From Sulfitobacter sp. W027 (GTDB lineage: Bacteria; Pseudomonadota; Alphaproteobacteria; Rhodobacterales; Rhodobacteraceae), in NCBI RefSeq assembly GCF_025143985.1, contig NZ_CP083564.1:3184001-3248000 (forward strand): 64,000 bases of DNA, in the 5' to 3' direction. Below, in pieces: positions 1 through 64,000 of this stretch. Below the pieces are notes generated by a model. It made no database searches, was not told the origin of the DNA, and was given only the letters and a program-made list of their open reading frames with translations. Position 1 is the first letter of the stretch. Every line of letters begins with the position of its first letter. The translations under genes were made by a program, and so were the position numbers.

Positions 1-619
1 TGCGGACTTTAAAGATGCACAGCTGCTGTGCACTATTCCCAATCTATACGAAGACCTCCCGCCAGAGGATGATCCCTTTCTCCACCACTCGTGCAACAGC
101 TATGAGGTGCTGACCATCGGTCAGGCTTTCGTGCACCTCTACCCCGATGTGACCCCGTCTGAGCATTCGCTGATCGCCCGCGCTGGACGCAAAGGGTTAC
201 ATGCGGCCTTTGCGGTGCCGATGCGACTGAAAGGGTCAGAACGCTTTGGCGGTTTTATTATCGGCAACGCAATGGAAGCGGGTGAATTTGAGAAGGCATT
301 CCGCGACATCGCCGAAGAGCTTCGCCTTTTCTGTCTGCTGATGCACCGTCGCATCGAAGACCTCACCGGCACCGCCCCACTGCCCCTGCCCGAAGCGCCG
401 GAAATCTTTGCCAAACTCAGCCCGCGCGAAGCCGAAGTGGTGAACCTGCTGGCCCATGGCTACAGCCGCCAGCAGACCGCGCATCAGTGCAACCTCTCCA
501 TTCACACGGTCTCGGATTACGCAAAGTCTGGCTACCGCAAGCTGGGCATTCGCAACCGGGCCCAAGCCGCCGCATTGGTCCACGGCTCAGCGGGCGAGGC
601 TGCGCCCAAGAAAGACTGA
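1..619 (+). CDS. LuxR-family transcriptional regulator, N-terminally cut by window edge
   Basis: The reading frame is open from base 2, so the gene starts before the window and the GTG at 107 is internal. The visible part is the end of a ligand-binding-like sensor domain followed by a C-terminal LuxR/FixJ helix-turn-helix. The DNA-binding part begins at the motif LSPREAEVVNLLAHG (about base 413), continues through SIHTVSDYAKSGYRKLGI, and ends in a short Ala-rich tail. This is a DNA-binding regulator; whether it senses acyl-homoserine lactone cannot be judged because the N-terminal pocket is mostly missing. It runs in the same direction as ispH, 60 bases upstream of it. The family is clear, the ligand and targets are unknown. 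Confidence 0.85.
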   Translation, partial: ADFKDAQLLCTIPNLYEDLPPEDDPFLHHSCNSYEVLTIGQAFVHLYPDVTPSEHSLIARAGRKGLHAAFAVPMRLKGSERFGGFIIGNAMEAGEFEKAFRDIAEELRLFCLLMHRRIEDLTGTAPLPLPEAPEIFAKLSPREAEVVNLLAHGYSRQQTAHQCNLSIHTVSDYAKSGYRKLGIRNRAQAAALVHGSAGEAAPKKD

Positions 620-679
620 CGGGCTGGACGAAGCGGGCCCAAGCCCTTACCTCTGCGCCAACCGTCCGGAGACTTCGCT

Positions 680-1630
680 ATGACCAAACCGCCTCTCACC
701 CTCTATCTTGCCGCGCCGCGCGGGTTCTGTGCGGGCGTTGACCGGGCGATCAAGATCGTCGAGATGGCGCTCGAAAAATGGGGCGCGCCGGTCTATGTGC
801 GCCATGAGATTGTGCACAACAAGTTCGTCGTCGACGGGCTGCGCGACAAGGGCGCGGTCTTTGTCGAGGAACTGTCGGAATGCCCCGACGACCGCCCGGT
901 GATCTTCTCCGCCCACGGCGTGCCGAAATCCGTGCCCTCCGCCGCACAGGCGCGCAACATGATCTACGTGGATGCCACCTGCCCGCTGGTCAGCAAGGTG
1001 CATATTGAGGCACAGCGTCACGCAGAGGCCGGGCTCCAGATCATCATGATCGGCCACGCGGGCCACCCTGAGACGGTCGGCACCATGGGCCAACTGCCCG
1101 ACGGCGATGTGTTGCTTGTTGAAACCCCCAACGATGTGGCCGGGGTCGCCGTGCGCGATGAGACCCGTCTGGCCTATGTCACCCAGACCACGCTCAGCGT
1201 CGATGACACCGCCGATATCGTCGCGGCCCTACAGGCACGCTTCCCCGCCATCATCGGCCCGCATAAAGAAGACATCTGCTACGCCACGACCAACCGTCAG
1301 GAAGCGGTCAAAGCCATGGCCCCCAAATGCGACGCGATGCTGGTGGTCGGCGCGCCGAATTCGTCGAACTCCAAACGTCTGGTCGAAGTCGGCGCCCGCG
1401 CGGGCTGCGCCTATGCGCAACTGGTGCAACGAGCGGACGACATCGATTGGCGCGCGCTTGAGGGGATCGGCAGCATCGGCATCACCGCAGGCGCATCGGC
1501 CCCCGAAGTGCTGATCAATGAAGTGATCGACGCCTTCAAAGCCCGCTATGACGTGACCACTGAACTGGTCGAAACCGCGCAGGAAAACGTTGAGTTCAAG
1601 GTGCCCCGCGTCTTGCGCCAACCCGCCTGA
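680..1630 (+). CDS. ispH: 4-hydroxy-3-methylbut-2-enyl diphosphate reductase
   Basis: Last step of the MEP isoprenoid pathway: a cytoplasmic [4Fe-4S] enzyme that reduces HMBPP to IPP and DMAPP. At 316 residues it has the usual length. The three cluster cysteines are visible at C17 ([12 protein letters not shown]), C101 ([12 protein letters not shown]) and C200 ([13 protein letters not shown]), and the PNSSNSKRL substrate loop is intact. The ATG follows a purine-rich stretch (ccggagacttcgct) and leaves a 60-base gap after the LuxR-type gene. rnhA follows 55 bases downstream on the same strand, so the two are probably co-transcribed. Identification is firm. Confidence 0.97.
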
Positions 1631-1685
1631 TTGACCGCCGCGCGCCAGCCGCCTACACCGCGTTGAAACCGCGACGGGAGCCGAT

Positions 1686-2150
1686 ATGCCAGACCTCTAT
1701 GCCTACACAGACGGAGCCTGCTCAGGCAATCCCGGCCCCGGCGGCTGGGGCGTGTTGATGCGCGCGATGGACGGTGACAAGATCGTCAAAGAGCGCGAGT
1801 TGAAGGGCGGCGAAGGCCAGACCACCAACAACCGCATGGAACTGATGGCCGCAATCTCGGCGCTGGAATCGCTCAGCCGGGCGACCGAGATCACCATCGT
1901 GACCGACAGCAACTACGTGAAAAACGGCATCACTGGCTGGATCTTTGGCTGGAAAAAGAACGGCTGGAAAAATGCCGCCAAGAAACCCGTCAAAAACGCC
2001 GAGCTTTGGCAACGGCTGGACGCGGCGAACGCGCGGCACAATGTGACTTGGAAATGGGTCAAGGGTCACGCCGGCCACCCCGAAAACGAACGCGCCGATG
2101 AATTGGCCCGCGCTGGCATGGCCCCCTTCAAACCGGGCGGCAAGAAGTGA
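1686..2150 (+). CDS. rnhA: Ribonuclease HI
   Basis: Degrades the RNA strand of RNA-DNA hybrids (R-loops, replication primers). The 154-residue protein has the type 1 RNase H catalytic acidic residues: D9 in [17 protein letters not shown]52 in NNRMELMAA and D74 in [10 protein letters not shown]-terminal [17 protein letters not shown] segment supplies the active-site His and the last Asp. The basic-protrusion region ([16 protein letters not shown]) is also present. A ribosome-binding purine run (gggag) precedes the ATG. Its 3' end overlaps the GTG start of the next membrane protein by four bases, suggesting translational coupling. Confidence 0.97.
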
Positions 2151-2770
2151 GCCTTCTGGCCCTGCTCGACTATGCCGCCGTGCTGGTATTCGCCATCACC
2201 GGCGCGCTGGTCGCCAGCCGTGCGCAGCTTGATATCGTGGGCTTTGCCTTTATCGCCTGCCTGACCGCCGTCGGTGGCGGCACGATCCGTGACCTGCTGC
2301 TTGACCGTAACCCGATCTTCTGGATTGAGACCCCCAGCATGTTAGGCGTGGCCATAGTGGCCGCGTTGGTGGTGTTTTTTACCGCGCATTTGCTGGAAAG
2401 CCGATTTCGCACGCTCATTTGGCTCGACAGTCTAGCGCTTGCCGTCGCTGTCGCGGCGGGCGTGGGTGTGGCGATGGCCCAAGAGCAATCCGCCGCGATC
2501 ATCATCGTCATGGGCATGATCACCGGCTGCATGGGCGGGCTAATGCGCGATGTGGTCGTCGGCCAATTGCCATTGGTGCTGACCCAAGGCGAGCTCTACG
2601 CCACGGCCGCCCTGTCTGGCGCTGCGGTGGCGGTGCTGCTGTCACCCTATTTCGATGGGAGGCTCTACCCACTGCTGGCCTGTGCCGTGACGACTTGGGT
2701 GCTTCGGGCCGGATCGCTGTATTTCGGCTGGCACTTGCCAGTCTACAAAAGCACCCCGCCGAAAAGCTGA
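2147..2770 (+). CDS. Trimeric intracellular cation channel-like membrane protein (UPF0126 family)
   Basis: A 207-residue, highly hydrophobic protein of about seven membrane segments made of two similar halves. Each half carries the family's glycine-rich [10 protein letters not shown] / [10 protein letters not shown] signature (near residues 43-53 and 128-138). Bacterial relatives (YicG/YadS, Gly_transporter/TRIC-like domain) are inner-membrane proteins discussed as cation channels or amino-acid permeases; the substrate here is unknown. It starts at a GTG overlapping the rnhA stop, so it is likely translated by coupling. It ends five bases before the stop of the convergent fmt gene, with no room for a separate terminator. 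Confidence 0.85.
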
Positions 2771-2774
2771 CGCC

Positions 2775-3689
2775 TCAGCCTTCGCCCAAGCGCCGCCCCA
2801 CCGCGATTTGCGCACCGCGCTGAAACACCTCTGCGTCCTGCGCGCCCTTGCCCGCGCGCTGCAAGCGCGTAAGTCGCACGGCACCGTCGCCGCAGGCAAT
2901 GCGCAGATCATCCGACAAGACCTCACCCGCAGCACCTGTGCCTTCGTCCAGCACCGATCCCAGCACTTTGACCCGTTGACCGTCAATCTCGAACCACGCC
3001 CCGGGAAAGGGTGAAAGGCCACGGATCATACGATCCACCTCAACCGCCGGGCGGGTCCAGTCGATCTTGGCCTCGGCCTTGTCGATCTTGGCCGCATAGG
3101 TGACGCCTTCTTCGGGCTGGGGCTGTGGGGTAAGCTGCAACAGTTGCGACAGCGCCTTGTTGATCGCCACCGCGCCCATGGCGCTCAGACGGTCGTGCAG
3201 TTCCGCTGTGGTCTCCGCCGCACCGATCTCGGTCTCTTCGCAGAGCAGCACCGGCCCGGTGTCCAACCCCGCTTCCATCTGCATGATACAAACGCCGGTC
3301 TTTTCGTCCCCCGCCATGATCGCCCGGTGAATGGGCGCGGCCCCGCGCCAGCGCGGCAGCAGGCTCGCGTGGATGTTCAGGCAGCCATGCTTCGGCGCGT
3401 CCAGAATGATCTGCGGAAGGATAAGACCATAGGCCACGACCACCGCAGCCTCGGCCTCAAGCTCGGCGAATTCTTCTTGCGGCTCGGGGTGTTTGAGCGA
3501 TGCCGGGTGCCGCACCAAGAGGCCAATCTCTTCGGCACGTTGCTGCACCGGGCTGGGGCGGGGTTTCTTGCCGCGCCCGGCGGGGCGTGGCGGCTGGCAA
3601 TAGACCGCGCAGACGTCATGCCCAGCCTGTATCAGCGCATCCAGTACCGGCACCGAGAATTCGGGCGTGCCCATGAAGATCAGTCGCAT
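2775..3689 (-). CDS. fmt: Methionyl-tRNA formyltransferase
   Basis: Formylates Met-tRNA(fMet) using 10-formyl-tetrahydrofolate, giving the initiator used in translation. I chose the ATG at 3689 because the protein then begins [19 protein letters not shown], the canonical N-terminus, and AGGAG lies seven bases upstream; an upstream in-frame start adds 26 unlikely residues. The 304-residue product shows the Asn-His-Asp catalytic set in [18 protein letters not shown] and the downstream [10 protein letters not shown] loop, then a C-terminal OB-fold tRNA-binding domain. It follows three deformylase-family genes on the same strand, placing formylation and deformylation of N-terminal Met in one cluster. 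Confidence 0.97.
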
Positions 3690-3726
3690 CTGTTCACTCC
3701 TGCCGGACAGCGCCTTGGGGGAGCCG

Positions 3727-4224
3727 TCAGCCGTTCTGTTTGCGTGCCTTGCGCAACAGCATGTCACGCTTGGTTTTGCTGAGGTTGTCGAAATACATCT
3801 TGCCCGCCAGATGGTCGATCTGGTGCTGCACGCTCACCGCCTCAAGCCCGACGAAATCACGCTCAACCTCCGAGCCCGTCTCATCCAAAAAGCGCACCTT
3901 CACGCCGCGGGGGCGGCGGATTACGGCGCTGAAACCGGGCAGGTTCGGACTGGCCTCCTCATAAGGATGCAGCACGGCAGAGGCATCGATAATCACCGGG
4001 TTCGCCAGCCGGATGCGCTTGTTACGCGCCTCGGAGGCATCTACCACCGCAACCTGTAACATCACCCCGATCTGCGGCGCGGCAAGGCCGACGCCGGGCA
4101 TGGCGTCCATCGTCTCGATCATGTCATCCCAGAGGATGCGGATTTCATCCGTCACCGCCTCAATCGGGGCGGCAGGGCTGCGCAGGCGTTTGTCGGGCCA
4201 TGCAACGTAGCGGCGTAGGGTCAT
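3727..4224 (-). CDS. Peptide deformylase-like protein, catalytic residues missing
   Basis: A 165-residue member of the peptide deformylase fold, third in the def-def-def-fmt series. Motif 1 is intact (GVGLAAPQ, residues 44-51). Motif 2, normally EGCLS with a metal-binding Cys, reads EASPNLPG with Ser at 92. Motif 3, normally HExDH, reads HQIDH (134-138), so the catalytic Glu is Gln. One metal ligand and the general base are therefore both absent, and normal deformylase activity is unlikely. The frame is intact and the ATGA overlap with the preceding def (4221-4224) keeps it translationally coupled, which argues for retention rather than decay. A regulatory or ribosome-binding role is only inference. 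Confidence 0.85.
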
Positions 4225-4718
4225 TGTGCATTGAACTCCGCAATCTTGGCGGCGCGGGTTTCCGCGTCAAGGTGATCGAATGTCACCACACCGTCGAGGT
4301 GGTCCATCTCATGCTGCGCGATCAGCGCGGCGGCGCCGTCGAAACTCTGCACATAGCGGCCACCGTTCAGCCCGATCCAAACCATCTGCACCTGCGACGG
4401 GCGCGAGATATCGGTACTGATGCCGGGGATGCTGAGGCAGCCTTCTGTATTGGTCACACGCTCTTCGCCGATCTCTTGAAACATCGGGTTGATGCAGACC
4501 AGCGGGTCGGATTCATCCTCTTTCCAGCCCGCATCCATCACGAAAATCCGCAGCATTGCGCCCACCTGCGGCCCGGCAAGGCCTCGTCCCGGTGCGGCAT
4601 ACATCGTCTCAAGCATATCGGCGGCGAGACGCTCGATCTCCGGCGTGATCTCTTCGATCGGCGCGCAGGTCTCGGCCAGACGCGGGTCGGGCCAGCGGAG
4701 AACCTCCAGCATACTCAT
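4221..4718 (-). CDS. def: Peptide deformylase paralogue
   Basis: Removes the formyl group from the N-terminal Met of new polypeptides. At 165 residues it keeps the metal-binding Cys94 in EGCLSIPG and the HEMDH motif (136-140), so it should be active. Motif 1 is altered to GRGLAGPQ, with Arg where Val/Ile normally sits next to the active site and Gly for the first Ala, which may change substrate preference. It overlaps both neighbours by ATGA junctions (4715-4718 with the upstream def, 4221-4224 with the downstream def-like gene), so all three are one translational unit. The family is certain; its division of labour with the first paralogue is not visible. Confidence 0.92.
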   Translation of the reverse strand: MSMLEVLRWPDPRLAETCAPIEEITPEIERLAADMLETMYAAPGRGLAGPQVGAMLRIFVMDAGWKEDESDPLVCINPMFQEIGEERVTNTEGCLSIPGISTDISRPSQVQMVWIGLNGGRYVQSFDGAAALIAQHEMDHLDGVVTFDHLDAETRAAKIAEFNAQ

Positions 4719-5242
4719 CCGCGTGCCAACTCGCGCTTCAGTTTCACCATCTTGCGGGTGATCATCTGGCGCTTCAGCGGCTTGAGGTAGTCGATGAACA
4801 GCTTCCCGTCGAGGTGGTCGATCTCATGCTGCACGCAGGTCGCCCAAAGCCCGTCGAAAGACTCCTGCTGCTCTTTCCCGTCGCGGTCGAGCCAGCGCAC
4901 CTCGACCTCAGCCGGGCGGGTCACATCGGCGTATTGCTCAGGAATGCTGAGGCAGCCTTCTTCATAAGTATTGAGCGTATCTGAAGAGGCCACAATCTCC
5001 GGGTTGAACATCAACAGCGGGCGCGGTGCTTCGCCCTCTTCCTTGACGCAATCAAGCACGATCACCCGGCTCAGCACGCCGATCTGCGGCGCCGCAAGGC
5101 CAATGCCCGGCGCGTCATACATGGTGGTCAACATATCATCGCCCAGCACGCGCAGCTCGTCGCTGAGATCGGCGACGGAGGCTGCGGCTTTCTTGAGCCG
5201 TGGATCGGGGTGCAAAAGGATCGGGCGTTTCATCCCGCTCAT
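4715..5242 (-). CDS. def: Peptide deformylase, canonical copy
   Basis: The first gene of the deformylase series and the most standard in sequence: GIGLAAPQ (47-54), EGCLSIPE with Cys97, and HEIDH (139-143), followed by a basic C-terminal helix (LKPLKRQMITRKMVKLKREL) typical of class 1 enzymes. It is presumably the housekeeping Fe/Zn deformylase acting at the ribosome exit. Translation may start at M1 (5242) or at M4 (5233, MKRPILLHPDPRL), the latter matching the usual N-terminus. It overlaps the next def by four bases. A divergent aminotransferase begins 88 bases away, so the promoter of the def-fmt operon should lie in 5243-5329. Confidence 0.95.
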   Translation of the reverse strand: MSGMKRPILLHPDPRLKKAAASVADLSDELRVLGDDMLTTMYDAPGIGLAAPQIGVLSRVIVLDCVKEEGEAPRPLLMFNPEIVASSDTLNTYEEGCLSIPEQYADVTRPAEVEVRWLDRDGKEQQESFDGLWATCVQHEIDHLDGKLFIDYLKPLKRQMITRKMVKLKRELARG

Positions 5243-5329
5243 TTAGGCCATGCCCGTGCATCGCGCAACCGGGGGCTTGCAGCGCCTGCGGCAGCCGTTA
5301 GCTTGGCTTCAACATCAGGAGTGATCAGC

Positions 5330-6529
5330 ATGAGTTTTGACGAGAGCGAAGTGACCAACGTGAATTTTGACGAGATCATCGAGCGGCGCGGGACGCATTG
5401 CGCGAAATGGGATAAGATGGAAGCAGTCTATGGCGTGCCCGCGGACAGCGGCATCGCGATGTGGGTGGCTGACATGGATTTCCGCCCGCCGCAGGTGGTA
5501 CAAGATGCGCTGCAGGCTCAGATTAACCACGGCGTACACGGGTATTTCGGCGATGACAGCGAATACCTCGCCGCGATCCAGTGGTGGATGGAGAACCGCC
5601 ACGGCTGGAAGGTCGATGCCGATGCGATTTTTACCACGCATGGACTAGTGAACGGCACCGCGATGTGCGTCGATGCCTTTACCCAGCCCGGCGATGGCGT
5701 CGTGCTTTTCACTCCGGTCTATCACGCCTTTGCCCGCGTGATTAATGCCGCCGAACGCCGCGTGGTGGAATGCCCGCTGACCAATGCCTCGGGCCGCTAC
5801 GAGATGGATTTCGACGCCTATGATGCCCTGATGACCGGGGATGAGAAGATGGTGATCCTCTGCTCGCCGCATAACCCCGGCGGCCGAGTCTGGAGCTGCG
5901 AGGAACTGCAAGGCGTGGCCGATTTCGCCAAGCGGCATGATCTGGTGCTGGTCTCGGATGAAATTCACCACGATCTGGTGATGCCGGGGCAAACGCACAT
6001 CCCCATGGCCCAGATCGACGGGATCGCTGACCGTCTGGTAATGATGACCGCCACGACCAAGACCTTCAATATGGCCGGCAGTCACGTCGGAAATGTGATT
6101 ATTGCAGATCCCAAGATGCGACAGCAGTTCGCCGCCCGCATGGCCGCAATGGGCAGCTCGCCCAATTCGTTTGGTCTGCTTATGGCCACCGCCGCTTATT
6201 CACCGGAAGGCGCGGCATGGGTGGACGAACTGATGGATTATCTTGACGGCAACCGGAGGCGCTTTGACGAAGCAGTAAACGCAATTCCGGGACTGCGCTC
6301 TATGCCATTGGAGGCGACCTATCTCGCTTGGGTGGATTTTTCTGGCACTGGCATGGATCGGGCGGAGTTTACCGAGCGGGTGGAAAAATCCGCCCGCATC
6401 GCCGCCAACCATGGCGCGACATTCGGCACCGGCGGCGAAAGCTTCATGCGTTTCAACCTCGCCACGCCGCGCGCGCGGGTCGAGGAAGCCTGCGAAAGGC
6501 TCGCCAAAGCCTTCAGCGATCTGCAATAA
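5330..6529 (+). CDS. MalY/PatB-family PLP-dependent aminotransferase (putative C-S lyase)
   Basis: A fold-type I PLP enzyme of 399 residues resembling PatB/MalY cystathionine beta-lyases, which cleave cysteine conjugates to thiol, pyruvate and ammonia. The start is ATG 5330, with AGGAG nine bases upstream; a longer open frame to 5210 lacks support and would run into the def promoter region. Visible features are VADMDFRPP near the N-terminus, the PHNPGGRVW segment, SDEIHHDLV (the Asp contacting the PLP ring), and the PLP lysine in TATTKTFNMAGSHVGN. The C-terminus carries the substrate-binding Arg region (FMRFNLATPRARVEEA). The true substrate is not evident. Confidence 0.9.
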   Translation: MSFDESEVTNVNFDEIIERRGTHCAKWDKMEAVYGVPADSGIAMWVADMDFRPPQVVQDALQAQINHGVHGYFGDDSEYLAAIQWWMENRHGWKVDADAIFTTHGLVNGTAMCVDAFTQPGDGVVLFTPVYHAFARVINAAERRVVECPLTNASGRYEMDFDAYDALMTGDEKMVILCSPHNPGGRVWSCEELQGVADFAKRHDLVLVSDEIHHDLVMPGQTHIPMAQIDGIADRLVMMTATTKTFNMAGSHVGNVIIADPKMRQQFAARMAAMGSSPNSFGLLMATAAYSPEGAAWVDELMDYLDGNRRRFDEAVNAIPGLRSMPLEATYLAWVDFSGTGMDRAEFTERVEKSARIAANHGATFGTGGESFMRFNLATPRARVEEACERLAKAFSDLQ

Positions 6530-6539
6530 TTGAAAGACG

Positions 6540-6564
6540 GCGCGGCGGGGCTAACCCGCCGTGC
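6540..6564. terminator. Hairpin between convergent genes
   Basis: CGGCGGG (6543-6549) pairs with CCCGCCG (6555-6561) across a five-base loop, extendable by wobble pairs. It sits between the stop of the PatB-like gene and the stop of the convergent hypothetical gene. No T-run follows on either strand, so intrinsic termination is uncertain. Confidence 0.35.
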
Positions 6565-6571
6565 TGCTGCT

Positions 6572-6928
6572 TCAGGCCCGGCTGTCTTCGATCAGACCCA
6601 GCGGCGCATCTGCGGCACGTTCGAAATCAAGCGCCGGACGGTCCGCCACGGCAGTCGCGCGCTTGAACTCATACTGCATTTCGCCTGCGTCTTCCTCGCT
6701 CGCCACGATCAGACATTGGAACAGGTGCAGGCTGCCATCATATAGGTCGACCAGCCCGCGCAGCTTGGGCGCGTCTTCGGCATCGACGGAAAAACCGGTC
6801 TTCCACATGCGCAGCACGCGGTAGACATCACCGCCCACCTCAAGCCGCAGGCGAGACCCTTTGCGTAGGCTTTCCATGCGCGCGGCATCAAGACCCGCTT
6901 GTATTTCCTTGGTCAGAAATTCTTCCAT
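6572..6928 (-). CDS. Conserved hypothetical protein
   Basis: A 118-residue soluble protein with no signal peptide or membrane segment. It starts with a helix-forming N-terminus (MEEFLTKEIQAGLDAARMES), then basic and beta-prone segments (RKGSRLRLEVGGDVYRVL) and an acidic, Ala-rich tail. The ATG at 6928 is favoured over that at 6934 because a GGGGG run sits six bases before it and directly abuts the other. The beta-strand pattern loosely recalls PilZ proteins, but the RxxxR plus D/NxSxxG pair needed for cyclic-di-GMP binding is not present, so I assign no function. It is probably monocistronic, reading away from the divergent GST gene. Confidence 0.7.
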   Translation of the reverse strand: MEEFLTKEIQAGLDAARMESLRKGSRLRLEVGGDVYRVLRMWKTGFSVDAEDAPKLRGLVDLYDGSLHLFQCLIVASEEDAGEMQYEFKRATAVADRPALDFERAADAPLGLIEDSRA

Positions 6929-7100
6929 GATCATCCCCCGCTAATGCCTTCTAAGCTGGGCTAAAACGTAGGAAATTCAAGTTAAGATTTGATGACGTTT
7001 CGGCAGCCTGCGCCAGCGCAGGGCGGCTGCGCGCCCATGAAGATGTGCAGTCCGCGCGTGTGGCCCTAGATATACCCTCAAATGCGCAAAGGAGAACAAG

Positions 7101-8075
7101 ATGGGCCTTTTGGTTGACGGAAAATGGCAAGACAAATGGTATGACACCAAATCCTCAGGCGGCAAATTTGAACGCAGCGAAGCGCAGTTTCGCAACTGGG
7201 TGACCGCCGATGGCAGCGCCGGTCCCAGCGGGGAGGGCGGGTTCAAGGCAGAATCGGGGCGCTATCACCTCTATGTCAGCTATGCCTGCCCATGGGCACA
7301 TCGCGCGCTGATCTTCCGCCAGTTGAAGGGGCTAAAGGATCATATCGACGTCTCGGTCGTGCATCCCGACATGTTGGGCGAAGGCTGGACCTTTGACACG
7401 GATTTCCCCGGTGCCACCGGCGACACCCTCTTTGGCCTGCCCTATGCCCGCGACATATATACCCGTGCCGATCCCAATTTCTCGGGCCGCGTCACCGTGC
7501 CGATCCTCTGGGACAAAGAGCGCGGGACTATCGTCAACAACGAGAGCGCCGAGATCATCCGCATGTTCAACAGCGCCTTCAGCGCGATCACCGGCAACAA
7601 CGATGACTATTGCCCGGCGCAGCTGCACGACCGCATCGAAGAGGTGAACGCCCGCGTCTATGACACGCTGAACAACGGCGTCTACAAAGCCGGTTTCGCC
7701 ACCACGCAGGAGGCCTATGACGCCGCCGTGCATCCGCTCTTCGACACGCTGGATTGGATCGAAGACATCCTGTCACAGAACCGCTACCTTGCGGGCGATA
7801 AGATGACCGAGGCCGACTGGCGGCTCTTCACCACACTGGTACGCTTCGACAAGGTCTATCATCTGCACTTCAAATGTAACCGCAAGCGGATCGTCGATTA
7901 CCCGAACCTCTGGGCCTATACGCGCGAACTCTATCAGGTGCCGGGCGTGGCCGAGACGGTGAACTTCGACCATATCGTGCGACACTATCACTACAGCCAC
8001 GACACGATTAACCCGCATCGGATCATCCCGATCAACCCCGTGCTGGATTTCGAAGCGCCGCACGGGCGCGGCTGA
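7101..8075 (+). CDS. Glutathione S-transferase family protein, glutathionyl-hydroquinone reductase type
   Basis: A 324-residue Omega/Xi-type GST resembling YqjG/EcpG and yeast Ecm4. These use glutathione to reduce glutathionyl-(hydro)quinones, with an active-site Cys. The N-terminal thioredoxin fold carries YACPWAHRALIFRQLKGL (about residues 57-74), whose Cys is the expected nucleophile. The C-terminal helical domain contains YLAGDKMTEADWRLFTTLVRFD, typical of this subfamily. The ATG follows AGGAG. The upstream 166-base divergent region carries promoters for this gene and the minus-strand hypothetical. cobC follows after 87 bases of structured leader. The subfamily assignment is good, the natural substrate unknown. 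Confidence 0.9.
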   Translation: MGLLVDGKWQDKWYDTKSSGGKFERSEAQFRNWVTADGSAGPSGEGGFKAESGRYHLYVSYACPWAHRALIFRQLKGLKDHIDVSVVHPDMLGEGWTFDTDFPGATGDTLFGLPYARDIYTRADPNFSGRVTVPILWDKERGTIVNNESAEIIRMFNSAFSAITGNNDDYCPAQLHDRIEEVNARVYDTLNNGVYKAGFATTQEAYDAAVHPLFDTLDWIEDILSQNRYLAGDKMTEADWRLFTTLVRFDKVYHLHFKCNRKRIVDYPNLWAYTRELYQVPGVAETVNFDHIVRHYHYSHDTINPHRIIPINPVLDFEAPHGRG

Positions 8076-8082
8076 TCCCTCC

Positions 8083-8160
8083 TCCCCCTGCCTGCCTTGC
8101 GGAAGGCGCTTGATCGCGCAGCGCTTTTGCGCTTTCACCGCAGCAAGAACGGCAGGGGGA
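8083..8160 (+). promoter_or_regulatory. Structured leader able to sequester the cobC ribosome-binding site
   Basis: TCCCCCTGCC (8083-8092) is perfectly complementary to GGCAGGGGGA (8151-8160), and the latter contains the cobC Shine-Dalgarno run. Inside this ten-pair stem lie two hairpins, GCCTT-GCGG-AAGGC (8094-8107) and AGCGC-TTTT-GCGCT (8120-8133), giving a three-way junction. No B12-box (GCCACTG) is visible and it is far shorter than a cobalamin riboswitch. The pairing is seen directly; a regulatory role is inference. Confidence 0.5.
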
Positions 8161-8165
8161 CGATG

Positions 8166-9113
8166 ATGCAACAGCCAGACCAGCGCGACCACGGCGGCGG
8201 TGTCGATGCGGCAGCGGCGCGTTTTGGCGGGCAGCGGTCGGAGTGGATCGACCTTTCCACCGGGATCAACCCCGCGCCCTACAACGTCCCCGCCCTGCCT
8301 GCGGGCGCATGGACCGCCCTCCCCGATGCCGCAGCGCAAACCGCGCTGCTGGCCGCCGCCCGCGCCTTTTGGCAGGTGCCCGAGGGGGCCGCGATCCTCG
8401 CCGTGCCGGGCGCATCCTCGGCCATTGCGCGCATCCCGGCGCTCGCCCCGAAGGGCCGCGTGCGCATCCCCAGCCCGACCTACAATGAACATGCCGCCAG
8501 TTTCGCCGAGAACGGTTGGCAAGTGGTCGAGGCGGGCGAGACCGACGCCGCCGTCCATGTGCACCCCAACAACCCCGACGGGCGGTTGTGGCCCGCGACG
8601 GAAACCACCACCCCGCTCAGCATCATCGACGAGAGCTTTTGCGACATCACGCCCAGCGCCACCCTGATGGCGCAGGCCACGACACCCGGCACGCTGATCC
8701 TCAAAAGCTTTGGCAAGTTCTGGGGGCTGGCCGGGCTGCGGCTGGGCTTTGTCATCGGTGATCCGGCCTTGGTGGCACGGCTTGGCCAGATGCTCGGCCC
8801 TTGGCCGGTAAGCGGCCCGGCATTGCATATCGGCGCGGCGGCTTTGCGGGATGAAACTTGGGCCGAGGCGACGCGGGCCCGGTTGGCGACTGACGCCACC
8901 CGTCTCGACACAATGATGACCGAAGCGGGGGCGCAAACCGTCGGCGGCACCTCGCTCTTCCGCCTCTATGAGGTCGACGACGCGCTAGCTTGGCAAACCC
9001 GCCTCGCCGAGCACCACATCTGGACCCGCATCTTCCCCTACAACCCGCGCTGGCTGCGCCTCGGCCTGCCCGCCCCCGACGGCTGGGCGCGGCTGGAGCA
9101 GGCGCTGGCATGA
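8166..9113 (+). CDS. cobC: Threonine-phosphate decarboxylase (cobalamin biosynthesis)
   Basis: A PLP enzyme of the class I/II aminotransferase fold that decarboxylates L-threonine-O-3-phosphate to the aminopropanol phosphate used in the nucleotide loop of B12. It begins with [15 protein letters not shown] and [13 protein letters not shown], diagnostic for CobC/CobD decarboxylases; [10 protein letters not shown] and the PLP lysine in [17 protein letters not shown] follow. The ATG at 8166 sits six bases after AGGGGG; that at 8163 is only three bases away. The next cob gene overlaps it by ATGA, so both act as an operon in late cobalamin synthesis. Nomenclature follows the aerobic (Pseudomonas/Rhodobacter) scheme. 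Confidence 0.92.
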
Positions 9114-10018
9114 GCACCCCGGCGATCCTCGCGCTGGCCATGTTGCTGGACGCGGCTATGGGGGAGCCGGAATGGCTCTGGCGGCGCTTGCCGCATCCGG
9201 CGGTGCTGATGGGGCGGTTGATCGGCTGGGGGGATCAGCGGTTGAACCACGGCCAAGCGCGACGTGCCAAGGGCGTGGTGCTGCTGTTAGCTCTGATGAT
9301 CGGCGCTGCCGTTCTAGGCTGGCTACTGAGCTTCTTCGGCCCGCTTGCCGAGGTCATCACCGCCGCAATCCTACTTGCGCAACGCTCCCTCGTCGAACAC
9401 CTCCGCGCCGTGGCTGATGGGCTGCGCCAGTCATTGCCCGCAGGCCGCCGCGCCGTTGCGATGATCGTCAGCCGCGACATTGCAGAGATGACCGAAGATG
9501 CCGTGGCCCGCTCTGCCATCGAAAGCGGCGCGGAAAACCTCAGCGACGGCATCATCGCGCCTGCCCTTTGGTTCCTGCTAGCCGGTCTGCCAGGGCTGTT
9601 GGTCTATAAAATCGTCAACACCGCCGACAGTATGATCGGCTACCGCACCCCGCGCCATGCCGATTTCGGCTGGGCTGCGGCGCGGATGGATGACCTGCTA
9701 AACCTTGCCCCCGCCCGGCTGACAGCGCTGCTTATCGCCCTGCCCGGCGGGGTCTTGCACCACTGGCGCGACATCCGCGCAGATGCGGCGCTGCACCGCT
9801 CACCCAATGCCGGTTGGCCAGAAGCCGCCATGGCGCGGGCCACGGGTGTGGCACTTGCAGGCCCGCGCGCCTATGATGGGCAATTGCAGCAGTTCGCTTG
9901 GGTTCACGGCGCGGGGGCGCGCGTCATCGGACCTCGGGCTATCGATGCGGCCATCACCCGCCTCTGGCAGGCATGGTTGGTGATGTGGGCAATCGCCCTA
10001 GTTCTGGCCTGTCTGTGA
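9110..10018 (+). CDS. cobD: Adenosylcobinamide-phosphate synthase
   Basis: An inner-membrane enzyme (CbiB in the enteric scheme) that attaches aminopropanol or its phosphate to adenosylcobyric acid. The 302-residue protein starts at ATG 9110, overlapping the cobC stop. It shows the family's hydrophobic N-terminal segment with [24 protein letters not shown], then [44 protein letters not shown] and several membrane helices. Both partners for building the aminopropanol arm are thus adjacent; the rest of the B12 pathway is outside the window. A lytic transglycosylase begins 14 bases downstream. Confidence 0.95.
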
Positions 10019-10032
10019 CTATGAGGATATCC

Positions 10033-11211
10033 ATGCGCCCCATCTTTCTAGCCGCCGCCCTTGCGGCGTTCACCCTTCCCGCCACCGCCTATGCTGAAAC
10101 AGCCTGTGGCGGTGATTTCTCTGGATTCATCGCCGATGCCAAGGCCGAGGCCGTGGCCAATGGTGCCGACCCTGCCACCGCCGATCGGTTTTTTGCAGGT
10201 CTGCGCCAAGACCCCGCCGTGCTGCGCGCCGATCAGGCGCAGGGCGTATTCCAAAAACCCTTCATCGAATTTTCGCGGCATCTGATCTCCAACGACCGGA
10301 TCAACCGGGGCCGCGCCAATGGTGAGAAATACGACGCGATCTTTGACCGGGTTGAATCCGAATATGGCGTCAGCCGTGGCGTGCTCTTGGCCTTCTGGGC
10401 GTTCGAGACGGACTACGGCGCGATCCAAGGGGATTTCAACACCGCCAATGCGCTGGCCACGCTGGCCCATGACTGCCGCCGCCCCGAACTGTTCCGCCCG
10501 CAGCTTTTTGCGGCGCTCGAACTCTTTGAGCGCGGTGCCTTCGACCCGGCCAGCACCACCGGCGCCTGGGCGGGCGAGATCGGCATGGTGCAAATGCTAC
10601 CCCGCGACATCATCGAAAACGGCGTGGATGGCGACGGAGATGGCGAAGTCTCCCTGAAAACCTCAGCCCCCGATGCGTTGCTGTCGGGTGCCAAAATGCT
10701 GCAAAGCCTCGGCTGGCGCGCGGGGGAGCCTTGGCTGACCGAAGTCTCTCTCCCCCAAGACTTCGACTGGTCGCAAAGCGGGCTGGAGACCACCAAACCC
10801 GTCAGCGAATGGCAAGCGATGGGCGTCTCGCCCCGCAACGGGCCGTTGGCCGAAGGGCTGACCGCCTCGGTCCTGTTGCCACAAGGGCGCGGCGGGCCGG
10901 CCTTTATTGCCTACCCGAATTTCCGGGTCTATTTCGAATGGAACCAAAGCTTTACCTACGTCATGACCGCCGCCTATTTCGCCACGCGGCTGGAAGGCGC
11001 ACAGGTTTTCGACGCAGGCAATCCGCAACCGGGGCTTAGCGGCGACGCGATGAAAACGCTTCAGCGCAAGCTGCAATCCATGGGCTATGATGTGGGTGAT
11101 GTAGATGGCATCCTCGGCTCCGGCACCCGCGCCGCCGTACGCTCGGAACAGGCCCGTCTCGGCCTCCCCATCGATGGCTGGCCCACACCTGACCTGCTGA
11201 ACCAACTGTAA
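10033..11211 (+). CDS. Lytic murein transglycosylase, MltB family, with C-terminal peptidoglycan-binding domain
   Basis: Cleaves the MurNAc-GlcNAc bond to give 1,6-anhydro ends in the periplasm. The 392-residue protein starts at ATG 10033, five bases after GAGGA; the ATG at 10021 precedes that site. An N-terminal signal peptide (MRPIFLAAALAAFTLPATAYA) is followed by the MltB-type catalytic domain with the acid Glu in FWAFETDYGAIQGDF and the segment IGMVQMLPRDIIENG. The C-terminus (about 330-390) is a PG_binding_1 module (MKTLQRKLQSMGYDVGDVDG). There is no lipobox, so it should be soluble. A rhodanese gene follows after 13 bases. Confidence 0.93.
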   Translation: MRPIFLAAALAAFTLPATAYAETACGGDFSGFIADAKAEAVANGADPATADRFFAGLRQDPAVLRADQAQGVFQKPFIEFSRHLISNDRINRGRANGEKYDAIFDRVESEYGVSRGVLLAFWAFETDYGAIQGDFNTANALATLAHDCRRPELFRPQLFAALELFERGAFDPASTTGAWAGEIGMVQMLPRDIIENGVDGDGDGEVSLKTSAPDALLSGAKMLQSLGWRAGEPWLTEVSLPQDFDWSQSGLETTKPVSEWQAMGVSPRNGPLAEGLTASVLLPQGRGGPAFIAYPNFRVYFEWNQSFTYVMTAAYFATRLEGAQVFDAGNPQPGLSGDAMKTLQRKLQSMGYDVGDVDGILGSGTRAAVRSEQARLGLPIDGWPTPDLLNQL

Positions 11212-11224
11212 GGAGAAGACCCCG

Positions 11225-11611
11225 ATGGCCCTCAAGAAAACCGCCGCCGAAATGGTCGCCGAGGCCCGTGCCCGGATCGAAGAGATCGACAGCGCTGAGG
11301 CCATCGCCATGCTCGACGACGAGAATGTGCAATTCGTCGACCTGCGTGATCCCCGCGAACGCGAGCGTACCGGGTTCATCCCCGGTGCGTTCCACTGCCC
11401 GCGCGGGATGTTGGAGTTTTGGGTCGACCCCGATAGCCCCTATTTCAAAGAGGTCTTTGCCCAAGACAAGAAGTTCATCTTTCACTGCGCCTCTGGCTGG
11501 CGCTCGGCCATCTCGGTCGCGACATTGCAAGACATGGGCTTTGACGCGGCGCATCTGAAGGACGGTTTCGGCGGCTGGGAAAAAGCAGGCGGCCCTATCG
11601 AGAAGTCCTGA
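11225..11611 (+). CDS. Single-domain rhodanese-like protein
   Basis: A 128-residue sulfurtransferase-fold protein. After a short helical N-terminus it has the rhodanese core VQFVDLRDPRERERTGFIPGAFHCPRG (beginning near residue 37) and the active-site loop FHCASGWRSA, whose Cys can carry a persulfide, then the C-terminal FGGWEKAGGPI. Such proteins move sulfane sulfur or detoxify cyanide or thiosulfate; the acceptor is unknown. AGGAG precedes the ATG. It lies in a run of plus-strand genes (transglycosylase, rhodanese, ridA, selU), and selU has its own rhodanese domain, but a functional link is not shown. Confidence 0.92.
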   Translation: MALKKTAAEMVAEARARIEEIDSAEAIAMLDDENVQFVDLRDPRERERTGFIPGAFHCPRGMLEFWVDPDSPYFKEVFAQDKKFIFHCASGWRSAISVATLQDMGFDAAHLKDGFGGWEKAGGPIEKS

Positions 11612-11682
11612 TACGCGGCCTTTGATCTGGCCTCCCTCACGCAAAGCTGCCACAAGTTTTGCAACGTCAAAGGAGAGACAGA

Positions 11683-12033
11683 ATGACCGAGATCAAACGC
11701 CACCACACCAACACCCGCATGAGCCAAATCGTCGAACATGGCGATGTGATCTACCTTGCCGGTCAGGTCGGCACGGCGGGTGCCGATGTAGCCCAGCAGA
11801 CCCAAGTTTGCCTTGATAAGGTCGACGCCCTGCTGGCCGAGGTCGGCAGCGACAAGACCCGCATTCTGCAATCGACCATCTGGCTGGCCGACATGGCAGA
11901 CTTCGCGGCCATGAACGCCGTCTGGGACGCCTGGGTGCCCGAGGGCAACGCCCCCGCCCGCGCCTGCGGCGAATCCAAGCTCGCCACGCCAGAGTATCTG
12001 GTTGAAGTGCTGGTGATCGCGGCCAAGGCCTGA
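11683..12033 (+). CDS. RidA/YjgF-family protein
   Basis: A 116-residue trimeric reactive-intermediate deaminase-type protein; canonical members hydrolyse the enamine/imine intermediates released by PLP dehydratases. The start ATG 11683 is preceded by AGGAGAG. Visible features are GDVIYLAGQVGTAG, IWLADMADFAAMNAVWDAW and the active-site Arg/Glu region RACGESKLATPEYLVEV. In canonical RidA the ligand Arg lies in an ARxxV context; here RACGESKLA suggests a divergent subgroup, so deaminase activity is likely but not certain. It sits 71 bases after the rhodanese gene and 52 before selU. Confidence 0.9.
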   Translation: MTEIKRHHTNTRMSQIVEHGDVIYLAGQVGTAGADVAQQTQVCLDKVDALLAEVGSDKTRILQSTIWLADMADFAAMNAVWDAWVPEGNAPARACGESKLATPEYLVEVLVIAAKA

Positions 12034-12085
12034 GCCATTGCCCCCGCGCCCTATCACGGGGCGCGGGGCTTTGCCGGAACTCCAG

Positions 12086-13141
12086 ATGACCCCCTGCACC
12101 CTCACCGTCCTGTCGGACCTCGCCACGCTCAACGTCGACACAATCATCGACGTGCGCGCCCCTGCGGAGTTTGCCGAGGATCACCTGCCCGGCGCGATCA
12201 ACCTGCCCGTGCTGTCGGATGCAGAGCGGGCCGAGGTCGGCACCATCTACAAACAAGTCAGCCCCTTTGACGCCCGCAAGATCGGCGGCGCGCTGGTGGC
12301 GCAGAACACGGCGCGGCATTTGCAGACGGCACTTGCGGGTAAAGACGGTGGCTGGCAACCGCTGGTTTATTGCTGGCGCGGCGGGCAGCGGTCGGGTGCG
12401 TTTTCGACAATTCTCGATCAGGTCGGCTGGCGTGTGCAACTCCTGCGCGGCGGCTATCGCAGCTACCGCCGTCTGGTGGTCGCAGCGCTTTACGACGCGC
12501 CCCTGCCACACCGTTTGATGCTGATAGAAGGCGGCACCGGCACTGCCAAGACGCGGCTGCTGCACCATCTGGCTCAGACAGGCGCGCAGGTGCTGGACCT
12601 TGAAGGGCTGGCGCAGCATCGCGGTTCCCTGTTTGGCGCGGTGGATGGCGGCCAGCCGCATCAGAAGATGTTTGAGACGCGTTTGGCTCAAGCGCTAGCC
12701 CCGCTTGATCCGGCACGGGTAACTTGGGTCGAGGCGGAAAGCAGCAAGATCGGTGACATTACCCTGCCTCCCGCGCTCTGGGCTGCGATGCTCGCCGCAC
12801 CTCGGGTCGAGATCGCCGCACCCTTGGCCGCGCGGGCGGACTTCCTCTGTTGGGCCTATGATGACCTGACGACGGACCCTGCCTTGCTTGAAGATCGTAT
12901 CGACAAGCTGCGCCCCTATCACAGCGCAGAGACCATCACCCAATGGCAGACCCAAGCCCACGCGGGCGATTGGGCCACCCTTGCCGAAGGTCTGATTGGT
13001 CAACATTACGACCCGCGCTATGCCAAAGCCGCCAGCCGCAACCCCGAGCCGGTAGAGCGGCTGCTGCTGGATGACCTCAACGAAACCACCTTGGCCGAGA
13101 CCGCCACCGCGCTGAACGCCCGGTTTACGTCAGGCGCATAG
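12086..13141 (+). CDS. selU: tRNA 2-selenouridine synthase
   Basis: Converts 2-thiouridine at the tRNA wobble position (Lys, Glu, Gln tRNAs) to geranyl-thiouridine and then 2-selenouridine, using selenophosphate (SelU, also MnmH or YbbB). The 351-residue protein has an N-terminal rhodanese domain with active Cys in YCWRGGQRSG (about residue 95) and a C-terminal P-loop domain (IEGGTGTAKTRLLHHL). The ATG at 12086 begins MTPCTLTVL; upstream in-frame codons would add 16 residues. Its last 17 bases overlap the convergent selD fusion gene. The selD product supplies its selenium donor, so the convergent pair forms one modification pathway. Confidence 0.93.
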   Translation: MTPCTLTVLSDLATLNVDTIIDVRAPAEFAEDHLPGAINLPVLSDAERAEVGTIYKQVSPFDARKIGGALVAQNTARHLQTALAGKDGGWQPLVYCWRGGQRSGAFSTILDQVGWRVQLLRGGYRSYRRLVVAALYDAPLPHRLMLIEGGTGTAKTRLLHHLAQTGAQVLDLEGLAQHRGSLFGAVDGGQPHQKMFETRLAQALAPLDPARVTWVEAESSKIGDITLPPALWAAMLAAPRVEIAAPLAARADFLCWAYDDLTTDPALLEDRIDKLRPYHSAETITQWQTQAHAGDWATLAEGLIGQHYDPRYAKAASRNPEPVERLLLDDLNETTLAETATALNARFTSGA

Positions 13142-15296
13142 AGGGGGCACCGACCTCCAGCCGTCCGACGATATGGCCTGTCAGACCCGCAGCCTCTAGC
13201 CGTGCCTGCGCTGCTTCCGCCGCCGCCTCTGGCAAGGCCGCCAGCAGCCCCCCAGCGGTCTGTGGGTCGTGAAAAAGTGGGTTCACCGGGCCTGCGGCCT
13301 CTATCGGAGCATCCGCCTGATTGACCGGTAAAAGCGACGATGCCACCCCCCGATCCGACAGCGCCTGCGCACCGGGATAGAGCGGGACCGCTTCGCCCCA
13401 AAGCTCGGCTGCCAGCCCGGACGCCCGGCAGATCGCCTGCAGATGCCCGGCAAGGCCAAAGCCTGTCACATCTGTCATCGCATGAGCGTTTGCCAAAATC
13501 TCTGCCTCCCGCCCCTGCGGCGTAGCCATCGCGCCAAGTGCGTCGGCCACCACCCGCCCTGGTGCGCAGCCCGCCATATGACCTGCAAGGATAATGCCCG
13601 ATCCGATGGGCCGGGTAAGCAAAAGCACGTCCCCCGGCTGCGCGCCGCCGACACCGATTGGCATATCCTCTCGCGTGCCTGTGACCATAAACCCGATGGT
13701 CAGTTCCGCGCCCATGGTCGTGTGGCCACCCACAATCTGCGCCCCTGCCGCCGCCATCACATCCTGCGCGGCCGCCGCGATCTCACGCAACGTGCGGGCC
13801 TGCAATGCGGGTGACATGCGCGGCATGATGATCGAGCTCAGCGCCACCTGCGGTTTGGCTCCCATCGCCCAAACATCGCCCAAGGCGTGGACCGCTGCGA
13901 TCCGCGTCATCAGTGCCGGGTCTTCGACAAAGCCGCGCAGGTGATCCGTGCTCATCACCTGAAAGCCGCCGCCAGGTTGGCGCAGCACCGCCGCATCATC
14001 GCCCGCCCCAGTGACCACATCGCCGGAGATTGGCCCCTGTACCTTTGCCAAAAGGTCTCCCAGCACCGCGCCGCCCACCTTTGCGCCGCATCCACCACAA
14101 AGCGGCTTGCCTGCCAGCGCTTCCTCTACGCCCGAGGCCGCCGGACCAGTCAGCGCGGGGCCTATCATCTCAGGCAAGTCGTCAAGCTGATCCATGAACT
14201 TGCGATCAATGCGGTCCTTCCACTGCCAAAGCAACGCGCCGCCAAGGGCCAGCCCGTTCCGCTCCGCCACCGCGGCTTTCCCGCCGAGTGAGATCAGCTT
14301 GAGATAGTGCCGCTGCGGTTTGAACGCCCGCCGCGCACCACCACTCAGCGCAGCGCGCAGGTTATCATGCAGCACCGGCGCTGCCCGCACGGCAAAAACC
14401 CCGGCCTTGGGGCGCGGCGTGGCCTCCATATGCGCGCAGTCGCCCACGGCGAAGAGTGCATCATCATCCACGACACCCAAGTCTGCCCCAACACGGATGA
14501 ACCCCTGATGAAGCGGCAGATCAGTCTGCGCGAGCCAGCCATGCGGCACCGCCCCTGCGGCCCCCACACAAAGCGCAGCCGGGATCGACGCGGCCCCGTC
14601 CAAGATGACCGCCCTATCGGTGATCTGCGCCACTTTGGCATTCAGCGTGAGACCCACCCCCAAGTCCACCATGCGGCGTCGAACCATCGCCTCGGTCCGA
14701 GGGGCCATGCCGGAAAGCTGTGGCCCGTGTTCCACCACCCTCACGGCAGGCTGCACACCCGCTTGGCGCAGCGCAAAAGCCATCGCCATGGCAAGCTCAC
14801 AGCCCGCCACACCGCCACCAATCACCGCCACCTCGGGCGGCTGTTCGCCCGTCTTGACCGCTGCCAGAAACTCACGCCAGCGCGCGGCATAGACATCAAG
14901 TGGTTTGGCCCCGATAGCGTGGTCAGCAAACCCCGGCAGATCCATCTTGGCCGTGATGCCTATGTCGATCGAGGCCATGTCATAGGCCACGGCCCCATGC
15001 CCTCCGACCGTGATCTCGCGCGCCGCCCGGTCGATGCCAGTCGCCGCCCCAAGGATCAGCCGCGCCCCCGCGTGGCGGCACAGGCGGATCAGGTCAATCT
15101 CCAACTCATCCCGCCCGTAGTGCCCGGCTATATGCCCGGGCAGCATGCCGGTATAGGGCGCGGTGGGGCCGGGGTTGATCACCGTCAGCCGCGCACCGGG
15201 CAGCGGGTCCATCCCCCATTTGCGCAGCACGAGGGCATGGGCATGGCCACCGCCCACCAGCACCAGATCCCGCGTCAGGGGCAGATCGCTTTGCAC
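13125..15296 (-). CDS. selD: Fusion of NADH dehydrogenase-like flavoprotein and selenide, water dikinase
   Basis: A 723-residue fusion. The N-terminal half (about 1-370) is a two-dinucleotide-binding pyridine nucleotide-disulfide oxidoreductase resembling NDH-2 (LVLVGGGHAHALVLRKWG; VAVIGGGVAGCELAMAMA; LFAVGDCAHME). The C-terminal half is SelD, making selenophosphate from selenide and ATP, with the catalytic Cys-Lys motif CGGCGAKVGG (Cys, not Sec), GAGDDAAVL and MTDVTGFGLAGHLQAI. A flavoprotein reducing selenium for the kinase is plausible but not shown. Start GTG 15296 is weakly supported by GAGG seven bases upstream. It overlaps the selU end by 17 bases, tail to tail. No selA, selB or tRNA-Sec lies in the window. 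Confidence 0.93.
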   Translation of the reverse strand: MQSDLPLTRDLVLVGGGHAHALVLRKWGMDPLPGARLTVINPGPTAPYTGMLPGHIAGHYGRDELEIDLIRLCRHAGARLILGAATGIDRAAREITVGGHGAVAYDMASIDIGITAKMDLPGFADHAIGAKPLDVYAARWREFLAAVKTGEQPPEVAVIGGGVAGCELAMAMAFALRQAGVQPAVRVVEHGPQLSGMAPRTEAMVRRRMVDLGVGLTLNAKVAQITDRAVILDGAASIPAALCVGAAGAVPHGWLAQTDLPLHQGFIRVGADLGVVDDDALFAVGDCAHMEATPRPKAGVFAVRAAPVLHDNLRAALSGGARRAFKPQRHYLKLISLGGKAAVAERNGLALGGALLWQWKDRIDRKFMDQLDDLPEMIGPALTGPAASGVEEALAGKPLCGGCGAKVGGAVLGDLLAKVQGPISGDVVTGAGDDAAVLRQPGGGFQVMSTDHLRGFVEDPALMTRIAAVHALGDVWAMGAKPQVALSSIIMPRMSPALQARTLREIAAAAQDVMAAAGAQIVGGHTTMGAELTIGFMVTGTREDMPIGVGGAQPGDVLLLTRPIGSGIILAGHMAGCAPGRVVADALGAMATPQGREAEILANAHAMTDVTGFGLAGHLQAICRASGLAAELWGEAVPLYPGAQALSDRGVASSLLPVNQADAPIEAAGPVNPLFHDPQTAGGLLAALPEAAAEAAQARLEAAGLTGHIVGRLEVGAPSMRLT

Positions 15297-15586
15297 CAGA
15301 TTGCCTCACTCTCTCTTTTTGCCTCGGTCATAGCTAACCGAACCCGCCCGGGCGCGCCATCGGCCTGACCAAGATGTGAGGGGGCCGGACAAGAGATCAG
15401 ACGGCACTTCCTCGCCCATTTATGCCCTGAAAGCCGTCGAACAGGTAAAAAGGGTGACAATTCGCCACAAAACCCCCATGTACATTCCATCCCTGACCCT
15501 CTACCGACGGTCGGATTCCTTTGCCGTGGCTGGTAGCACCCCACGTGCCCGCCCCCCGCACAAACGTTCAAGACAGGACAGCCTTC

Positions 15587-17683
15587 GTGATCCAGACTAT
15601 TGCCGATGCCCTTGCCCAACAGGGTTATGAAACACTTACCGCCGTGCAGGAGGCCGTCACAGACCCTGCGCTGGACGATCAAGACCTGCTGGTCTCCGCC
15701 CAAACCGGGTCGGGCAAGACGGTGGGCTTTGGCCTCGCCATCGCGCCGACGCTTTTGGGTGACGACACCCATTTCGGCCAAGCGGGCGCGCCGCTGGCGC
15801 TGATTATTGCCCCCACCCGCGAATTGGCGATGCAGGTCAGCCGCGAGCTGACGTGGCTCTATGGCAAGGCCGGTGCGATCGTTACCACCTGCGTCGGCGG
15901 CATGGACACCCGCACCGAGCGCCGTGCGCTTGACCGAGGCGCGCATATCGTCGTCGCCACGCCGGGCCGTCTGTGTGACCACATCAAACGCAACAACATC
16001 AACCTCAACGCGATCCGCGCCGTGGTGCTGGACGAAGCGGATGAGATGCTCGACCTTGGTTTTCGCGAAGACCTTGAGTTCATCCTCTCCGAATCCCCCG
16101 AAGAGCGCCGCACGCTGCTGTTCTCGGCCACCGTGCCTGCGGCGATTGCCAAACTGGCGAAATCCTACCAGCGCGACGCGCAGCGCATCACCACTGTGAG
16201 CGAAGCCAAACAGCACAGCGATATCGAATACCGCGCGCTGAATGTGCACCCGCGTGACACTGAAAACGCGATCATCAACGTCCTACGCTTCTATGAGGCC
16301 AAAAACGCCATCGTGTTCTGCAACACCCGCGCCGCCGTGGCGCGTCTGACCACGCGCTTTACCAACCGGGGTTTCTCGGTCGTGGCGCTCTCGGGCGAGC
16401 TGACGCAGTCCGAGCGCACCAACGCGCTGCAAGCCCTACGTGACGGACGTGCGCGGGTCTGTATTGCCACCGATGTTGCCGCACGCGGCATCGACCTGCC
16501 GAACCTTGAGTTGGTGATCCACGCCGATCTGCCCAGCAACTCCGACACGCTGCTGCACCGTTCGGGCCGCACAGGCCGCGCCGGGCGCAAGGGTGTTTCC
16601 GCGCTGATCGTGCCTGCCAAACTGCGCAGCAAGGCTAACCGTCTGATTGGCGGCGCGAAGCTGAAAGTGGAATGGGCGGCACCGCCGTCTGCCGCTGAGG
16701 TTAACGCTGCAGACGAAGCCCGTCTGCTGGCCGATTCTGCATGGTCTGACCCGATCCCGGAAGATGCCGAAGGTTTTGTCGCCAATTTGGTTGAGCAATT
16801 CTCGGCAGAGCAACTGGCCACTGCCTTCGTCAACCTCTACCGCGCGCGTCAATCCGCGCCAGAAGAACTGGCCGAACCCGGTGCCCCCGGCGATGACAAG
16901 CCGCGCCCGGCCTTTGGCAAATCCGTCTGGTTCTCGATCTCGACCGGCCGCAACGACGGGGCCGAGCCGCGCACGCTGCTGCCGATGCTTTGCCGTCGCG
17001 GCGATCTGTCCAAAGACGACATCGGCGCGATCCGTGTGCAAGGCAGCCACAGCTTTGTCGAAGTGCTGGAGACCTCAGTTCCCGGCCTGCTTGCTGCGCT
17101 CGGCGGTGACATGAAACTCGAAGAAGGCGCGGTGTTGACGCAGCTCGACAAAGCCCCCGATCTGGCCCGTGGTCCGAAACCTGGCGGCAACCGTGGTCCC
17201 AAGCCCGGCGGCGGCTACAAAGGCGACCGCCCCGACCGTGGCCCGCGCCCCCCGCGTGACAACTACGATCCCGACGCCGCGCCCGCCCCGCGCAAGCCAC
17301 GCGCCAAAGCGGCGGATGGTCCCGGTGCCGCGTCTTTCGACAAGCCCAAGTTCGACAAGCCTAAGTTTGACAAACCCCGTGCCCCCAAGGGCGAACGCCC
17401 GCCAAAGTCCCACAAGACCGAGCGCAGCCCGATGAAGCCCGGAGCCGCGCCAAAACCCAAGTCTGGGGGCGAAACCACCGCCAAGCCCAAGGCGAAAGCC
17501 GTCTGGAAAAAGGAAAAGCCAGCGGGCGACGCGCCGCGCAAAGCCAAGGGCAAGCCGACCTCCTCGGCCACCACGCCCGGCGGCGAAAAGTCCTATAAGC
17601 GGGCGTCAGACCCTTCCAAACGCTTCACTCCGCCGAACAAGATCGGCAAACAGGGTGGCAAGGGCGGCCCGAAATCGAAGTAA
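15587..17683 (+). CDS. DEAD-box RNA helicase with DbpA-type RNA-binding domain and long basic tail
   Basis: An ATP-dependent RNA helicase of the DeaD/CsdA type, usually acting in ribosome assembly and cold-adapted RNA turnover. From GTG 15587 the product has 698 residues. The helicase core holds QTGSGKT, PTRELA, TPGR, DEAD, SAT, FCNTR, TDVAARGID and HRSGRTGRAG in order. After a linker comes a DbpA-like RNA-binding fold (about 440-520). The last 160 residues are low-complexity, rich in Lys, Pro, Arg and Gly, with three tandem FDKPK units (bases 17336-17379). The alternative start at 15521 adds 22 residues lacking conserved features. A strong terminator follows immediately. Confidence 0.93.
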   Translation: MIQTIADALAQQGYETLTAVQEAVTDPALDDQDLLVSAQTGSGKTVGFGLAIAPTLLGDDTHFGQAGAPLALIIAPTRELAMQVSRELTWLYGKAGAIVTTCVGGMDTRTERRALDRGAHIVVATPGRLCDHIKRNNINLNAIRAVVLDEADEMLDLGFREDLEFILSESPEERRTLLFSATVPAAIAKLAKSYQRDAQRITTVSEAKQHSDIEYRALNVHPRDTENAIINVLRFYEAKNAIVFCNTRAAVARLTTRFTNRGFSVVALSGELTQSERTNALQALRDGRARVCIATDVAARGIDLPNLELVIHADLPSNSDTLLHRSGRTGRAGRKGVSALIVPAKLRSKANRLIGGAKLKVEWAAPPSAAEVNAADEARLLADSAWSDPIPEDAEGFVANLVEQFSAEQLATAFVNLYRARQSAPEELAEPGAPGDDKPRPAFGKSVWFSISTGRNDGAEPRTLLPMLCRRGDLSKDDIGAIRVQGSHSFVEVLETSVPGLLAALGGDMKLEEGAVLTQLDKAPDLARGPKPGGNRGPKPGGGYKGDRPDRGPRPPRDNYDPDAAPAPRKPRAKAADGPGAASFDKPKFDKPKFDKPRAPKGERPPKSHKTERSPMKPGAAPKPKSGGETTAKPKAKAVWKKEKPAGDAPRKAKGKPTSSATTPGGEKSYKRASDPSKRFTPPNKIGKQGGKGGPKSK

Positions 17684-17686
17684 GAC

Positions 17687-17716
17687 AAAACGCCGGGGCA
17701 CCACCCCGGCGTTTTT
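17687..17716 (+). terminator. Intrinsic terminator of the DEAD-box helicase gene
   Basis: CGCCGGGG (17691-17698) pairs with CCCCGGCG (17704-17711) across a five-base loop and is followed by TTTTT. An A-run lies on the other side. Confidence 0.9.
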
Positions 17717-17719
17717 GCA

Positions 17720-17791
17720 TAAGGCCACGGACTTTTTCAAAAAGTCCGGCCCGATTTCTTTAAAAGAAATCGGCACCCCCGGCTGGCCTTA
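17720..17791. repeat. 72-base cloverleaf-like inverted repeat
   Basis: Three nested perfect inverted repeats: the outer arm TAAGGCCA (17720-17727) with TGGCCTTA (17784-17791); CGGACTTTTT (17728-17737) with AAAAAGTCCG (17739-17748); and CCGATTTCTTT (17751-17761) with AAAGAAATCGG (17763-17773). It looks like a small dispersed intergenic element, but no second copy was recognised in this window. The outer right arm overlaps the first putative TauR box. Confidence 0.7.
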
Positions 17792-17815
17792 AGGAACAAA
17801 CCCAACTGGCACTAC
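17783..17815 (+). promoter_or_regulatory. Putative TauR-binding direct repeat upstream of tpa
   Basis: CTGGCCTTAA (17783-17792) and CTGGCACTAC (17806-17815) are direct repeats separated by 13 bases, so 23 bases start to start. The same arrangement stands before xsc, and a near-copy lies between nagK and tauR. MocR-type regulators such as TauR typically bind direct repeats. I recall a similar CTGGAC-type site for Rhodobacter capsulatus TauR at tpa, not checked. Confidence 0.6.
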
Positions 17816-17853
17816 TTGCGATGCGGCTTTCGCGGTGATGTGATACGCACATT

Positions 17854-17905
17854 GCCCGCCTCAGTGCGGGCTTCATTCGTGGGTTCGCCCACCCGCACAG
17901 AAAGG
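17854..17905 (+). promoter_or_regulatory. tpa leader with mutually exclusive hairpins
   Basis: Hairpin A pairs GCCCGC (17854-17859) with GCGGGC (17866-17871). Hairpin B is GTGGG-TTCG-CCCAC (17879-17892). An alternative stem pairs GTGCGGG (17864-17870) with CCCGCAC (17892-17898); it destroys hairpin A and reaches to two bases before the AAAGG ribosome-binding site. The pairings are exact; regulation by them is inference. Confidence 0.35.
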
Positions 17906-17913
17906 TTTGCCCC

Positions 17914-19311
17914 ATGGACGGCAATTTCAACGAGAACGACATCTCCCGCGTTGTCGAAGCCGACCGCGCGCATATCTGGCACCATCTGAGCCAGCACAAA
18001 CCCTATGAGACCACCGATCCGCGCATCATTGTCGAAGGCAAGGGCATGCGGGTTTGGGACCAAAAGGGCAAAGAACACCTTGATGCCGTGTCGGGCGGTG
18101 TCTGGACAGTCAACGTGGGCTACGGCCGCGAAAGCATCGCCAATGCCGTGCGCGACCAGCTGATCAAGCTGAACTATTTCGCCGGCTCCGCAGGGTCGAT
18201 CCCCGGCTCTCATTTCGCTGAAAAGCTGCTGGACAAGATGCCCGGTCTCGACCGCGTCTACTATTGCAACTCCGGCTCCGAGGCGAATGAGAAAGCCTTC
18301 AAAATGGTGCGCCAAATCGCGCACAAGCGCTATGGCGGCAAGAAGCACAAGATCCTCTACCGCGACCGCGACTACCACGGCACCACCATCGGCTGCCTCT
18401 CGGCGGGCGGTCAGGATGAGCGCAATGCGCAGTACGGCCCCTTCGCGCCGGGTTTCGTGCGCGTGCCGCACTGTCTGGAATACCGCAGCTTTGAGCAGGA
18501 AGGCGCCCCGCAAGAGAACTACGGCCCATGGGCCGCTGACCAGATCGAGAAGGTGATTCTTGCAGAAGGGCCGGAAACCGTCGGCGCGCTCTGCTTGGAG
18601 CCGGTGACAGCAGGCGGCGGCGTGATCGTCCCCCCTGACGGCTATTGGGAGCGCGTGCAGGAGATTTGCCGGAAGTATGACATCCTGCTGCATATTGATG
18701 AGGTCGTCTGCGGCGTCGGGCGCACGGGCACATGGTTCGGCTATCAGCATTACGGCATCCAGCCTGATATGGTGACGATGGCCAAAGGCGTTGCCTCGGG
18801 CTATGCCGCCATTGCCTGTCTGGTCACGACCGATGCGGTCTTCGACATGTTCAAAGACGACGCTAGCGATCCATTGAACTACTTCCGCGATATTTCGACC
18901 TTTGGGGGTTGCACTGCGGGACCGACGGCGGGCATCGAAAACATGAACATCATTGAGCGTGAGAACCTGTTGGAGAACACCACCAACATGGGCAACTACA
19001 TGCTGGATCAGTTGCACGCGCTGGCCGACAAACACGCAGTGATCGGCGATGTGCGCGGCAAGGGGCTGTTTCTCGGGGCGGAGCTGGTCACCGACCGCGA
19101 CAGCCGCGACCCCGTTGAGGAAAAGCGCATTCAGGCTGTTGTGGGTGACTGCATGGCCCAAGGCGTCATCATTGGTGCGACCAACCGCTCGCTGCCGGGC
19201 AAGAACAACACGCTGTGCTTCTCGCCCGCCCTGATCGCCTCGCGTGATGATATCAATGAGATCATCACGGCGGTGGATAGTGCACTGGGCCGGGTTTTCG
19301 CTTCGGCGTAA
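17914..19311 (+). CDS. tpa: Taurine--pyruvate aminotransferase
   Basis: Transfers the amino group of taurine to pyruvate, giving sulfoacetaldehyde and alanine; first step of taurine dissimilation. A 465-residue class III PLP aminotransferase starting MDGNFNENDISRVVEADRAHIWHH, as in Bilophila and roseobacter Tpa. It has VSGGVWTVNVGYG, CNSGSEANEKAFK, the PLP-contact HIDEVVCGVGRTG and the Schiff-base Lys291 in VTMAKGVASGYAA. An AAAGG site precedes the ATG. Sulfoacetaldehyde is the substrate of Xsc, encoded 5 kb downstream, and both genes carry matching upstream boxes. Beta-alanine or GABA transaminases are the nearest alternatives, but the N-terminus and context favour Tpa. Confidence 0.93.
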   Translation: MDGNFNENDISRVVEADRAHIWHHLSQHKPYETTDPRIIVEGKGMRVWDQKGKEHLDAVSGGVWTVNVGYGRESIANAVRDQLIKLNYFAGSAGSIPGSHFAEKLLDKMPGLDRVYYCNSGSEANEKAFKMVRQIAHKRYGGKKHKILYRDRDYHGTTIGCLSAGGQDERNAQYGPFAPGFVRVPHCLEYRSFEQEGAPQENYGPWAADQIEKVILAEGPETVGALCLEPVTAGGGVIVPPDGYWERVQEICRKYDILLHIDEVVCGVGRTGTWFGYQHYGIQPDMVTMAKGVASGYAAIACLVTTDAVFDMFKDDASDPLNYFRDISTFGGCTAGPTAGIENMNIIERENLLENTTNMGNYMLDQLHALADKHAVIGDVRGKGLFLGAELVTDRDSRDPVEEKRIQAVVGDCMAQGVIIGATNRSLPGKNNTLCFSPALIASRDDINEIITAVDSALGRVFASA

Positions 19312-19333
19312 AACCGCGAAAACATCGCTCTGC

Positions 19334-19364
19334 AAGGCAGCATCGGTTGACCCGGTGCTGCCTT
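19334..19364 (+). terminator. Hairpin after tpa
   Basis: AAGGCAGCATCGG pairs with CCGGTGCTGCCTT (one G-T pair) around a short loop, 22 bases after the tpa stop. There is no T-run, so termination may be partial or the hairpin may stabilise the transcript end. Confidence 0.45.
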
Positions 19365-19517
19365 CGTCTATCTAAACCTCTGTCTTGCCCGAACATGACA
19401 TCAGATGGAAAATTGCCGCGCACCCCTGCGTTGAAAATTTTTCTTAATATCCATCGCTTTCGCGGGAACCTCTTCCAACCTCCCCGCGTTGGCAAATGAG
19501 TAACTTGGGAGAAAGAC

Positions 19518-19781
19518 ATGAAGAAATTCCTTATCGCCATTCCGCTGGTCGCCACTCTTGCCGCTTGTAACGGCACCACGCCCAGCCAAGGCGCCCTGAC
19601 AGGTGCAGCCCTCGGTGCGGCCACAGGTGCTGCCGTTTCAGGTGGCGACGACAAAGTTCAAGGCGCGATCATTGGCGGTCTCGCCGGTGCAGCGGCTGGC
19701 AACTACATCGGCCAGACCCAGTCCGGCAAATGCGTTTACCAGAACTCGAACGGTCAGCGCTACGTCGCAGCTTGCCCATAA
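19518..19781 (+). CDS. Small glycine-zipper lipoprotein
   Basis: An 87-residue lipoprotein: signal peptide MKKFLIAIPLVATLAAC with lipobox LAAC, then a glycine-zipper segment (ALTGAALGAATGAAVSGG and AIIGGLAGAAAGNYIG), like OsmB or the 17 kDa surface antigen. A short C-terminus with two Cys follows (GKCVYQNSNGQRYVAACP). Glycine zippers pack against or insert into the outer membrane, and such proteins are commonly stress-induced; the role here is unknown. GGGAGA precedes the ATG, AT-rich DNA lies upstream and a strong terminator lies downstream, so it is probably monocistronic and well expressed. Lying between tpa and tauE is not evidence for a sulfonate role. Confidence 0.88.
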   Translation: MKKFLIAIPLVATLAACNGTTPSQGALTGAALGAATGAAVSGGDDKVQGAIIGGLAGAAAGNYIGQTQSGKCVYQNSNGQRYVAACP

Positions 19782-19808
19782 ACGTCTGACATTGCGCGGT
19801 TTCGCGTG

Positions 19809-19845
19809 AAGGGGGCCTCGACCGATTGGTCGGGGCCCTTTTTCG
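19809..19845 (+). terminator. Intrinsic terminator of the lipoprotein gene
   Basis: GGGCCTCGACC pairs with GGTCGGGGCCC (one G-T pair) across GATT and is followed by TTTTT at 19839-19843. Confidence 0.85.
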
Positions 19846-19930
19846 TTTTCACTCTCCAGCGCAGCGCTTGGCAGCGCCTCAATTTGATCCTAACAGGGGG
19901 TGAAAGCGCCTGCGCGTTTGGGGAGGGTAA

Positions 19931-20689
19931 ATGACATTAATCGATATTGCGATCTTAGTGGTCGCAGCCTTCAGTGCAGGGGTGTTAAACACCATCGCCG
20001 GGGGCGGCACCTTTCTGACCTTCCCCGCATTGGTCTTCGTCGGCATGCCGCCCGTGACTGCCAATGCAACAAGCGCCGTAGCGGTATTTCCCGGCTACCT
20101 TGCCGGAGCCTTCGGCTTTCGCAATGAACTGGGCGTTTTTGACCGCAAGCGGCTGGCGCGGCTTTGCCTCATAACACTTGCAGGTGGCCTCGTCGGGTCT
20201 GGCCTGCTGCTGGTCTCCTCCAACGAGGCCTTTTCGGTCGTCGTGCCATTCCTTCTGCTTGCCGCGACGCTGGCCTTCCTACTGGGCGACCGTATCCGCG
20301 CCTTCGCTGCCGCCCATGCCCGCCCTGTGACGCCCGAAGGCGCGCTCGGCCTTTTTGCTGTCAGCGTCTATGGTGGCTATTTCAACGGCGGTTTGGGCAT
20401 CGTGTTGCTGGCCCTTTTCGCGCTCTGGGGGATGACCGATCTGCACGGGATGAACGGATTGAAAAACGGGCTGAGCTTTGTGCTTTCGTCGATCTCTGTG
20501 GTGGTCTTTGCACTGGCGGGGCTTGTTGCATGGCCGCAAGCGTTGCTGATGATGCTGGCAGCCACGGCAGGCGGTTATGCTGGCGCGCCGCTGGCCCGGG
20601 CGCTGCCGAAACAAACGGTGCGCTTGCTGATCGCCGCCATCGGCTTTGGCATGAGCGCGGTCTTCTTCTGGCGGCTTTTCGCAGCCTAG
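19931..20689 (+). CDS. TauE/SafE-family sulfite/anion exporter
   Basis: A 252-residue integral membrane protein of about eight helices in two repeats. It opens with FSAGVLNTIAGGGTFLTFPAL, the TauE/SafE signature with its GGG loop; the second half repeats it as YGGYFNGGLGIVLLALFAL. Family members export sulfite, sulfoacetate or related anions, and some import anions. Between tpa and the xsc-soe operon, removing sulfite or sulfate released by Xsc and SoeABC is the obvious role, inferred from context. GGAGGG precedes the ATG. I saw no TauR-like box in its 80-base upstream region. Its end overlaps the convergent nagA stop by four bases. Confidence 0.88.
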   Translation: MTLIDIAILVVAAFSAGVLNTIAGGGTFLTFPALVFVGMPPVTANATSAVAVFPGYLAGAFGFRNELGVFDRKRLARLCLITLAGGLVGSGLLLVSSNEAFSVVVPFLLLAATLAFLLGDRIRAFAAAHARPVTPEGALGLFAVSVYGGYFNGGLGIVLLALFALWGMTDLHGMNGLKNGLSFVLSSISVVVFALAGLVAWPQALLMMLAATAGGYAGAPLARALPKQTVRLLIAAIGFGMSAVFFWRLFAA

Positions 20690-21816
20690 CCCAGCACACG
20701 CACCGCGCCGCTTTCGGGATCGTAAAGCACCAAGGGTTGGTCCGGGTTTTCGATCCGACCCAAGCCCATGTGATTACGCAACAGCGCCAGCGGCCCCGAT
20801 ATCGCCCGCGCAAGTGCGGTCTCCAACGGCTCCCCCACCGCATGGGTCAGTGTATAGACCGCGCGGCCCATCTCCAGATCCGCCCCTGCTAACGTACCGT
20901 CCGCCAAGGTCAGTCGACCGCCCGCGCGAAAGACCTCGCGCCCGTTCAACGTGAAGCTAGTGATATCCGATCCCGCTGTCGCCATGGCATCACTGACAAG
21001 AAAAATCCCCGCTGCCTTCGCCGCAAGCGCATTGCGTATGCTGGCGGGATGCACATGGATGCCGTCGGCAATCAGACCCGCGTGGATCCCGTCCCGCTCC
21101 AGCGCCGCCCCGACCAGACCCGGCGCGCGGTTGCCCATCTGGCTCATCGCGTTGAACAGATGCGTGACGCAGCAGGCACCCGCATCGAAGGCAGCCATGC
21201 AGGTTTCGTAATCCGCATCACTATGGCCGAGCGAGACGATCACCCCCGCCTCGGCCATCGCGCTTATCTGCGCGCTGCTGGTGTTTTCCGGCGCGACCGT
21301 GACCATGAGGTTCGGCAACAGCGTGGCCGCGCGCAGGATAAGAGCGAGGTCCGCTGCCTCCATTGGGCGGATCAACGCCCCGTCATGCGCCCCCTTGCGG
21401 GCAAGCGATAGATGCGGCCCCTCCAAATGCAGCCCGATGATGCCCGGCACCCCTTCGGCAATGGCGCTGACGGCAGCCTCAATGGCGGCTTCGGTCTTGT
21501 CTGGCGTGTCGGTGATCAAGGTCGGCAAAAGCGCCGCCACACCCGTAGCGCGATGCGCTTCAGCGACACGGCGCAGAGTGGCCACATCGGGCGCGTCGTT
21601 GAACATGACTCCGCCGCCACCGTTAACCTGAAGATCGATAAAACCGGGGCAGAGCACGCCCGCTGCCAACCCCTCAGTCGCCGTGCTTTCCGGCACCTCT
21701 TCGGGGGTGAGAATGCGACGGCTGCCGTCTTGCATCAGTGCCAGCACCTTGCCGGAGTGCAGATGCGTCCCATCGTGAATTTCCGCCCCGGTGAACACCT
21801 TTCCGATTTCGCTCAT
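20686..21816 (-). CDS. nagA: N-acetylglucosamine-6-phosphate deacetylase
   Basis: Hydrolyses GlcNAc-6-phosphate to glucosamine-6-phosphate and acetate; a cytoplasmic metal-dependent amidohydrolase (TIM barrel). The 376-residue protein has the expected GFIDLQVNGGGGVMFND N-terminal barrel motif, GLHLEGPHLS with the metal Glu, VSLGHSDADYETC and CCVTHLFNAMSQ with metal His residues, and LVSDAMATAGS with the catalytic Asp. It overlaps the upstream kinase gene by ATGA. Kinase plus deacetylase would process free GlcNAc; a glucosamine-6-phosphate deaminase is not in the window. The pair splits the sulfonate genes and reads in the opposite direction. Confidence 0.94.
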   Translation of the reverse strand: MSEIGKVFTGAEIHDGTHLHSGKVLALMQDGSRRILTPEEVPESTATEGLAAGVLCPGFIDLQVNGGGGVMFNDAPDVATLRRVAEAHRATGVAALLPTLITDTPDKTEAAIEAAVSAIAEGVPGIIGLHLEGPHLSLARKGAHDGALIRPMEAADLALILRAATLLPNLMVTVAPENTSSAQISAMAEAGVIVSLGHSDADYETCMAAFDAGACCVTHLFNAMSQMGNRAPGLVGAALERDGIHAGLIADGIHVHPASIRNALAAKAAGIFLVSDAMATAGSDITSFTLNGREVFRAGGRLTLADGTLAGADLEMGRAVYTLTHAVGEPLETALARAISGPLALLRNHMGLGRIENPDQPLVLYDPESGAVRVLG

Positions 21817-22703
21817 GGCAAAACCTCCCCCGCTGCGGCCTTGCAGACCAGATGAAATGCGCCGTCGAGCGCCGAGCCGCGCGCCGCAATCTGACCCGCC
21901 AAATGGTCTTCCGGCAGAAACCGCGCATAATGTGGCCCGATCCCGCCCAGTAGGCAGAGCGGATCACCCGGCGCGAAATCCAGCGCCTTCAACGCGCGGA
22001 CGTAATAGGTAGCACCTTCCTCCATCAACGCCTGCGCATGGCGGTCCTTGGCCTTTGCCGCCGCGATGACCTTGGGCGCGAAAGCGGCGTAGTCTCCCGG
22101 CTGCGCCGTCAGGCTGAAGGCCACGAAGGCATCAGGATTATCTCCAAAATCCGCCATCAAAGCGCGGGTCAGATCGCTATGCGGCATCAGCCCGTCATGG
22201 CATTGCAGCGCAAGATTCAGCGCCCCGCGCCCCAGCCATGCGCCCGATCCTTGGTCGGCCAGATGGAACCCCCAACTCCCGACATAGCGAAAACCTGCGC
22301 CATCCGTTGCCGCCACAATCGTGCCCGTGCCGATGGCCATCACCCAGCCCGCCACGCCTTCGCCAAGCGCGCCAACGACGCAGGCCGGGCGGTCATCATC
22401 AGCAATGATCCGGGCGTAGGGCAGCGCCGCGCGCAGGCGCGCCTCGTCGCGCGTAATATTCATCCCCGCAAGGCCGATGTATGCCGTGGCCCCCTCAAGT
22501 GCCGAGACGGGCAGCCCCGCCGAGGCCGCCGCCGCCTCAACCGCGCTGCGCAGGTTCACAAGCGTCTGCTCAGGGTCATTGCCGATATTCGCGCGCCCGC
22601 TGGATGCCCGGCCAAGGATGCCATCATGCTGCGTGCCGATGGCCGCGCGGCAACCTGTGCCACCGCCGTCCACGGCGATCAAAAGAGGGGCGAAGATGCT
22701 CAT
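21813..22703 (-). CDS. BadF/BadG-type ATPase, putative N-acetylglucosamine kinase
   Basis: A 296-residue sugar kinase of the BadF/BadG/BcrA/BcrD ATPase fold, the group holding eukaryotic-type GlcNAc kinase. It shows LIAVDGGGTGCRAAIG (phosphate 1), GLAGMNITRDEARLR, a DDDRPACVVGALG adenosine/phosphate segment, VMAIGTGTIVAA and WGFHLADQGSGAWLGRGAL, a GlcNAc-kinase-type sequence. Coupled by ATGA to nagA, it most likely makes GlcNAc-6-phosphate from GlcNAc freed during wall turnover or chitin use. Its ATG at 22703 has only a weak AGAAG site. Its 117-base upstream region, shared with tauR, contains a putative TauR box pair oriented toward this gene. Confidence 0.85.
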   Translation of the reverse strand: MSIFAPLLIAVDGGGTGCRAAIGTQHDGILGRASSGRANIGNDPEQTLVNLRSAVEAAAASAGLPVSALEGATAYIGLAGMNITRDEARLRAALPYARIIADDDRPACVVGALGEGVAGWVMAIGTGTIVAATDGAGFRYVGSWGFHLADQGSGAWLGRGALNLALQCHDGLMPHSDLTRALMADFGDNPDAFVAFSLTAQPGDYAAFAPKVIAAAKAKDRHAQALMEEGATYYVRALKALDFAPGDPLCLLGGIGPHYARFLPEDHLAGQIAARGSALDGAFHLVCKAAAGEVLP

Positions 22704-22774
22704 CCGATACTTCTAGGCGACGCGTCGGACGAACGGAAGTAGGGGGCGGGGCACCGCGTCAAATTCGGAGGCCC

Positions 22775-22806
22775 GTAATGCCAGATTGATCTCCCCCTAA
22801 GGCCAG
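22775..22806 (-). promoter_or_regulatory. Putative TauR-binding repeat in the nagK-tauR intergenic region
   Basis: Read on the minus strand, CTGGCCTTAG (22806-22797) and CTGGCATTAC (22784-22775) are direct repeats with a 12-base spacer. The first is identical to the first box before xsc. The site ends 14 bases before the tauR start codon, fitting autoregulation; its orientation faces nagK. Confidence 0.55.
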
Positions 22807-22820
22807 CCTAACCTCACGGC

Positions 22821-24284
22821 ATGGCCCTGCCCGTCGAAACCTTTTGCCTGCGCCCCGGTGCGCAAGGCACCCTGCAGCAGCAGATCCAACAGATGATCGC
22901 CCAAGGCATCCTCTCAGGTCGGTTTCAGCGGGGAGAGAAACTGCCGTCGACCCGCAAGCTCGCGGCGCATCTTGGCGTCAGCCGGATCACAGTAACCATC
23001 GCCTATACCGAGCTTTTGGCGAATGACTACCTCACCTCGCGCGGGCGGTCGGGTTATTTCGTCTCGGACAACGCGCCAGCCCCGCCGGCCTTTGCCCCCC
23101 GCGCCGAGGCGGATGACGCCATCGACTGGACCCGCGCCATCGGTCAACGGTTCAGCGCCAATGGGCTGGCCGCCAAACCGCAGGATTGGGCCAGCTACCG
23201 CTACCCTTTCATCTACGGCCAAGCTGACCCGACCCTGTTTGACCACGCCAACTGGCGACTTTGCGCGTTGCAAGCCTTGGGCCAGCGCGACTTTACCTCG
23301 ATGACGACCGATTACTACGACCAAGACGACCCGCAACTGATCGAGTTCATCGCCCGCCACATCCTGCCCCGGCGCGGCGTCTCGGCGCGGCCCGAGCAAA
23401 TCCTCATCACGCTTGGCGCGCAGAACGCGCTTTGGCTGTCAGCGCAGGTGCTGCTGACTCAACGCCGTCGCGCCGTTTTGGAAGACCCGTGCTATCCGGC
23501 GCTCAGCGGTATCCTCAGCCAGTCCCGCTGCCACATCACCCCGGTGCGCGTGGATCAAGACGGCCTCCCGCCTGAGGCGATCCCCCCCGATACCGATGTG
23601 ATTTTCACCACGCCCAGCCACCAATGCCCGACCAATGCGACCATGCCGATGGACCGCCGCCGGGCGCTCTTGGCCCGCGCCCGCACGCTTGAGGCGCTCA
23701 TTGTTGAGGATGACTATGAGTTTGAAATGTCCTTTCTCAAACCCGCCTCGCCCGCGCTCAAATCGCTCGATGATGAGGGGCGGGTGATCTATGTCGGCAG
23801 TTTCTCCAAATCGCTTTTTCCGGGGCTACGGCTGGGCTATCTGGTGGGGTCTGAACCCTTCATCCGCGAAGCCCGCGCTCTGCGCGCATCGGTCCTGCGG
23901 CACCCGCCGGGGCATATCCAGCGTACCGCCGCTTACTTCCTGTCGCTGGGCCATTATGACGCCCTCATTCGCCGCATGGGGTTGGCGCTCCACGAACGCC
24001 GCCGCGTCATGGAAGAGGCGCTTGAAGCGCATGGGCTGCGGGTCTCGGGCCGGGGCGCTTACGGCGGATCCTCTTTCTGGATGCGCGCGCCGGAGAGCGT
24101 GGACACCGCGCAACTGGCTGAATACCTGCGCGCCAGCGATGTCTTGGTCGAACCCGGCCACGCCTTTTTCGCGGGCGAAGAGAGGGCCACGAACTATTAC
24201 CGGCTGGCCTATTCCTCCATCCCCGCCGCACGGATCGGCGAAGGCGTCGGCCTGATTGCCCAAGAGATTGACCGCCTGCGCTGA
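22821..24284 (+). CDS. tauR: MocR-type (GntR/aminotransferase) transcriptional regulator, likely TauR
   Basis: A 487-residue MocR-subfamily regulator with an N-terminal GntR winged helix (TRKLAAHLGVSRITVTIAYTELLANDYL, split by a short linker from RGRSGYFVSDN) and a C-terminal fold-type I aminotransferase-like domain. The latter keeps the PLP lysine in YVGSFSKSLFPGLRLGYL, so it should bind PLP and sense an amine. Placement immediately before xsc and 3.5 kb after tpa matches TauR, the taurine-responsive activator of roseobacters and Rhodobacter. Taurine as ligand is inferred. Upstream there is little Shine-Dalgarno signal; the likely binding site lies just before the ATG. A second box pair begins two bases after its stop. 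Confidence 0.88.
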   Translation: MALPVETFCLRPGAQGTLQQQIQQMIAQGILSGRFQRGEKLPSTRKLAAHLGVSRITVTIAYTELLANDYLTSRGRSGYFVSDNAPAPPAFAPRAEADDAIDWTRAIGQRFSANGLAAKPQDWASYRYPFIYGQADPTLFDHANWRLCALQALGQRDFTSMTTDYYDQDDPQLIEFIARHILPRRGVSARPEQILITLGAQNALWLSAQVLLTQRRRAVLEDPCYPALSGILSQSRCHITPVRVDQDGLPPEAIPPDTDVIFTTPSHQCPTNATMPMDRRRALLARARTLEALIVEDDYEFEMSFLKPASPALKSLDDEGRVIYVGSFSKSLFPGLRLGYLVGSEPFIREARALRASVLRHPPGHIQRTAAYFLSLGHYDALIRRMGLALHERRRVMEEALEAHGLRVSGRGAYGGSSFWMRAPESVDTAQLAEYLRASDVLVEPGHAFFAGEERATNYYRLAYSSIPAARIGEGVGLIAQEIDRLR

Positions 24285-24285
24285 T

Positions 24286-24318
24286 CTGGCCTTAGGGCTG
24301 GGCCATTTCTGGCCCTAA
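24286..24318 (+). promoter_or_regulatory. Putative TauR-binding direct repeat upstream of xsc
   Basis: CTGGCCTTAG (24286-24295) and CTGGCCCTAA (24309-24318) are direct repeats with a 13-base spacer, the same geometry as before tpa. The second box ends 63 bases before the xsc ATG, a sensible place for an activator. TTAGGGC and GCCCTAA within the site also form an inverted repeat. Confidence 0.62.
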
Positions 24319-24381
24319 CCCCCGCCCGCGCCTACCCGTAATTTGCCCCAAGCTTTGCCCCCACGCCCAAAGGATCGCCCC

Positions 24382-26157
24382 ATGAAAATGACCACCGAAG
24401 AAGCCTTCGTCAAAACCCTTCAGATGCATGGGATCGACACGGCCTTTGGCATTATCGGCTCGGCCATGATGCCGATCTCCGACCTGTTCCCCGCCGCCGG
24501 GATCACCTTCTACGACGGCGCGCATGAGTGTAACTCTGGCATGATGGCCGATGGGTTCACCCGCGCCTCGGGGCGGATGTCGATGATGGTGGCGCAGAAC
24601 GGGCCGGGGATTACCAACTTCGTGACGCCGGTGAAAACCGCCTATTGGAACCACACGCCGTTGCTGCTGGTGACCCCGCAGGCGGCGAACAAGACCATCG
24701 GTCAGGGCGGCTTTCAGGAGGTCGAGCAGATGGCGCTCTTCCGCGACATGGTCGCCTATCAAGAGGAGGTCCGTGACCCGACCCGCATCGCCGAGACGCT
24801 GAACCGGGTGATCCTGCAAGCCAAACGCCACTCCGCCCCTGCGCAGATCAACATCCCGCGTGATTTCTGGACCCAAGTGATCGACATCGACCTGCCCGCC
24901 ATCGTCGAGTTCGAGCGCCCGTCTGGCGGAGAGACCGCCATTGCCGAAGCGGCGGAACTGCTTTCAAACGCGAAATTCCCGGTGATCTTGAATGGCGCGG
25001 GTGTGGTCATCGGCGGCGCGATTGACGACGCACGCAAACTGGCCGAACGGCTCGATGCGCCCGTCTGCTGCGGCTACCAACACAATGACGCCTTCCCCGG
25101 CTCGCACCCGCTGTCGGTGGGGCCCTTGGGCTACAACGGCTCGAAAGCGGCGATGGAATTGATCGCCAAGGCCGATGTGGTGCTGGCGCTCGGCACGCGG
25201 CTCAACCCCTTCTCGACCCTGCCGGGCTATGGCATCGACTATTGGCCCAAGGACGCCAAGATCATTCAGGTCGACATCAACCCCGACCGCATCGGCCTGA
25301 CCAAGAAGGTCAGCGTGGGCATCGTCGGCGATGCCGGCAAGGTGGCCCGCACGATCCTTGATGGGCTCAGCGATAGCGCGGGCGACGCGGGCCGCGAGGA
25401 ACGGCGCAACCTGATCGCCCAGACCAAATCCGCATGGGCGCAGGAACTCACCTCAATGGATCACGAGGAAGACGACCCCGGCACCACATGGAACGAACGC
25501 GCCCGCGACCGCGAGCCGGAAAAGATGTCCCCCCGCATGGCATGGCGCGCGATCCAGAAAGCGCTGCCGAAAGAGGCGATCATCAGCTCCGACATCGGCA
25601 ACAACTGCGCCATCGGCAATGCCTATCCAACATTCGAGGCGGGCCGCAAATACCTCGCCCCCGGCCTTTTCGGCCCCTGCGGCTATGGTTTCCCGGCGAT
25701 CTGCGGGGCCAAGATCGCCTGCCCTGACGTGCCGGTGGTGGGCTTTGCCGGGGATGGCGCGTTTGGCATTTCAATGAACGAGATGGTCAGCGTCAGCCGC
25801 GACGACTGGCCCGCCGTGACCATGGTAATCTTTCGCAACTACCAGTGGGGCGCGGAGAAACGAAACACGACACTGTGGTTTGATGACAATTTCGTCGGCA
25901 CCGAACTCGCGCAGGATGTGAGCTATGCCGCGGTGGCCAAAGCCTGTGGCGTCGAGGGCGTACAAGTGTCGTCGATGGATGAGTTGACCGACGCGCTTGA
26001 CCGCGCGGTCAAGGCGCAGATGGACGAGGGCAAGACCACCTTCATCGAAGTGCTGCTGAACCAAGAGCTGGGCGAGCCCTTCCGGCGCGACGCGATGAAG
26101 AAACCCGTCTCTGTCGCTGGAATCAGCCGGGATGACATGCGCCCGCAACAGGTCTGA
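24382..26157 (+). CDS. xsc: Sulfoacetaldehyde acetyltransferase
   Basis: A thiamine-diphosphate enzyme that cleaves sulfoacetaldehyde with phosphate to acetyl phosphate and sulfite; the desulfonation step for taurine, isethionate and related sulfonates. The 591-residue protein begins MKMTTEEAFVKTLQMHGIDTAFGIIGSAMM and has NSGMMADGFTRASG with the TPP-activating Glu region, a central domain, and the TPP/Mg motif opening at G457-D458-G459 (GDGAFGISMNEM...NYQWGAEKRN). GSAMMPISD and IVEFERPSGGE-type segments separate Xsc from acetolactate synthase. ATG 24382 follows AAAGGA. It is the first gene of a five-gene operon; ackA starts three bases after its stop. Confidence 0.96.
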   Translation: MKMTTEEAFVKTLQMHGIDTAFGIIGSAMMPISDLFPAAGITFYDGAHECNSGMMADGFTRASGRMSMMVAQNGPGITNFVTPVKTAYWNHTPLLLVTPQAANKTIGQGGFQEVEQMALFRDMVAYQEEVRDPTRIAETLNRVILQAKRHSAPAQINIPRDFWTQVIDIDLPAIVEFERPSGGETAIAEAAELLSNAKFPVILNGAGVVIGGAIDDARKLAERLDAPVCCGYQHNDAFPGSHPLSVGPLGYNGSKAAMELIAKADVVLALGTRLNPFSTLPGYGIDYWPKDAKIIQVDINPDRIGLTKKVSVGIVGDAGKVARTILDGLSDSAGDAGREERRNLIAQTKSAWAQELTSMDHEEDDPGTTWNERARDREPEKMSPRMAWRAIQKALPKEAIISSDIGNNCAIGNAYPTFEAGRKYLAPGLFGPCGYGFPAICGAKIACPDVPVVGFAGDGAFGISMNEMVSVSRDDWPAVTMVIFRNYQWGAEKRNTTLWFDDNFVGTELAQDVSYAAVAKACGVEGVQVSSMDELTDALDRAVKAQMDEGKTTFIEVLLNQELGEPFRRDAMKKPVSVAGISRDDMRPQQV

Positions 26158-26160
26158 GGC

Positions 26161-27261
26161 GTGACCCAAGCGCTGGTGCTTGTCGTCAACGCGGGATCGT
26201 CGTCTATCAAGGCGGCGGTCTTTGACGGCGGGTTGGCCGAGCGTCTGCGGATTGAGGCGCAGGGCATCGGCCAGACCGGCGCGCTGCGTCTGGGAGACGC
26301 TCCGCCGGTGCGCCTTGATCTGCCTGACCACCAGACCGCCTTCCGCGCCATTCTGGACGGGCTGCAACAAAAAGGGATTGCGGGCGCTGACCTGACGGCC
26401 GCCGCCCACCGTGTCGTGCATGGCGGCCCGAATCTGGCCGAGACAACGACAATCACGCCTGCCGTCCGAAGCGCCATCGCCGAGGCTCAACCGCTGGCGC
26501 CACTGCACAATCCGCACCACCTCGGCGCGATCGAGGCGCTGGCAGCGCTCCTGCCCGACCTGCCGCAGGTTGCCGCCTTTGACACAGGCTTTCACCGCAG
26601 CAACCCCGATGTCGCACGCCGCTATGCTCTGCCCGACCGGGCAGAGACCGCCGCCCTGCGTCGCTATGGGTTTCACGGCATCAGCTATGAAAGCCTCGTG
26701 CAGAATTTCCCTCAGACCACGGGCGCAGACCTTCCCCGCCGCCTGCTGGCGCTGCATTTGGGCAATGGCGCGTCGCTCTGCGCGATCCTAGAGGGGCAGT
26801 CGGTCGCCACTACTATGGGTTTCTCGCCGCTCAGCGGGCTGACCATGGGCACCCGCGCAGGCGAGATCGACGCGGGCGCGGTGCTGCATCTGGTGCGCGA
26901 TCTGGGGCTGGAGGAGGCCCAAACACTGCTGCATCACGAAAGCGGATTGCTGGGCCTCTCTGGCCTCACCGCCGACATGCGGCAACTGGCTGAGACCGAT
27001 ACAACCGCCGCCCGCTTTGCCCGCGACCACTTCTGCTACTGGATCACCCGGCAAGCGGGGTCGATGATCGCCGCCATGGGCGGGCTCGATGGCATCGTCT
27101 TCACCGGGGGTATCGGCGAAAACGATTCCGAGGTGAGGGAAAAGGTTCTTGCAAACCTTAGCTGGGCGGGAAATATTCCCAATTGGATCATCCCCGCCGC
27201 CGAAGAGAAACATATCGCGCGCCAAACGCGCGCCCTGCTGAAAGACCCCGCCCTCTCATGA
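26161..27261 (+). CDS. ackA: Acetate kinase
   Basis: Converts acetyl phosphate plus ADP to acetate plus ATP. The 366-residue protein keeps all acetokinase signatures: LVVNAGSSSIKAAVFDG, AAHRVVHGGPNLAETT, HLGNGASLCAILEGQSVATTMG with the catalytic Arg/Asp neighbourhood, and GIVFTGGIGENDSEVRE. It is about 30 residues shorter than typical AckA but nothing essential is obviously lost. It starts at GTG three bases after xsc and its stop overlaps soeA by ATGA. Linked to Xsc it would draw energy directly from acetyl phosphate. Many sulfonate operons have pta (to acetyl-CoA) in this place, so an AckA-only arrangement is notable. Confidence 0.94.
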   Translation: MTQALVLVVNAGSSSIKAAVFDGGLAERLRIEAQGIGQTGALRLGDAPPVRLDLPDHQTAFRAILDGLQQKGIAGADLTAAAHRVVHGGPNLAETTTITPAVRSAIAEAQPLAPLHNPHHLGAIEALAALLPDLPQVAAFDTGFHRSNPDVARRYALPDRAETAALRRYGFHGISYESLVQNFPQTTGADLPRRLLALHLGNGASLCAILEGQSVATTMGFSPLSGLTMGTRAGEIDAGAVLHLVRDLGLEEAQTLLHHESGLLGLSGLTADMRQLAETDTTAARFARDHFCYWITRQAGSMIAAMGGLDGIVFTGGIGENDSEVREKVLANLSWAGNIPNWIIPAAEEKHIARQTRALLKDPALS

Positions 27262-30074
27262 CGCACTCCCAGCCGCCGCTTGATCTGTCGCCCAAGGTCT
27301 CGGACGAGGTTCGCAAGACCACCTGCTACATGTGCGCCTGTCGCTGCGGCATCAACGTGCATATGAAGAAGGGCAAGGTCGCCTATATCGAAGGCAACCG
27401 CGACCACCCGGTGAACCAAGGGGTGCTCTGCGCCAAAGGCTCTGCCGGGATCATGCAACACAACTCTCCCGCACGGCTGCGCAACCCAATGAAACGGGTC
27501 GGCCCGCGCGGGTCAGGCGAGTTTGAGAGCATCAGCTGGAAAGAGGCGCTGCAGATTGCCACCGACTGGCTGGAGCCGCTGCGCCGCGAAGCGCCGGAAA
27601 AGCTCGCGTTCTTCACCGGGCGCGACCAATCGCAGAGCTTCACATCGCTTTGGGCGCAGGCTTTCGGCACGCCGAACTACGCGGCCCACGGCGGTTTCTG
27701 CTCGGTCAATATGGCCACCGCTGGCATCTACACGATGGGCGGAGCGTTCTGGGAGTTTGGTCAGCCCGATTGGGACCACACCAAGCTGTTCATGCTGTTT
27801 GGTGTGGCCGAGGACCATGACAGCAATCCGATCAAGATGGGTCTGGGCAAGCTGAAGAAACGCGGTGCGCGGGTCATCGGGGTGAACCCGATCCGCACCG
27901 GGTACAACGCCATCGCCGATGATTGGGTCGGCATCACGCCCGGCACTGATGGGCTGTTCATTCTGTCGCTGATCCACTGCCTGATGAAGGCCGGACGCAT
28001 AGATTTGGACTACCTCGCGCGCTACACCGACGCGCCAGTGCTGCTGAACAGCGACCCGAAATCGCCGGAGTATGGCCTGCAATTGCGCGATGAGGACGGC
28101 AAGGCGCTGGTGGTCGACCGCAAGACCGGCAAACTCACCCCCTTTGACCAGCCCGGCGTGCGCCCCGACCTTGCCGCCACCTACCGAACGGCGGGCATTA
28201 CGCACCGCCCGGTCTTTCGCCAGATGGCCGAGCAATATCTGGGTGAAGAGTACACCCCCGAGGCCGTCGCTGAGCGTTGTGGCATCCCCGCGCCGCGCAT
28301 CCGCGCCATCGCTGCCGAACTGGCCCGCGTCGCCTTTGACGAAGCTTTCGAGCTTGAGCACGAATGGACCGACTTCCGGGGCGAGCATCACAAGACGATG
28401 ACAGGCCGCCCGGTCTCTTTCCACGCCATGCGCGGGATCTCGGCCCATGCCAATGGGTTTCAGACCTGCCGCGCGCTGCATGTGCTGCAGATCATCCTTG
28501 GCACCGTCGAAGTGCCCGGCGGTTTCCGCTTCAAACCGCCCTACCCCAAGCCTGCCACCGCCCATCCCAAACCGCATTGCAAAGCCACCCCCGATGCGCC
28601 GCTGGATGGGCCGCACCTGGGCTTCGTGCATGGCCCGGATGACCTCGCGCTGAAGGCCGACGGCAGCCCGGCGCGGATCGACAAGGCGTTCACATGGGAA
28701 AACCCGATGTCAGCCCACGGGCTGATGCATATGGTGATCTCCAACGCCCATGCAGGCGATCCCTATAAGATCGACACGCTGTTCATGTATATGGCGAATA
28801 TGTCGTGGAACTCGTCGATGAACCCCGGCGGGGTGATGGAGATGCTGACCGATACCGACGAGAATGGCGACTACGTCATCCCTCGGATCATCTACTCCGA
28901 TGCCTATTCCTCGGAGATGGTGGCCTATGCGGACCTGATCCTGCCCGACACGACCTACCTTGAACGGCACGACTGCATCTCACTGCTCGACCGCCCGATC
29001 AGCGAGGCCGACGCCGCCGCCGATGCGATCCGTTGGCCCGTGGTGGAGCCCAACCGCGACGTGCGCGGCTTTCAGTCGGCGCTCTGCGATCTGGGGGCAA
29101 AGCTTTGGCTGCCGGGGTTCGTGAACGAGGACGGCAGCCAGAAATACAAAGACTACGCCGATTACATCACCCGTCACGAACGCCGTCCGGGCATCGGCCC
29201 GCTGGCCGGGTTCCGGGGTAAGGATGGCAGAGACGCGGGGCGCGGGGCGCCGAACCCCGAGCAGATCGACCGCTATATCGAAAACGGCGGCTTCTTCGTC
29301 AATCACATCCCGGAAGGGGCGAACTACTACAAGCCGTGGAACGCTGCCTATCAGGATTGGGCCGTCGGCATGGGCATCTACGACGCGCCGCAGCCCTATC
29401 TGTTCTCGCTCTACGTCGAGCCGCTGCGGCGTTTTCAATTGGCCGCCGAAGGTCATGGCGACCGCCAACCGCCTGAGCATCTGCGTGAACGGATCAAGCA
29501 GACCATGTCGCCCCTGCCGATCTGGTACGAAAGCGATCCAGAAGGCGTTGAGGGCTATAACGTCCACGCGCTGACCCAACGCCCGATGGCAATGTACCAC
29601 TCTTGGGGCGGCCAAAACGCTTGGTTGCGCCAGTTGCACGGGCACAACCCGCTTTACCTGCCCACCGCGATCATGCGCGCCAAGGGGCTGCAAGACGGCG
29701 ATTGGGCGCGCGTGACCTCTCCGCATGGAGGGATCACCGTGCCCGTGATGGAGATGGCGGCCCTGAACCCCAAAACGGTCTGGACGTGGAACGCCATCGG
29801 CAAGCGCAAGGGCGCATGGGCGCTGGACCGCGACGCGCCGGAGACGACCAAAGGCTTCTTGCTCAACCACCTGATCCACGAATTACTGCCGCCCAAGGGC
29901 GACGGTCTGCGGTGGTCAAACTCCGACCCGATCACCGGACAGGCCGCGTGGTTCGACCTCAAGGTCCACATCGAAAAGACCGACGCCCCAGCCGAGGCGC
30001 AGCCGGAAATCCCGGCGCAGCGCTCTCCCGTCCCGCCCGCGCCGCAGGACATTGCGTGGAAGGCGGGCAAATGA
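27258..30074 (+). CDS. soeA: Sulfite dehydrogenase (quinone) catalytic subunit SoeA, molybdopterin oxidoreductase
   Basis: The large molybdenum subunit of a cytoplasm-facing, membrane-bound sulfite-oxidising enzyme, 938 residues. Starting at ATG 27258 it has no twin-arginine signal, as expected for SoeA. The N-terminal [4Fe-4S] motif is C23, C26, C30, C58 (TTCYMCACRCGINV, then GVLCAKGSAG), followed by molybdopterin-binding segments (FGTPNYAAHGGFCSVNMA, MSWNSSMNPGG) and a C-terminal dinucleotide-binding domain. Context with xsc (a sulfite producer), an iron-sulfur subunit and a DmsC-type anchor makes SoeABC much more likely than DMSO, thiosulfate or polysulfide reductase. It overlaps ackA by four bases. 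Confidence 0.92.
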   Translation: MTHSQPPLDLSPKVSDEVRKTTCYMCACRCGINVHMKKGKVAYIEGNRDHPVNQGVLCAKGSAGIMQHNSPARLRNPMKRVGPRGSGEFESISWKEALQIATDWLEPLRREAPEKLAFFTGRDQSQSFTSLWAQAFGTPNYAAHGGFCSVNMATAGIYTMGGAFWEFGQPDWDHTKLFMLFGVAEDHDSNPIKMGLGKLKKRGARVIGVNPIRTGYNAIADDWVGITPGTDGLFILSLIHCLMKAGRIDLDYLARYTDAPVLLNSDPKSPEYGLQLRDEDGKALVVDRKTGKLTPFDQPGVRPDLAATYRTAGITHRPVFRQMAEQYLGEEYTPEAVAERCGIPAPRIRAIAAELARVAFDEAFELEHEWTDFRGEHHKTMTGRPVSFHAMRGISAHANGFQTCRALHVLQIILGTVEVPGGFRFKPPYPKPATAHPKPHCKATPDAPLDGPHLGFVHGPDDLALKADGSPARIDKAFTWENPMSAHGLMHMVISNAHAGDPYKIDTLFMYMANMSWNSSMNPGGVMEMLTDTDENGDYVIPRIIYSDAYSSEMVAYADLILPDTTYLERHDCISLLDRPISEADAAADAIRWPVVEPNRDVRGFQSALCDLGAKLWLPGFVNEDGSQKYKDYADYITRHERRPGIGPLAGFRGKDGRDAGRGAPNPEQIDRYIENGGFFVNHIPEGANYYKPWNAAYQDWAVGMGIYDAPQPYLFSLYVEPLRRFQLAAEGHGDRQPPEHLRERIKQTMSPLPIWYESDPEGVEGYNVHALTQRPMAMYHSWGGQNAWLRQLHGHNPLYLPTAIMRAKGLQDGDWARVTSPHGGITVPVMEMAALNPKTVWTWNAIGKRKGAWALDRDAPETTKGFLLNHLIHELLPPKGDGLRWSNSDPITGQAAWFDLKVHIEKTDAPAEAQPEIPAQRSPVPPAPQDIAWKAGK

Positions 30075-30127
30075 CCGCCTCCCTCTGCGCCGCACCGCTC
30101 AAGACCCCTCAGGACACCCAGTCATGA
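30071..30127 (+). CDS. Possible 18-residue coupling ORF between soeA and soeB
   Basis: An ATG overlapping the soeA stop (ATGA at 30071-30074) opens an 18-codon frame encoding MTASLCAAPLKTPQDTQS. Its TGA (30125-30127) overlaps the soeB ATG, again as ATGA. It exactly fills the gap between the two structural genes. It could pass ribosomes from soeA to soeB; the peptide itself may have no function. Chance cannot be excluded. Confidence 0.3.
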   Translation: MTASLCAAPLKTPQDTQS

Positions 30128-30888
30128 CCACGCTCCCCCAACAGACCGACCGCAAACTCGGCCTTGTGATCGACCTTGATACCTGTGTCGGCTGCCATGC
30201 CTGCGTGATCTCCTGCAAAGGCTGGAACACCGAGAACTACGGCGCGCCGCTGTCGGACCAGGACGCCTATGGCGCGGACCCGTCGGGCACCTTTCTCAAC
30301 CGCGTGCACAGCTATGAGGTGCAGCCCGAGGCCGGTGCCGCGCAACTCGTCCACTTCCCGAAATCCTGCCTGCACTGCGATGACGCGCCCTGCGTCACAG
30401 TCTGCCCCACAGGGGCGAGCTACAAGCGCGTCGAAGACGGCATCGTGCTGGTCAATGAAAGCGACTGCATCGGTTGCGGTCTTTGCGCTTGGGCCTGCCC
30501 CTACGGCGCGCGTGAGATGGACGTGGCCGCAGGTGTGATGAAGAAGTGCACCCTCTGCGTCGACCGTATCTATAACGAGAACCTGCCCGAAGAAGACCGC
30601 CAGCCTGCTTGCGTGCGCACCTGCCCCGCTGGCGCGCGACACTTTGGCGATCTTGGCGATCCTGAGAGCGCGGTGAGCCAATTGGTGGCCGAGCGCGGCG
30701 GTGTGGACCTTATGCCCGAGCAAGGCACCAAACCTGTCAATAAATACCTGCCGCCCCGCCCGCGCGATCAGTTGCAAGGGCCGGAGGACAGTGGCGAGAT
30801 TGACATATTGGCGCCTTTCCTTGCCCCTATCGACAGCGGCCCCAAAGGCTTCCTCGGCTGGCTTGACCGCACACTGGAGAAGCTCTGA
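30124..30888 (+). CDS. soeB: Sulfite dehydrogenase iron-sulfur subunit SoeB
   Basis: A 254-residue ferredoxin-like electron-transfer subunit (DmsB/PhsB type) expected to carry four [4Fe-4S] clusters from SoeA to SoeC. The first cysteine group is C21, C24, C27, C31 (CVGCHACVISCK); others appear in KSCLHCDDAPCVTVCPTGA, NESDCIGCGLCAWACPYGA and MKKCTLCVDRIY through PACVRTCPAGARHFGD. A short C-terminal extension follows. The start ATG 30124 has an AGGA 11 bases upstream and overlaps the stop of the small 18-codon frame. The next gene begins in a TGATG overlap, so expression is tightly coupled. Confidence 0.93.
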   Translation: MTTLPQQTDRKLGLVIDLDTCVGCHACVISCKGWNTENYGAPLSDQDAYGADPSGTFLNRVHSYEVQPEAGAAQLVHFPKSCLHCDDAPCVTVCPTGASYKRVEDGIVLVNESDCIGCGLCAWACPYGAREMDVAAGVMKKCTLCVDRIYNENLPEEDRQPACVRTCPAGARHFGDLGDPESAVSQLVAERGGVDLMPEQGTKPVNKYLPPRPRDQLQGPEDSGEIDILAPFLAPIDSGPKGFLGWLDRTLEKL

Positions 30889-31763
30889 TGCATCCGGCAC
30901 CTTCTGTTATCCTGTTCAGCAGCCTGTCGGGGCTCGGCTTTGGCCTGCTTGCATGGCTCGGCATCGGCCTGCCTGCCGTGACCGGCTGGGTGGCCTTCGT
31001 TTTCTTCGCGCTGGCTTACCTTTTGGCCGTGGGCGGGTTGATCGCATCGACATTCCACTTGGGCCATCCGGAACGCGCGCTCAAGGCCTTTACCCAGTGG
31101 CGCAGCAGTTGGCTCAGCCGGGAGGCTTGGGCCTCGGTCGCGGCCCTGCTGACCATGGCAGCCTATGGCGCGGGGCTGGTGTTCTACGACATGCGGCTTT
31201 GGCCGCTAGGGCTGCTAGGCGCGGCACTGTCATTGCTGACGGTTCTGACCACGGCGATGATCTATACCCAGATGAAGACTGTGCCACGCTGGCACAGCGT
31301 GATGACGCCACTGAACTTCTTGTCGCTCAGCATTGCAGGAGGCGCGGTGCTGGCCGGACAGGTGACGGCGGCGATTGTGCTTCTGGTGCTGGCCGGGGCG
31401 GTGCAGATCGCCGCATGGTGGCACGGGGATCGGGCGCTGGCGGCCTCGGGGACAGATATCGCGACCGCCACGCGGCTCGGCAATATCGGCAGCGTCCGCG
31501 CCTTTGAGCCGCCGCATACTGGCAGCAACTATCTGCTGCGCGAGTTCGTTTATCAAATTGGGCGCAAACACGCGCTGAAGCTGCGGGTGATCGCGATTAC
31601 GCTTATGGTGCTGCTGCCGCTTCTGCTGCTCTTGTCGCCCGCGTTCCACCACCTTGCTGCTGCCCTCGCGGTGCTCAGCCACGCGGCGGGGGTGCTGACC
31701 TCGCGCTGGCTGTTCTTTGCGCAGGCGGAACATGTGGTCGGGATTTACTACGGCAAACGCTGA
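30888..31763 (+). CDS. soeC: Sulfite dehydrogenase membrane anchor SoeC (DmsC-like)
   Basis: A 291-residue membrane protein of about eight helices, of the DmsC/NrfD-like anchor type; it should bind the quinone pool and hold SoeAB on the inner face of the membrane. DmsC-type features are STFHLGHPERALKAFTQWRSSWLSREA near residues 46-72 and FFAQAEHVVGIYYG at the end. It opens at ATG 30888 in a TGATG overlap with soeB. It is the last gene of xsc-ackA-soeABC: a GC-rich hairpin lies ten bases after its stop and the next gene is convergent dapA. Confidence 0.92.
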   Translation: MHPAPSVILFSSLSGLGFGLLAWLGIGLPAVTGWVAFVFFALAYLLAVGGLIASTFHLGHPERALKAFTQWRSSWLSREAWASVAALLTMAAYGAGLVFYDMRLWPLGLLGAALSLLTVLTTAMIYTQMKTVPRWHSVMTPLNFLSLSIAGGAVLAGQVTAAIVLLVLAGAVQIAAWWHGDRALAASGTDIATATRLGNIGSVRAFEPPHTGSNYLLREFVYQIGRKHALKLRVIAITLMVLLPLLLLLSPAFHHLAAALAVLSHAAGVLTSRWLFFAQAEHVVGIYYGKR

Positions 31764-31769
31764 ACGCAA

Positions 31770-31795
31770 AAGAGGGGGTGTCTCCACCCCCTCTG
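31770..31795. terminator. Bidirectional hairpin between soeC and dapA
   Basis: AGAGGGGGTG (31771-31780) pairs with CACCCCCTCT (31785-31794) across TCTC. It is preceded by an A-run (terminator-like for the minus-strand dapA) but has only a mixed T/C tail on the plus side. Confidence 0.7.
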
Positions 31796-31824
31796 CATTC
31801 TAATTCACAGCTTAGAAAGCAGTC

Positions 31825-32700
31825 TTAGTTCATCAAACCCGCATGACGCAGACCCGCATCGACCAGTTCTTTGGTTGGGTCCGTCAGCTCTGTCAGCGGC
31901 AGGCGCACCTCGTCAGAACACAACTCCAACCGCGACATGGCGTATTTCACGCCAACCAGCCCCGGCTCGGTAAAGATCGCCTTGTGCAGCGGCATCAGAC
32001 GGTCCTGCAGTTCCAGCGCTTTGGCATAGTTACCCTCAAGGCAGGCCGCCTGCATCTGCGCGGAAAGACGCGGCGCGACGTTGGCAGTGACCGAGATACA
32101 GCCAACACCGCCTTGGGCGTTGAACCCATGCGCTGTGGCGTCTTCGCCGGAAAGTTGGATGAAATCTTTGCCACATGTGATGCGCTGGTCGCTGACCCGA
32201 GCGAGATCACCAGTCGCGTCTTTCACGCCGACGATGCGCGGCAGTTGGGCCAATTCGCCCATCGTTTCGGGCGTCATATCCACGACCGACCGGCCGGGGA
32301 TGTTGTAAATGATGATCGGCAGGTCGCAGCAATCATGCACGGCGGTGAAATGCGCGATCAAACCGCGTTGGGTCGGCTTGTTGTAGTAGGGCGTGACCAA
32401 CAGCAGCGCATCCGCGCCGACTTTCTCGGCGTGGCGGGCAAGGCGGATGCTCTCGACCGTGTTATTCGACCCGGCCCCTGCGATGACCGGAATGCGGCCC
32501 GCGACGGCTTTGACAACCTCTTCGACGACGGTCTCATGCTCGGCATGGCTCAGCGTCGGGGATTCGCCCGTGGTGCCGACGGGGACAAGCCCGCTCGACC
32601 CTTCGCCGATGTGCCATTCGATAAGTTTCTTGAGCGTATCCAGATCCAGCGCGCCGTTGCGAAACGGCGTGACGAGGGCAGGCAGAGAGCCTTTAAACAT
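31825..32700 (-). CDS. dapA: 4-hydroxy-tetrahydrodipicolinate synthase
   Basis: Condenses pyruvate with aspartate semialdehyde, the first step specific to lysine and diaminopimelate synthesis. The 291-residue TIM-barrel protein starts at ATG 32700, where AAGGAG lies seven bases upstream; an upstream GTG at 32706 is disfavoured. Motifs include [39 protein letters not shown] and [13 protein letters not shown], and the Schiff-base lysine in [12 protein letters not shown]. It is transcribed away from the slt gene with a 134-base shared promoter region, and appears monocistronic. Confidence 0.96.
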
Positions 32701-32834
32701 ATGCACGCTCCTTATGTGCTGGCCGGCGGAAAACCGGACTGGATGAAGGCTTTTGCGGGCGGTAATGTTTGATAAACGTCGCCCGAGCCATATGTTGCAA
32801 GGCTCTAGCCCCGGAGACGTAGGAAATGCAAGCG

Positions 32835-34790
32835 ATGACGCGCCTGATGGCGATTCTCATAGGTATTTTTGTCCTGACCGTGCCTGCCGAAGCGCAGCGC
32901 CCACGCCCTTTGGGCTGGGCGATGGATGCGATGCGTACAGGCAATTGGGACTCAGCCGCGATCCTTGCCGCCCGTGATGGGCAGGTTGCCGCTGACGTGA
33001 TCGAATGGCACCGGCTCCGCGCCGGGCGGGGCAGCTATGCCGAGGCACGCGACTTTCTCGCCCGCAGGCCCGATTGGCCGGGCGAAGAGTACCTGCGCAA
33101 GCAAACCGAAGAGGCCGTGATCGAGCAATCCGGCAGCGACATACTGGCGTTCTTTTCGGCCATGGCCCCGCAAACCCCGCGCGGGGTGCTGGCCCATGCT
33201 AAGGCGCTAATCGACAGCGGCCAGCGCGGCGAGGCCGAGGCCAATCTGGTTCTTGCGTGGCGCACCATGCCGATGAACGCCACCAGTCAGGCGCTGTTTG
33301 TCGAGGCGCATGGTAGTCTTCTGGCCCCTCATCACGCGGCACGGCTGGAAGAGATGCTTTGGCAGCGCGAGCATTCCGAAGCGCGGCAGATGTTCGATCT
33401 GGTCCCAAGCGCCGACAAAGCGCTGGCCGAGACCCGCATCGCGCTGCAAAAGCTGGAAAGCGATGTGAACGCCAAGATTGACGCGCTGCCCGCGGCCAAG
33501 GCAGATGCGCCGGGGCTGGCGCATGACCGCTTTGAATGGCGCATCCGCAAAGGGTTTGGCGATGATGCCAAAGCCCTGCTGCTACAGCGCTCCACCTCTG
33601 CCGCAGCCCTCGGTCAGCCGCCCAAATGGTCTAACCGTCGCCGTGCCATGGCGCGCGATGAAATGCGCAACGGCGACCCGAAAACCGCCTATCAGATTGC
33701 ATCGCAGCACTTTCTGACCAGCGGGTCAGACTTTGCCGATCTTGAATGGCTTTCGGGCTATATTGCCTTACGTTTTCTGGATGATCCCACCACCGCTCTG
33801 GGCCACTTCCAAAAGCATGATGGCGCGGTGGAATCCCCCATCAGCCAAGGCCGCGCCGGTTACTGGCAGGGCCGCGCGCTGGAGGCGATGGGCGATGCCG
33901 AAGGGGCCGCCCGGGCCTATGCCATGGGGGCAAAGTTCCAGACTTCCTTCTACGGATTGCTGGCCGCTGAGCGGGGCGGTATTCCTTTCGACGAAAGGCT
34001 GAAAGGCACTGCGCCTACGCAGGATTGGCGGACCTCCCCGCTGGCCCGCGCGCCGTTGTTCGAAGCCGGGCTATTGTTGCAGGCCTCTGGCGAGCTTTCC
34101 ACGGCGGAGCGTTTCTGGACCCACCTCGCAGAACAACTCGTGCCCGAAGACCTTCAGCTGTTGGGCCAAGCCGCCATCGACGTGGGTCAGCCGCACATAG
34201 CCGTGATGATCGGCAAACGCGCGGCGCAGCGCGGGTTGGAAGTGCCCGCTCCCTACTATGCGCTGCACAGTCTGGTGGAGAAAGACCTGCCGATGGCCAC
34301 TGAAATGACCCTCGCCATTGCGCGCCGCGAAAGCGAGTTTGATCCCAACGTGCAAAGCGGTGTCGGTGCGCGGGGCTTGATGCAGATCATGCCGGCCACG
34401 GCGAAAGACGTGGCGCGCGATCTGGGCATCTCTAGCCAGCACACGACAGACCGTCTGACCGCCGATCCCGATTACAACGCCCGCCTTGGGGCTACCTATC
34501 TGTCGCAGATGGCCGGGCTCTTTGATGGCAATGTGGCAATGATGTCGGCAGCCTATAACGCCGGACCCAGCCGCCCGCGCCGCTGGATGGCGACCTATGG
34601 CGACCCGCGCAACGGCGAGATCGACATCGTCGATTGGATCGAGATGATCCCCTTCCGCGAGACGCAGAACTACGTCATGCGGGTGACCGAAAGCCTGCCA
34701 GTCTACCGCGCCCGTCTGGGCAAAGACCCGCTGCCGATCCCCTTTAGCGAAGAGTTAACCGGGTCGACGCTGAAGGCGTTCGCGCCATAG
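32835..34790 (+). CDS. Soluble lytic murein transglycosylase (Slt70 type)
   Basis: A 651-residue periplasmic exo-acting transglycosylase. It has a signal peptide ([21 protein letters not shown]), a long alpha-superhelical region (about 40-470) and a C-terminal SLT/lysozyme-like domain with catalytic Glu in [20 protein letters not shown] and [18 protein letters not shown], then [14 protein letters not shown]. The ATG at 32835 lies ten bases after AGGA; the earlier ATG at 32826 lies only one base after it and is less likely. The last 36 bases overlap the convergent DMT permease gene. No lipobox is present, so the enzyme should be soluble. Confidence 0.93.
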
Positions 34791-35633
34791 GGTGAACAGC
34801 CCCGCCGCCACGATCATGCTAGCGCCCAGCACCACGCTGGGCCGCAGCACCTCGTTGAAGATCGACAGGCCGATGATCACGGTAAAGATCAACTGCGTAT
34901 AGGCGAAGGGCTGCACGGCGCTGGCCTCGGCGACCTCATAACAGCGGATCAGCAGCCAATGGCCCGTGACCCCGGTGATGCAGAGCGTGCCCATCAGTAG
35001 CCAGTTGCCCGGTGTCATCGGCTCCCAAAACCAGACGCCCACGGCTGTCATCACCGCCGCCCCGGTCACGCCGGTCCAGAAGAAACTCGTCGCCGTATTG
35101 TCACGCCGCGCGACATAGCGGGTCAACAGCCCGTAGACCGCGAACATTGCCGCCCCCGCAAGCGGGATCGCGGCGGCCGGATCCACCACCCGAAGCCCGG
35201 GTTGCAGGATCACCAGAACACCGATGAAGCCCACACCAATCGCCGCCCACCGCCGCCAGCCGACTTTCTCACCCAAGATCGGACCGGAGAGCGCCGCCAC
35301 CAAAAGCGGGTAGCAGGTAAAGACCGCATGGCTCTCCACCAGCCCCAGAATGGTGAAGCCCAGCACCATCGTACAAATCTGCGCCGACAACAGCACGCCG
35401 CGCAGGATTTGCACCGCGGGCTGCGTCGTGGCGGCGGCCTTGCGGATGCCGCCCGCCTTGCGCAGAGCCAGCGCGATGACGAAAGCGGCGAAGAACCAAT
35501 AACGGATCATCACCACCATCAGCACGTTGTAATTCTCGGCCAAGTGGCGCGACAGCCCGTCTTGGGCCGCGAAAACCATCGTGGTGGCGATCATCAGCAT
35601 GATGCCGAGCGGGATGTTGTTAGACTGGCTCAT
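34755..35633 (-). CDS. EamA/DMT-family permease
   Basis: A 292-residue drug/metabolite transporter with ten predicted membrane helices made of two EamA repeats. The N-terminus (LGIMLMIATTMVFAAQDGLSRHLAE) and the repeat-2 start (AGAAMFAVYGLLTRYVAR) fit the RhaT-like branch common in roseobacters. The substrate is unknown; candidates include amino acids and other small metabolites. Its ATG overlaps the mnmD stop (ATGA at 35630-35633), so it is co-translated with a tRNA-modification gene, although no functional link is evident. Its 3' end overlaps slt by 36 bases. Confidence 0.88.
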   Translation of the reverse strand: MSQSNNIPLGIMLMIATTMVFAAQDGLSRHLAENYNVLMVVMIRYWFFAAFVIALALRKAGGIRKAAATTQPAVQILRGVLLSAQICTMVLGFTILGLVESHAVFTCYPLLVAALSGPILGEKVGWRRWAAIGVGFIGVLVILQPGLRVVDPAAAIPLAGAAMFAVYGLLTRYVARRDNTATSFFWTGVTGAAVMTAVGVWFWEPMTPGNWLLMGTLCITGVTGHWLLIRCYEVAEASAVQPFAYTQLIFTVIIGLSIFNEVLRPSVVLGASMIVAAGLFTLWRERLQRRPG

Positions 35634-36304
35634 ACTGGCATCTGCGCGCGGGTCATGTGGCGCTTGCGGCCATAGCCGGGGATGCGGGTCACCTCGAAAC
35701 CACCCGCGCTGAGCGCACGGCGAACGAAGCCAGCAGCGGTATAGGTCGCGGCAGTGCCGCCCGGCGCGGTGTGGCGCGCCACCTCGGCCATCAGGTCATC
35801 GCCCCATAATTCCGGGTTCTTGGCGGGGGAGAACCCGTCGAGGAACCAAGCATCGGCCCGCCCCTGCCAAGCTGGAAGGGTCTCGCGCGCATCGCCGAAG
35901 ATGATCTCGGCCCGCAATCCCGGTAGCTCCAACACGCCGCCCGTGCCATCCCATGCCGCCGTCAGCGCATCGCGCCGCCCGTCGAGCGCCGGAAAGGCCG
36001 CATGGGCCAGCGCCATATCCTCGGGACGCATGGGGTAAGCTTCGAAACTGGTGAAATGCAGCGGCCCCTCGTGGCCCGCCTGCATCCATGCGTCCCACGC
36101 CAGCAGCAGGTTCAGGCCCGTGCCAAAGCCAAGCTCCGCAATGTGAAAGCCGGGGCGGAACCTCTCGGGCAGGTCGTTGCCCGCCAGAAAGACATAAGCC
36201 GTCTCCGCCGCGCCGTCCTCTAGGCTGAAGTAGGGGTCATCGAACTGGGTCGAAACGGGCACTTGGCCCTCGCGCCAAGTGATCTGGGCATTCTGGTCTG
36301 GCAC
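35630..36304 (-). CDS. mnmD: tRNA (5-methylaminomethyl-2-thiouridine)-methyltransferase, MnmD type
   Basis: A 224-residue SAM-dependent methyltransferase corresponding to the N-terminal half of E. coli MnmC. It adds the last methyl group to nm5s2U at wobble position 34. I chose GTG 36304 (MPDQNAQITWREGQVPVSTQF) because AGGAC lies seven bases upstream; longer in-frame starts to 36541 overlap the divergent gene. Visible are DDPYFSLEDGAAET, the SAM-binding ELGFGTGLNLLLAWDAW, and DAWFLDGFSPAKNPELW with the catalytic Asp and PxKNP. The stand-alone form fits a split MnmC; the divergent FAD oxidoreductase is a candidate for the missing half. Confidence 0.9.
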   Translation of the reverse strand: MPDQNAQITWREGQVPVSTQFDDPYFSLEDGAAETAYVFLAGNDLPERFRPGFHIAELGFGTGLNLLLAWDAWMQAGHEGPLHFTSFEAYPMRPEDMALAHAAFPALDGRRDALTAAWDGTGGVLELPGLRAEIIFGDARETLPAWQGRADAWFLDGFSPAKNPELWGDDLMAEVARHTAPGGTAATYTAAGFVRRALSAGGFEVTRIPGYGRKRHMTRAQMPV

Positions 36305-36368
36305 GGTACGTCCTGCTAGAGGGGAAGTGAAGTCGCGCAGACACTGCGCAAGCTGGCGGGGAATGGCA

Positions 36369-37400
36369 ATGGTGGATGTAACCGTAAGAGGGGCCGGGAT
36401 TTTCGGCCTGACGGTGGCTTGGGCCTGCGTCTTGCGCGGGGCGTCGGTGCGGGTGGTGGACCCTGCCGGGCCGGCGGCAGGCGCCTCGGGCGGGATCGTC
36501 GGCGCGCTGGCGCCGCATGTGCCCGAGAACTGGAACGCCAAGAAAGCCTTTCAACTCGACAGCCTTCTGAGCGCTGAGGCATTCTGGGGCGAGATTGCAG
36601 CCACAGGAGGCGTCGCGCCGGGGTATATCCGCAGCGGGCGTTTACAGCCTATCGCGGATGAAGCGGCGCTGGCCCTCGCCCGACAGCGGGAAGCCACGGC
36701 GACGGACCTCTGGCAGGGCCACGCACGGTGGGAGGTTGTCCGCGCCGAGGGGAACGCTTGGGCCCCCAATAGCCCCACCGGCTGGCTGATCCGCGATACG
36801 CTGAGCGCCCTCGTCCACCCGCGCCGTGCCTGCGCATCCCTCGTCGCAGCATTAGCGGTCAAAGGCGTAGAAGTTCTCAACGACGCCCCGGAACAAGGCA
36901 AAGTCCTTTGGGCCACTGGTGTCGCGGGGTTAGAGGTGCTTAACGCGGGCCATTCGCGTTTGGTCGGCGCAGGCATCAAGGGCCAAGCGGCGCTGTTACA
37001 GCTGGACCGAGGCGGTGCGGCACAGCTTTTCGCCGATGGGGTGCATGTGATCCCGCATCTGGACGGCACCGTGGCCGTCGGCGGCACAACTGAGAGAGAG
37101 TATGACAGCCCTGACAGCACCGATGCGCAGCTTGACGCTGTGATCGCAAAAGCCCGCGCGGCGGTGCCCGCTTTGCAAGACGCGCCGGTCGTCGAACGCT
37201 GGGCCGGATTACGTCCGCGCAGCCGGAGCCGCGCACCGATGTTGGGCGCATGGCCCGGCAAACCGGAGCATTATATTGCGAATGGCGGCTTCAAGATCGG
37301 GTTCGGCATGGCCCCCAAAGTTGGACAGGTCATGGCCGATTTGCTGCTTGAGGGGCGCGACACGATCCCCGAAGGGTTCCGGGTCAGCGATAACCTCTGA
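36369..37400 (+). CDS. FAD-dependent oxidoreductase, MnmC2/DAO type
   Basis: A 343-residue DAO-fold flavoprotein with the N-terminal dinucleotide-binding motif VDVTVRGAGIFGLTVAWACVLRG, then ASGGIVGALAPHVPENWN, which resembles the FAD domain of MnmC (the A-S-G-x-x-x-G-x-x-x-P-x stretch). The C-terminal RPRSRSRAPMLG and GGFKIGFGMAPKVG bind FAD. It may perform the oxidative removal of the carboxymethyl group from cmnm5s2U, done by the C-terminal half of fused MnmC; glycine or D-amino-acid oxidase is the alternative. Start ATG 36369 is seven bases after GGGG; ATG 36363 abuts it. It diverges from mnmD, 64 bases away. Confidence 0.78.
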   Translation: MVDVTVRGAGIFGLTVAWACVLRGASVRVVDPAGPAAGASGGIVGALAPHVPENWNAKKAFQLDSLLSAEAFWGEIAATGGVAPGYIRSGRLQPIADEAALALARQREATATDLWQGHARWEVVRAEGNAWAPNSPTGWLIRDTLSALVHPRRACASLVAALAVKGVEVLNDAPEQGKVLWATGVAGLEVLNAGHSRLVGAGIKGQAALLQLDRGGAAQLFADGVHVIPHLDGTVAVGGTTEREYDSPDSTDAQLDAVIAKARAAVPALQDAPVVERWAGLRPRSRSRAPMLGAWPGKPEHYIANGGFKIGFGMAPKVGQVMADLLLEGRDTIPEGFRVSDNL

Positions 37401-37403
37401 CGA

Positions 37404-37436
37404 AAAGAAAAAACCCCGGCCACTGGCCGGGGTTCT
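37404..37436. terminator. Bidirectional intrinsic terminator
   Basis: AACCCCGGCC and GGCCGGGGTT pair around a three-base loop (37412-37434). On the minus strand the stem is followed by a T-rich run, so it best terminates the OmpA-type lipoprotein gene; the plus-strand FAD oxidoreductase also ends here. Confidence 0.85.
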
Positions 37437-37457
37437 CAAACATTATTTAAGCGCGGT

Positions 37458-38138
37458 TTAGCGCGCGTTGGGCAGGATCACGATTTCGACCCGGCGGTTC
37501 TGCGCTTTGCCTGCGGCACTCAGGTTGCTTGCCACCGGCTGGCTTTCGCCACGGCCAAATGTCTGCAAACGCTGCTGCGGCACGCCGTTGGAGAGCAGAA
37601 TGCTGCCCACGGCCTGTGCACGACGCTCGGAAAGCTGCTGGTTGTATGCCGCTTCGCCGTCGCTGTCGGTGTGACCCACGACCTGCAGGGTGGAGTTCTG
37701 ATAGACGTTCACGTTCTGAGCCAAGGCGGCTAGATCGTCACGCAGCGCAGGAGCGACGCTTGTGCTGTCTGTCGCGAACAGGATGTCCTGCGGCAGGGTC
37801 ACGATCAGACGGTCGCCTGTGTTGGTGATCACCACACGGCTATCCATCGCGGCACGCAACTCTGCCTCTTGTTTGTCGAGCGAGTAACCAACGCCCGCGC
37901 CGATCGCGCCACCGACCAATGCGCCCTTTACGGCCGCTTCGGTACGATTGCCGTCGCCTTTCGACAGCGCACCGGCAAGGGCCCCGACGCCCGCACCGAT
38001 CAAAGCGCCGTTCTTGGTACGCTGGTTGGGATCGCCATTGCCCGGCTGCATTGGTTGCGTACACGCACCCAGTGTCATCGCGCCAGCCAGAGCGGCGGCC
38101 AAAGTCATTTTCGAAGAAATCATGTCTACTGCCTTCAT
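37458..38138 (-). CDS. OmpA-family lipoprotein with glycine zipper (YiaD-like)
   Basis: A 226-residue outer-membrane lipoprotein. The signal peptide ends in lipobox LGAC, giving a lipid-modified Cys near residue 26. A glycine-zipper segment follows (GALIGAGVGALAGALSKG and ALVGGAIGAGVGYSLDKQ), then a C-terminal OmpA-type peptidoglycan-binding domain with LQVVGHTDSDGEAAYNQQLSERRA and QTFGRGESQPVASN. It should tie the outer membrane to murein. Translation may begin at M1 (38138) or M6 (38123), the latter giving a more usual signal peptide. A GCCCCG/CGGGGC hairpin sits just upstream in the leader. The gene is probably monocistronic. Confidence 0.92.
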   Translation of the reverse strand: MKAVDMISSKMTLAAALAGAMTLGACTQPMQPGNGDPNQRTKNGALIGAGVGALAGALSKGDGNRTEAAVKGALVGGAIGAGVGYSLDKQEAELRAAMDSRVVITNTGDRLIVTLPQDILFATDSTSVAPALRDDLAALAQNVNVYQNSTLQVVGHTDSDGEAAYNQQLSERRAQAVGSILLSNGVPQQRLQTFGRGESQPVASNLSAAGKAQNRRVEIVILPNAR

Positions 38139-38255
38139 GTTTACGGGCCCCGTTCGGGCGGGGCATCTTTACGTGAACGCAATATAGTCATGCAAAGTTC
38201 CCACGAACATTACATATAGCCGCTGTTCGGCAAAAACCCGCCCAGACTCCGCAGT

Positions 38256-39125
38256 TTAGGCTTCTGCTCGCGCGGCCTCAAACGCCAGCATGGCCCGTTT
38301 GACCGGCAGGCCCCAGTGATATCCGCCCAAGCCCCCGCTCTTACGCAATGCGCGGTGACAGGGGATCAACCAACTCACCGGGTTCCGCCCTACGGCGGTC
38401 CCTACCGCGCGCACGGCACGGGGGCTACCGATGGTCTGCGCAATTTCGGAATAGGTTGTCACCTGCCCCGAGGGGATGCTCAACAGCGCCTCCCAAACCT
38501 TGATTTGAAAGGGTGCTCCGATAAGATATAGCGGCGCTTTGGCCTCCGGGTCTTTTTGCATCCCAAAGGCCGTGTCGACCCAAGCGCGCAGCCGGTCGGG
38601 CGCCTCCGTAAAATCAGCCATAGGCCAGCGACTGCAAAGATCCTCCATCGCCGCGTCTTCCCCCACTTCTGAGGAAAGCGCCAAGCCGCAGATGCCTTTG
38701 TCGGTCCCCATCACCAGCGTCGGACCGAAGGGACTGTCAAACCACCCCCAATAGATCGTGAGTCCAGCGCCCTTGCGGGCGAACTCACCGGGGCTCATCG
38801 CCTCCCAGCGCAGGAAGAGGTCATGCAACCGCCCGCTGCCCGAGAGACCCAGCTCATGCGCGGCAGCCAGCGTCGTAAAATGGTCGCGCAGCATGACCTT
38901 GGCTTGATCCAGCATCAGATACTGCTGATAGCGCTTGGGCGACACACCGACCCAACGCGAGAAAAGCCTTTGAAAATGTGCGGAAGACATGCCCATTTCC
39001 CCGGCGATCCAGTCCAGTTGCTTGGGGTCTTCGGCCTCGTCAATCAGGGCGATGGCGCGGCGCATCACCTGATAGTGGTAACCCTGATCTTCGGGCGCGG
39101 GGGATATGTCTGTGATCTGTGTCAT
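38256..39125 (-). CDS. Ada-like AraC-type regulator / O6-methylguanine-DNA methyltransferase
   Basis: A 289-residue protein joining an AraC-type DNA-binding domain (residues about 20-115; MGMSSAHFQRLFSRWVGVSPKRYQQYL) to a C-terminal MGMT domain with the suicide Cys in SWLIPCHRALRKSGG and the Arg-finger region SPRAVRAVGTAVGRNP. It lacks the N-terminal zinc phosphotriester domain of E. coli Ada, so the usual methyl-switch for transcription is absent. It repairs O6-alkylguanine; gene regulation is possible. The start is set at ATG 39125; no convincing Shine-Dalgarno is visible and a longer in-frame extension exists. It diverges from nth, another repair gene. Confidence 0.9.
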   Translation of the reverse strand: MTQITDISPAPEDQGYHYQVMRRAIALIDEAEDPKQLDWIAGEMGMSSAHFQRLFSRWVGVSPKRYQQYLMLDQAKVMLRDHFTTLAAAHELGLSGSGRLHDLFLRWEAMSPGEFARKGAGLTIYWGWFDSPFGPTLVMGTDKGICGLALSSEVGEDAAMEDLCSRWPMADFTEAPDRLRAWVDTAFGMQKDPEAKAPLYLIGAPFQIKVWEALLSIPSGQVTTYSEIAQTIGSPRAVRAVGTAVGRNPVSWLIPCHRALRKSGGLGGYHWGLPVKRAMLAFEAARAEA

Positions 39126-39235
39126 GGCATGAAGATACGCGCACCCCTGCCCCCGCGCGACCCGTTTCTTGCGCCAACGTATCGCAAAGCCCGCCCCTGC
39201 TTGCCCTGCCGCGTCTTTCATCGCATACCCGGCCC

Positions 39236-39880
39236 ATGGCCCGCCAACTTGATTACCATACGATCCGCGAGATTTTCACACGCTTCCAACAGGCCGAGCC
39301 TGAGCCCGAGGGCGAGTTGGAGCATGTGAACGTCTATACGCTCGTCGTGGCCGTGGCACTAAGTGCGCAATCGACCGACGCGGGCGTCAACAAAGCCACG
39401 CGCGAATTGTTCAAAATTGCCGACACGCCGCAAAAGATGCTCGATCTAGGGGTCGAGGGGCTAATTGAGCATATCAAGACCATCGGCCTCTACCGTCAGA
39501 AAGCCAAAAACGTCATCAAGCTGAGCCAAATCCTCGTCGACGAATACAACGGCAAGGTGCCCAATTCCCGCGCTGCGCTGCAATCGCTACCGGGTGTGGG
39601 GCGCAAGACGGCGAATGTCGTGCTTAACATGTGGTGGGGCCAGCCCGCGCAGGCGGTGGACACGCATATCTTCCGCGTCGGCAACCGCACCGGCATCGCG
39701 CCGGGCAAGACGGTCGATACGGTCGAGCGCGCCATCGAAGACAACATCCCCGCTGATTTCCAGCGCCATGCCCATCATTGGCTGATCCTGCATGGCCGCT
39801 ATCACTGCAAAGCACGCAAACCGCTGTGCCGCACCTGTATCATCCGAGACCTGTGCCAATACGAGGACAAGACAGAATGA
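39236..39880 (+). CDS. nth: Endonuclease III
   Basis: A DNA glycosylase/AP lyase for oxidised pyrimidines. The 214-residue protein has the HhH-GPD core: SLPGVGRKTANVVLNMWWG with catalytic Lys, AVDTHIFRVGNRTG with catalytic Asp, and a C-terminal [4Fe-4S] set beginning at the Cys in HGRYHCKARKPLCRTCIIRDLC. I start it at ATG 39236 (MARQLDYHTIREIF), the normal N-terminus; the longer frame runs back into the divergent ada-like gene. Its stop overlaps the following PfkB-kinase start by ATGA. Confidence 0.95.
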   Translation: MARQLDYHTIREIFTRFQQAEPEPEGELEHVNVYTLVVAVALSAQSTDAGVNKATRELFKIADTPQKMLDLGVEGLIEHIKTIGLYRQKAKNVIKLSQILVDEYNGKVPNSRAALQSLPGVGRKTANVVLNMWWGQPAQAVDTHIFRVGNRTGIAPGKTVDTVERAIEDNIPADFQRHAHHWLILHGRYHCKARKPLCRTCIIRDLCQYEDKTE

Positions 39881-40866
39881 CCCAATACGAAGTGGTTGGC
39901 ATCGGCAACGCCGTCGTCGACGTGATCTCCCATGCGGATGACGCTTTCCTTGCCGACAATGGCATCGAGAAAGGCATCATGCAGTTGATCGAGCGTGACC
40001 GCGCCGAAGACCTCTATGGTGCGATGCAAGACCGCTTGCAGACGCCGGGCGGCTCGGTCGCCAATACCGTGGCAGGTGCGGGCGCGCTGGGCCTCAAGAC
40101 CGCCTTCATCGGCCGGGTGCGTGATGATGAACTGGGCCAGTTCTATGCGAAGGCGATGACCGATATCGGCATCGATTTCGTCAACGCCCCGGTGGCAGAG
40201 GGAGAGAACCCGACCTCGCGCTGCATGATCTTCGTGACCCCGGACGGGGAGCGTTCGCTGAACACATACCTCGGCATCTCGACCGGACTGACTTCGGAGG
40301 ATGTGCCGCAGGCAGTGACTTCCCAAGCCAAGCTGATGTTTCTTGAAGGTTATCTCTTTGACCATGACGCCGGCAAAACCGCATTCCGTGAGGCCGCGCG
40401 GGCAGCGGCAGCGGGCGGCGGCATGGCGGGCATTGCCATCTCCGACCCCTTCTGCGTGGAACGTCACCGCGATGACTTCCTCACGCTGATTAAGAACGAT
40501 CTGGGCTATGTGATCGGCAACGAGGCTGAAATTCGCGCCCTGTGGGAAACAGACGATACCGAAGTCGCCCTGGCCAAGACCGCCGAGATTTGCCCGCTGG
40601 TGGTCTGCACCCGTTCGGGCGACGGGGTCACGCTGGTCCGAGGCGAGGAACGTGTCGACGTGCCGGTTGAAAAGGTCGTGCCGGTAGATGCCACGGGCGC
40701 GGGCGACCAATTCGCGGCGGGCTTCCTCTATGGTCTTGCCACGGGCCGCGATCTGGAAACCTGTGGCCGTATGGGCAACATCTGTGCGGGCGAAGTCATC
40801 CGCCACATCGGCCCCCGCCCCCAGACCGACATCATGGCGCTGTTTAAAGCCGAGGGGCTGGTTTGA
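39877..40866 (+). CDS. PfkB-family sugar kinase, probable adenosine kinase
   Basis: A 329-residue ribokinase-fold kinase. The PfkB signatures are RLQTPGGSVANTVAGAGALG near residue 55 and the C-terminal VDATGAGDQFAAGFLYGLA with the catalytic Asp. The N-terminus (YEVVGIGNAVVDVISHADDAFL) and the NPTSRCMIFVTPDGERSLNTYLG segment resemble the adenosine-kinase-like branch commonly annotated in Rhodobacterales; an inosine, fructose or ribose kinase is possible. It starts in an ATGA overlap with nth and ends in a TGATG overlap with the GNAT gene, so the three form one operon. Confidence 0.85.
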   Translation: MTQYEVVGIGNAVVDVISHADDAFLADNGIEKGIMQLIERDRAEDLYGAMQDRLQTPGGSVANTVAGAGALGLKTAFIGRVRDDELGQFYAKAMTDIGIDFVNAPVAEGENPTSRCMIFVTPDGERSLNTYLGISTGLTSEDVPQAVTSQAKLMFLEGYLFDHDAGKTAFREAARAAAAGGGMAGIAISDPFCVERHRDDFLTLIKNDLGYVIGNEAEIRALWETDDTEVALAKTAEICPLVVCTRSGDGVTLVRGEERVDVPVEKVVPVDATGAGDQFAAGFLYGLATGRDLETCGRMGNICAGEVIRHIGPRPQTDIMALFKAEGLV

Positions 40867-41459
40867 TGATGGAAAGCGGCTTTCACGACGTCCCTCCTGG
40901 CAAATTGGCGGTGGTGGTGACACATCTTCAGATGAGTGCCAAACCCACCCTCCGCGAAGTGCCTCTGCCTGAAGGTGTCACCTTTCGGAAGCTCACTCCG
41001 ACGCTCGACTGGTTTCGCGACATCTTTCGCCGGGTCGGGACGGATTGGCTGTGGTATGGGCGGCTGAAACTGGACGACGCGGCCCTCACCGCGCTATTGC
41101 AAGACCCTGCACGGGACTTCTATACGCTTACCCGTAATGGCAAGGACGAGGCGCTGCTGGAACTGAACTACCCCGAAGACGGCAGCTGTGAGCTGGCCTA
41201 TTTCGGGCTGACCTCTGCGCTGATCGGCAGCGGGTCGGGGCGGTATCTGATGAACCAAGCGATCACGCTGGCATGGGAAAAGCCGATCAACCGGCTGCAT
41301 CTACACACCTGCACTAATGACAGCCCGCAAGCGCTTGGGTTCTATATGCGCTCGGGGTTCAACCCCTTCCGCCGTCAGGTTGAGATTGACGATGATCCCC
41401 GCCTGATCGGCCTGCTGCCGCGCGATGCGGCACCGCAGGTGCCCCTGATCCAAGTTTAA
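40866..41459 (+). CDS. GNAT-family N-acetyltransferase
   Basis: A 197-residue acetyltransferase of the GNAT fold. The acetyl-CoA-binding motif A is seen in AYFGLTSALIGSGSGRYLMNQAITLAWE (split here by the usual beta-bulge), followed by NRLHLHTCTNDSPQALGFYMRSGFNPFRR, the common motif B. The substrate is unknown. Start ATG 40866 overlaps the upstream stop as TGATG, with ATG 40869 as an alternative. The last gene of the nth-kinase-GNAT operon; the following gene is convergent with only 15 bases between stops. Confidence 0.85.
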   Translation: MMESGFHDVPPGKLAVVVTHLQMSAKPTLREVPLPEGVTFRKLTPTLDWFRDIFRRVGTDWLWYGRLKLDDAALTALLQDPARDFYTLTRNGKDEALLELNYPEDGSCELAYFGLTSALIGSGSGRYLMNQAITLAWEKPINRLHLHTCTNDSPQALGFYMRSGFNPFRRQVEIDDDPRLIGLLPRDAAPQVPLIQV

Positions 41460-41474
41460 ACGACTGCTGCCGAA

Positions 41475-41957
41475 TTAGCGCACCGGCGTGCATTCCGCCC
41501 CTTGGAAACAGGCGATCACCTTGTCGACCATTGCGGGCTTGGGCGATCCAAAGAGGTCGCCGCCGCAAGGGTTGCTCTCAAGCATATAGGTGCCATTGGC
41601 ACCGCGTTTGAGAAAGGCCAGCACCTCGCCTTCCTCGGCAGAGCCGCACCACGGGCCGTAGCACAGAACGTTCAGCATCAACGGCTGTTCAAAGGGCACG
41701 TCAAAGCCCCCATCGGAAAGCGCCTTGCCACTAATTTCAGCTGGGATCGGCGTCTCTTCGGGGGGATTGATGGTGCCGGTGCCATTGTCCGGCAATGCGC
41801 TGGCATCAAAGGTCAGACGGCCCTGCACTACGACATAGCTTTCTTTAGCTTCTGCCGCGCGTTGATAGGTCGCCTCTACAGAATGAGGCAGACAACTAAG
41901 CGCAAGCGCGGGAAGCGGAGCCAAGGTGGCGAGAGCGCAAGCAATGATCCGTGTCAT
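41475..41957 (-). CDS. Secreted hypothetical protein
   Basis: A 160-residue exported protein: signal peptide [19 protein letters not shown], then a mature part with seven Cys ([45 protein letters not shown]), suggesting disulfides in the periplasm. The beta-rich middle section [14 protein letters not shown] is reminiscent of small OB-fold secreted proteins, but I cannot assign a family. Its ATG overlaps the rppH stop (ATGA at 41954-41957), so it is expressed from the rppH transcript. No other context gives a function. Confidence 0.75.
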
Positions 41958-42436
41958 AACTTCTCCTCAAACTCTTCAAGAACCGCCGCATAGACCGCAC
42001 GTTTGAACGGCACGATATTGGCGACGAGTTGACCCGCGGGCATCCAGCGCCATTCCGAGAATTCAGGCTCGGCCGTTTGGATATTCACCTGATCGTCCTG
42101 TCCGAGAAAACGCATGAGGAACCATTTCTGTTCCTGCCCCCGGTAGCGGCCCTTCCAGATGTTGGGCACCAGTCCATGGGGCAGATCATAGGGCAGCCAA
42201 CCTGTCGTCTCGGCTTCGATCCGAACCAGATCGCGGGGGATGCCAGTCTCTTCCTCCAACTCACGCAGGGCCGCATCGCGCGCGGCCTCGCCCTTGTCGA
42301 CCCCGCCCTGCGGCATCTGCCAAGCGTCCTGATCCCGGTCGCGCCGCTGGCCGACAAAGACCTCGCCCTCGGCATTCACCAGCATCACGCCGACGCAAGG
42401 CCGGTAGGGCAGTTTGGCAATCTCTTCGGGGGTCAT
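41954..42436 (-). CDS. rppH: RNA pyrophosphohydrolase (Nudix)
   Basis: Removes pyrophosphate from the 5' end of mRNAs, opening them to RNase E-type decay. The 160-residue protein has a complete Nudix box [23 protein letters not shown] (about residues 43-65, split by the usual variable positions). The N-terminal [23 protein letters not shown], the WQMPQGGVD stretch and the C-terminal [13 protein letters not shown] are as in RppH/IalA. It starts at ATG 42436, divergent from fadH with a 181-base shared upstream region, and is coupled to the secreted hypothetical gene downstream. Confidence 0.95.
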
Positions 42437-42518
42437 GAGGGCAGGTCTCCTGAGTGGCGTTCATGAGGGAGTTAGCACGACCACGGCGCGGCTCAAAGCG
42501 GTCACATTGCGGCTTTGA

Positions 42519-44645
<2,127 letters not shown>

Positions 44646-44652
44646 GCCCTTG

Positions 44653-44681
44653 GCGCGCGCGCCCTTGCACCCGGCGCGCGC
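44653..44681 (+). terminator. GC-alternating hairpin after fadH
   Basis: GCGCGCGC (44653-44660) pairs with GCGCGCGC (44674-44681) across a 13-base loop, eight bases after the fadH stop. It lacks a T-run, so termination is uncertain. Confidence 0.35.
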
Positions 44682-44724
44682 AACCCGCAAAATCACCGCA
44701 GCGTCTGCCAGCCCATAGGTGATT

Positions 44725-45666
44725 ATGCCCCTCTGCGTCTTCGACATATATGATGACGGCACCACCTCCGTGCCCGAAGATAGCCATCTAACCGGGCCTG
44801 CGCGCTACCGTTGGTGGCATTACGACATGGCCGATCCGGCGCTGGAACCGTGGCTGGCCGAACATTTGCCGGAAATTCCGGCAGGCGCTCTGCTGCAACC
44901 GGAAACCCGACCGCGCTGTGACGAGTATGAGGAAGGTCTGATCCTCAATCTGCGCGGCATCAACCTGAACGAAGGGCAGCAGGCCGATCAGATGGTCTCA
45001 ATCCGCATGTGGGTCACGGATGCGGTGGTGATCACGGTGCGGATGCGCCGGGTCTTTGCCATTGATGAGCTGCGCACGCTTGCCACCCAAAACAATGCCC
45101 CACGCCAGCCCTCTGCCTTTTTGGAGGCGCTTGTCTCCAGGCTGACCGCACGGGTCCAGACCGAGGTTGCCCGGCTGGCGGACCGCACGGCATTCTATGA
45201 GACCGATCTCGAAGACCTTAGCACCCCGCCGCCGAAAGACCTGCCAGTCACCCGCCGCAGCACGATCAAACTGGAGCGCTACCTCGCCCCGCAGCGTGCG
45301 GCGCTGGAGCGGCTCGCGCAGTTGGACCTGCCCTTGGTGCCGGATGTTGATTCGATGAAACTGCGCGAACTGGCCAACCGCACCGCCATCGTGGTGGAGG
45401 AGTTGGACGCCCTTCAAGAACGCATCGTTACCGTCCAAGACGAGCACGACAACCAAGTGGCGCAACGCCAAGCGCGGCATGGCTATGTGCTGTCCATCGC
45501 TGCTGCCGTTTTCCTGCCCTTGGGATTTCTGACCGGGCTCTTCGGCGTGAACGTGGGCGGGATGCCGGGCGTCGATGATCCGCGTGCCTTTGCGATCCTG
45601 TGCCTTGCCATGGTCGGCCTTGCCGCGATTATGCTGGCGGTTCTGAAATGGCTGCGCTGGCTCTGA
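44725..45666 (+). CDS. zntB: CorA-family zinc transporter ZntB
   Basis: A 313-residue pentameric channel-like transporter of the CorA superfamily. A large cytoplasmic N-terminal domain (about 1-250) ends in a long helix, followed by two membrane segments. The second loop carries the signature FGVNVGGMPGVD, the G-x-N form with the extended ZntB context rather than plain CorA GMN. It moves Zn2+ (or other divalent cations) across the inner membrane. I start it at ATG 44725 (MPLCVFDIYDDG), with GTG 44719 as an alternative. No regulator is adjacent. Confidence 0.9.
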   Translation: MPLCVFDIYDDGTTSVPEDSHLTGPARYRWWHYDMADPALEPWLAEHLPEIPAGALLQPETRPRCDEYEEGLILNLRGINLNEGQQADQMVSIRMWVTDAVVITVRMRRVFAIDELRTLATQNNAPRQPSAFLEALVSRLTARVQTEVARLADRTAFYETDLEDLSTPPPKDLPVTRRSTIKLERYLAPQRAALERLAQLDLPLVPDVDSMKLRELANRTAIVVEELDALQERIVTVQDEHDNQVAQRQARHGYVLSIAAAVFLPLGFLTGLFGVNVGGMPGVDDPRAFAILCLAMVGLAAIMLAVLKWLRWL

Positions 45667-45810
45667 ACCCAGTGGAAACCGATTGTTCTGCCGTTTCCAT
45701 GCCATGAACGATCCCCGCAAAGACCACGGGACTGTCTTGCCTCTGCCCCGATCCTGCCTGAATTGCAGCCCATAGCTGATCCCAACAAGTTTAATGCGAA
45801 GGGACAGGCA

Positions 45811-46716
45811 ATGGACCGCCTTACGGAAATGGAAGCGTTTGCCACAGTTGTGGATCAGGGTGGTTTTACCGATGCTGCCAAGAAGATGGGGATCTCGAAA
45901 TCTGCTGTCTCAAAGCATGTGTCATCGCTAGAGGCCCGCTTGGGCGCACGGCTGCTTAACCGCACAACCCGCCGCGTCTCGCCCACCGAGATTGGCCTTG
46001 CCTATTACGACCGCGCCCGCCGGGTGCTTAATGACGCTGGCGAAGCCGATGCACTTGTCACATCCATGCAATCCGCGCCTTCGGGCCTGTTGCGGATTTC
46101 GGTGGCAACAGACTTTGGCGTGAATCATCTATCGCCCGCGCTGTCGGATTTCCTCTCGGATTTCCCTGACATCACAGTGAATATGGTGCTGAACAACCGC
46201 TATGTGGAACTGATCTCAGAAGGCTTCGACATGGCCGTGCGCATTGGGGAATTGGAAGACAGCACCCTGCGCGCCCGCAAGCTGACCGAGACGACCAAAC
46301 GCATGATCGCCAGCCCGAAGTATTTCGAGCAGTATGGCCGCCCGGAAAAGATCGACGATCTGAACAATCACAAACTGCTGCATTACTCGAACCAATCCTC
46401 GGGCAATGTCTGGAAACTGACCGCACCTTCGGGGGAAAAGCGGCAGGTCCGTACCGCGGGCTGGTTGTCGGTCAATGACGGGCAAAGCCTGCTTAACGCC
46501 GCGATTTCGGGGCTGGGCATCGCCTATTTGCCAAGCTTTCTGTACTCTGAGGCGATGGAGAAAGGCTTGGTAGAAGACGCAATCCCCGAACTGCCGCTGG
46601 AGACCCAAGGCATCTATGCCGTCTATCCCCCGGGCCGGTTCACCCAGCCCAAGGTCCGCGCCTTTATCGATTTTCTGGTGCATGAGTTCGCCGAGAAGGG
46701 TCCGACGGACTGGTAA
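45811..46716 (+). CDS. LysR-family transcriptional regulator
   Basis: A 301-residue LysR regulator: N-terminal winged helix (MDRLTEMEAFATVVDQGGF and KKMGISKSAVSKHVSSLEARLGARLLNRTTRRV) and a periplasmic-binding-like effector domain. It belongs by sequence to the DhcR/CrgA-like group often found next to oxidoreductases, though neither neighbour here is an obvious target. The ATG at 45811 is preceded by AAGGGACAGG. The effector and targets are unknown. A REP-like hairpin lies seven bases after its stop. Confidence 0.92.
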   Translation: MDRLTEMEAFATVVDQGGFTDAAKKMGISKSAVSKHVSSLEARLGARLLNRTTRRVSPTEIGLAYYDRARRVLNDAGEADALVTSMQSAPSGLLRISVATDFGVNHLSPALSDFLSDFPDITVNMVLNNRYVELISEGFDMAVRIGELEDSTLRARKLTETTKRMIASPKYFEQYGRPEKIDDLNNHKLLHYSNQSSGNVWKLTAPSGEKRQVRTAGWLSVNDGQSLLNAAISGLGIAYLPSFLYSEAMEKGLVEDAIPELPLETQGIYAVYPPGRFTQPKVRAFIDFLVHEFAEKGPTDW

Positions 46717-46723
46717 ACGCTCA

Positions 46724-46756
46724 GGCCCGGAACCAAGGCGCAGGCGCCGGGCCATC
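46724..46756 (+). repeat. REP-like palindromic repeat, single copy
   Basis: GGCCCGG (46724-46730) pairs with CCGGGCC (46747-46753). The 33 bases match the reverse complement of 62923-62955 with only two differences (31/33), so this is a dispersed repeat rather than a gene-specific terminator. It follows a LysR-type gene stop. Confidence 0.75.
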
Positions 46757-46806
46757 TCCACAAGTCCACCTTTCCTATCCCCCAGCAGCACGCTATCTCT
46801 CCCGCC

Positions 46807-47865
46807 ATGAGAAATATGCGCGAGACCTATGCCCAGCTTGTCGCCGAGGGCAAACTCAGGGCCGATCCGGCCCAAGAAATCGTGATGGCGGAGTTTGACC
46901 GCATCCGCGACGCTCTGACCAACCCACCGAAGAAGAGCTTTTTTCGCAAGGCCCCCGAACCGCCCAAGGGCCTGTACCTCTGGGGCGGCGTGGGGCGCGG
47001 CAAGTCGATGCTGATGGATATGTTCGTGGCGCATCTGCCCGACATCCCTGCACGGCGGGTGCATTTCCACGCCTTCATGCAAGAAATCCACAACGCCATG
47101 CATGAGGTCCGCAAGACCGGGGTGGATGACGCCATCGCGCCCGTTGCCCGCGACGTGGCCGAGAGCGTGCGCCTGCTTGCTTTCGACGAAATGCAGATCA
47201 CCGACATCACCGATGCGATGATCGTGGGCCGCCTGTTTGAGGCACTCTTCGCCGCTGGGGTCGTGGTCGTGACGACCTCCAACCGCCTGCCCGACGCTTT
47301 GTATAAAAACGGCATCAACCGCGAAGTCTTTGTGCCGTTTATCGAGCTGATCAAAGAGCGGATGGTGGTGCATGAACTGGTCAGCCCCACCGACTATCGT
47401 CAAGACCGGCTGGCGGGCTCGCAGGTCTATTTCACCCCCGTGAATGCGGAAAGCCGCGCGGCGATGGATGCGGTTTGGGATGATCTAGCTGGCACCAAGG
47501 GCGAGCCGCTGACGCTGCATGTCAAAGGTCGCGAGGTCGTGATCCCGGCATTCCACAACGGCATGGCCCGCGCCGGTTTCCACGCGCTTTGTGGACAGCC
47601 TTTGGGCGCGGCGGATTACCTCGCGTTGGCGCAGGCCGTGCGGGTTATGCTGCTGGATAACATTCCTTCGCTTGGTCGGACGAACTTTAACGAGGCCAAG
47701 CGTTTCGTCACCCTGATCGACGCGCTTTACGAAGCGAAGGTGCGGCTGATTTGCTCTGCCGCCGCTGTGCCGGAGATGCTGTATCTAGAGGGCGAAGGCA
47801 CCTTTGAATTCGAGCGCACGGCGTCACGTCTGCGCGAAATGCAAAGTGAGGACTGGGGGCGTTAA
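46807..47865 (+). CDS. zapE: AFG1-family ATPase ZapE
   Basis: A 352-residue AAA-type ATPase of the AFG1/ZapE family; in E. coli ZapE associates with the Z-ring, and in mitochondria Afg1 helps respiratory-complex turnover. The P-loop is LWGGVGRGKSMLMDMFVAHL near residue 58, the Walker B region is LLAFDEMQITDITDAMI, and VVTTSNRLPDALYKNG is a family signature. Start ATG 46807, with ATG 46816 an alternative. It is flanked by a convergent small membrane-protein gene and the LysR gene. Confidence 0.93.
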   Translation: MRNMRETYAQLVAEGKLRADPAQEIVMAEFDRIRDALTNPPKKSFFRKAPEPPKGLYLWGGVGRGKSMLMDMFVAHLPDIPARRVHFHAFMQEIHNAMHEVRKTGVDDAIAPVARDVAESVRLLAFDEMQITDITDAMIVGRLFEALFAAGVVVVTTSNRLPDALYKNGINREVFVPFIELIKERMVVHELVSPTDYRQDRLAGSQVYFTPVNAESRAAMDAVWDDLAGTKGEPLTLHVKGREVVIPAFHNGMARAGFHALCGQPLGAADYLALAQAVRVMLLDNIPSLGRTNFNEAKRFVTLIDALYEAKVRLICSAAAVPEMLYLEGEGTFEFERTASRLREMQSEDWGR

Positions 47866-47883
47866 TCACCCCCTAATGCCACA

Positions 47884-48069
47884 TCAGGAATCGCTGACCG
47901 TCTGCATATGCAGGTCATTGCCTTGCAAAATCGGGTGATAAGGCCGTTCGACCTCGTAAAGCCACCACAGGCCCGCCGCGATGATCGCGACACCTATCGC
48001 CATGAAGATAAATTGATATTTCCGTGCATCGTCCTGATCGTGACGCGCCGGTTGAGTAAAGTTGCGCAT
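47884..48069 (-). CDS. Small single-pass membrane protein
   Basis: A 61-residue protein with a polar, basic N-terminus (MRNFTQPARHDQDDARKY), one membrane helix (about 19-39; FIFMAIGVAIIAAGLWWLY) and a short polar C-terminus. GAGG lies seven bases before the ATG. It sits downstream of folC on the same strand after a 96-base gap and ends 18 bases from the zapE stop. The start signal and clean membrane architecture support a real gene; the function is unknown. Confidence 0.65.
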   Translation of the reverse strand: MRNFTQPARHDQDDARKYQFIFMAIGVAIIAAGLWWLYEVERPYHPILQGNDLHMQTVSDS

Positions 48070-48165
48070 GGGGACACCTCGGTCAAATTCGAAAGGGGAG
48101 ACTTCCTCAGACCAAGATACACCACATCTGCACCGTACAGCAGCGGGGTGCCCAAATATGGTTAA

Positions 48166-49437
48166 TTAGACGTTTTCCCGCAACACGCTACCGGCGAGGT
48201 AGAGCGAGCCACAGATCAGCACACGTGCATGGGGATCGCGGGCGATAATCGCCTTTAGTGCCGCGGTGACATTCTCGGCCTCGCCAGCCTCAATGCCAAC
48301 ATCGTGCGCCACCTTCGCCGTGGCCTCGGCAGGCAGGGTTGCTGCCTCGCCGGGGATCGACACGGCGGTGAGGCTAGCTGCCTCCGCCGCCAATGGGCGC
48401 AGATATCCGGCGATGTCTTTGGTGTTCAGCATCCCGCAAATCAAATGCGTCGGGCGTTTCGGCAGGGCGGCCAGCGTCGCCGCCAACGCCTCTCCGGCGG
48501 CAGGATTATGGCCACCGTCCAGCCACAACTCACCCTCGGGCGCCATGCGCGCCAGCGGGCCATCCGACAGCCGCTGCATCCGTGCAGGCCACTGCGCCTG
48601 CGTCACCGCAGCCTCGCAAGCCTCCACATCGATTCCAAGCTGGCGCAGCGCTGCCAGCGCAGCACCGGCATTCATGATCTGATGATCACCGGGCAGATTG
48701 GGACGCGGTAGATCAAGCAGGCCGCGCTCATCTTGATAGACCATACGCCCAGCTTCGGGCCCGACATGCCATTGCTGACCATGGGCCAACAGAGGCGCGC
48801 CAAGTTTCGCGGCGCGGTCCTCAATCACTTCAAGCGCGGCCTCTTCTTGCGGGCCGACCACACAGGGCACCAACCGCTTGATAATGCCCGCCTTCTCACC
48901 CGCGATCTCGGCCAATGTGTCGCCTAGATACTGCTGATGATCGACTGAAACCGGGGCGATCACCGTCAGAACCGGATCGACCACATTGGTCGCGTCCAAG
49001 CGTCCGCCAAGGCCCACTTCGAGCAGCGTGTAATCGGCAGCCACCCGCGAGAAGGCAAGGATCGCGGCGCAAGTGGTGATCTCGAAATAGGTGATTTCTT
49101 CGCCACCGTTGGCGGCGTGGCATTCGTCCAAAACGGCGGCGAGGTCAGGCTCGGATATCAACTCCCCCGCGACCCGGATACGCTCATGAAACCGCGCAAG
49201 GTGGGGCGAGGTATAGGCGTGGACCGTTTTGCCTGCCGCTTCTAACCCCGCGCGGATCATCGCTTGGGTCGAGCCTTTGCCGTTGGTGCCGGCGATATGG
49301 ATCACCGGCGGCAGGTCACTCTGCGGGTTGCCTAAGGCCTCGAGCAGCCGCCACATCCGGTCGAGCGTAAGGTCAATGATCTTGGGGTGCAGCGCCATCA
49401 TCCGTTCAAGGATGACGTCCGATGAAGGCGTGCTCAT
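48166..49437 (-). CDS. folC: Bifunctional folylpolyglutamate/dihydrofolate synthase
   Basis: Adds glutamate to folates (and to dihydropteroate) using ATP; a Mur-ligase-fold enzyme of 423 residues. The P-loop is [17 protein letters not shown] near residue 45, followed by [28 protein letters not shown] with the metal-binding region, and [16 protein letters not shown] in the C-terminal domain. Its ATG overlaps the accD stop by ATGA (49434-49437). The accD-folC order is widespread in bacteria, and here as usual the two are co-translated. Confidence 0.95.
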
Positions 49438-50393
49438 TTCTTCTTGGGCTTGTCGGCAGGCAGATCCGCTGCAGCCTGAACAGCGGCGGCGGCTTCGGCC
49501 ACTTCCACTTCCTCAGGCGCGGGCAGATCGCCGCGTACGGCAGGCGTCATTCCCATCAGCATACGGGTGATGGTGATCAACTCATCACGCATCTCGGTCC
49601 GTTTGGTCACCCGGTCGAGCATCCCGTGGTCGAGCAGATATTCCGCGCGCTGAAAGCCTTCGGGCAGTTTTTCACGAATGGTCTGCTCAATAACGCGCGG
49701 CCCGGCAAAGCAGATGAGCGCATTCGGCTCCGCAATCTGCACGTCGCCCAACATCGCGTAGGACGCGGTGACGCCGCCCGTGGTCGGATGGGTCAGCACC
49801 ACGATATAGGGCAAGCCAGCCTCTTTCAGCATCTGCACAGCGACCGTGGTGCGCGGCATCTGCATCAGGCTGAGGATACCTTCTTGCATCCGCGCGCCAC
49901 CGGCGGCGGAGAACAGCACCAGCGGGCGTTTCAGCTTCACGGCCTCTTCGGCGGCAGCGATAATCGCATTGCCGACATACATCCCCATGGAACCGCCCAT
50001 GAAGGAGAAATCCTGCGCACAGGCAACGATCGGCGTGCGGCCAATATCGCCAGTGACGACCAGCATCGCCTCATGCTCACCGGTCTGCTTTTGCGCCGCT
50101 TTCATCCGGTCGGGATAGCGCTTCTGATCCTTAAAATGGAGCGGGTCCGGCGTGGGCGCGGGCACTTTAATCTCGGTAAAGATGCCGCCGTCAAACAGCG
50201 CCTTGAACCGTGCACGCGGGCTGATGTGCATGTGATGGCCGCAGTTGGTGCAGACGTTCAGATTGTCCGACAACTCGCGGTGAAACAGCATGGTGCCGCA
50301 TTCATTGCACTTGGTCCACAGGTTGTCCGGCGTCTCGCGGCGCGAGAAGATCGAGTTGATTCGCGGGCGGACGTAATTTGTGATCCAGTTCAT
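49434..50393 (-). CDS. accD: Acetyl-CoA carboxylase carboxyltransferase subunit beta
   Basis: One half of the carboxyltransferase of acetyl-CoA carboxylase, making malonyl-CoA for fatty acid synthesis. The 319-residue protein begins [20 protein letters not shown], has the zinc ribbon [20 protein letters not shown] through CTNCGHHMH, and the crotonase-fold core with [12 protein letters not shown] and [19 protein letters not shown]. The C-terminus is an Ala/Glu/Lys-rich tail. The longer frame up to 50519 runs into the end of the upstream protease gene and is rejected. It overlaps folC by four bases. Confidence 0.96.
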
Positions 50394-50449
50394 TGGCAGG
50401 CCTCTGCTGTGGTTCCGTCCCAGATAATCCCCGCATGGGGAAATTGCAA

Positions 50450-51349
50450 TCAGCGGCGTATCGCCAGCCGCGCGGCCAACCACGAGACCAGCATCAACGC
50501 AAAGTCCACCGGCAACCATGTGCGCAACGCCGCCGCGTCATCCATCGAAAAGGGCGTAAGGTACAGCGCCAGCCCGGACAGATCATCCGGCAGAGAGAAA
50601 ATGAGAATGGCCGAGACATTGTTCCACAGATGCACCGCAATGGCAGGCCCAAGCGAGCCGGAGCGCGCGGTAAGGTCGGCCATCAGCATCCCGAAAACAC
50701 CGGCCCAGAGCGCCACCATCAGGGCGTTCTCCCCTGCCTCAGCGGGCAGGTAGTGACCAAGCGCGAAAAGCGCCGAAGGCAGTACCATCCAGATCAACGG
50801 AGAGTTAAACCGTGCCGCCAGTTGCTGCTGCACATAGCCGCGAAAGACGATCTCTTCGGCGCTGACCTGCACCAGCACGGCCAGCAGCGACAGCGGCAAG
50901 AGCAGCAACCAACGGCCTAGGGGCAGGTTGGCTGTCAAATCGCCTCCCATGTCCCACGGCGGCAGGATCAGCAACACAGCCCCCAGCAGCAACATTGCCA
51001 AAGACACCGCGCGAAAACTTGGCCAAAGCCGCCCGGACACGCCCAATAGGCTGCCCGCATTGCGCCGATGCACCACCCGCACGGTCACACCGACGGCCAT
51101 CGCCATGGTCCCAAAGCTGAACAGCAGGAGATACATCGCCTGCGGCGTAGCGCCTTTCAGCAGGTTGCCATGCAGCGATGCCGCCGATGTTCCTGCGAAG
51201 GCATAGATTGTCTGGAAGTAGAGCTCGTTCAGCGCGACATAGGCCACCACCGCCACGAACAGCCCCAAGAAAAACCGCCAAAGCGCCGATGAACGGCGCG
51301 CGGGCGCGACAAACTCCGCATGCGCGCTGTAATCAGGCCGCCAGTTCAT
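50450..51349 (-). CDS. CPBP-family intramembrane metalloprotease
   Basis: A 299-residue membrane protein with about eight helices and the CPBP/Abi (Rce1-like) glutamic-protease motifs: motif 1 [15 protein letters not shown] (EExxxR), motif 2 [10 protein letters not shown] (FxxxH-like) and motif 3 [19 protein letters not shown] (HxxxN). Such proteases cleave within membranes; in bacteria many are linked to peptide maturation or immunity to bacteriocins, but no peptide cluster is present here. It is transcribed toward accD, 56 bases upstream of it, and diverges from ilvD. Confidence 0.9.
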
Positions 51350-51559
51350 GAGCGGCGCAGGTCAGATCGGGAGTGGTTCTTGCAGAGCATATGCCGGGCT
51401 TTCACGCTTGCGGGCGGTTCCAACCGACCGCGCCAGAAGGTCAGAACCTATGCCCTAACACGCTGCAATACAACAGTTCCCCCGCCTCATCCGCGCCAAA
51501 GCCTTGCAGCACCGCCCCTGCCCGACTATTCCATTCAAGACGTTTCAAGGAGCCCACCG

Positions 51560-53326
51560 ATGTCCACCACGCCCCGCTTCGACAAATCCCGGCTGCCCAG
51601 CCGCCACGTGACCGAAGGCCCGGCCCGCGCGCCGCACCGGTCCTATTACTATGCCATGGGCATGACCGAAGAAGAGATTCACCAGCCGCTGGTGGGCGTT
51701 GCCACCTGCTGGAACGAAGCTGCCCCCTGTAACATCGCGCTGAACCGTCAGGCGCAGGCGGTGAAGATCGGCGTGCACGCCGAAAAGGGCACGCCACGCG
51801 AATTCACCACCATCACCGTCACCGATGGCATCGCGATGGGTCACGAGGGCATGCGCTCTTCGCTCGCGTCGCGCGAAGCGATTGCCGACACGGTCGAGCT
51901 GACCATGCGCGGCCACTGCTATGACGCCATCGTGGGTCTTGCGGGCTGTGACAAGTCGCTGCCGGGGATGATGATGGCGATGCTGCGGCTGAACGTACCG
52001 TCGGTCTTCCTCTATGGCGGGTCGATCCTGCCGGGCAAAGCGCCTGCGGGGGCCGACGTTCCCGAAGATTTCGCCAGCCGCGATCTGACCGTGCAGGATA
52101 TGTTCGAAGCCGTGGGCCGATTCCAAAACGGCACCATGTCGCAAGCCGCTTTGGACGTGCTCGAACGCGTGGCCTGCCCCTCTGCCGGTGCTTGCGGCGG
52201 CCAGTTCACCGCCAATACCATGGCTTGTGTATCCGAGGCCATCGGCCTTGCGCTGCCGAACTCGTCCGGCATGCCCGCGCCCTATGAAAGCCGCGACGCC
52301 TATGCCGAAGCCTCGGGCGCCGCGGTGATGAACCTGATCGAGAAGAACATCCGCGCCCGCGACATCTGCACCCGCGAAGCCTTCGAGAACGCGGCACGCA
52401 TCGTCGCCTGCACCGGCGGCTCGACCAACGCGGGCCTGCACCTGCCGGCGATGGCGCATGAGGCCGGGATCGAGTTCTACCTAGAAGACGTCTGCGAGAT
52501 CTTCCGCGACACGCCCTATTTTGTCGACATGAAACCGGGTGGCCAATATGTGGCCAAAGACCTCTACGACGCGGGCGGCGTGCCGGTGGTGATGAAGGAG
52601 CTGCGTAAGGCAGGGCTGCTGCACACCGATTGCCTGACCGTGACAGGCCGCTCCATCGGCGAAGAGCTTGACCGCATCGACCGCGAGGCCGACGGCAAGG
52701 TGATCCACTCGGTCGCCACTCCGATCAGCAAGACCGGCGGTGTCGTGGGCCTGAAAGGCAACCTCGCCCCAGAAGGCGCCATCGTGAAAATCGCGGGCAT
52801 GTCCGAAGACGATATCGTCTTCACCGGCCCCGCGCTGGTGTTTGAATGCGAGCAGGACGCCTTTGAAGCCGTGCAAAACCGCGCCTACTCCGAGGGCGAT
52901 GTTTTTGTCATCCGCAACGAAGGCCCCGCAGGCGGCCCCGGTATGCGCGAGATGCTGGCGACCACGGCAGCACTTTCGGGTCAGGGCATGGGCAAGAAAG
53001 TCGCGCTGATCACCGACGGTCGCTTCTCCGGCGCGACACGTGGTTTCTGCGTAGGCCACGTTGGTCCCGAAGCCGCGCACGGTGGGCCGATTGCCCTGTT
53101 GAAGAATGGCGACATGATCACCCTCAATGCCATCACCGGCAGCATCAGCGTTGATCTTTCGGACGAGGAACTGGCCGAGCGCCGCAAGGCTTGGACCGGC
53201 CCGCGTGCCACGAACTACCAAAGCGGCGCGCTGTGGAAATACGCCAAGCTCGTGGGTCCCACCTACCTTGGCGCGGTGACACATCCGGGCGCTCAGGCCG
53301 AGACCCATGATTACATGGACCTCTAA
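51560..53326 (+). CDS. ilvD: Dihydroxy-acid dehydratase
   Basis: Dehydrates dihydroxy-isovalerate and dihydroxy-methylvalerate in valine, leucine and isoleucine synthesis. The 588-residue iron-sulfur protein has [35 protein letters not shown] and [17 protein letters not shown], which provide cluster ligands and the substrate loop, then C-terminal [24 protein letters not shown] 51560 follows AAGGAG by eight bases; the longer frame to 51320 runs into the divergent protease gene. Sugar-acid dehydratases (EDD, araC/xylonate type) are relatives, but length and sequence fit IlvD. I saw no leader-peptide attenuator in the 210-base upstream region. Confidence 0.96.
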
Positions 53327-53906
53327 AAGCCCATTCGCGGCGCTTGTGTTGCTCACCCTGTCCGCCTGTGAAGGCGGGCAGGGTTTTTCCCTTGGCGGCA
53401 GCAGTAGCGCGCCAGAAAAACCACTGCTGCAAACTTCCCTCGCCGGGGGCGCGGTGCAGGTAGTGCCCCCGCAGGGCTATTGCATCGACCCGAAAAGCCT
53501 CAAAAGCCGCTTTGCCCTGATGGCGCGCTGTGATGCGCTTGGCCTGCCGGATATGGTCACCGCCGCGCCGCGAGGCATCCTGACGCTTGCGCTGACCGAA
53601 GCCGACGGTGACGCCCCCTTGCCCACGCCGCAGCAGGTCGCTCAGGCCGCGGGACTGACACAGATACAAGAGACGGGTAGCGTCGAGGGCGCAACGATCT
53701 TTGTCGCTCAAGGTCCGGTGCCCGCCGAAGGCATGTCGCCCCGCCACTGGCGTGGCACGGCCCGGATCGGCGGCCATGTCGCCAGCGTCACCCTTTACGG
53801 CGCCCCACAAAGCCGCGCGATCTCGGAAGAGGGGCGCGCCTTGGTGGCTGACCTCATCCGCCAAAGCCGCAGCAAAAGCTCAAACGCGCCAACTGCGGGT
53901 TCCTGA
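53307..53906 (+). CDS. Putative lipoprotein of unknown function
   Basis: A 199-residue protein with a signal sequence ([21 protein letters not shown]) and lipobox LSAC. The mature part has Gly/Ser-rich linker [16 protein letters not shown] and two further Cys ([23 protein letters not shown]). I do not recognise the family. The start codon lies inside the last 20 bases of ilvD in another frame, indicating co-transcription with ilvD. The following gene begins 118 bases downstream. Confidence 0.75.
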
Positions 53907-54024
53907 CCCGCCCGCTGTTTCCAAATCGGCAACACTGCCCGCGCCCGGAAACAATCGCGGGGCTATTTATTTGAACGAAACCGTTGCCTTCCATAGACTG
54001 CGGCAAAACGAGAGGCGCAGGTCC

Positions 54025-54798
54025 ATGGTCAACTTCCGCAGCGGCTATCTGGAAGGCAAGCTCTATGCCCGCGCGCTGCAACGCTGGGCACGCGTAGCTC
54101 GCAAAGCGGCCACCGCTGACCTTGCCACCCTGCGCCGCCAACGCAACCGCGCCCGCCTGCTGCGCGCGCATCTGGACCGGCTGATCCACCGCGCGGACGA
54201 ACGGCTGGCCCTGCCAGTGATCGGTGCCACTGGCTTTCCCAAACCCCATAACGCCGATTGGGCGTGGCGGCCCGAACTTTGGCGGGGCCCGCTTGCCACG
54301 CCGGGGATCTCTGCGGTCGAGACCAAATCGATGCTGGGCGCGGAGGTGACCCTGTTCCACGACTGCGCGCAATCGGAACTGACCCTGCGCCAGTTACGCA
54401 ACCAGCGCGAGGCCGATCTGGCTCCCTATGGGCTGAAACTCGACGTGTTCAAATTCGACGGGTCGTTCCTGTCGCTTGTGGTCGATCTGCCCACCGAAGC
54501 CATCACTGGGCTGAAACGCCGCCATGTGATCCGCATGGATACGATTGTGCAACTGGAGCATCCGCTTGAGATTTTTGCCCGGCTCAACATCCGCCACGGC
54601 CCAAATACCGAACAGATCGTGCGCGAACTGCCCAGCGACAAGGGGAGCATCACTGTCGAGTTTGATCTGGCCTATACTGACCTCAACGAAAAACGCATCG
54701 AAGCTGCGTGGATCGACCTGATCCTTGAGGGGCCGGACATGAACCAAGTGGTGCTGCGCGACCTCACCTTCTCCCGCCGCCCCCGTGCCCAGATTTAG
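54025..54798 (+). CDS. Conserved hypothetical protein (roseobacter-type DUF)
   Basis: A 257-residue soluble protein with a very basic helical N-terminus (YARALQRWARVARKAATADLATLRRQRNRARLLRAHLDRLIHR, split by turns) and a beta-rich C-terminal domain containing LPSDKGSITVEFDLAYTDLNEKRIEAAWIDLILEGP. It resembles an uncharacterised Rhodobacterales family that I believe is listed as DUF6478, not verified. The C-terminal pattern looks like a carbohydrate-binding-type beta sandwich. ATG 54025 follows GCGCAGG. It is followed after ten bases by another uncharacterised gene, suggesting a functional pair. Confidence 0.75.
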   Translation: MVNFRSGYLEGKLYARALQRWARVARKAATADLATLRRQRNRARLLRAHLDRLIHRADERLALPVIGATGFPKPHNADWAWRPELWRGPLATPGISAVETKSMLGAEVTLFHDCAQSELTLRQLRNQREADLAPYGLKLDVFKFDGSFLSLVVDLPTEAITGLKRRHVIRMDTIVQLEHPLEIFARLNIRHGPNTEQIVRELPSDKGSITVEFDLAYTDLNEKRIEAAWIDLILEGPDMNQVVLRDLTFSRRPRAQI

Positions 54799-54808
54799 GA
54801 ACCCCGTG

Positions 54809-55183
54809 ATGAGCCGATTTGACCTGACCAAAACCGTGCTGCTCCAAGGCCTCTGGCAGGGCGTGCTGAGCGCTAAGGACGGGACGGAGGCACCGCAGAT
54901 CAGCGCCACCCATCAGGGTGCAGAGGTGCCGGATGTGACCGTGACCCCAACTGACACAGCGGGCCAATGGCAACTCACGGTCCCCATTCCGCCCGAAGCC
55001 ATCGCCGATGGGGTGCAGACGCTGCTCATCACCGAAAAGGGCAGCGGTGAGCCCTTGGGTCATGTGACCCTCATCGCGGATGAAGCGCTTGGTGATGACA
55101 TGCGCGCCGAAATGGACCTCCTGCGCGCCGAACTCGACATGCTGAAACGCGCCTTTCGTCGGCATTGCCGCGAAACAGGTTAG
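54809..55183 (+). CDS. Conserved hypothetical protein with C-terminal coiled segment
   Basis: A 124-residue protein. The first 90 residues look like a beta-sandwich (LQGLWQGVLSAKDG; GQWQLTVPIPPEAIADGVQTLLI), and the end is a helical heptad-like region (DDMRAEMDLLRAELDMLKRAFRRHC) likely to mediate oligomerisation. I do not recognise the family. The ATG at 54809 has AGGAA nine bases upstream. It lies immediately after the 257-residue hypothetical gene and before a strong terminator, so the two probably form the end of one operon. Confidence 0.75.
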   Translation: MSRFDLTKTVLLQGLWQGVLSAKDGTEAPQISATHQGAEVPDVTVTPTDTAGQWQLTVPIPPEAIADGVQTLLITEKGSGEPLGHVTLIADEALGDDMRAEMDLLRAELDMLKRAFRRHCRETG

Positions 55184-55220
55184 GCTGCAAACCGTTCGAG
55201 CGCAGCGCTGCATACGCCAC

Positions 55221-55252
55221 AAAAAAGCCCCGCTGCTGCCAGCGGGGCTTTT
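55221..55252. terminator. Strong bidirectional terminator
   Basis: AAAAGCCCCGCTG (55223-55235) pairs perfectly with CAGCGGGGCTTTT (55240-55252) around CTGC, with A- and T-runs on both sides. It serves the plus-strand hypothetical genes and the convergent ctpA operon. Confidence 0.92.
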
Positions 55253-55273
55253 CGCATTTCGGGGAAGGCCCCG

Positions 55274-56611
55274 TTACTCGTTCGGGCCCAGAGCCGACAG
55301 ACCTTTGAGAATGTCGATGGCATAGGCCAGTTGGTAATCCTCTTCGCGCAACTCGGCAGCCGTGCGGGCCTTTTCGCGGTCTTCTTCGATCTGTTTGATC
55401 TGGTCGTCGGTCAGACTGTCATTGTTCAACCGCCCGCGCAGATCAGCTTCCGAGCGCAGGGGACGTGCGGACAAGGCCTCGTCTTCCTCGGCCTCCGGTG
55501 CCGCTGGGGGTTGGGCCACAACGATGTCCGGCGAAACGCCAAGCGCTTGGATCGACCGGCCCGATGGCGTGTAATACCGCGCCGTGGTCAGGCGCATGGC
55601 CCCGTCACCGCGCAGCGGCATGACGGTCTGGACCGACCCTTTGCCAAAGCTTTTGGTGCCGATGACGATGGCGCGGCGGTGATCTTGCAAGGCCCCCGCG
55701 ACAATCTCAGAGGCCGAAGCAGAGCCCCCGTTGATCAGCACCACGATCGGTTTGCCCATCGCGAGATCACCCGGCGTGGCGTTCACGCGGTCCCCGTCTT
55801 CGATGTCACGGCCACGGGTGCTGACGATTTCCCCCTCTTCGAGGAAGGCATCCGACACGGCAATCGCCTGGTTGAGCAGGCCGCCAGGGTTGTTGCGCAT
55901 GTCGATCACGATGCCGTTAATATTCTCAATGCCCCCCGCATCTTCGATCTGCTTTTCCAGACCTTCCTTCATTTTCGGATAGGTCTGCTCGTTGAAAGTT
56001 GTCAGACGCAGCACGGCAGTTTGGCCCACGGTGCGGGCGCGCACGGCGGTCAGTTGGATCGTGTCACGCACGATCGAGACGTCGAAGGGCTCAGGTTCGC
56101 CCTCCCGCACCACGGTGATAAGGATCTCCGACCCCACCGGCCCGCGCATCATCTCGACCGCATCGTCGAGGCCGAGACCCAAGAGGCTTTCACCATCGAC
56201 ATGGGTGATGAAATCCCCTGCCTCAATTCCGGCCTCAGCAGCAGGGGTGCCATCGATGGGAGAGACGACTTTGACGAAACCCTCTTCTTGGGTGACCTCG
56301 ATGCCCAAGCCTCCGAATTCGCCGCGCGTCTGCTCGCGCATCTTTTCGGCGTCCTTGGGCGACAGGTAGGACGAATGCGGATCAAGCGAGGTCAGCATAC
56401 CGTTGATGGCGGCTTCGATCAGGTCACCGGGGTCGACATCTTCGACATATTGGGCGCGGATGCGTTCGAAAATATCACCGAAAAGATCGAGCTGTTCGTA
56501 AACATTGGTCGTCTTCTCGGCCTCTTGCGCCAGCAGCGGTCCGGCGATCTGAGTGGTTGCCACCACCCCCGCGACCGTGCCTGCAACGGCTGCCATCACG
56601 AATTTCTTCAT
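55274..56611 (-). CDS. ctpA: Carboxy-terminal processing serine peptidase (S41)
   Basis: A 445-residue exported protease that trims periplasmic and envelope proteins at their C-termini. An N-terminal signal/anchor (KKFVMAAVAGTVAGVVATTQIAG) is followed by a PDZ domain (GLGIEVTQEEGFVKVVSPID) and the S41 core with nucleophile Ser in NGGSASASEIVAGAL and catalytic Lys in IGTKSFGKGSVQTVMPL. The C-terminal extension is charged. It is the last gene of gpmI-envC-ctpA; the ATG lies three bases after the envC stop. EnvC-type amidase activators are known partners of such proteases in envelope remodelling. Confidence 0.95.
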   Translation of the reverse strand: MKKFVMAAVAGTVAGVVATTQIAGPLLAQEAEKTTNVYEQLDLFGDIFERIRAQYVEDVDPGDLIEAAINGMLTSLDPHSSYLSPKDAEKMREQTRGEFGGLGIEVTQEEGFVKVVSPIDGTPAAEAGIEAGDFITHVDGESLLGLGLDDAVEMMRGPVGSEILITVVREGEPEPFDVSIVRDTIQLTAVRARTVGQTAVLRLTTFNEQTYPKMKEGLEKQIEDAGGIENINGIVIDMRNNPGGLLNQAIAVSDAFLEEGEIVSTRGRDIEDGDRVNATPGDLAMGKPIVVLINGGSASASEIVAGALQDHRRAIVIGTKSFGKGSVQTVMPLRGDGAMRLTTARYYTPSGRSIQALGVSPDIVVAQPPAAPEAEEDEALSARPLRSEADLRGRLNNDSLTDDQIKQIEEDREKARTAAELREEDYQLAYAIDILKGLSALGPNE

Positions 56612-56614
56612 CTG

Positions 56615-57751
56615 CTATCCATCCTTGTCGGTGCGGAACCAGTCTGCCGGGTCCTGAGGTGTGTTGTCTTGCCTGACTTCTATATAGAGCGTTTCCGTCC
56701 GGTCAGTGCCAGTGCCTTCACCATTTGGTGACATCTGAGAACTTGTGCCGCTTTCCGGCCCGCCCATCAACCCGATGGGTGTGCCACCGGCAATCACCTG
56801 CCCGGCTTGGCCGTAAACGATATCTAGCCCCGCCAGCACAAACAGCGTGTCGACCTGCGGCTCAAGGATCACGACATTGCCCAGATCAAGCAGCGGACCC
56901 ACGTATCGGATTGTCGCCGCCGCGGGGCTGGTGACAATGGCGCGGGGGCGGGTGGCAAGGATCATGCCGGGCCGTGTGACCCCAGCCGAATCTGTCTCTC
57001 CCGCCTTGCGCAGCACCAAGCCCTGTGCGGGCAAAGGCAACTCACCCACCTGTCCGTCAAGGTTCACCGGGGCCGGTTCTTCCACGCCAGTTGTGATCTC
57101 GGACAGGCCACTGGCAAATCCATCCAACGTCTCGGTCGAGGCGATCAGGATCGCGGTGCGTACCGGGTCTTCGGTAAAGCGGGTCGGCAGATCGGTACGG
57201 TTGGCCATGGCCTGATTAAGCGCGGTGCGGGCGCGTTGCACTTCGGTCAGCCCCTCTTGCAGGCGCTGTGCCGCATCGGTCTGCAAGGCACGTAGGGTTT
57301 TGATATCTTCGTAATCTTGGCGCAGCGCATCGGCGCGTGCATTGAGCGCGGGCGTCAATTCGGCCAACAACATCCCGGCCCGAGCGGTGCCCATCGGGCC
57401 GTCGGGATGGAGCAGCACCACGGGCGACGGATCACCGCCGATGCTTTGTAAGACCCCCAGAAATTGCGCCACCTCGCCCTCGCGCGCCTGTAGTTTGCGG
57501 CTCAGCTGCGCCTCATTGATCGCTGCCTGCCGCAGACCCGCGCGCATCGCGGCGAGCCCTGCCTCAAACGCCTGAATCGTTTCGGTCAGCGCCTGCACCC
57601 GGTCGCGCGCGCCGTCCGCTTGATCGAGCCGTGTCGACGCCGCCTCCAGCGCGGTCGCGGCCGCGCGCGCCTCTCCTGCGGCCTCTTCGGCCTGCGCCTG
57701 TGCCATCATGGGCAAGCAGGCAAAAAGGACAGCCGCGGCCAGATGTTTCAT
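56615..57751 (-). CDS. EnvC-like murein hydrolase activator (degenerate M23 domain)
   Basis: A 378-residue periplasmic protein: signal peptide MKHLAAAVLFACLPMMAQA, a long Ala/Glu/Arg-rich coiled-coil (about 20-190), then a LytM/M23-like beta domain. The metal ligands of active M23 peptidases are missing: the segment GNVVILEPQVDTLFVLAGLD stands where the H-x-H zinc motif is expected, and TLYIEVRQ replaces the usual HLHFE-type end. This fits EnvC/NlpD-type activators of cell-wall amidases, which are themselves inactive. It overlaps gpmI by ATGA and leads directly into ctpA, giving a conserved gpmI-envC-ctpA order. Confidence 0.88.
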   Translation of the reverse strand: MKHLAAAVLFACLPMMAQAQAEEAAGEARAAATALEAASTRLDQADGARDRVQALTETIQAFEAGLAAMRAGLRQAAINEAQLSRKLQAREGEVAQFLGVLQSIGGDPSPVVLLHPDGPMGTARAGMLLAELTPALNARADALRQDYEDIKTLRALQTDAAQRLQEGLTEVQRARTALNQAMANRTDLPTRFTEDPVRTAILIASTETLDGFASGLSEITTGVEEPAPVNLDGQVGELPLPAQGLVLRKAGETDSAGVTRPGMILATRPRAIVTSPAAATIRYVGPLLDLGNVVILEPQVDTLFVLAGLDIVYGQAGQVIAGGTPIGLMGGPESGTSSQMSPNGEGTGTDRTETLYIEVRQDNTPQDPADWFRTDKDG

Positions 57752-59265
57752 GAAAGCAAACTTTTCCCAGTCATCTCTTCGGGCTGCGGCAGACCCATTA
57801 AATCCAACACCGTAGGGGCCAAATCGGCCAACCGCCCATCGCGCAGAGCTGCCCCTTCGGGCGCGCCCACCGCCACCACCGGCACAGGGTTAAGCGTATG
57901 CGCCGTATGCGCGCCACCGGTCTCAGGGTCGATCATCATCTCGCAATTGCCGTGATCCGCCGTGACGATCATCGCGCCGCGGGCCTTCTCCAACGCTGAC
58001 AGCACGCGCCCCAGCCCTGCATCCACTGCCTCACATGCCGCGATGGCCGCCGCCAGATCGCCGGTGTGGCCGACCATGTCAGGGTTGGCGTAGTTTACCA
58101 CGATGAGGTCATATCCTGCTTCAATCGCCTGCACGAATTGATCCGTCACCTCGCCGCAGGACATCTCAGGCTGCATGTCATAGGTCGCCACATTGGGCGA
58201 TTTGGGCATGTTGCGGTCCTCCCCCGTGGCCGGAGTTTCGACGCCACCATTGAGGAAAAAGGTCACATGCGGATATTTCTCGGTCTCGGCCAGTCGGAAC
58301 TGCTGCAGCCCGTGCTGCGCCACCCAGTCGCCCAGCGTGTTCTTGATGTCCGGCTTGGGATACATCGTGGTCATATAGGCGGCGTGGTCTTTGGAATATT
58401 CCGCCATGCCCATCAGCGCCGCCCATTCAGGGCGCGGGCCGGTGTCATAGGCGTCAAAGCCCGGATCGCCCAAGGCCGCCATGATCTCACGCGCGCGGTC
58501 GGCGCGAAAGTTGAGACAGAAAAGACCGTCGCCAGAGACCGCGCCGCTGTATCCATCCATTACAATGGCGCTGATGAATTCATCCGTCTCACCCCGGTCG
58601 TAGGCGGCTTTGACCGCCGCGCGGGCGTCGGGAAAGACCGCGCCCTCGCCCCGCAAGATCGCAGCAGAGGCTTGCGCCACACGATCCCAACGGTTGTCGC
58701 GGTCCAGCGCGAAATAGCGCCCCGTCACGGTAACGATCCTCACCCCCTCAGGCAGCGCCGCCTCCAACGTCTCGAAATAGCCAAGCGCCGAGGAGGGTGC
58801 CACGTCGCGCCCATCGGTCACCGCATGGATCACCACCGGCACCTCCGCCGCATCCAAAGCGCGGACAGCGGCGATCATGTGGTTGAGATGCCCGTGCACC
58901 CCACCGTCTGAGACGACGCCCATCAGATGCGCGGTGCCACCCGTCTCCTGCAGCTTAGCGATAAACGCGCGCAGCCGTGCATTCTCAGCAAAGCTGCCTT
59001 CCTCGATGGCCAGATCGATCTGGCCCAAATCCATCGCCACCACGCGGCCCGCGCCGATATTGGTATGACCAACCTCAGAATTGCCCATTTGCCCGCGCGG
59101 CAGACCTACATCGGGGCCGTGCGTGATCAACTGCGCCTTCGGCCCCGTCTGCATGATCCGGTCGAAATTCGGCGTCTTGGCCAGCAGGGGGGCGTTGCCC
59201 TCCGGCACCTCGCTGAGGCCCCAACCGTCAAGGATGCACAATACGACAGGTTTGGGGGCGCTCAT
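57748..59265 (-). CDS. gpmI: 2,3-bisphosphoglycerate-independent phosphoglycerate mutase
   Basis: Interconverts 3- and 2-phosphoglycerate in glycolysis and gluconeogenesis using two Mn2+ ions. The 505-residue protein begins MSAPKPVVLCILDGWGLSEV, has the phospho-Ser site MGNSEVGHTNIGAG, and later VTDGRDVAPSSA, FRADRAREIM, NYANPDMVGHTGDL and VTADHGNCEMM, all alkaline-phosphatase-superfamily landmarks. The start is ATG 59265; the frame stays open far upstream, antisense to polA, but nothing supports coding there. It is the first gene of gpmI-envC-ctpA, linked by an ATGA overlap. Confidence 0.96.
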   Translation of the reverse strand: MSAPKPVVLCILDGWGLSEVPEGNAPLLAKTPNFDRIMQTGPKAQLITHGPDVGLPRGQMGNSEVGHTNIGAGRVVAMDLGQIDLAIEEGSFAENARLRAFIAKLQETGGTAHLMGVVSDGGVHGHLNHMIAAVRALDAAEVPVVIHAVTDGRDVAPSSALGYFETLEAALPEGVRIVTVTGRYFALDRDNRWDRVAQASAAILRGEGAVFPDARAAVKAAYDRGETDEFISAIVMDGYSGAVSGDGLFCLNFRADRAREIMAALGDPGFDAYDTGPRPEWAALMGMAEYSKDHAAYMTTMYPKPDIKNTLGDWVAQHGLQQFRLAETEKYPHVTFFLNGGVETPATGEDRNMPKSPNVATYDMQPEMSCGEVTDQFVQAIEAGYDLIVVNYANPDMVGHTGDLAAAIAACEAVDAGLGRVLSALEKARGAMIVTADHGNCEMMIDPETGGAHTAHTLNPVPVVAVGAPEGAALRDGRLADLAPTVLDLMGLPQPEEMTGKSLLS

Positions 59266-59433
59266 CAGACTGTTGCTCCGGCTTGGTGGCTGTTCAGCGC
59301 CTTTTACCCCTTGTGGGCTGGCACTTGAACCACTTTGTGCACAAGCCCCCCATTCCCGAGCAGAGCCCTTGCCCCGCGCGCCTGCATTGGTCATAACGAG
59401 GGGCAACTTTCGCCTGAGCCGAGGACCAACTCC

Positions 59434-59613
59434 ATGACCCTGCAAGCGCCCGAAACCCGCATCGTGAACACTTGGCGCGTGGCCTGCGACGGCAGCGAAG
59501 GCGCGCTTGGTCATCCGCGCGTCTGGCTGCAAATCCCCCAGGATCGCGGCTGGGTCGAATGCGGCTACTGCGATTGCAAATTCGTCCATACGGATTTCGA
59601 AGGCAAAGTCTGA
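59434..59613 (+). CDS. Small zinc-finger protein, CHCC type
   Basis: A 59-residue protein with the CHCC zinc-finger pattern: Cys in RVACDGSEG, His in GALGHPRVW, and a C-x-x-C in [13 protein letters not shown]. The same domain forms NDUFS6, a subunit of respiratory complex I in mitochondria and alphaproteobacteria; this copy is the minimal zinc-ribbon part. GAGGA precedes the ATG by eight bases. It stands alone 123 bases before polA and diverges from gpmI. A role in complex I assembly is plausible but unproved. Confidence 0.85.
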
Positions 59614-59736
59614 GCCTTCCCGACCACCCCCTGAACACCTGAACCGACGGCACGAACCTGCCCGCGCGGCGCATTGGCGTCTGGCCGTGGGCCATGCTTC
59701 GTGGCAAAAGGGTCGCCAACCCAGCGGAGCATTCCT

Positions 59737-62535
59737 ATGACATTCGGCAAAGGCCACCACCTGCATCTGATCGACGGCTCGGCCTTCATCTTTCGCGCTT
59801 ATCACGCCCTGCCGCCGCTGACGCGCAAATCCGACGGCCTGCCGATCGGCGCGGTCGCCGGGTTCTGCAACATGCTGCACCGCTATGTCGAAGGCAACAC
59901 CGGCCCCAACGCGCCTACGCATGTAGCTGTGATCTTCGACAAGGGCAGCCATACCTTCCGCAACGACATGTACGACCAGTACAAGGCCAACCGCGATGCC
60001 ATGCCCGAAGATTTGCGCCCGCAGATCCCGCTGACCCGCACCGCGACCGAGGCGTTCAACATCGCCTGCAAAGAGCTTGAGGGCTATGAGGCCGATGACA
60101 TCATCGCCACGCTGGCTGTGCAGGCCCGTGCCGCCGGGGGGCGCTGCACGATCATTAGCTCCGACAAGGATCTGATGCAGCTCGTCGGCGACGGCGTGGA
60201 AATGCTGGATGCGATGAAGAACAAGACCATCGACCGCGATGGGGTGTTCGAGAAGTTCGGTGTCTACCCCGACCGCGTCGTGGACGTACAGGCGCTGGCG
60301 GGCGATTCGGTTGACAACGTGCCCGGCGCGCCCGGCATCGGGATCAAGACGGCGGCGCTGCTGATCAATGAATTTGGCGATCTGGACGCGCTCTTGGAAC
60401 GTGCCGAAGAGATCAAGCAGCCCAAACGCCGCCAGACCCTGATCGACCATGCCGAGCAAATTCGCCTGAGCCGCAGCCTTGTCCTGCTCGACGAAAATAC
60501 GCCGATCGACTTCACCATCGACGATCTCGAAGTGCGCGACCCCGATGCGGACCGCCTGCTCGGCTTCCTGTCCGAAATGGAATTCCGCACCCTGTCGAAA
60601 CGCGTAGCCGAGGTGCTGGGCCGTGAAGCCCCTGCCATTCCTGAAGCCCCCACCCCCGCCGTGGCCGATGCGCCGCAAATGGCTGATGTGCCTTTTGACG
60701 CCACCAAATACGAGCAGGTCAGCGACGCCGAAGCGCTGCGCGTCTGGCTCGACCGGATTTACGAGGTCGGCTATGTCGCGGTCGATACTGAAACGACGGG
60801 TCTCAATGAAATGACGGCAGAGTTGGTAGGCGTCTCGCTCTCCGTCGAGCCGGGGCAGGCTTGCTACATTCCGCTGATCCACAAAGCCAGCCGCAGCGAT
60901 GATCTTTTCGGCTCCGATGACCTCGCCCCCGGCCAGATGCCGATCGAGGAAGCGCTGCAACTGCTGACCCCGATGCTGGAGGATCCCGCGATCCTCAAGA
61001 TCGGACAGAATATGAAATACGACGGCAAGATTTTCGCCCAGTTGGGCATCACTGTCGCCCCGATCGACGATACGATGCTGATGTCTTACGCGATGCACGC
61101 AGGGTTGCACGGGCATGGTATGGATACGCTGTCTGAGCGCTATCTCGGTCATACGCCGATCCCGATCAAACCACTTCTGGGCAGTGGCAAATCCGCCGTG
61201 ACCTTCGACAAGGTACCGCTGGAAGAGGCCGTGGCCTATGCCGCCGAAGATGCGGATATCACTTTGCGCCTGTGGCAACTCTTCAAGCCCCAACTCCACC
61301 GCGCCGAGGTCACTAAGGTCTACGAAACGCTGGAGCGCCCGCTGGTGCCAGTGCTGGCGCAAATGGAACGCGCAGGCATTCAGGTTGATCGCGATACGCT
61401 CAGCCGCATGTCCAATGCCTTTGCACAGAAAATGGCCGGGCTTGAAGCCGAGATTCATGAATTGGCGGGCGAGACATTCAATGTCGGCTCCCCGGCGCAG
61501 CTTGGTGAAATCCTTTTTGACAAGATGGGGTTGCAAGGCGGCAAGAAGGGCAAGACCGGCAAATATTCCACCGGCGCCGATGTGCTGGAGGACTTGGCCA
61601 CCGAACATGACCTCGCCCGCCGGGTGCTGGACTGGCGGCAGTTGTCAAAGCTGAAGTCGACCTATACCGACGCGTTGCAGGACCATGTGAACGCCGACAC
61701 GGGCCGGGTGCACACCTGCTATTCCATCGCGGGCGCGGCGACGGGGCGTTTGGCCTCGACCGATCCGAACCTGCAAAACATCCCGATCCGCTCCGAGGAA
61801 GGCCGCCGCATCCGCGAAGCCTTTGTCGCACCCGAGGGCAAAGTGCTGGTGGCGCTGGACTACAGCCAGATTGAACTGCGCATTCTGGCCCATATCGCCC
61901 AGATCGACGCGCTCAAGGAAGCGTTTCAACGCGGCGATGACATCCATGCCATGACGGCGTCCGAGATGTTCGATGTGCCGATGGATCAGATGACCCCTGA
62001 CATCCGCCGCAACGCCAAGGCGATCAACTTTGGTGTGATCTATGGCATTTCCGGCTTTGGCCTTGCGCGCAACCTGCGTATTCCGCGGGCCGAGGCGCAG
62101 GGTTTCATCGACCGCTATTTCGAGCGTTTCCCCGGCATCCGTACCTATATGGATGACACCAAGGCTTTCGCCAAAGAGCATGGCTATGTCCAAACGCTCT
62201 TTGGCCGCAAGATCAACACGCCCAACATCGGCGCCAAGGGGCCGCAGGCCGGGTTCGCCGCTCGCGCAGCGATCAACGCGCCGATCCAAGGCACCGCCGC
62301 CGATGTGATCCGCCGCGCGATGATACGCATGCCCGAGGCGATTGCTGATTTGCCCGCGACGATGCTGTTACAAGTGCATGATGAATTGCTGTTCGAGGTG
62401 GAGAAGGGTGCCGAAGACGCGCTGATCGCGGCGGCGCGTGAGGTGATGGAGAACGCCAATTACCCGGTGGTCAAGCTTGATGTGGAGCTGACCGTGGACG
62501 CTGGCGTGGGTGCGAATTGGGCGGAGGCGCATTGA
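59737..62535 (+). CDS. polA: DNA polymerase I
   Basis: A 932-residue repair and Okazaki-fragment polymerase with all three domains: 5'-3' flap exonuclease (about 1-290; HLIDGSAFIFRAYHALPPL, LEGYEADDIIATLA, GDSVDNVPGAPGIGIKTAA), 3'-5' proofreading exonuclease (intact DTETTGLNE and AAEDADITLRLW) and the family A polymerase (ALDYSQIELRILAH, RRNAKAINFGVIYGISGFGL, LLQVHDELLFEV). The ATG at 59737 is chosen for the normal N-terminus. Its TGA overlaps the following small gene as TGATG. Confidence 0.97.
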   Translation: MTFGKGHHLHLIDGSAFIFRAYHALPPLTRKSDGLPIGAVAGFCNMLHRYVEGNTGPNAPTHVAVIFDKGSHTFRNDMYDQYKANRDAMPEDLRPQIPLTRTATEAFNIACKELEGYEADDIIATLAVQARAAGGRCTIISSDKDLMQLVGDGVEMLDAMKNKTIDRDGVFEKFGVYPDRVVDVQALAGDSVDNVPGAPGIGIKTAALLINEFGDLDALLERAEEIKQPKRRQTLIDHAEQIRLSRSLVLLDENTPIDFTIDDLEVRDPDADRLLGFLSEMEFRTLSKRVAEVLGREAPAIPEAPTPAVADAPQMADVPFDATKYEQVSDAEALRVWLDRIYEVGYVAVDTETTGLNEMTAELVGVSLSVEPGQACYIPLIHKASRSDDLFGSDDLAPGQMPIEEALQLLTPMLEDPAILKIGQNMKYDGKIFAQLGITVAPIDDTMLMSYAMHAGLHGHGMDTLSERYLGHTPIPIKPLLGSGKSAVTFDKVPLEEAVAYAAEDADITLRLWQLFKPQLHRAEVTKVYETLERPLVPVLAQMERAGIQVDRDTLSRMSNAFAQKMAGLEAEIHELAGETFNVGSPAQLGEILFDKMGLQGGKKGKTGKYSTGADVLEDLATEHDLARRVLDWRQLSKLKSTYTDALQDHVNADTGRVHTCYSIAGAATGRLASTDPNLQNIPIRSEEGRRIREAFVAPEGKVLVALDYSQIELRILAHIAQIDALKEAFQRGDDIHAMTASEMFDVPMDQMTPDIRRNAKAINFGVIYGISGFGLARNLRIPRAEAQGFIDRYFERFPGIRTYMDDTKAFAKEHGYVQTLFGRKINTPNIGAKGPQAGFAARAAINAPIQGTAADVIRRAMIRMPEAIADLPATMLLQVHDELLFEVEKGAEDALIAAAREVMENANYPVVKLDVELTVDAGVGANWAEAH

Positions 62536-62741
62536 TGGAGCATATAGACCTCCCCGAAGACCTCGCCCAAGCGCTGGAAGAGACCGGCGCACGGGCGGGC
62601 TGGGACGGATACAGCGATGAGTTGCGCGCCGATGCGCTGGCATGGATCGACGCGGCGCGGACCACAACAGCGCGGTCTAAGCGGGTGGATGATGTGGCGC
62701 GCTTTGCGGGCAAGGGGCTGCCGCCGACACCGTTTCAGTGA
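62535..62741 (+). CDS. Small YdeI/OmpD-associated-like protein
   Basis: A 68-residue helical protein matching the C-terminal part of the YdeI/OmdA family: FSDELRADALAWIDAARTTTARSKRVDDVARFAGKG-like arrangement, seen as YSDELRADALAWIDAA and ARSKRVDDVARFAGKGL. Full family members are longer, so this is a minimal or truncated form. Family roles (antimicrobial peptide resistance in Salmonella) are weakly established and not shown here. Its ATG overlaps the polA stop (TGATG), so it is translated by coupling. A REP-like repeat region begins seven bases after its stop. Confidence 0.7.
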   Translation: MEHIDLPEDLAQALEETGARAGWDGYSDELRADALAWIDAARTTTARSKRVDDVARFAGKGLPPTPFQ

Positions 62742-62747
62742 GAGAGA

Positions 62748-62955
62748 GGGCCATCGCCTGCCCGCGGGTCGGCGATCCCAACGCTTGTTCATGCCACTTT
62801 ATAGTTCAGCCATGATGTGACTTAGCTAAGTTGCGCCAAGCCTCACCAAATCGCCTACCCGGTCGCACTTGAGGTGCGCCCATCATATAGCGGCACGCCT
62901 TTGGCGTGACGGGCGGGCAGGCGATGGCCCGGCGCCTGCGGCTTGATTCCGGGCC
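62748..62955. repeat. Inverted pair of REP-like sequences flanking a 147-base core
   Basis: GGGCCATCGCCTGCCCGC (62748-62765) is perfectly inverted at 62913-62930. The right unit continues to 62955 and matches the reverse complement of 46724-46756 in 31 of 33 bases. The core holds a 12-base palindrome ACTTAGCTAAGT (62820-62831) and hairpins CGCAC/GTGCG and CACGCC/GGCGTG. No ORF or clear target-site duplication is visible. It resembles a BIME or MITE-like element; the rest of 62742-63016 up to the GST gene shows nothing else. Confidence 0.7.
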
Positions 62956-63016
62956 GGATGGCGTAGATCGTCGTCTGCGCATAGAATCTCGAACCTTTTG
63001 GCGCTATTCACACACC

Positions 63017-63634
63017 ATGACCCCAATCCTCTACTCCTTCCGCCGCTGTCCCTACGCCATGCGAGCCCGTCTCGCCCTCGCTGCCGGGCAGACGCCCGTC
63101 CACCTGCGCGAAGTCGTTCTGCGGGACAAACCGCAGGCCTTCCTCGAAGCCTCCCCCAGTGCTACTGTCCCCTGCCTCGTTACCGAATCTGGCCCTATCG
63201 ACGAGAGCCTCGACATCATGAAATGGGCGCTGGCCCAGAACGATCCCGAAGGCTGGCTCGACATGCCGCCCGAAGGCCACGACTGGATTGCCCGCGCCGA
63301 TGGTCCATTCAAAAACGCACTGGACCGCACTAAATACGCGATCCGATACCCGGAGGAAGACCCCAGAGATCAGTGCCGCAAGGCCGCGGCCTTCCTCCAT
63401 GACCTCGACACGCAACTGGGCGAGTGGATCTTCGACCGCCCCACGCTGGCGGATTACGCTATCCTGCCCTTCGTACGGCAGTTCGCCTTTATCGACCGCG
63501 CTTGGTTCGGCGCACAGGATTGGCCCGCAGTGCGCGGCTGGCTCGACCGGTTTCTGGAATCGTCCCGCTTCGAAAGCGTGATGGACAAATACCCCCAGTG
63601 GCAGCCCGGCGACGCGCTGGTGTCATTCCCCTAG
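63017..63634 (+). CDS. Glutathione S-transferase-like protein
   Basis: A 205-residue GST-fold protein. The thioredoxin-like N-terminal domain has FRRCPYAMRARLALAAG with one Cys in the glutaredoxin position, SPSATVPCLVTESGPIDESLDIMKW for glutathione binding, and an all-helical C-terminal domain (WIFDRPTLADYAILPFVRQFAF). It resembles Grx2/YfcG-type GSTs; the substrate is unknown. I start at ATG 63017 (MTPILYSFRRCPYAM); a longer frame to 62906 lies inside the REP-like repeat. Its stop overlaps the convergent isomerase gene by 12 bases. Confidence 0.88.
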   Translation: MTPILYSFRRCPYAMRARLALAAGQTPVHLREVVLRDKPQAFLEASPSATVPCLVTESGPIDESLDIMKWALAQNDPEGWLDMPPEGHDWIARADGPFKNALDRTKYAIRYPEEDPRDQCRKAAAFLHDLDTQLGEWIFDRPTLADYAILPFVRQFAFIDRAWFGAQDWPAVRGWLDRFLESSRFESVMDKYPQWQPGDALVSFP

Positions 63635-64000
63635 GGCGGTCACCCACCCCAAGGTTTGCTCCGTCGGGCCGCCCGGAATATACTCCCCGCTGACAAAACC
63701 GTCATAGCCCGCTCGCAGCGCGGCAAAAAGCCCGTCGACATCAACTTCGCCACTGCCCGGCGCGCCGCGCTCTGGCGTGTCGCCTAGCTGCACATGGCGG
63801 ATCAGGGGGCGATATTCCTCGTAAACCGCCACGGCATCGCCATGGATCATCTGGGCGTGAAAACTGTCGAATTGCAGCGCCACATTGGGCGCATCTACCG
63901 CCGCTAGCAGATCCGCCGCCTGTGCGTAATCGTTCAAGAAATACCCCGGCTTGGCCTGCGGGCAAAGCGGCTCAATCATCAAAGTCACACCCGGCGGTGC
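63623..64000 (-). CDS. Hydroxypyruvate isomerase-like TIM-barrel protein, N-terminus outside window
   Basis: Only the C-terminal 125 residues are visible; the frame is open to the window edge, so the gene starts beyond 64000. The sequence has the AP-endonuclease-2/xylose-isomerase-like TIM barrel: MIEPLCPQAKPGYFLNDYAQAADLL, ALQFDSFHAQMIHGD, IRHVQLGDTPERGAPGSGEVD and a YDGFVSGEYIPGG end, as in hydroxypyruvate isomerase (Hyi/Gip) and related 2-oxo-tetronate isomerases. Metal-ligand Glu, Asp and His residues fall in these motifs. The exact sugar-acid substrate is undetermined. Confidence 0.85.
   Translation of the reverse strand, partial: APPGVTLMIEPLCPQAKPGYFLNDYAQAADLLAAVDAPNVALQFDSFHAQMIHGDAVAVYEEYRPLIRHVQLGDTPERGAPGSGEVDVDGLFAALRAGYDGFVSGEYIPGGPTEQTLGWVTALGE

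Follow-up and report, generated by a model that had tools for sequence, protein, structure and literature searches.

Paired direct repeats as predicted TauR operators at the tpa, tauR and xsc genes of a Sulfitobacter taurine locus

Taurine is a common marine organosulfonate, and the locus studied here, in a 64-kb window (the whole stretch of Sulfitobacter sp. W027 DNA that was analysed), holds taurine genes, a MocR-type regulator gene, tauR, and three pairs of matching boxes placed before tpa, tauR and xsc. The question that this locus raises is whether the pairs are operators of TauR, and in which direction each of them would act. Judging from the sequence evidence, it is very probable that they are, two of them activating tpa and xsc and one limiting tauR itself. 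The proposed mechanism involves a head-to-tail TauR dimer, presumably with PLP and taurine as ligands, which would bind a pair of direct repeats spaced by about two helical turns.

All three pairs were found with the letters, strands and coordinates of the original prediction. The pair before tpa (17783..17815, plus strand, CTGGCCTTAA-N13-CTGGCACTAC) lies 98 nt upstream of its gene, and that before xsc (24286..24318, plus strand, CTGGCCTTAG-N13-CTGGCCCTAA) 63 nt upstream, both with a 23-bp period and pointing toward the gene; the third pair (22775..22806, minus strand, CTGGCCTTAG-N12-CTGGCATTAC) is reversed, has a 22-bp period and is placed 14 nt before the tauR ATG. A pattern fitted to these pairs matched three times in the window, compared with a mean of 0.00 in 100 shuffles, and the single box CTGGCMYTA matched seven times against 0.81 expected, six of the seven being boxes of the three pairs. 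Over the whole genome (4.15 Mb), a looser pattern, CTGGNNNTA-N12..14-CTGGNNNTA, is not enriched, since it gave four exact matches and its reversed control five; the notable feature is that three of the four lie in one stretch of 6.5 kb, where they precede tpa, tauR and xsc. The fourth, located inside a permease ORF and with 21-bp spacing, was rejected as a real site. With the spacing fixed at 23 bp, CTGGCNCTA as box 2 and up to 2 mismatches, 17 genome matches were obtained versus 68 for the control, the tpa and xsc pairs being the only exact ones. A genome scan for the pattern, especially before tauABC, had been suggested along with the original prediction; the scans recovered the tpa, tauR and xsc pairs, but found no paired boxes before the genome's one TauA-like ABC cluster. 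The best TauA-like match in the genome (C1:1510774) scores 163 bits versus a cut-off of 304.

The regulator encoded by tauR (22821..24284, plus strand) displays the architecture of the MocR subfamily, namely a GntR-type wHTH domain (Pfam PF00392, residues 18-81) followed by a fold-type-I aminotransferase class I/II domain (PF00155, residues 151-470), both above cut-off, and across residues 32-483 it shares 52.5% identity with the regulator encoded beside tauA on a pSymB of S. meliloti. Its neighbourhood in the fetched relatives with a usable upstream region includes tpa in 51 of 80 and xsc in 65 of 80, and the taurine genes are preceded by direct repeats resembling CTGGACYTAA and spaced by about two helical turns. 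The protein also passes the NCBIfam PdxR model (NF052282; 352.8 bits, cut-off 320), the only one above its cut-off among the best 25 of 62 matches, which would favour a PdxR-type MocR controlling vitamin B6 genes, with the taurine genes as mere neighbours. We consider this extremely improbable: no TauR model is present among those best 25 matches, the boxes correspond to the TauR repeat published in PMC5320631 and precede tpa and xsc in nearly all relatives having these genes, and tauR relatives elsewhere adjoin tauA or TRAP uptake genes.

The remaining genes of the locus were assigned as follows. The tpa gene (17914..19311, plus strand), encoding a class III aminotransferase (PF00202) predicted to be taurine-pyruvate aminotransferase, owes its name to the original prediction, to gene context and to a tpa annotated beside tauR in Paracoccus alcaliphilus; among the best 25 of 69 NCBIfam models, none was above cut-off. 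Sulfoacetaldehyde acetyltransferase is encoded by xsc (24382..26157, plus strand; TIGR03457, 943 bits versus a cut-off of 676), downstream of which lies ackA (26161..27261, plus strand), of the acetate/propionate kinase family (TIGR00016, 295.1 bits, cut-off 293.4). Further downstream (27258..31763, plus strand), Pfam domains identify a molybdopterin subunit, a 4Fe-4S subunit and a DmsC-type anchor, to whose genes the original prediction gives the name soeABC; these soeABC-like genes are probably part of the xsc operon, because the ORFs are close together and on one strand.

The pairs are well conserved in relatives. With 11 of 12 key letters required and the window counted in, 64 of 66 xsc upstream regions carry a forward 23-bp pair. 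Among those of tpa, 43 of 52 have this form and 7 more a forward 22-bp pair, and 72 of 80 tauR regions have the reversed 22-bp form; letter shuffles led us to expect 1.6, 1.1 and 1.1 loci for xsc, tpa and tauR, respectively. These counts leave out two loci cut by contig ends (L064 for tpa, L027 for tauR) and, for tpa, one with N in its sequence (L035). Upstream regions that yielded no pair number 2 of 66 for xsc, 2 of 52 for tpa and 7 of 80 for tauR. In a second sample, again with 11 of 12 key letters required, 25 of the 36 loci with 58-70% identity have the reversed 22-bp pair at tauR, compared with 4 of 13 at 46-54% and 0 of 2 at about 40%. Where a neighbour gene was chosen as the longest ORF, this sometimes picked an antisense or spurious one, and only the statement on nagK below draws on that choice. 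Alignment across the tpa and xsc upstream regions of relatives, a check proposed with the original prediction, shows the boxes kept, and both a TauR regulon comprising tpa and xsc-ackA-soeABC-like genes and the direct-repeat nature of its sites are borne out by conservation and by agreement with the published motif (PMC5320631).

At tpa and xsc, the layout is of the activator type. The first box had been described as nearly invariant, which is true of the three window sites, whereas in relatives it is the promoter-proximal box 2 that is conserved at tpa and xsc: 46 of the 64 xsc rows and 33 of the 45 tpa rows read CTGGCCCTA here (the latter set including the artefact row L064). A predicted -10 element of xsc, TAATTT (24339..24344, plus strand), begins 30 nt after the start of box 2, a position at which 45 of 64 loci have TAnnnT; the -35 region directly adjoins box 2, and the promoter's own -35 is poor. 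Box 2 at the -35 region of such a promoter suggests that TauR with taurine would recruit RNA polymerase as a class-II-type activator. The aligned tpa upstream rows displayed no TAnnnT column beyond box 2 itself. Shine-Dalgarno (SD)-like cores of four or more letters precede tpa in 53 of 53 and xsc in 61 of 66 cases.

The arrangement at tauR is of another kind, with the reversed pair sitting within the promoter of the gene. In the window, a predicted -35 element, TTGATC (22786..22791, plus strand), starts one base after box 2 and is followed, after a 17-bp spacer, by a predicted -10 element, TAACCT (22809..22814, plus strand), with transcription predicted to begin at the A of the start codon (ATG, 22821, plus strand). 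Among the 72 loci with the reversed 22-bp pair, the distance from pair to ATG is 13-15 nt in 70, TTG occurs at one column in 54 and TAnnnT at one column in 56, compared with at most 12 at other columns of the aligned stretch for either motif; the ATG follows the -10 by about 6-7 nt, and the commonest box 1 is CTGGACTTA (22 of 72). An SD-like core of four or more letters is found at tauR in 12 of 80 loci (15%), versus 16% at 597 background positions. By these sequence features, a -10 close before the ATG and lack of an SD, the tauR mRNA is probably leaderless, starting at the ATG. The layout count of the second sample, in which 10 of 12 key letters were accepted, placed the pair 12-15 nt from the ATG in 15 of 36 loci (TTG in 13, TAnnnT in 9 and SD in 2 of the 15) and 1-6 nt from it in another 15, with neither form in 6; therefore, the leaderless layout is not universal. 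In this count, start codons were extrapolated where the match began after residue 1, and in L140 and L141 the actual ATG is 3 nt beyond the position used. The SD count of the pair-at-ATG group, 11 of 15, is confounded by the box, which has AAGG or AGGT within it.

Since the reversed pair overlaps the conserved core promoter, spanning the -35 flank and the spacer, bound TauR would block polymerase and limit its own synthesis, and tauR is thus probably autorepressed by occlusion. The autoregulation put forward in the original prediction is in this respect upheld, with a TauR site at tauR and repression through promoter overlap, but the 22-bp spacing does not stand as its reason. Forward 22-bp pairs occur at 7 of 52 tpa sites; further, in S. 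meliloti ml47 the best tauR-tauA pair on pSymB has a 22-bp spacing, and PtauA is TauR-activated in strain Rm1021 (PMC4254191), the letters read being those of ml47. The 22-bp spacing was consequently rejected as a strict rule of repression. A strict switch, in which 22 bp would lock TauR in a repressing state and 23 bp in an activating one, is unlikely on the same grounds, even though the split between tauR (72 of 80, reversed 22 bp) and xsc (64 of 66, forward 23 bp) is consistent and the 22-bp period at tauR is kept where the pair sits at the ATG; a third, weaker box 23 bp further on in S. meliloti ml47 leaves such a switch some room. The 17-bp promoter spacer was also considered as what dictates the 22-bp period, an idea that was dropped, as the period persists where the pair is at the ATG and the promoter has to be placed otherwise.

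Another target has to be weighed for the third pair, which points toward nagK at 71 nt, an orientation and distance resembling those of the tpa and xsc sites, so that TauR could activate the nagKA operon from it. This is very unlikely, and nagK was rejected as a target and regarded as a bystander: within the fetched stretches, nagK and nagA are present in 1 of 80 relatives (L005), yet the tauR pair is found in 72 of 80 regions; box 2 of the third pair reads CTGGCATTA instead of the activator-type CTGGCCCTA; and, counting from the start of box 2 in the direction of nagK, neither the window nor L005 has a TAnnnT beginning at 24-39 nt.

The reversed orientation of the pair at tauR probably goes back to a divergon, where a single pair was shared by an outward operon and tauR. 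A pair of this kind is found facing a divergently oriented operon of taurine genes in Paracoccus, Cereibacter and rhizobia. Among 13 plasmid loci, the reversed 22-bp pair at tauR is present in seven (L104, L109-L114) and was not found under the script's rule in six (L103, L105-L108, L115); the divergent neighbours are tauA in L110, L112 and L114, an operon that leads to xsc in L109 and, in L113, the gene of a TRAP binding protein. On the side of the outward gene, 0 of 6 divergon loci showed TAnnnT at +30 from box 2. A broader reading, plausible although we lean slightly against it, holds that TauR operators of Alphaproteobacteria have two fixed forms, a forward 23-bp pair at target genes and a reversed 22-bp pair at tauR itself, the latter being the remnant of an ancestral tauR/taurine-operon divergon kept for autorepression after the divergent target moved away, and embedded in a leaderless tauR promoter in many Roseobacter relatives.

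These features may be set against known systems. TauR of Rhodobacter capsulatus is a MocR-type activator of taurine genes with direct repeats CTGGACYTAA (Wiethaus et al. 2008, as reported in PMC5320631 and PMC4254191), a motif shared by the boxes described here, the comparison covering the motif; the nagKA and TauE-family genes between tpa and tauR are a feature of the window. In S. meliloti, TauR is needed for PtauA activation (PMC4254191), and the protein is a relative of that of the window at 52.5% identity, but tauR forms a divergon with tauABC and its start codon lies further from the pair. GabR of Bacillus subtilis, as described in PMC5320631, is a MocR that acts from direct repeats, as proposed for TauR, both as the activator of a catabolic operon and as the repressor of its own promoter, but it responds to GABA and acts at one divergent region. 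Suvorova and Rodionov (2016; PMC5320631) predicted a Rhodobacterales TauR regulon with tpa, xsc, ackA and bisC/hybA/dmsC and a conserved direct-repeat motif, and present divergons and auto-repression as common traits of MocR regulators. With motif and regulon in print, the regulon itself is therefore ordinary, and the addition lies in the operator geometry: the passages of that paper compared here do not describe the forward-23/reversed-22 split, the promoter overlap or a leaderless tauR (its supplements may hold sites), and the words 'spacing' and 'autoregulat' are absent from its main text. From this geometry follow testable base-level predictions of the sites of activation and of self-repression by TauR, as well as of a leaderless regulator mRNA. 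TauR together with PtauA has also been used as an inducible expression tool (PMC4254191).

Each of the three candidate TauR operators is a pair of direct-repeat boxes (box 1 and box 2, numbered in the pair's own direction), and all of them lie on the strands and at the positions first reported: before tpa (17783-17815, plus strand), before xsc (24286-24318, plus strand) and, reversed so as to point away from the gene, before tauR (22806-22775, minus strand). A pattern fitted to these pairs matched 3 times in the window; across 100 shuffles the mean was 0.00. In the genome scan proposed with the original prediction (G000, 4.15 Mb in 5 contigs), the sole exact matches at the 23-bp period, measured between box starts, were those before tpa and xsc; up to 2 mismatches gave 17 matches, and the reversed control 68. 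Matches to the loose pattern CTGGNNNTA-N12..14-CTGGNNNTA numbered 4, the three pairs and one within the permease ORF of an ABC transporter, a count unremarkable by itself because its reversed control gave 5; what is remarkable is the clustering of 3 of the 4 before tpa, tauR and xsc, in a stretch of 6.5 kb.

These genes encode a class III aminotransferase (tpa, 17914-19311), a MocR regulator with GntR and aminotransferase domains (tauR, 22821-24284) and sulfoacetaldehyde acetyltransferase (xsc, 24382-26157), the latter directly followed by an acetate-kinase family gene and then by a trio of genes whose products have molybdopterin, 4Fe-4S and DmsC-type domains. PdxR was the only NCBIfam model passed by the regulator (353 vs 320 bits) among the 25 matches listed out of 62; the regulator was named TauR on the strength of its operator sequence, its neighbouring genes and the 52.5% identity to the protein adjoining tauA on pSymB of S. 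meliloti ml47. Activation of PtauA by TauR was experimentally shown in S. meliloti Rm1021, according to PMC4254191.

The pairs were compared in the best 80 of at least 547 confirmed relatives, fetched by TauR protein and with the window counted in, accepting at least 11 of the 12 letters of CTGG...TA over both boxes. The boxes were kept before all three genes: forward pairs, pointing toward the gene, were present at 23 bp upstream of xsc in 64/66 loci and of tpa in 43/52 (a further 7 at 22 bp), and the reversed 22-bp pair upstream of tauR in 72/80. Letter shuffles of the same regions yielded any pair, at spacings of 15-32, in 1.6 (xsc), 1.1 (tpa) and 1.1 (tauR) loci. Since the intervening and flanking columns are mostly low in information, this conservation goes beyond mere recent descent. 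Box 1 had been taken for the nearly invariant one, and the opposite was found in relatives: box 2 is CTGGCCCTA in 46/64 xsc rows and 33/45 tpa rows, whereas box 1 is far more variable, its commonest form occurring in 8/64 and 6/45 rows, respectively. An even draw across the order provided a second sample, possibly sharing species with the first, in which 91 of 121 genomes had a match; of its 60 lowest-scoring places, 51 were read. At 58-70% identity (n=36), the reversed pair had the 22-bp period in 25 loci and the 23-bp period in 3, and 8 loci had no pair; the 22-bp form was found in 4/13 loci at 46-54% identity and in 0/2 at about 40%.

The position of the pairs relative to promoter patterns points to two operator forms. 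Before xsc, the -10 pattern TAnnnT starts exactly 30 nt past the start of box 2 in 45/64 loci, and the sole other downstream offset above 5 falls inside box 2 itself (7/64). If the spacer is 17 bp, the -35 hexamer would take its first bases from the final two letters of box 2, and its letters in the window (TAACCC) bear no resemblance to TTGACA; the predicted layout matches a class-II-type activator site. In the aligned tpa upstream rows, the search for a TAnnnT column turned up none past box 2 itself. The distance from the reversed pair to the tauR ATG is 13-15 nt in 70/72 loci. Read in the direction of tauR, TTG stands one base past box 2 in 54/72 and TAnnnT two bases past box 1 in 56/72, and neither motif exceeds 12 at any other column. 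In the window, this gives a predicted -35 TTGATC (22786-22791) and, after a 17-bp spacer, a -10 TAACCT (22809-22814), with the ATG starting 7 nt after the -10. Shine-Dalgarno-like cores of at least 4 letters occur in 12/80 tauR leaders, similar to the 16% at 597 background positions, and in 53/53 tpa and 61/66 xsc leaders. Judging from these promoter columns and Shine-Dalgarno-poor leaders, tauR is probably transcribed as a leaderless mRNA; a TauR dimer bound to the reversed pair would mask the spacer of its own promoter and the flank of the -35 element. Leaderless mRNAs are established in Alphaproteobacteria: PMC3616915 reports 171 mapped in S. meliloti and cites a leaderless operon of Rhodobacter sphaeroides. 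In the second sample (at least 10/12 letters accepted), the leaderless-type layout was found in 15/36 loci (TTG in 13/15, TAnnnT in 9/15, Shine-Dalgarno core in 2/15); in another 15/36 only 1-6 nt separate the reversed 22-bp pair from the ATG, the promoter necessarily lying elsewhere, and 6/36 have neither layout.

The 22-bp spacing was originally read as favouring repression of tauR, which is not borne out for spacing alone, since the best pair at the TauR-activated PtauA of S. meliloti (PMC4254191) is itself at 22 bp. The tauR-tauA region there (locus L112, 4829-4882) holds three consecutive boxes, the first interval being 22 bp and the second 23 bp, with the middle box shared and the third weak; the weaker box 23 bp further casts some doubt on the spacing argument, and the array is possibly a combined repression/activation operator. 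From 178 matching records, 13 plasmid loci were examined, and the reversed 22-bp pair stands at tauR in 7 of them: Pseudorhodobacter (L104), Paracoccus (L109, L110), Ensifer (L111), Sinorhizobium (L112), Cereibacter (L113) and Aminobacter (L114). The annotated divergent gene is tauA in L110, L112 and L114, a TRAP binding protein gene in L113, and an NTF2-family gene followed by an oxidoreductase gene and xsc in L109. By the script's rule the pair was absent from 6/13 (L103, L105-L108, L115); by eye, L103 has 10/12 letters at 22 bp, L115 has only a 24-bp pair, and the annotated upstream neighbour is co-directional with tauR in L105, L106 and L107. On the simplest history, a single operator would have served both sides of an ancestral divergon; in the Roseobacter relatives, the target on the far side would later have moved off, leaving the operator to tauR alone.

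As far as these patterns reach, the regulon would comprise tpa, xsc-ackA-soeABC-like genes and tauR, the members originally proposed. No further pair was found near the sole TauA-like ABC cluster (C1:1510774, itself under the family cut-off). nagA and a nagK-like gene (20686-22703, minus strand) lie between tpa/tauE and tauR; the kinase name rests on NCBIfam NF046058, under cut-off (149 vs 370 bits). Both genes adjoin tauR in the window and in 1 of the 80 fetched stretches, some of them short contigs (L005, S. delicatus), and in neither does TAnnnT start 24-39 nt from box 2 toward nagK; nagK is best read as a bystander.

The sighting is correct and well supported, and the regulatory system was already known: PMC5320631 gives the direct repeats that TauR binds in R. 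capsulatus and places tpa, xsc, ackA, bisC, hybA and dmsC in a predicted Rhodobacterales regulon. Among the titles listed from open-licence PMC full texts, only PMC5320631 and PMC4254191 concern TauR targets, and none treats a leaderless tauR (the word start 'TauR' also matches 'taurine'). What deserves keeping is the two-form geometry of the operators, together with the prediction that tauR has a leaderless, self-occluded promoter.

A TauE/SafE-family gene (PF01925, 19931-20689), for which the fitted pattern found no TauR pair of its own in the window, lies downstream of tpa in the same orientation; a G+C-rich inverted repeat after tpa, seen by eye at about 19336-19362, makes co-transcription of the two doubtful. 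In two relatives (L142, L148), a 23-bp pair ending in CTGGCCCTA faces away from tauR further upstream. Two TauR-like second copies (L154, L155; 48% identity) carry a reversed 22-bp pair whose letters differ slightly (CTGGTCTAA...CTGGCCCTA) and may belong to the TauR2 group named in PMC5320631.
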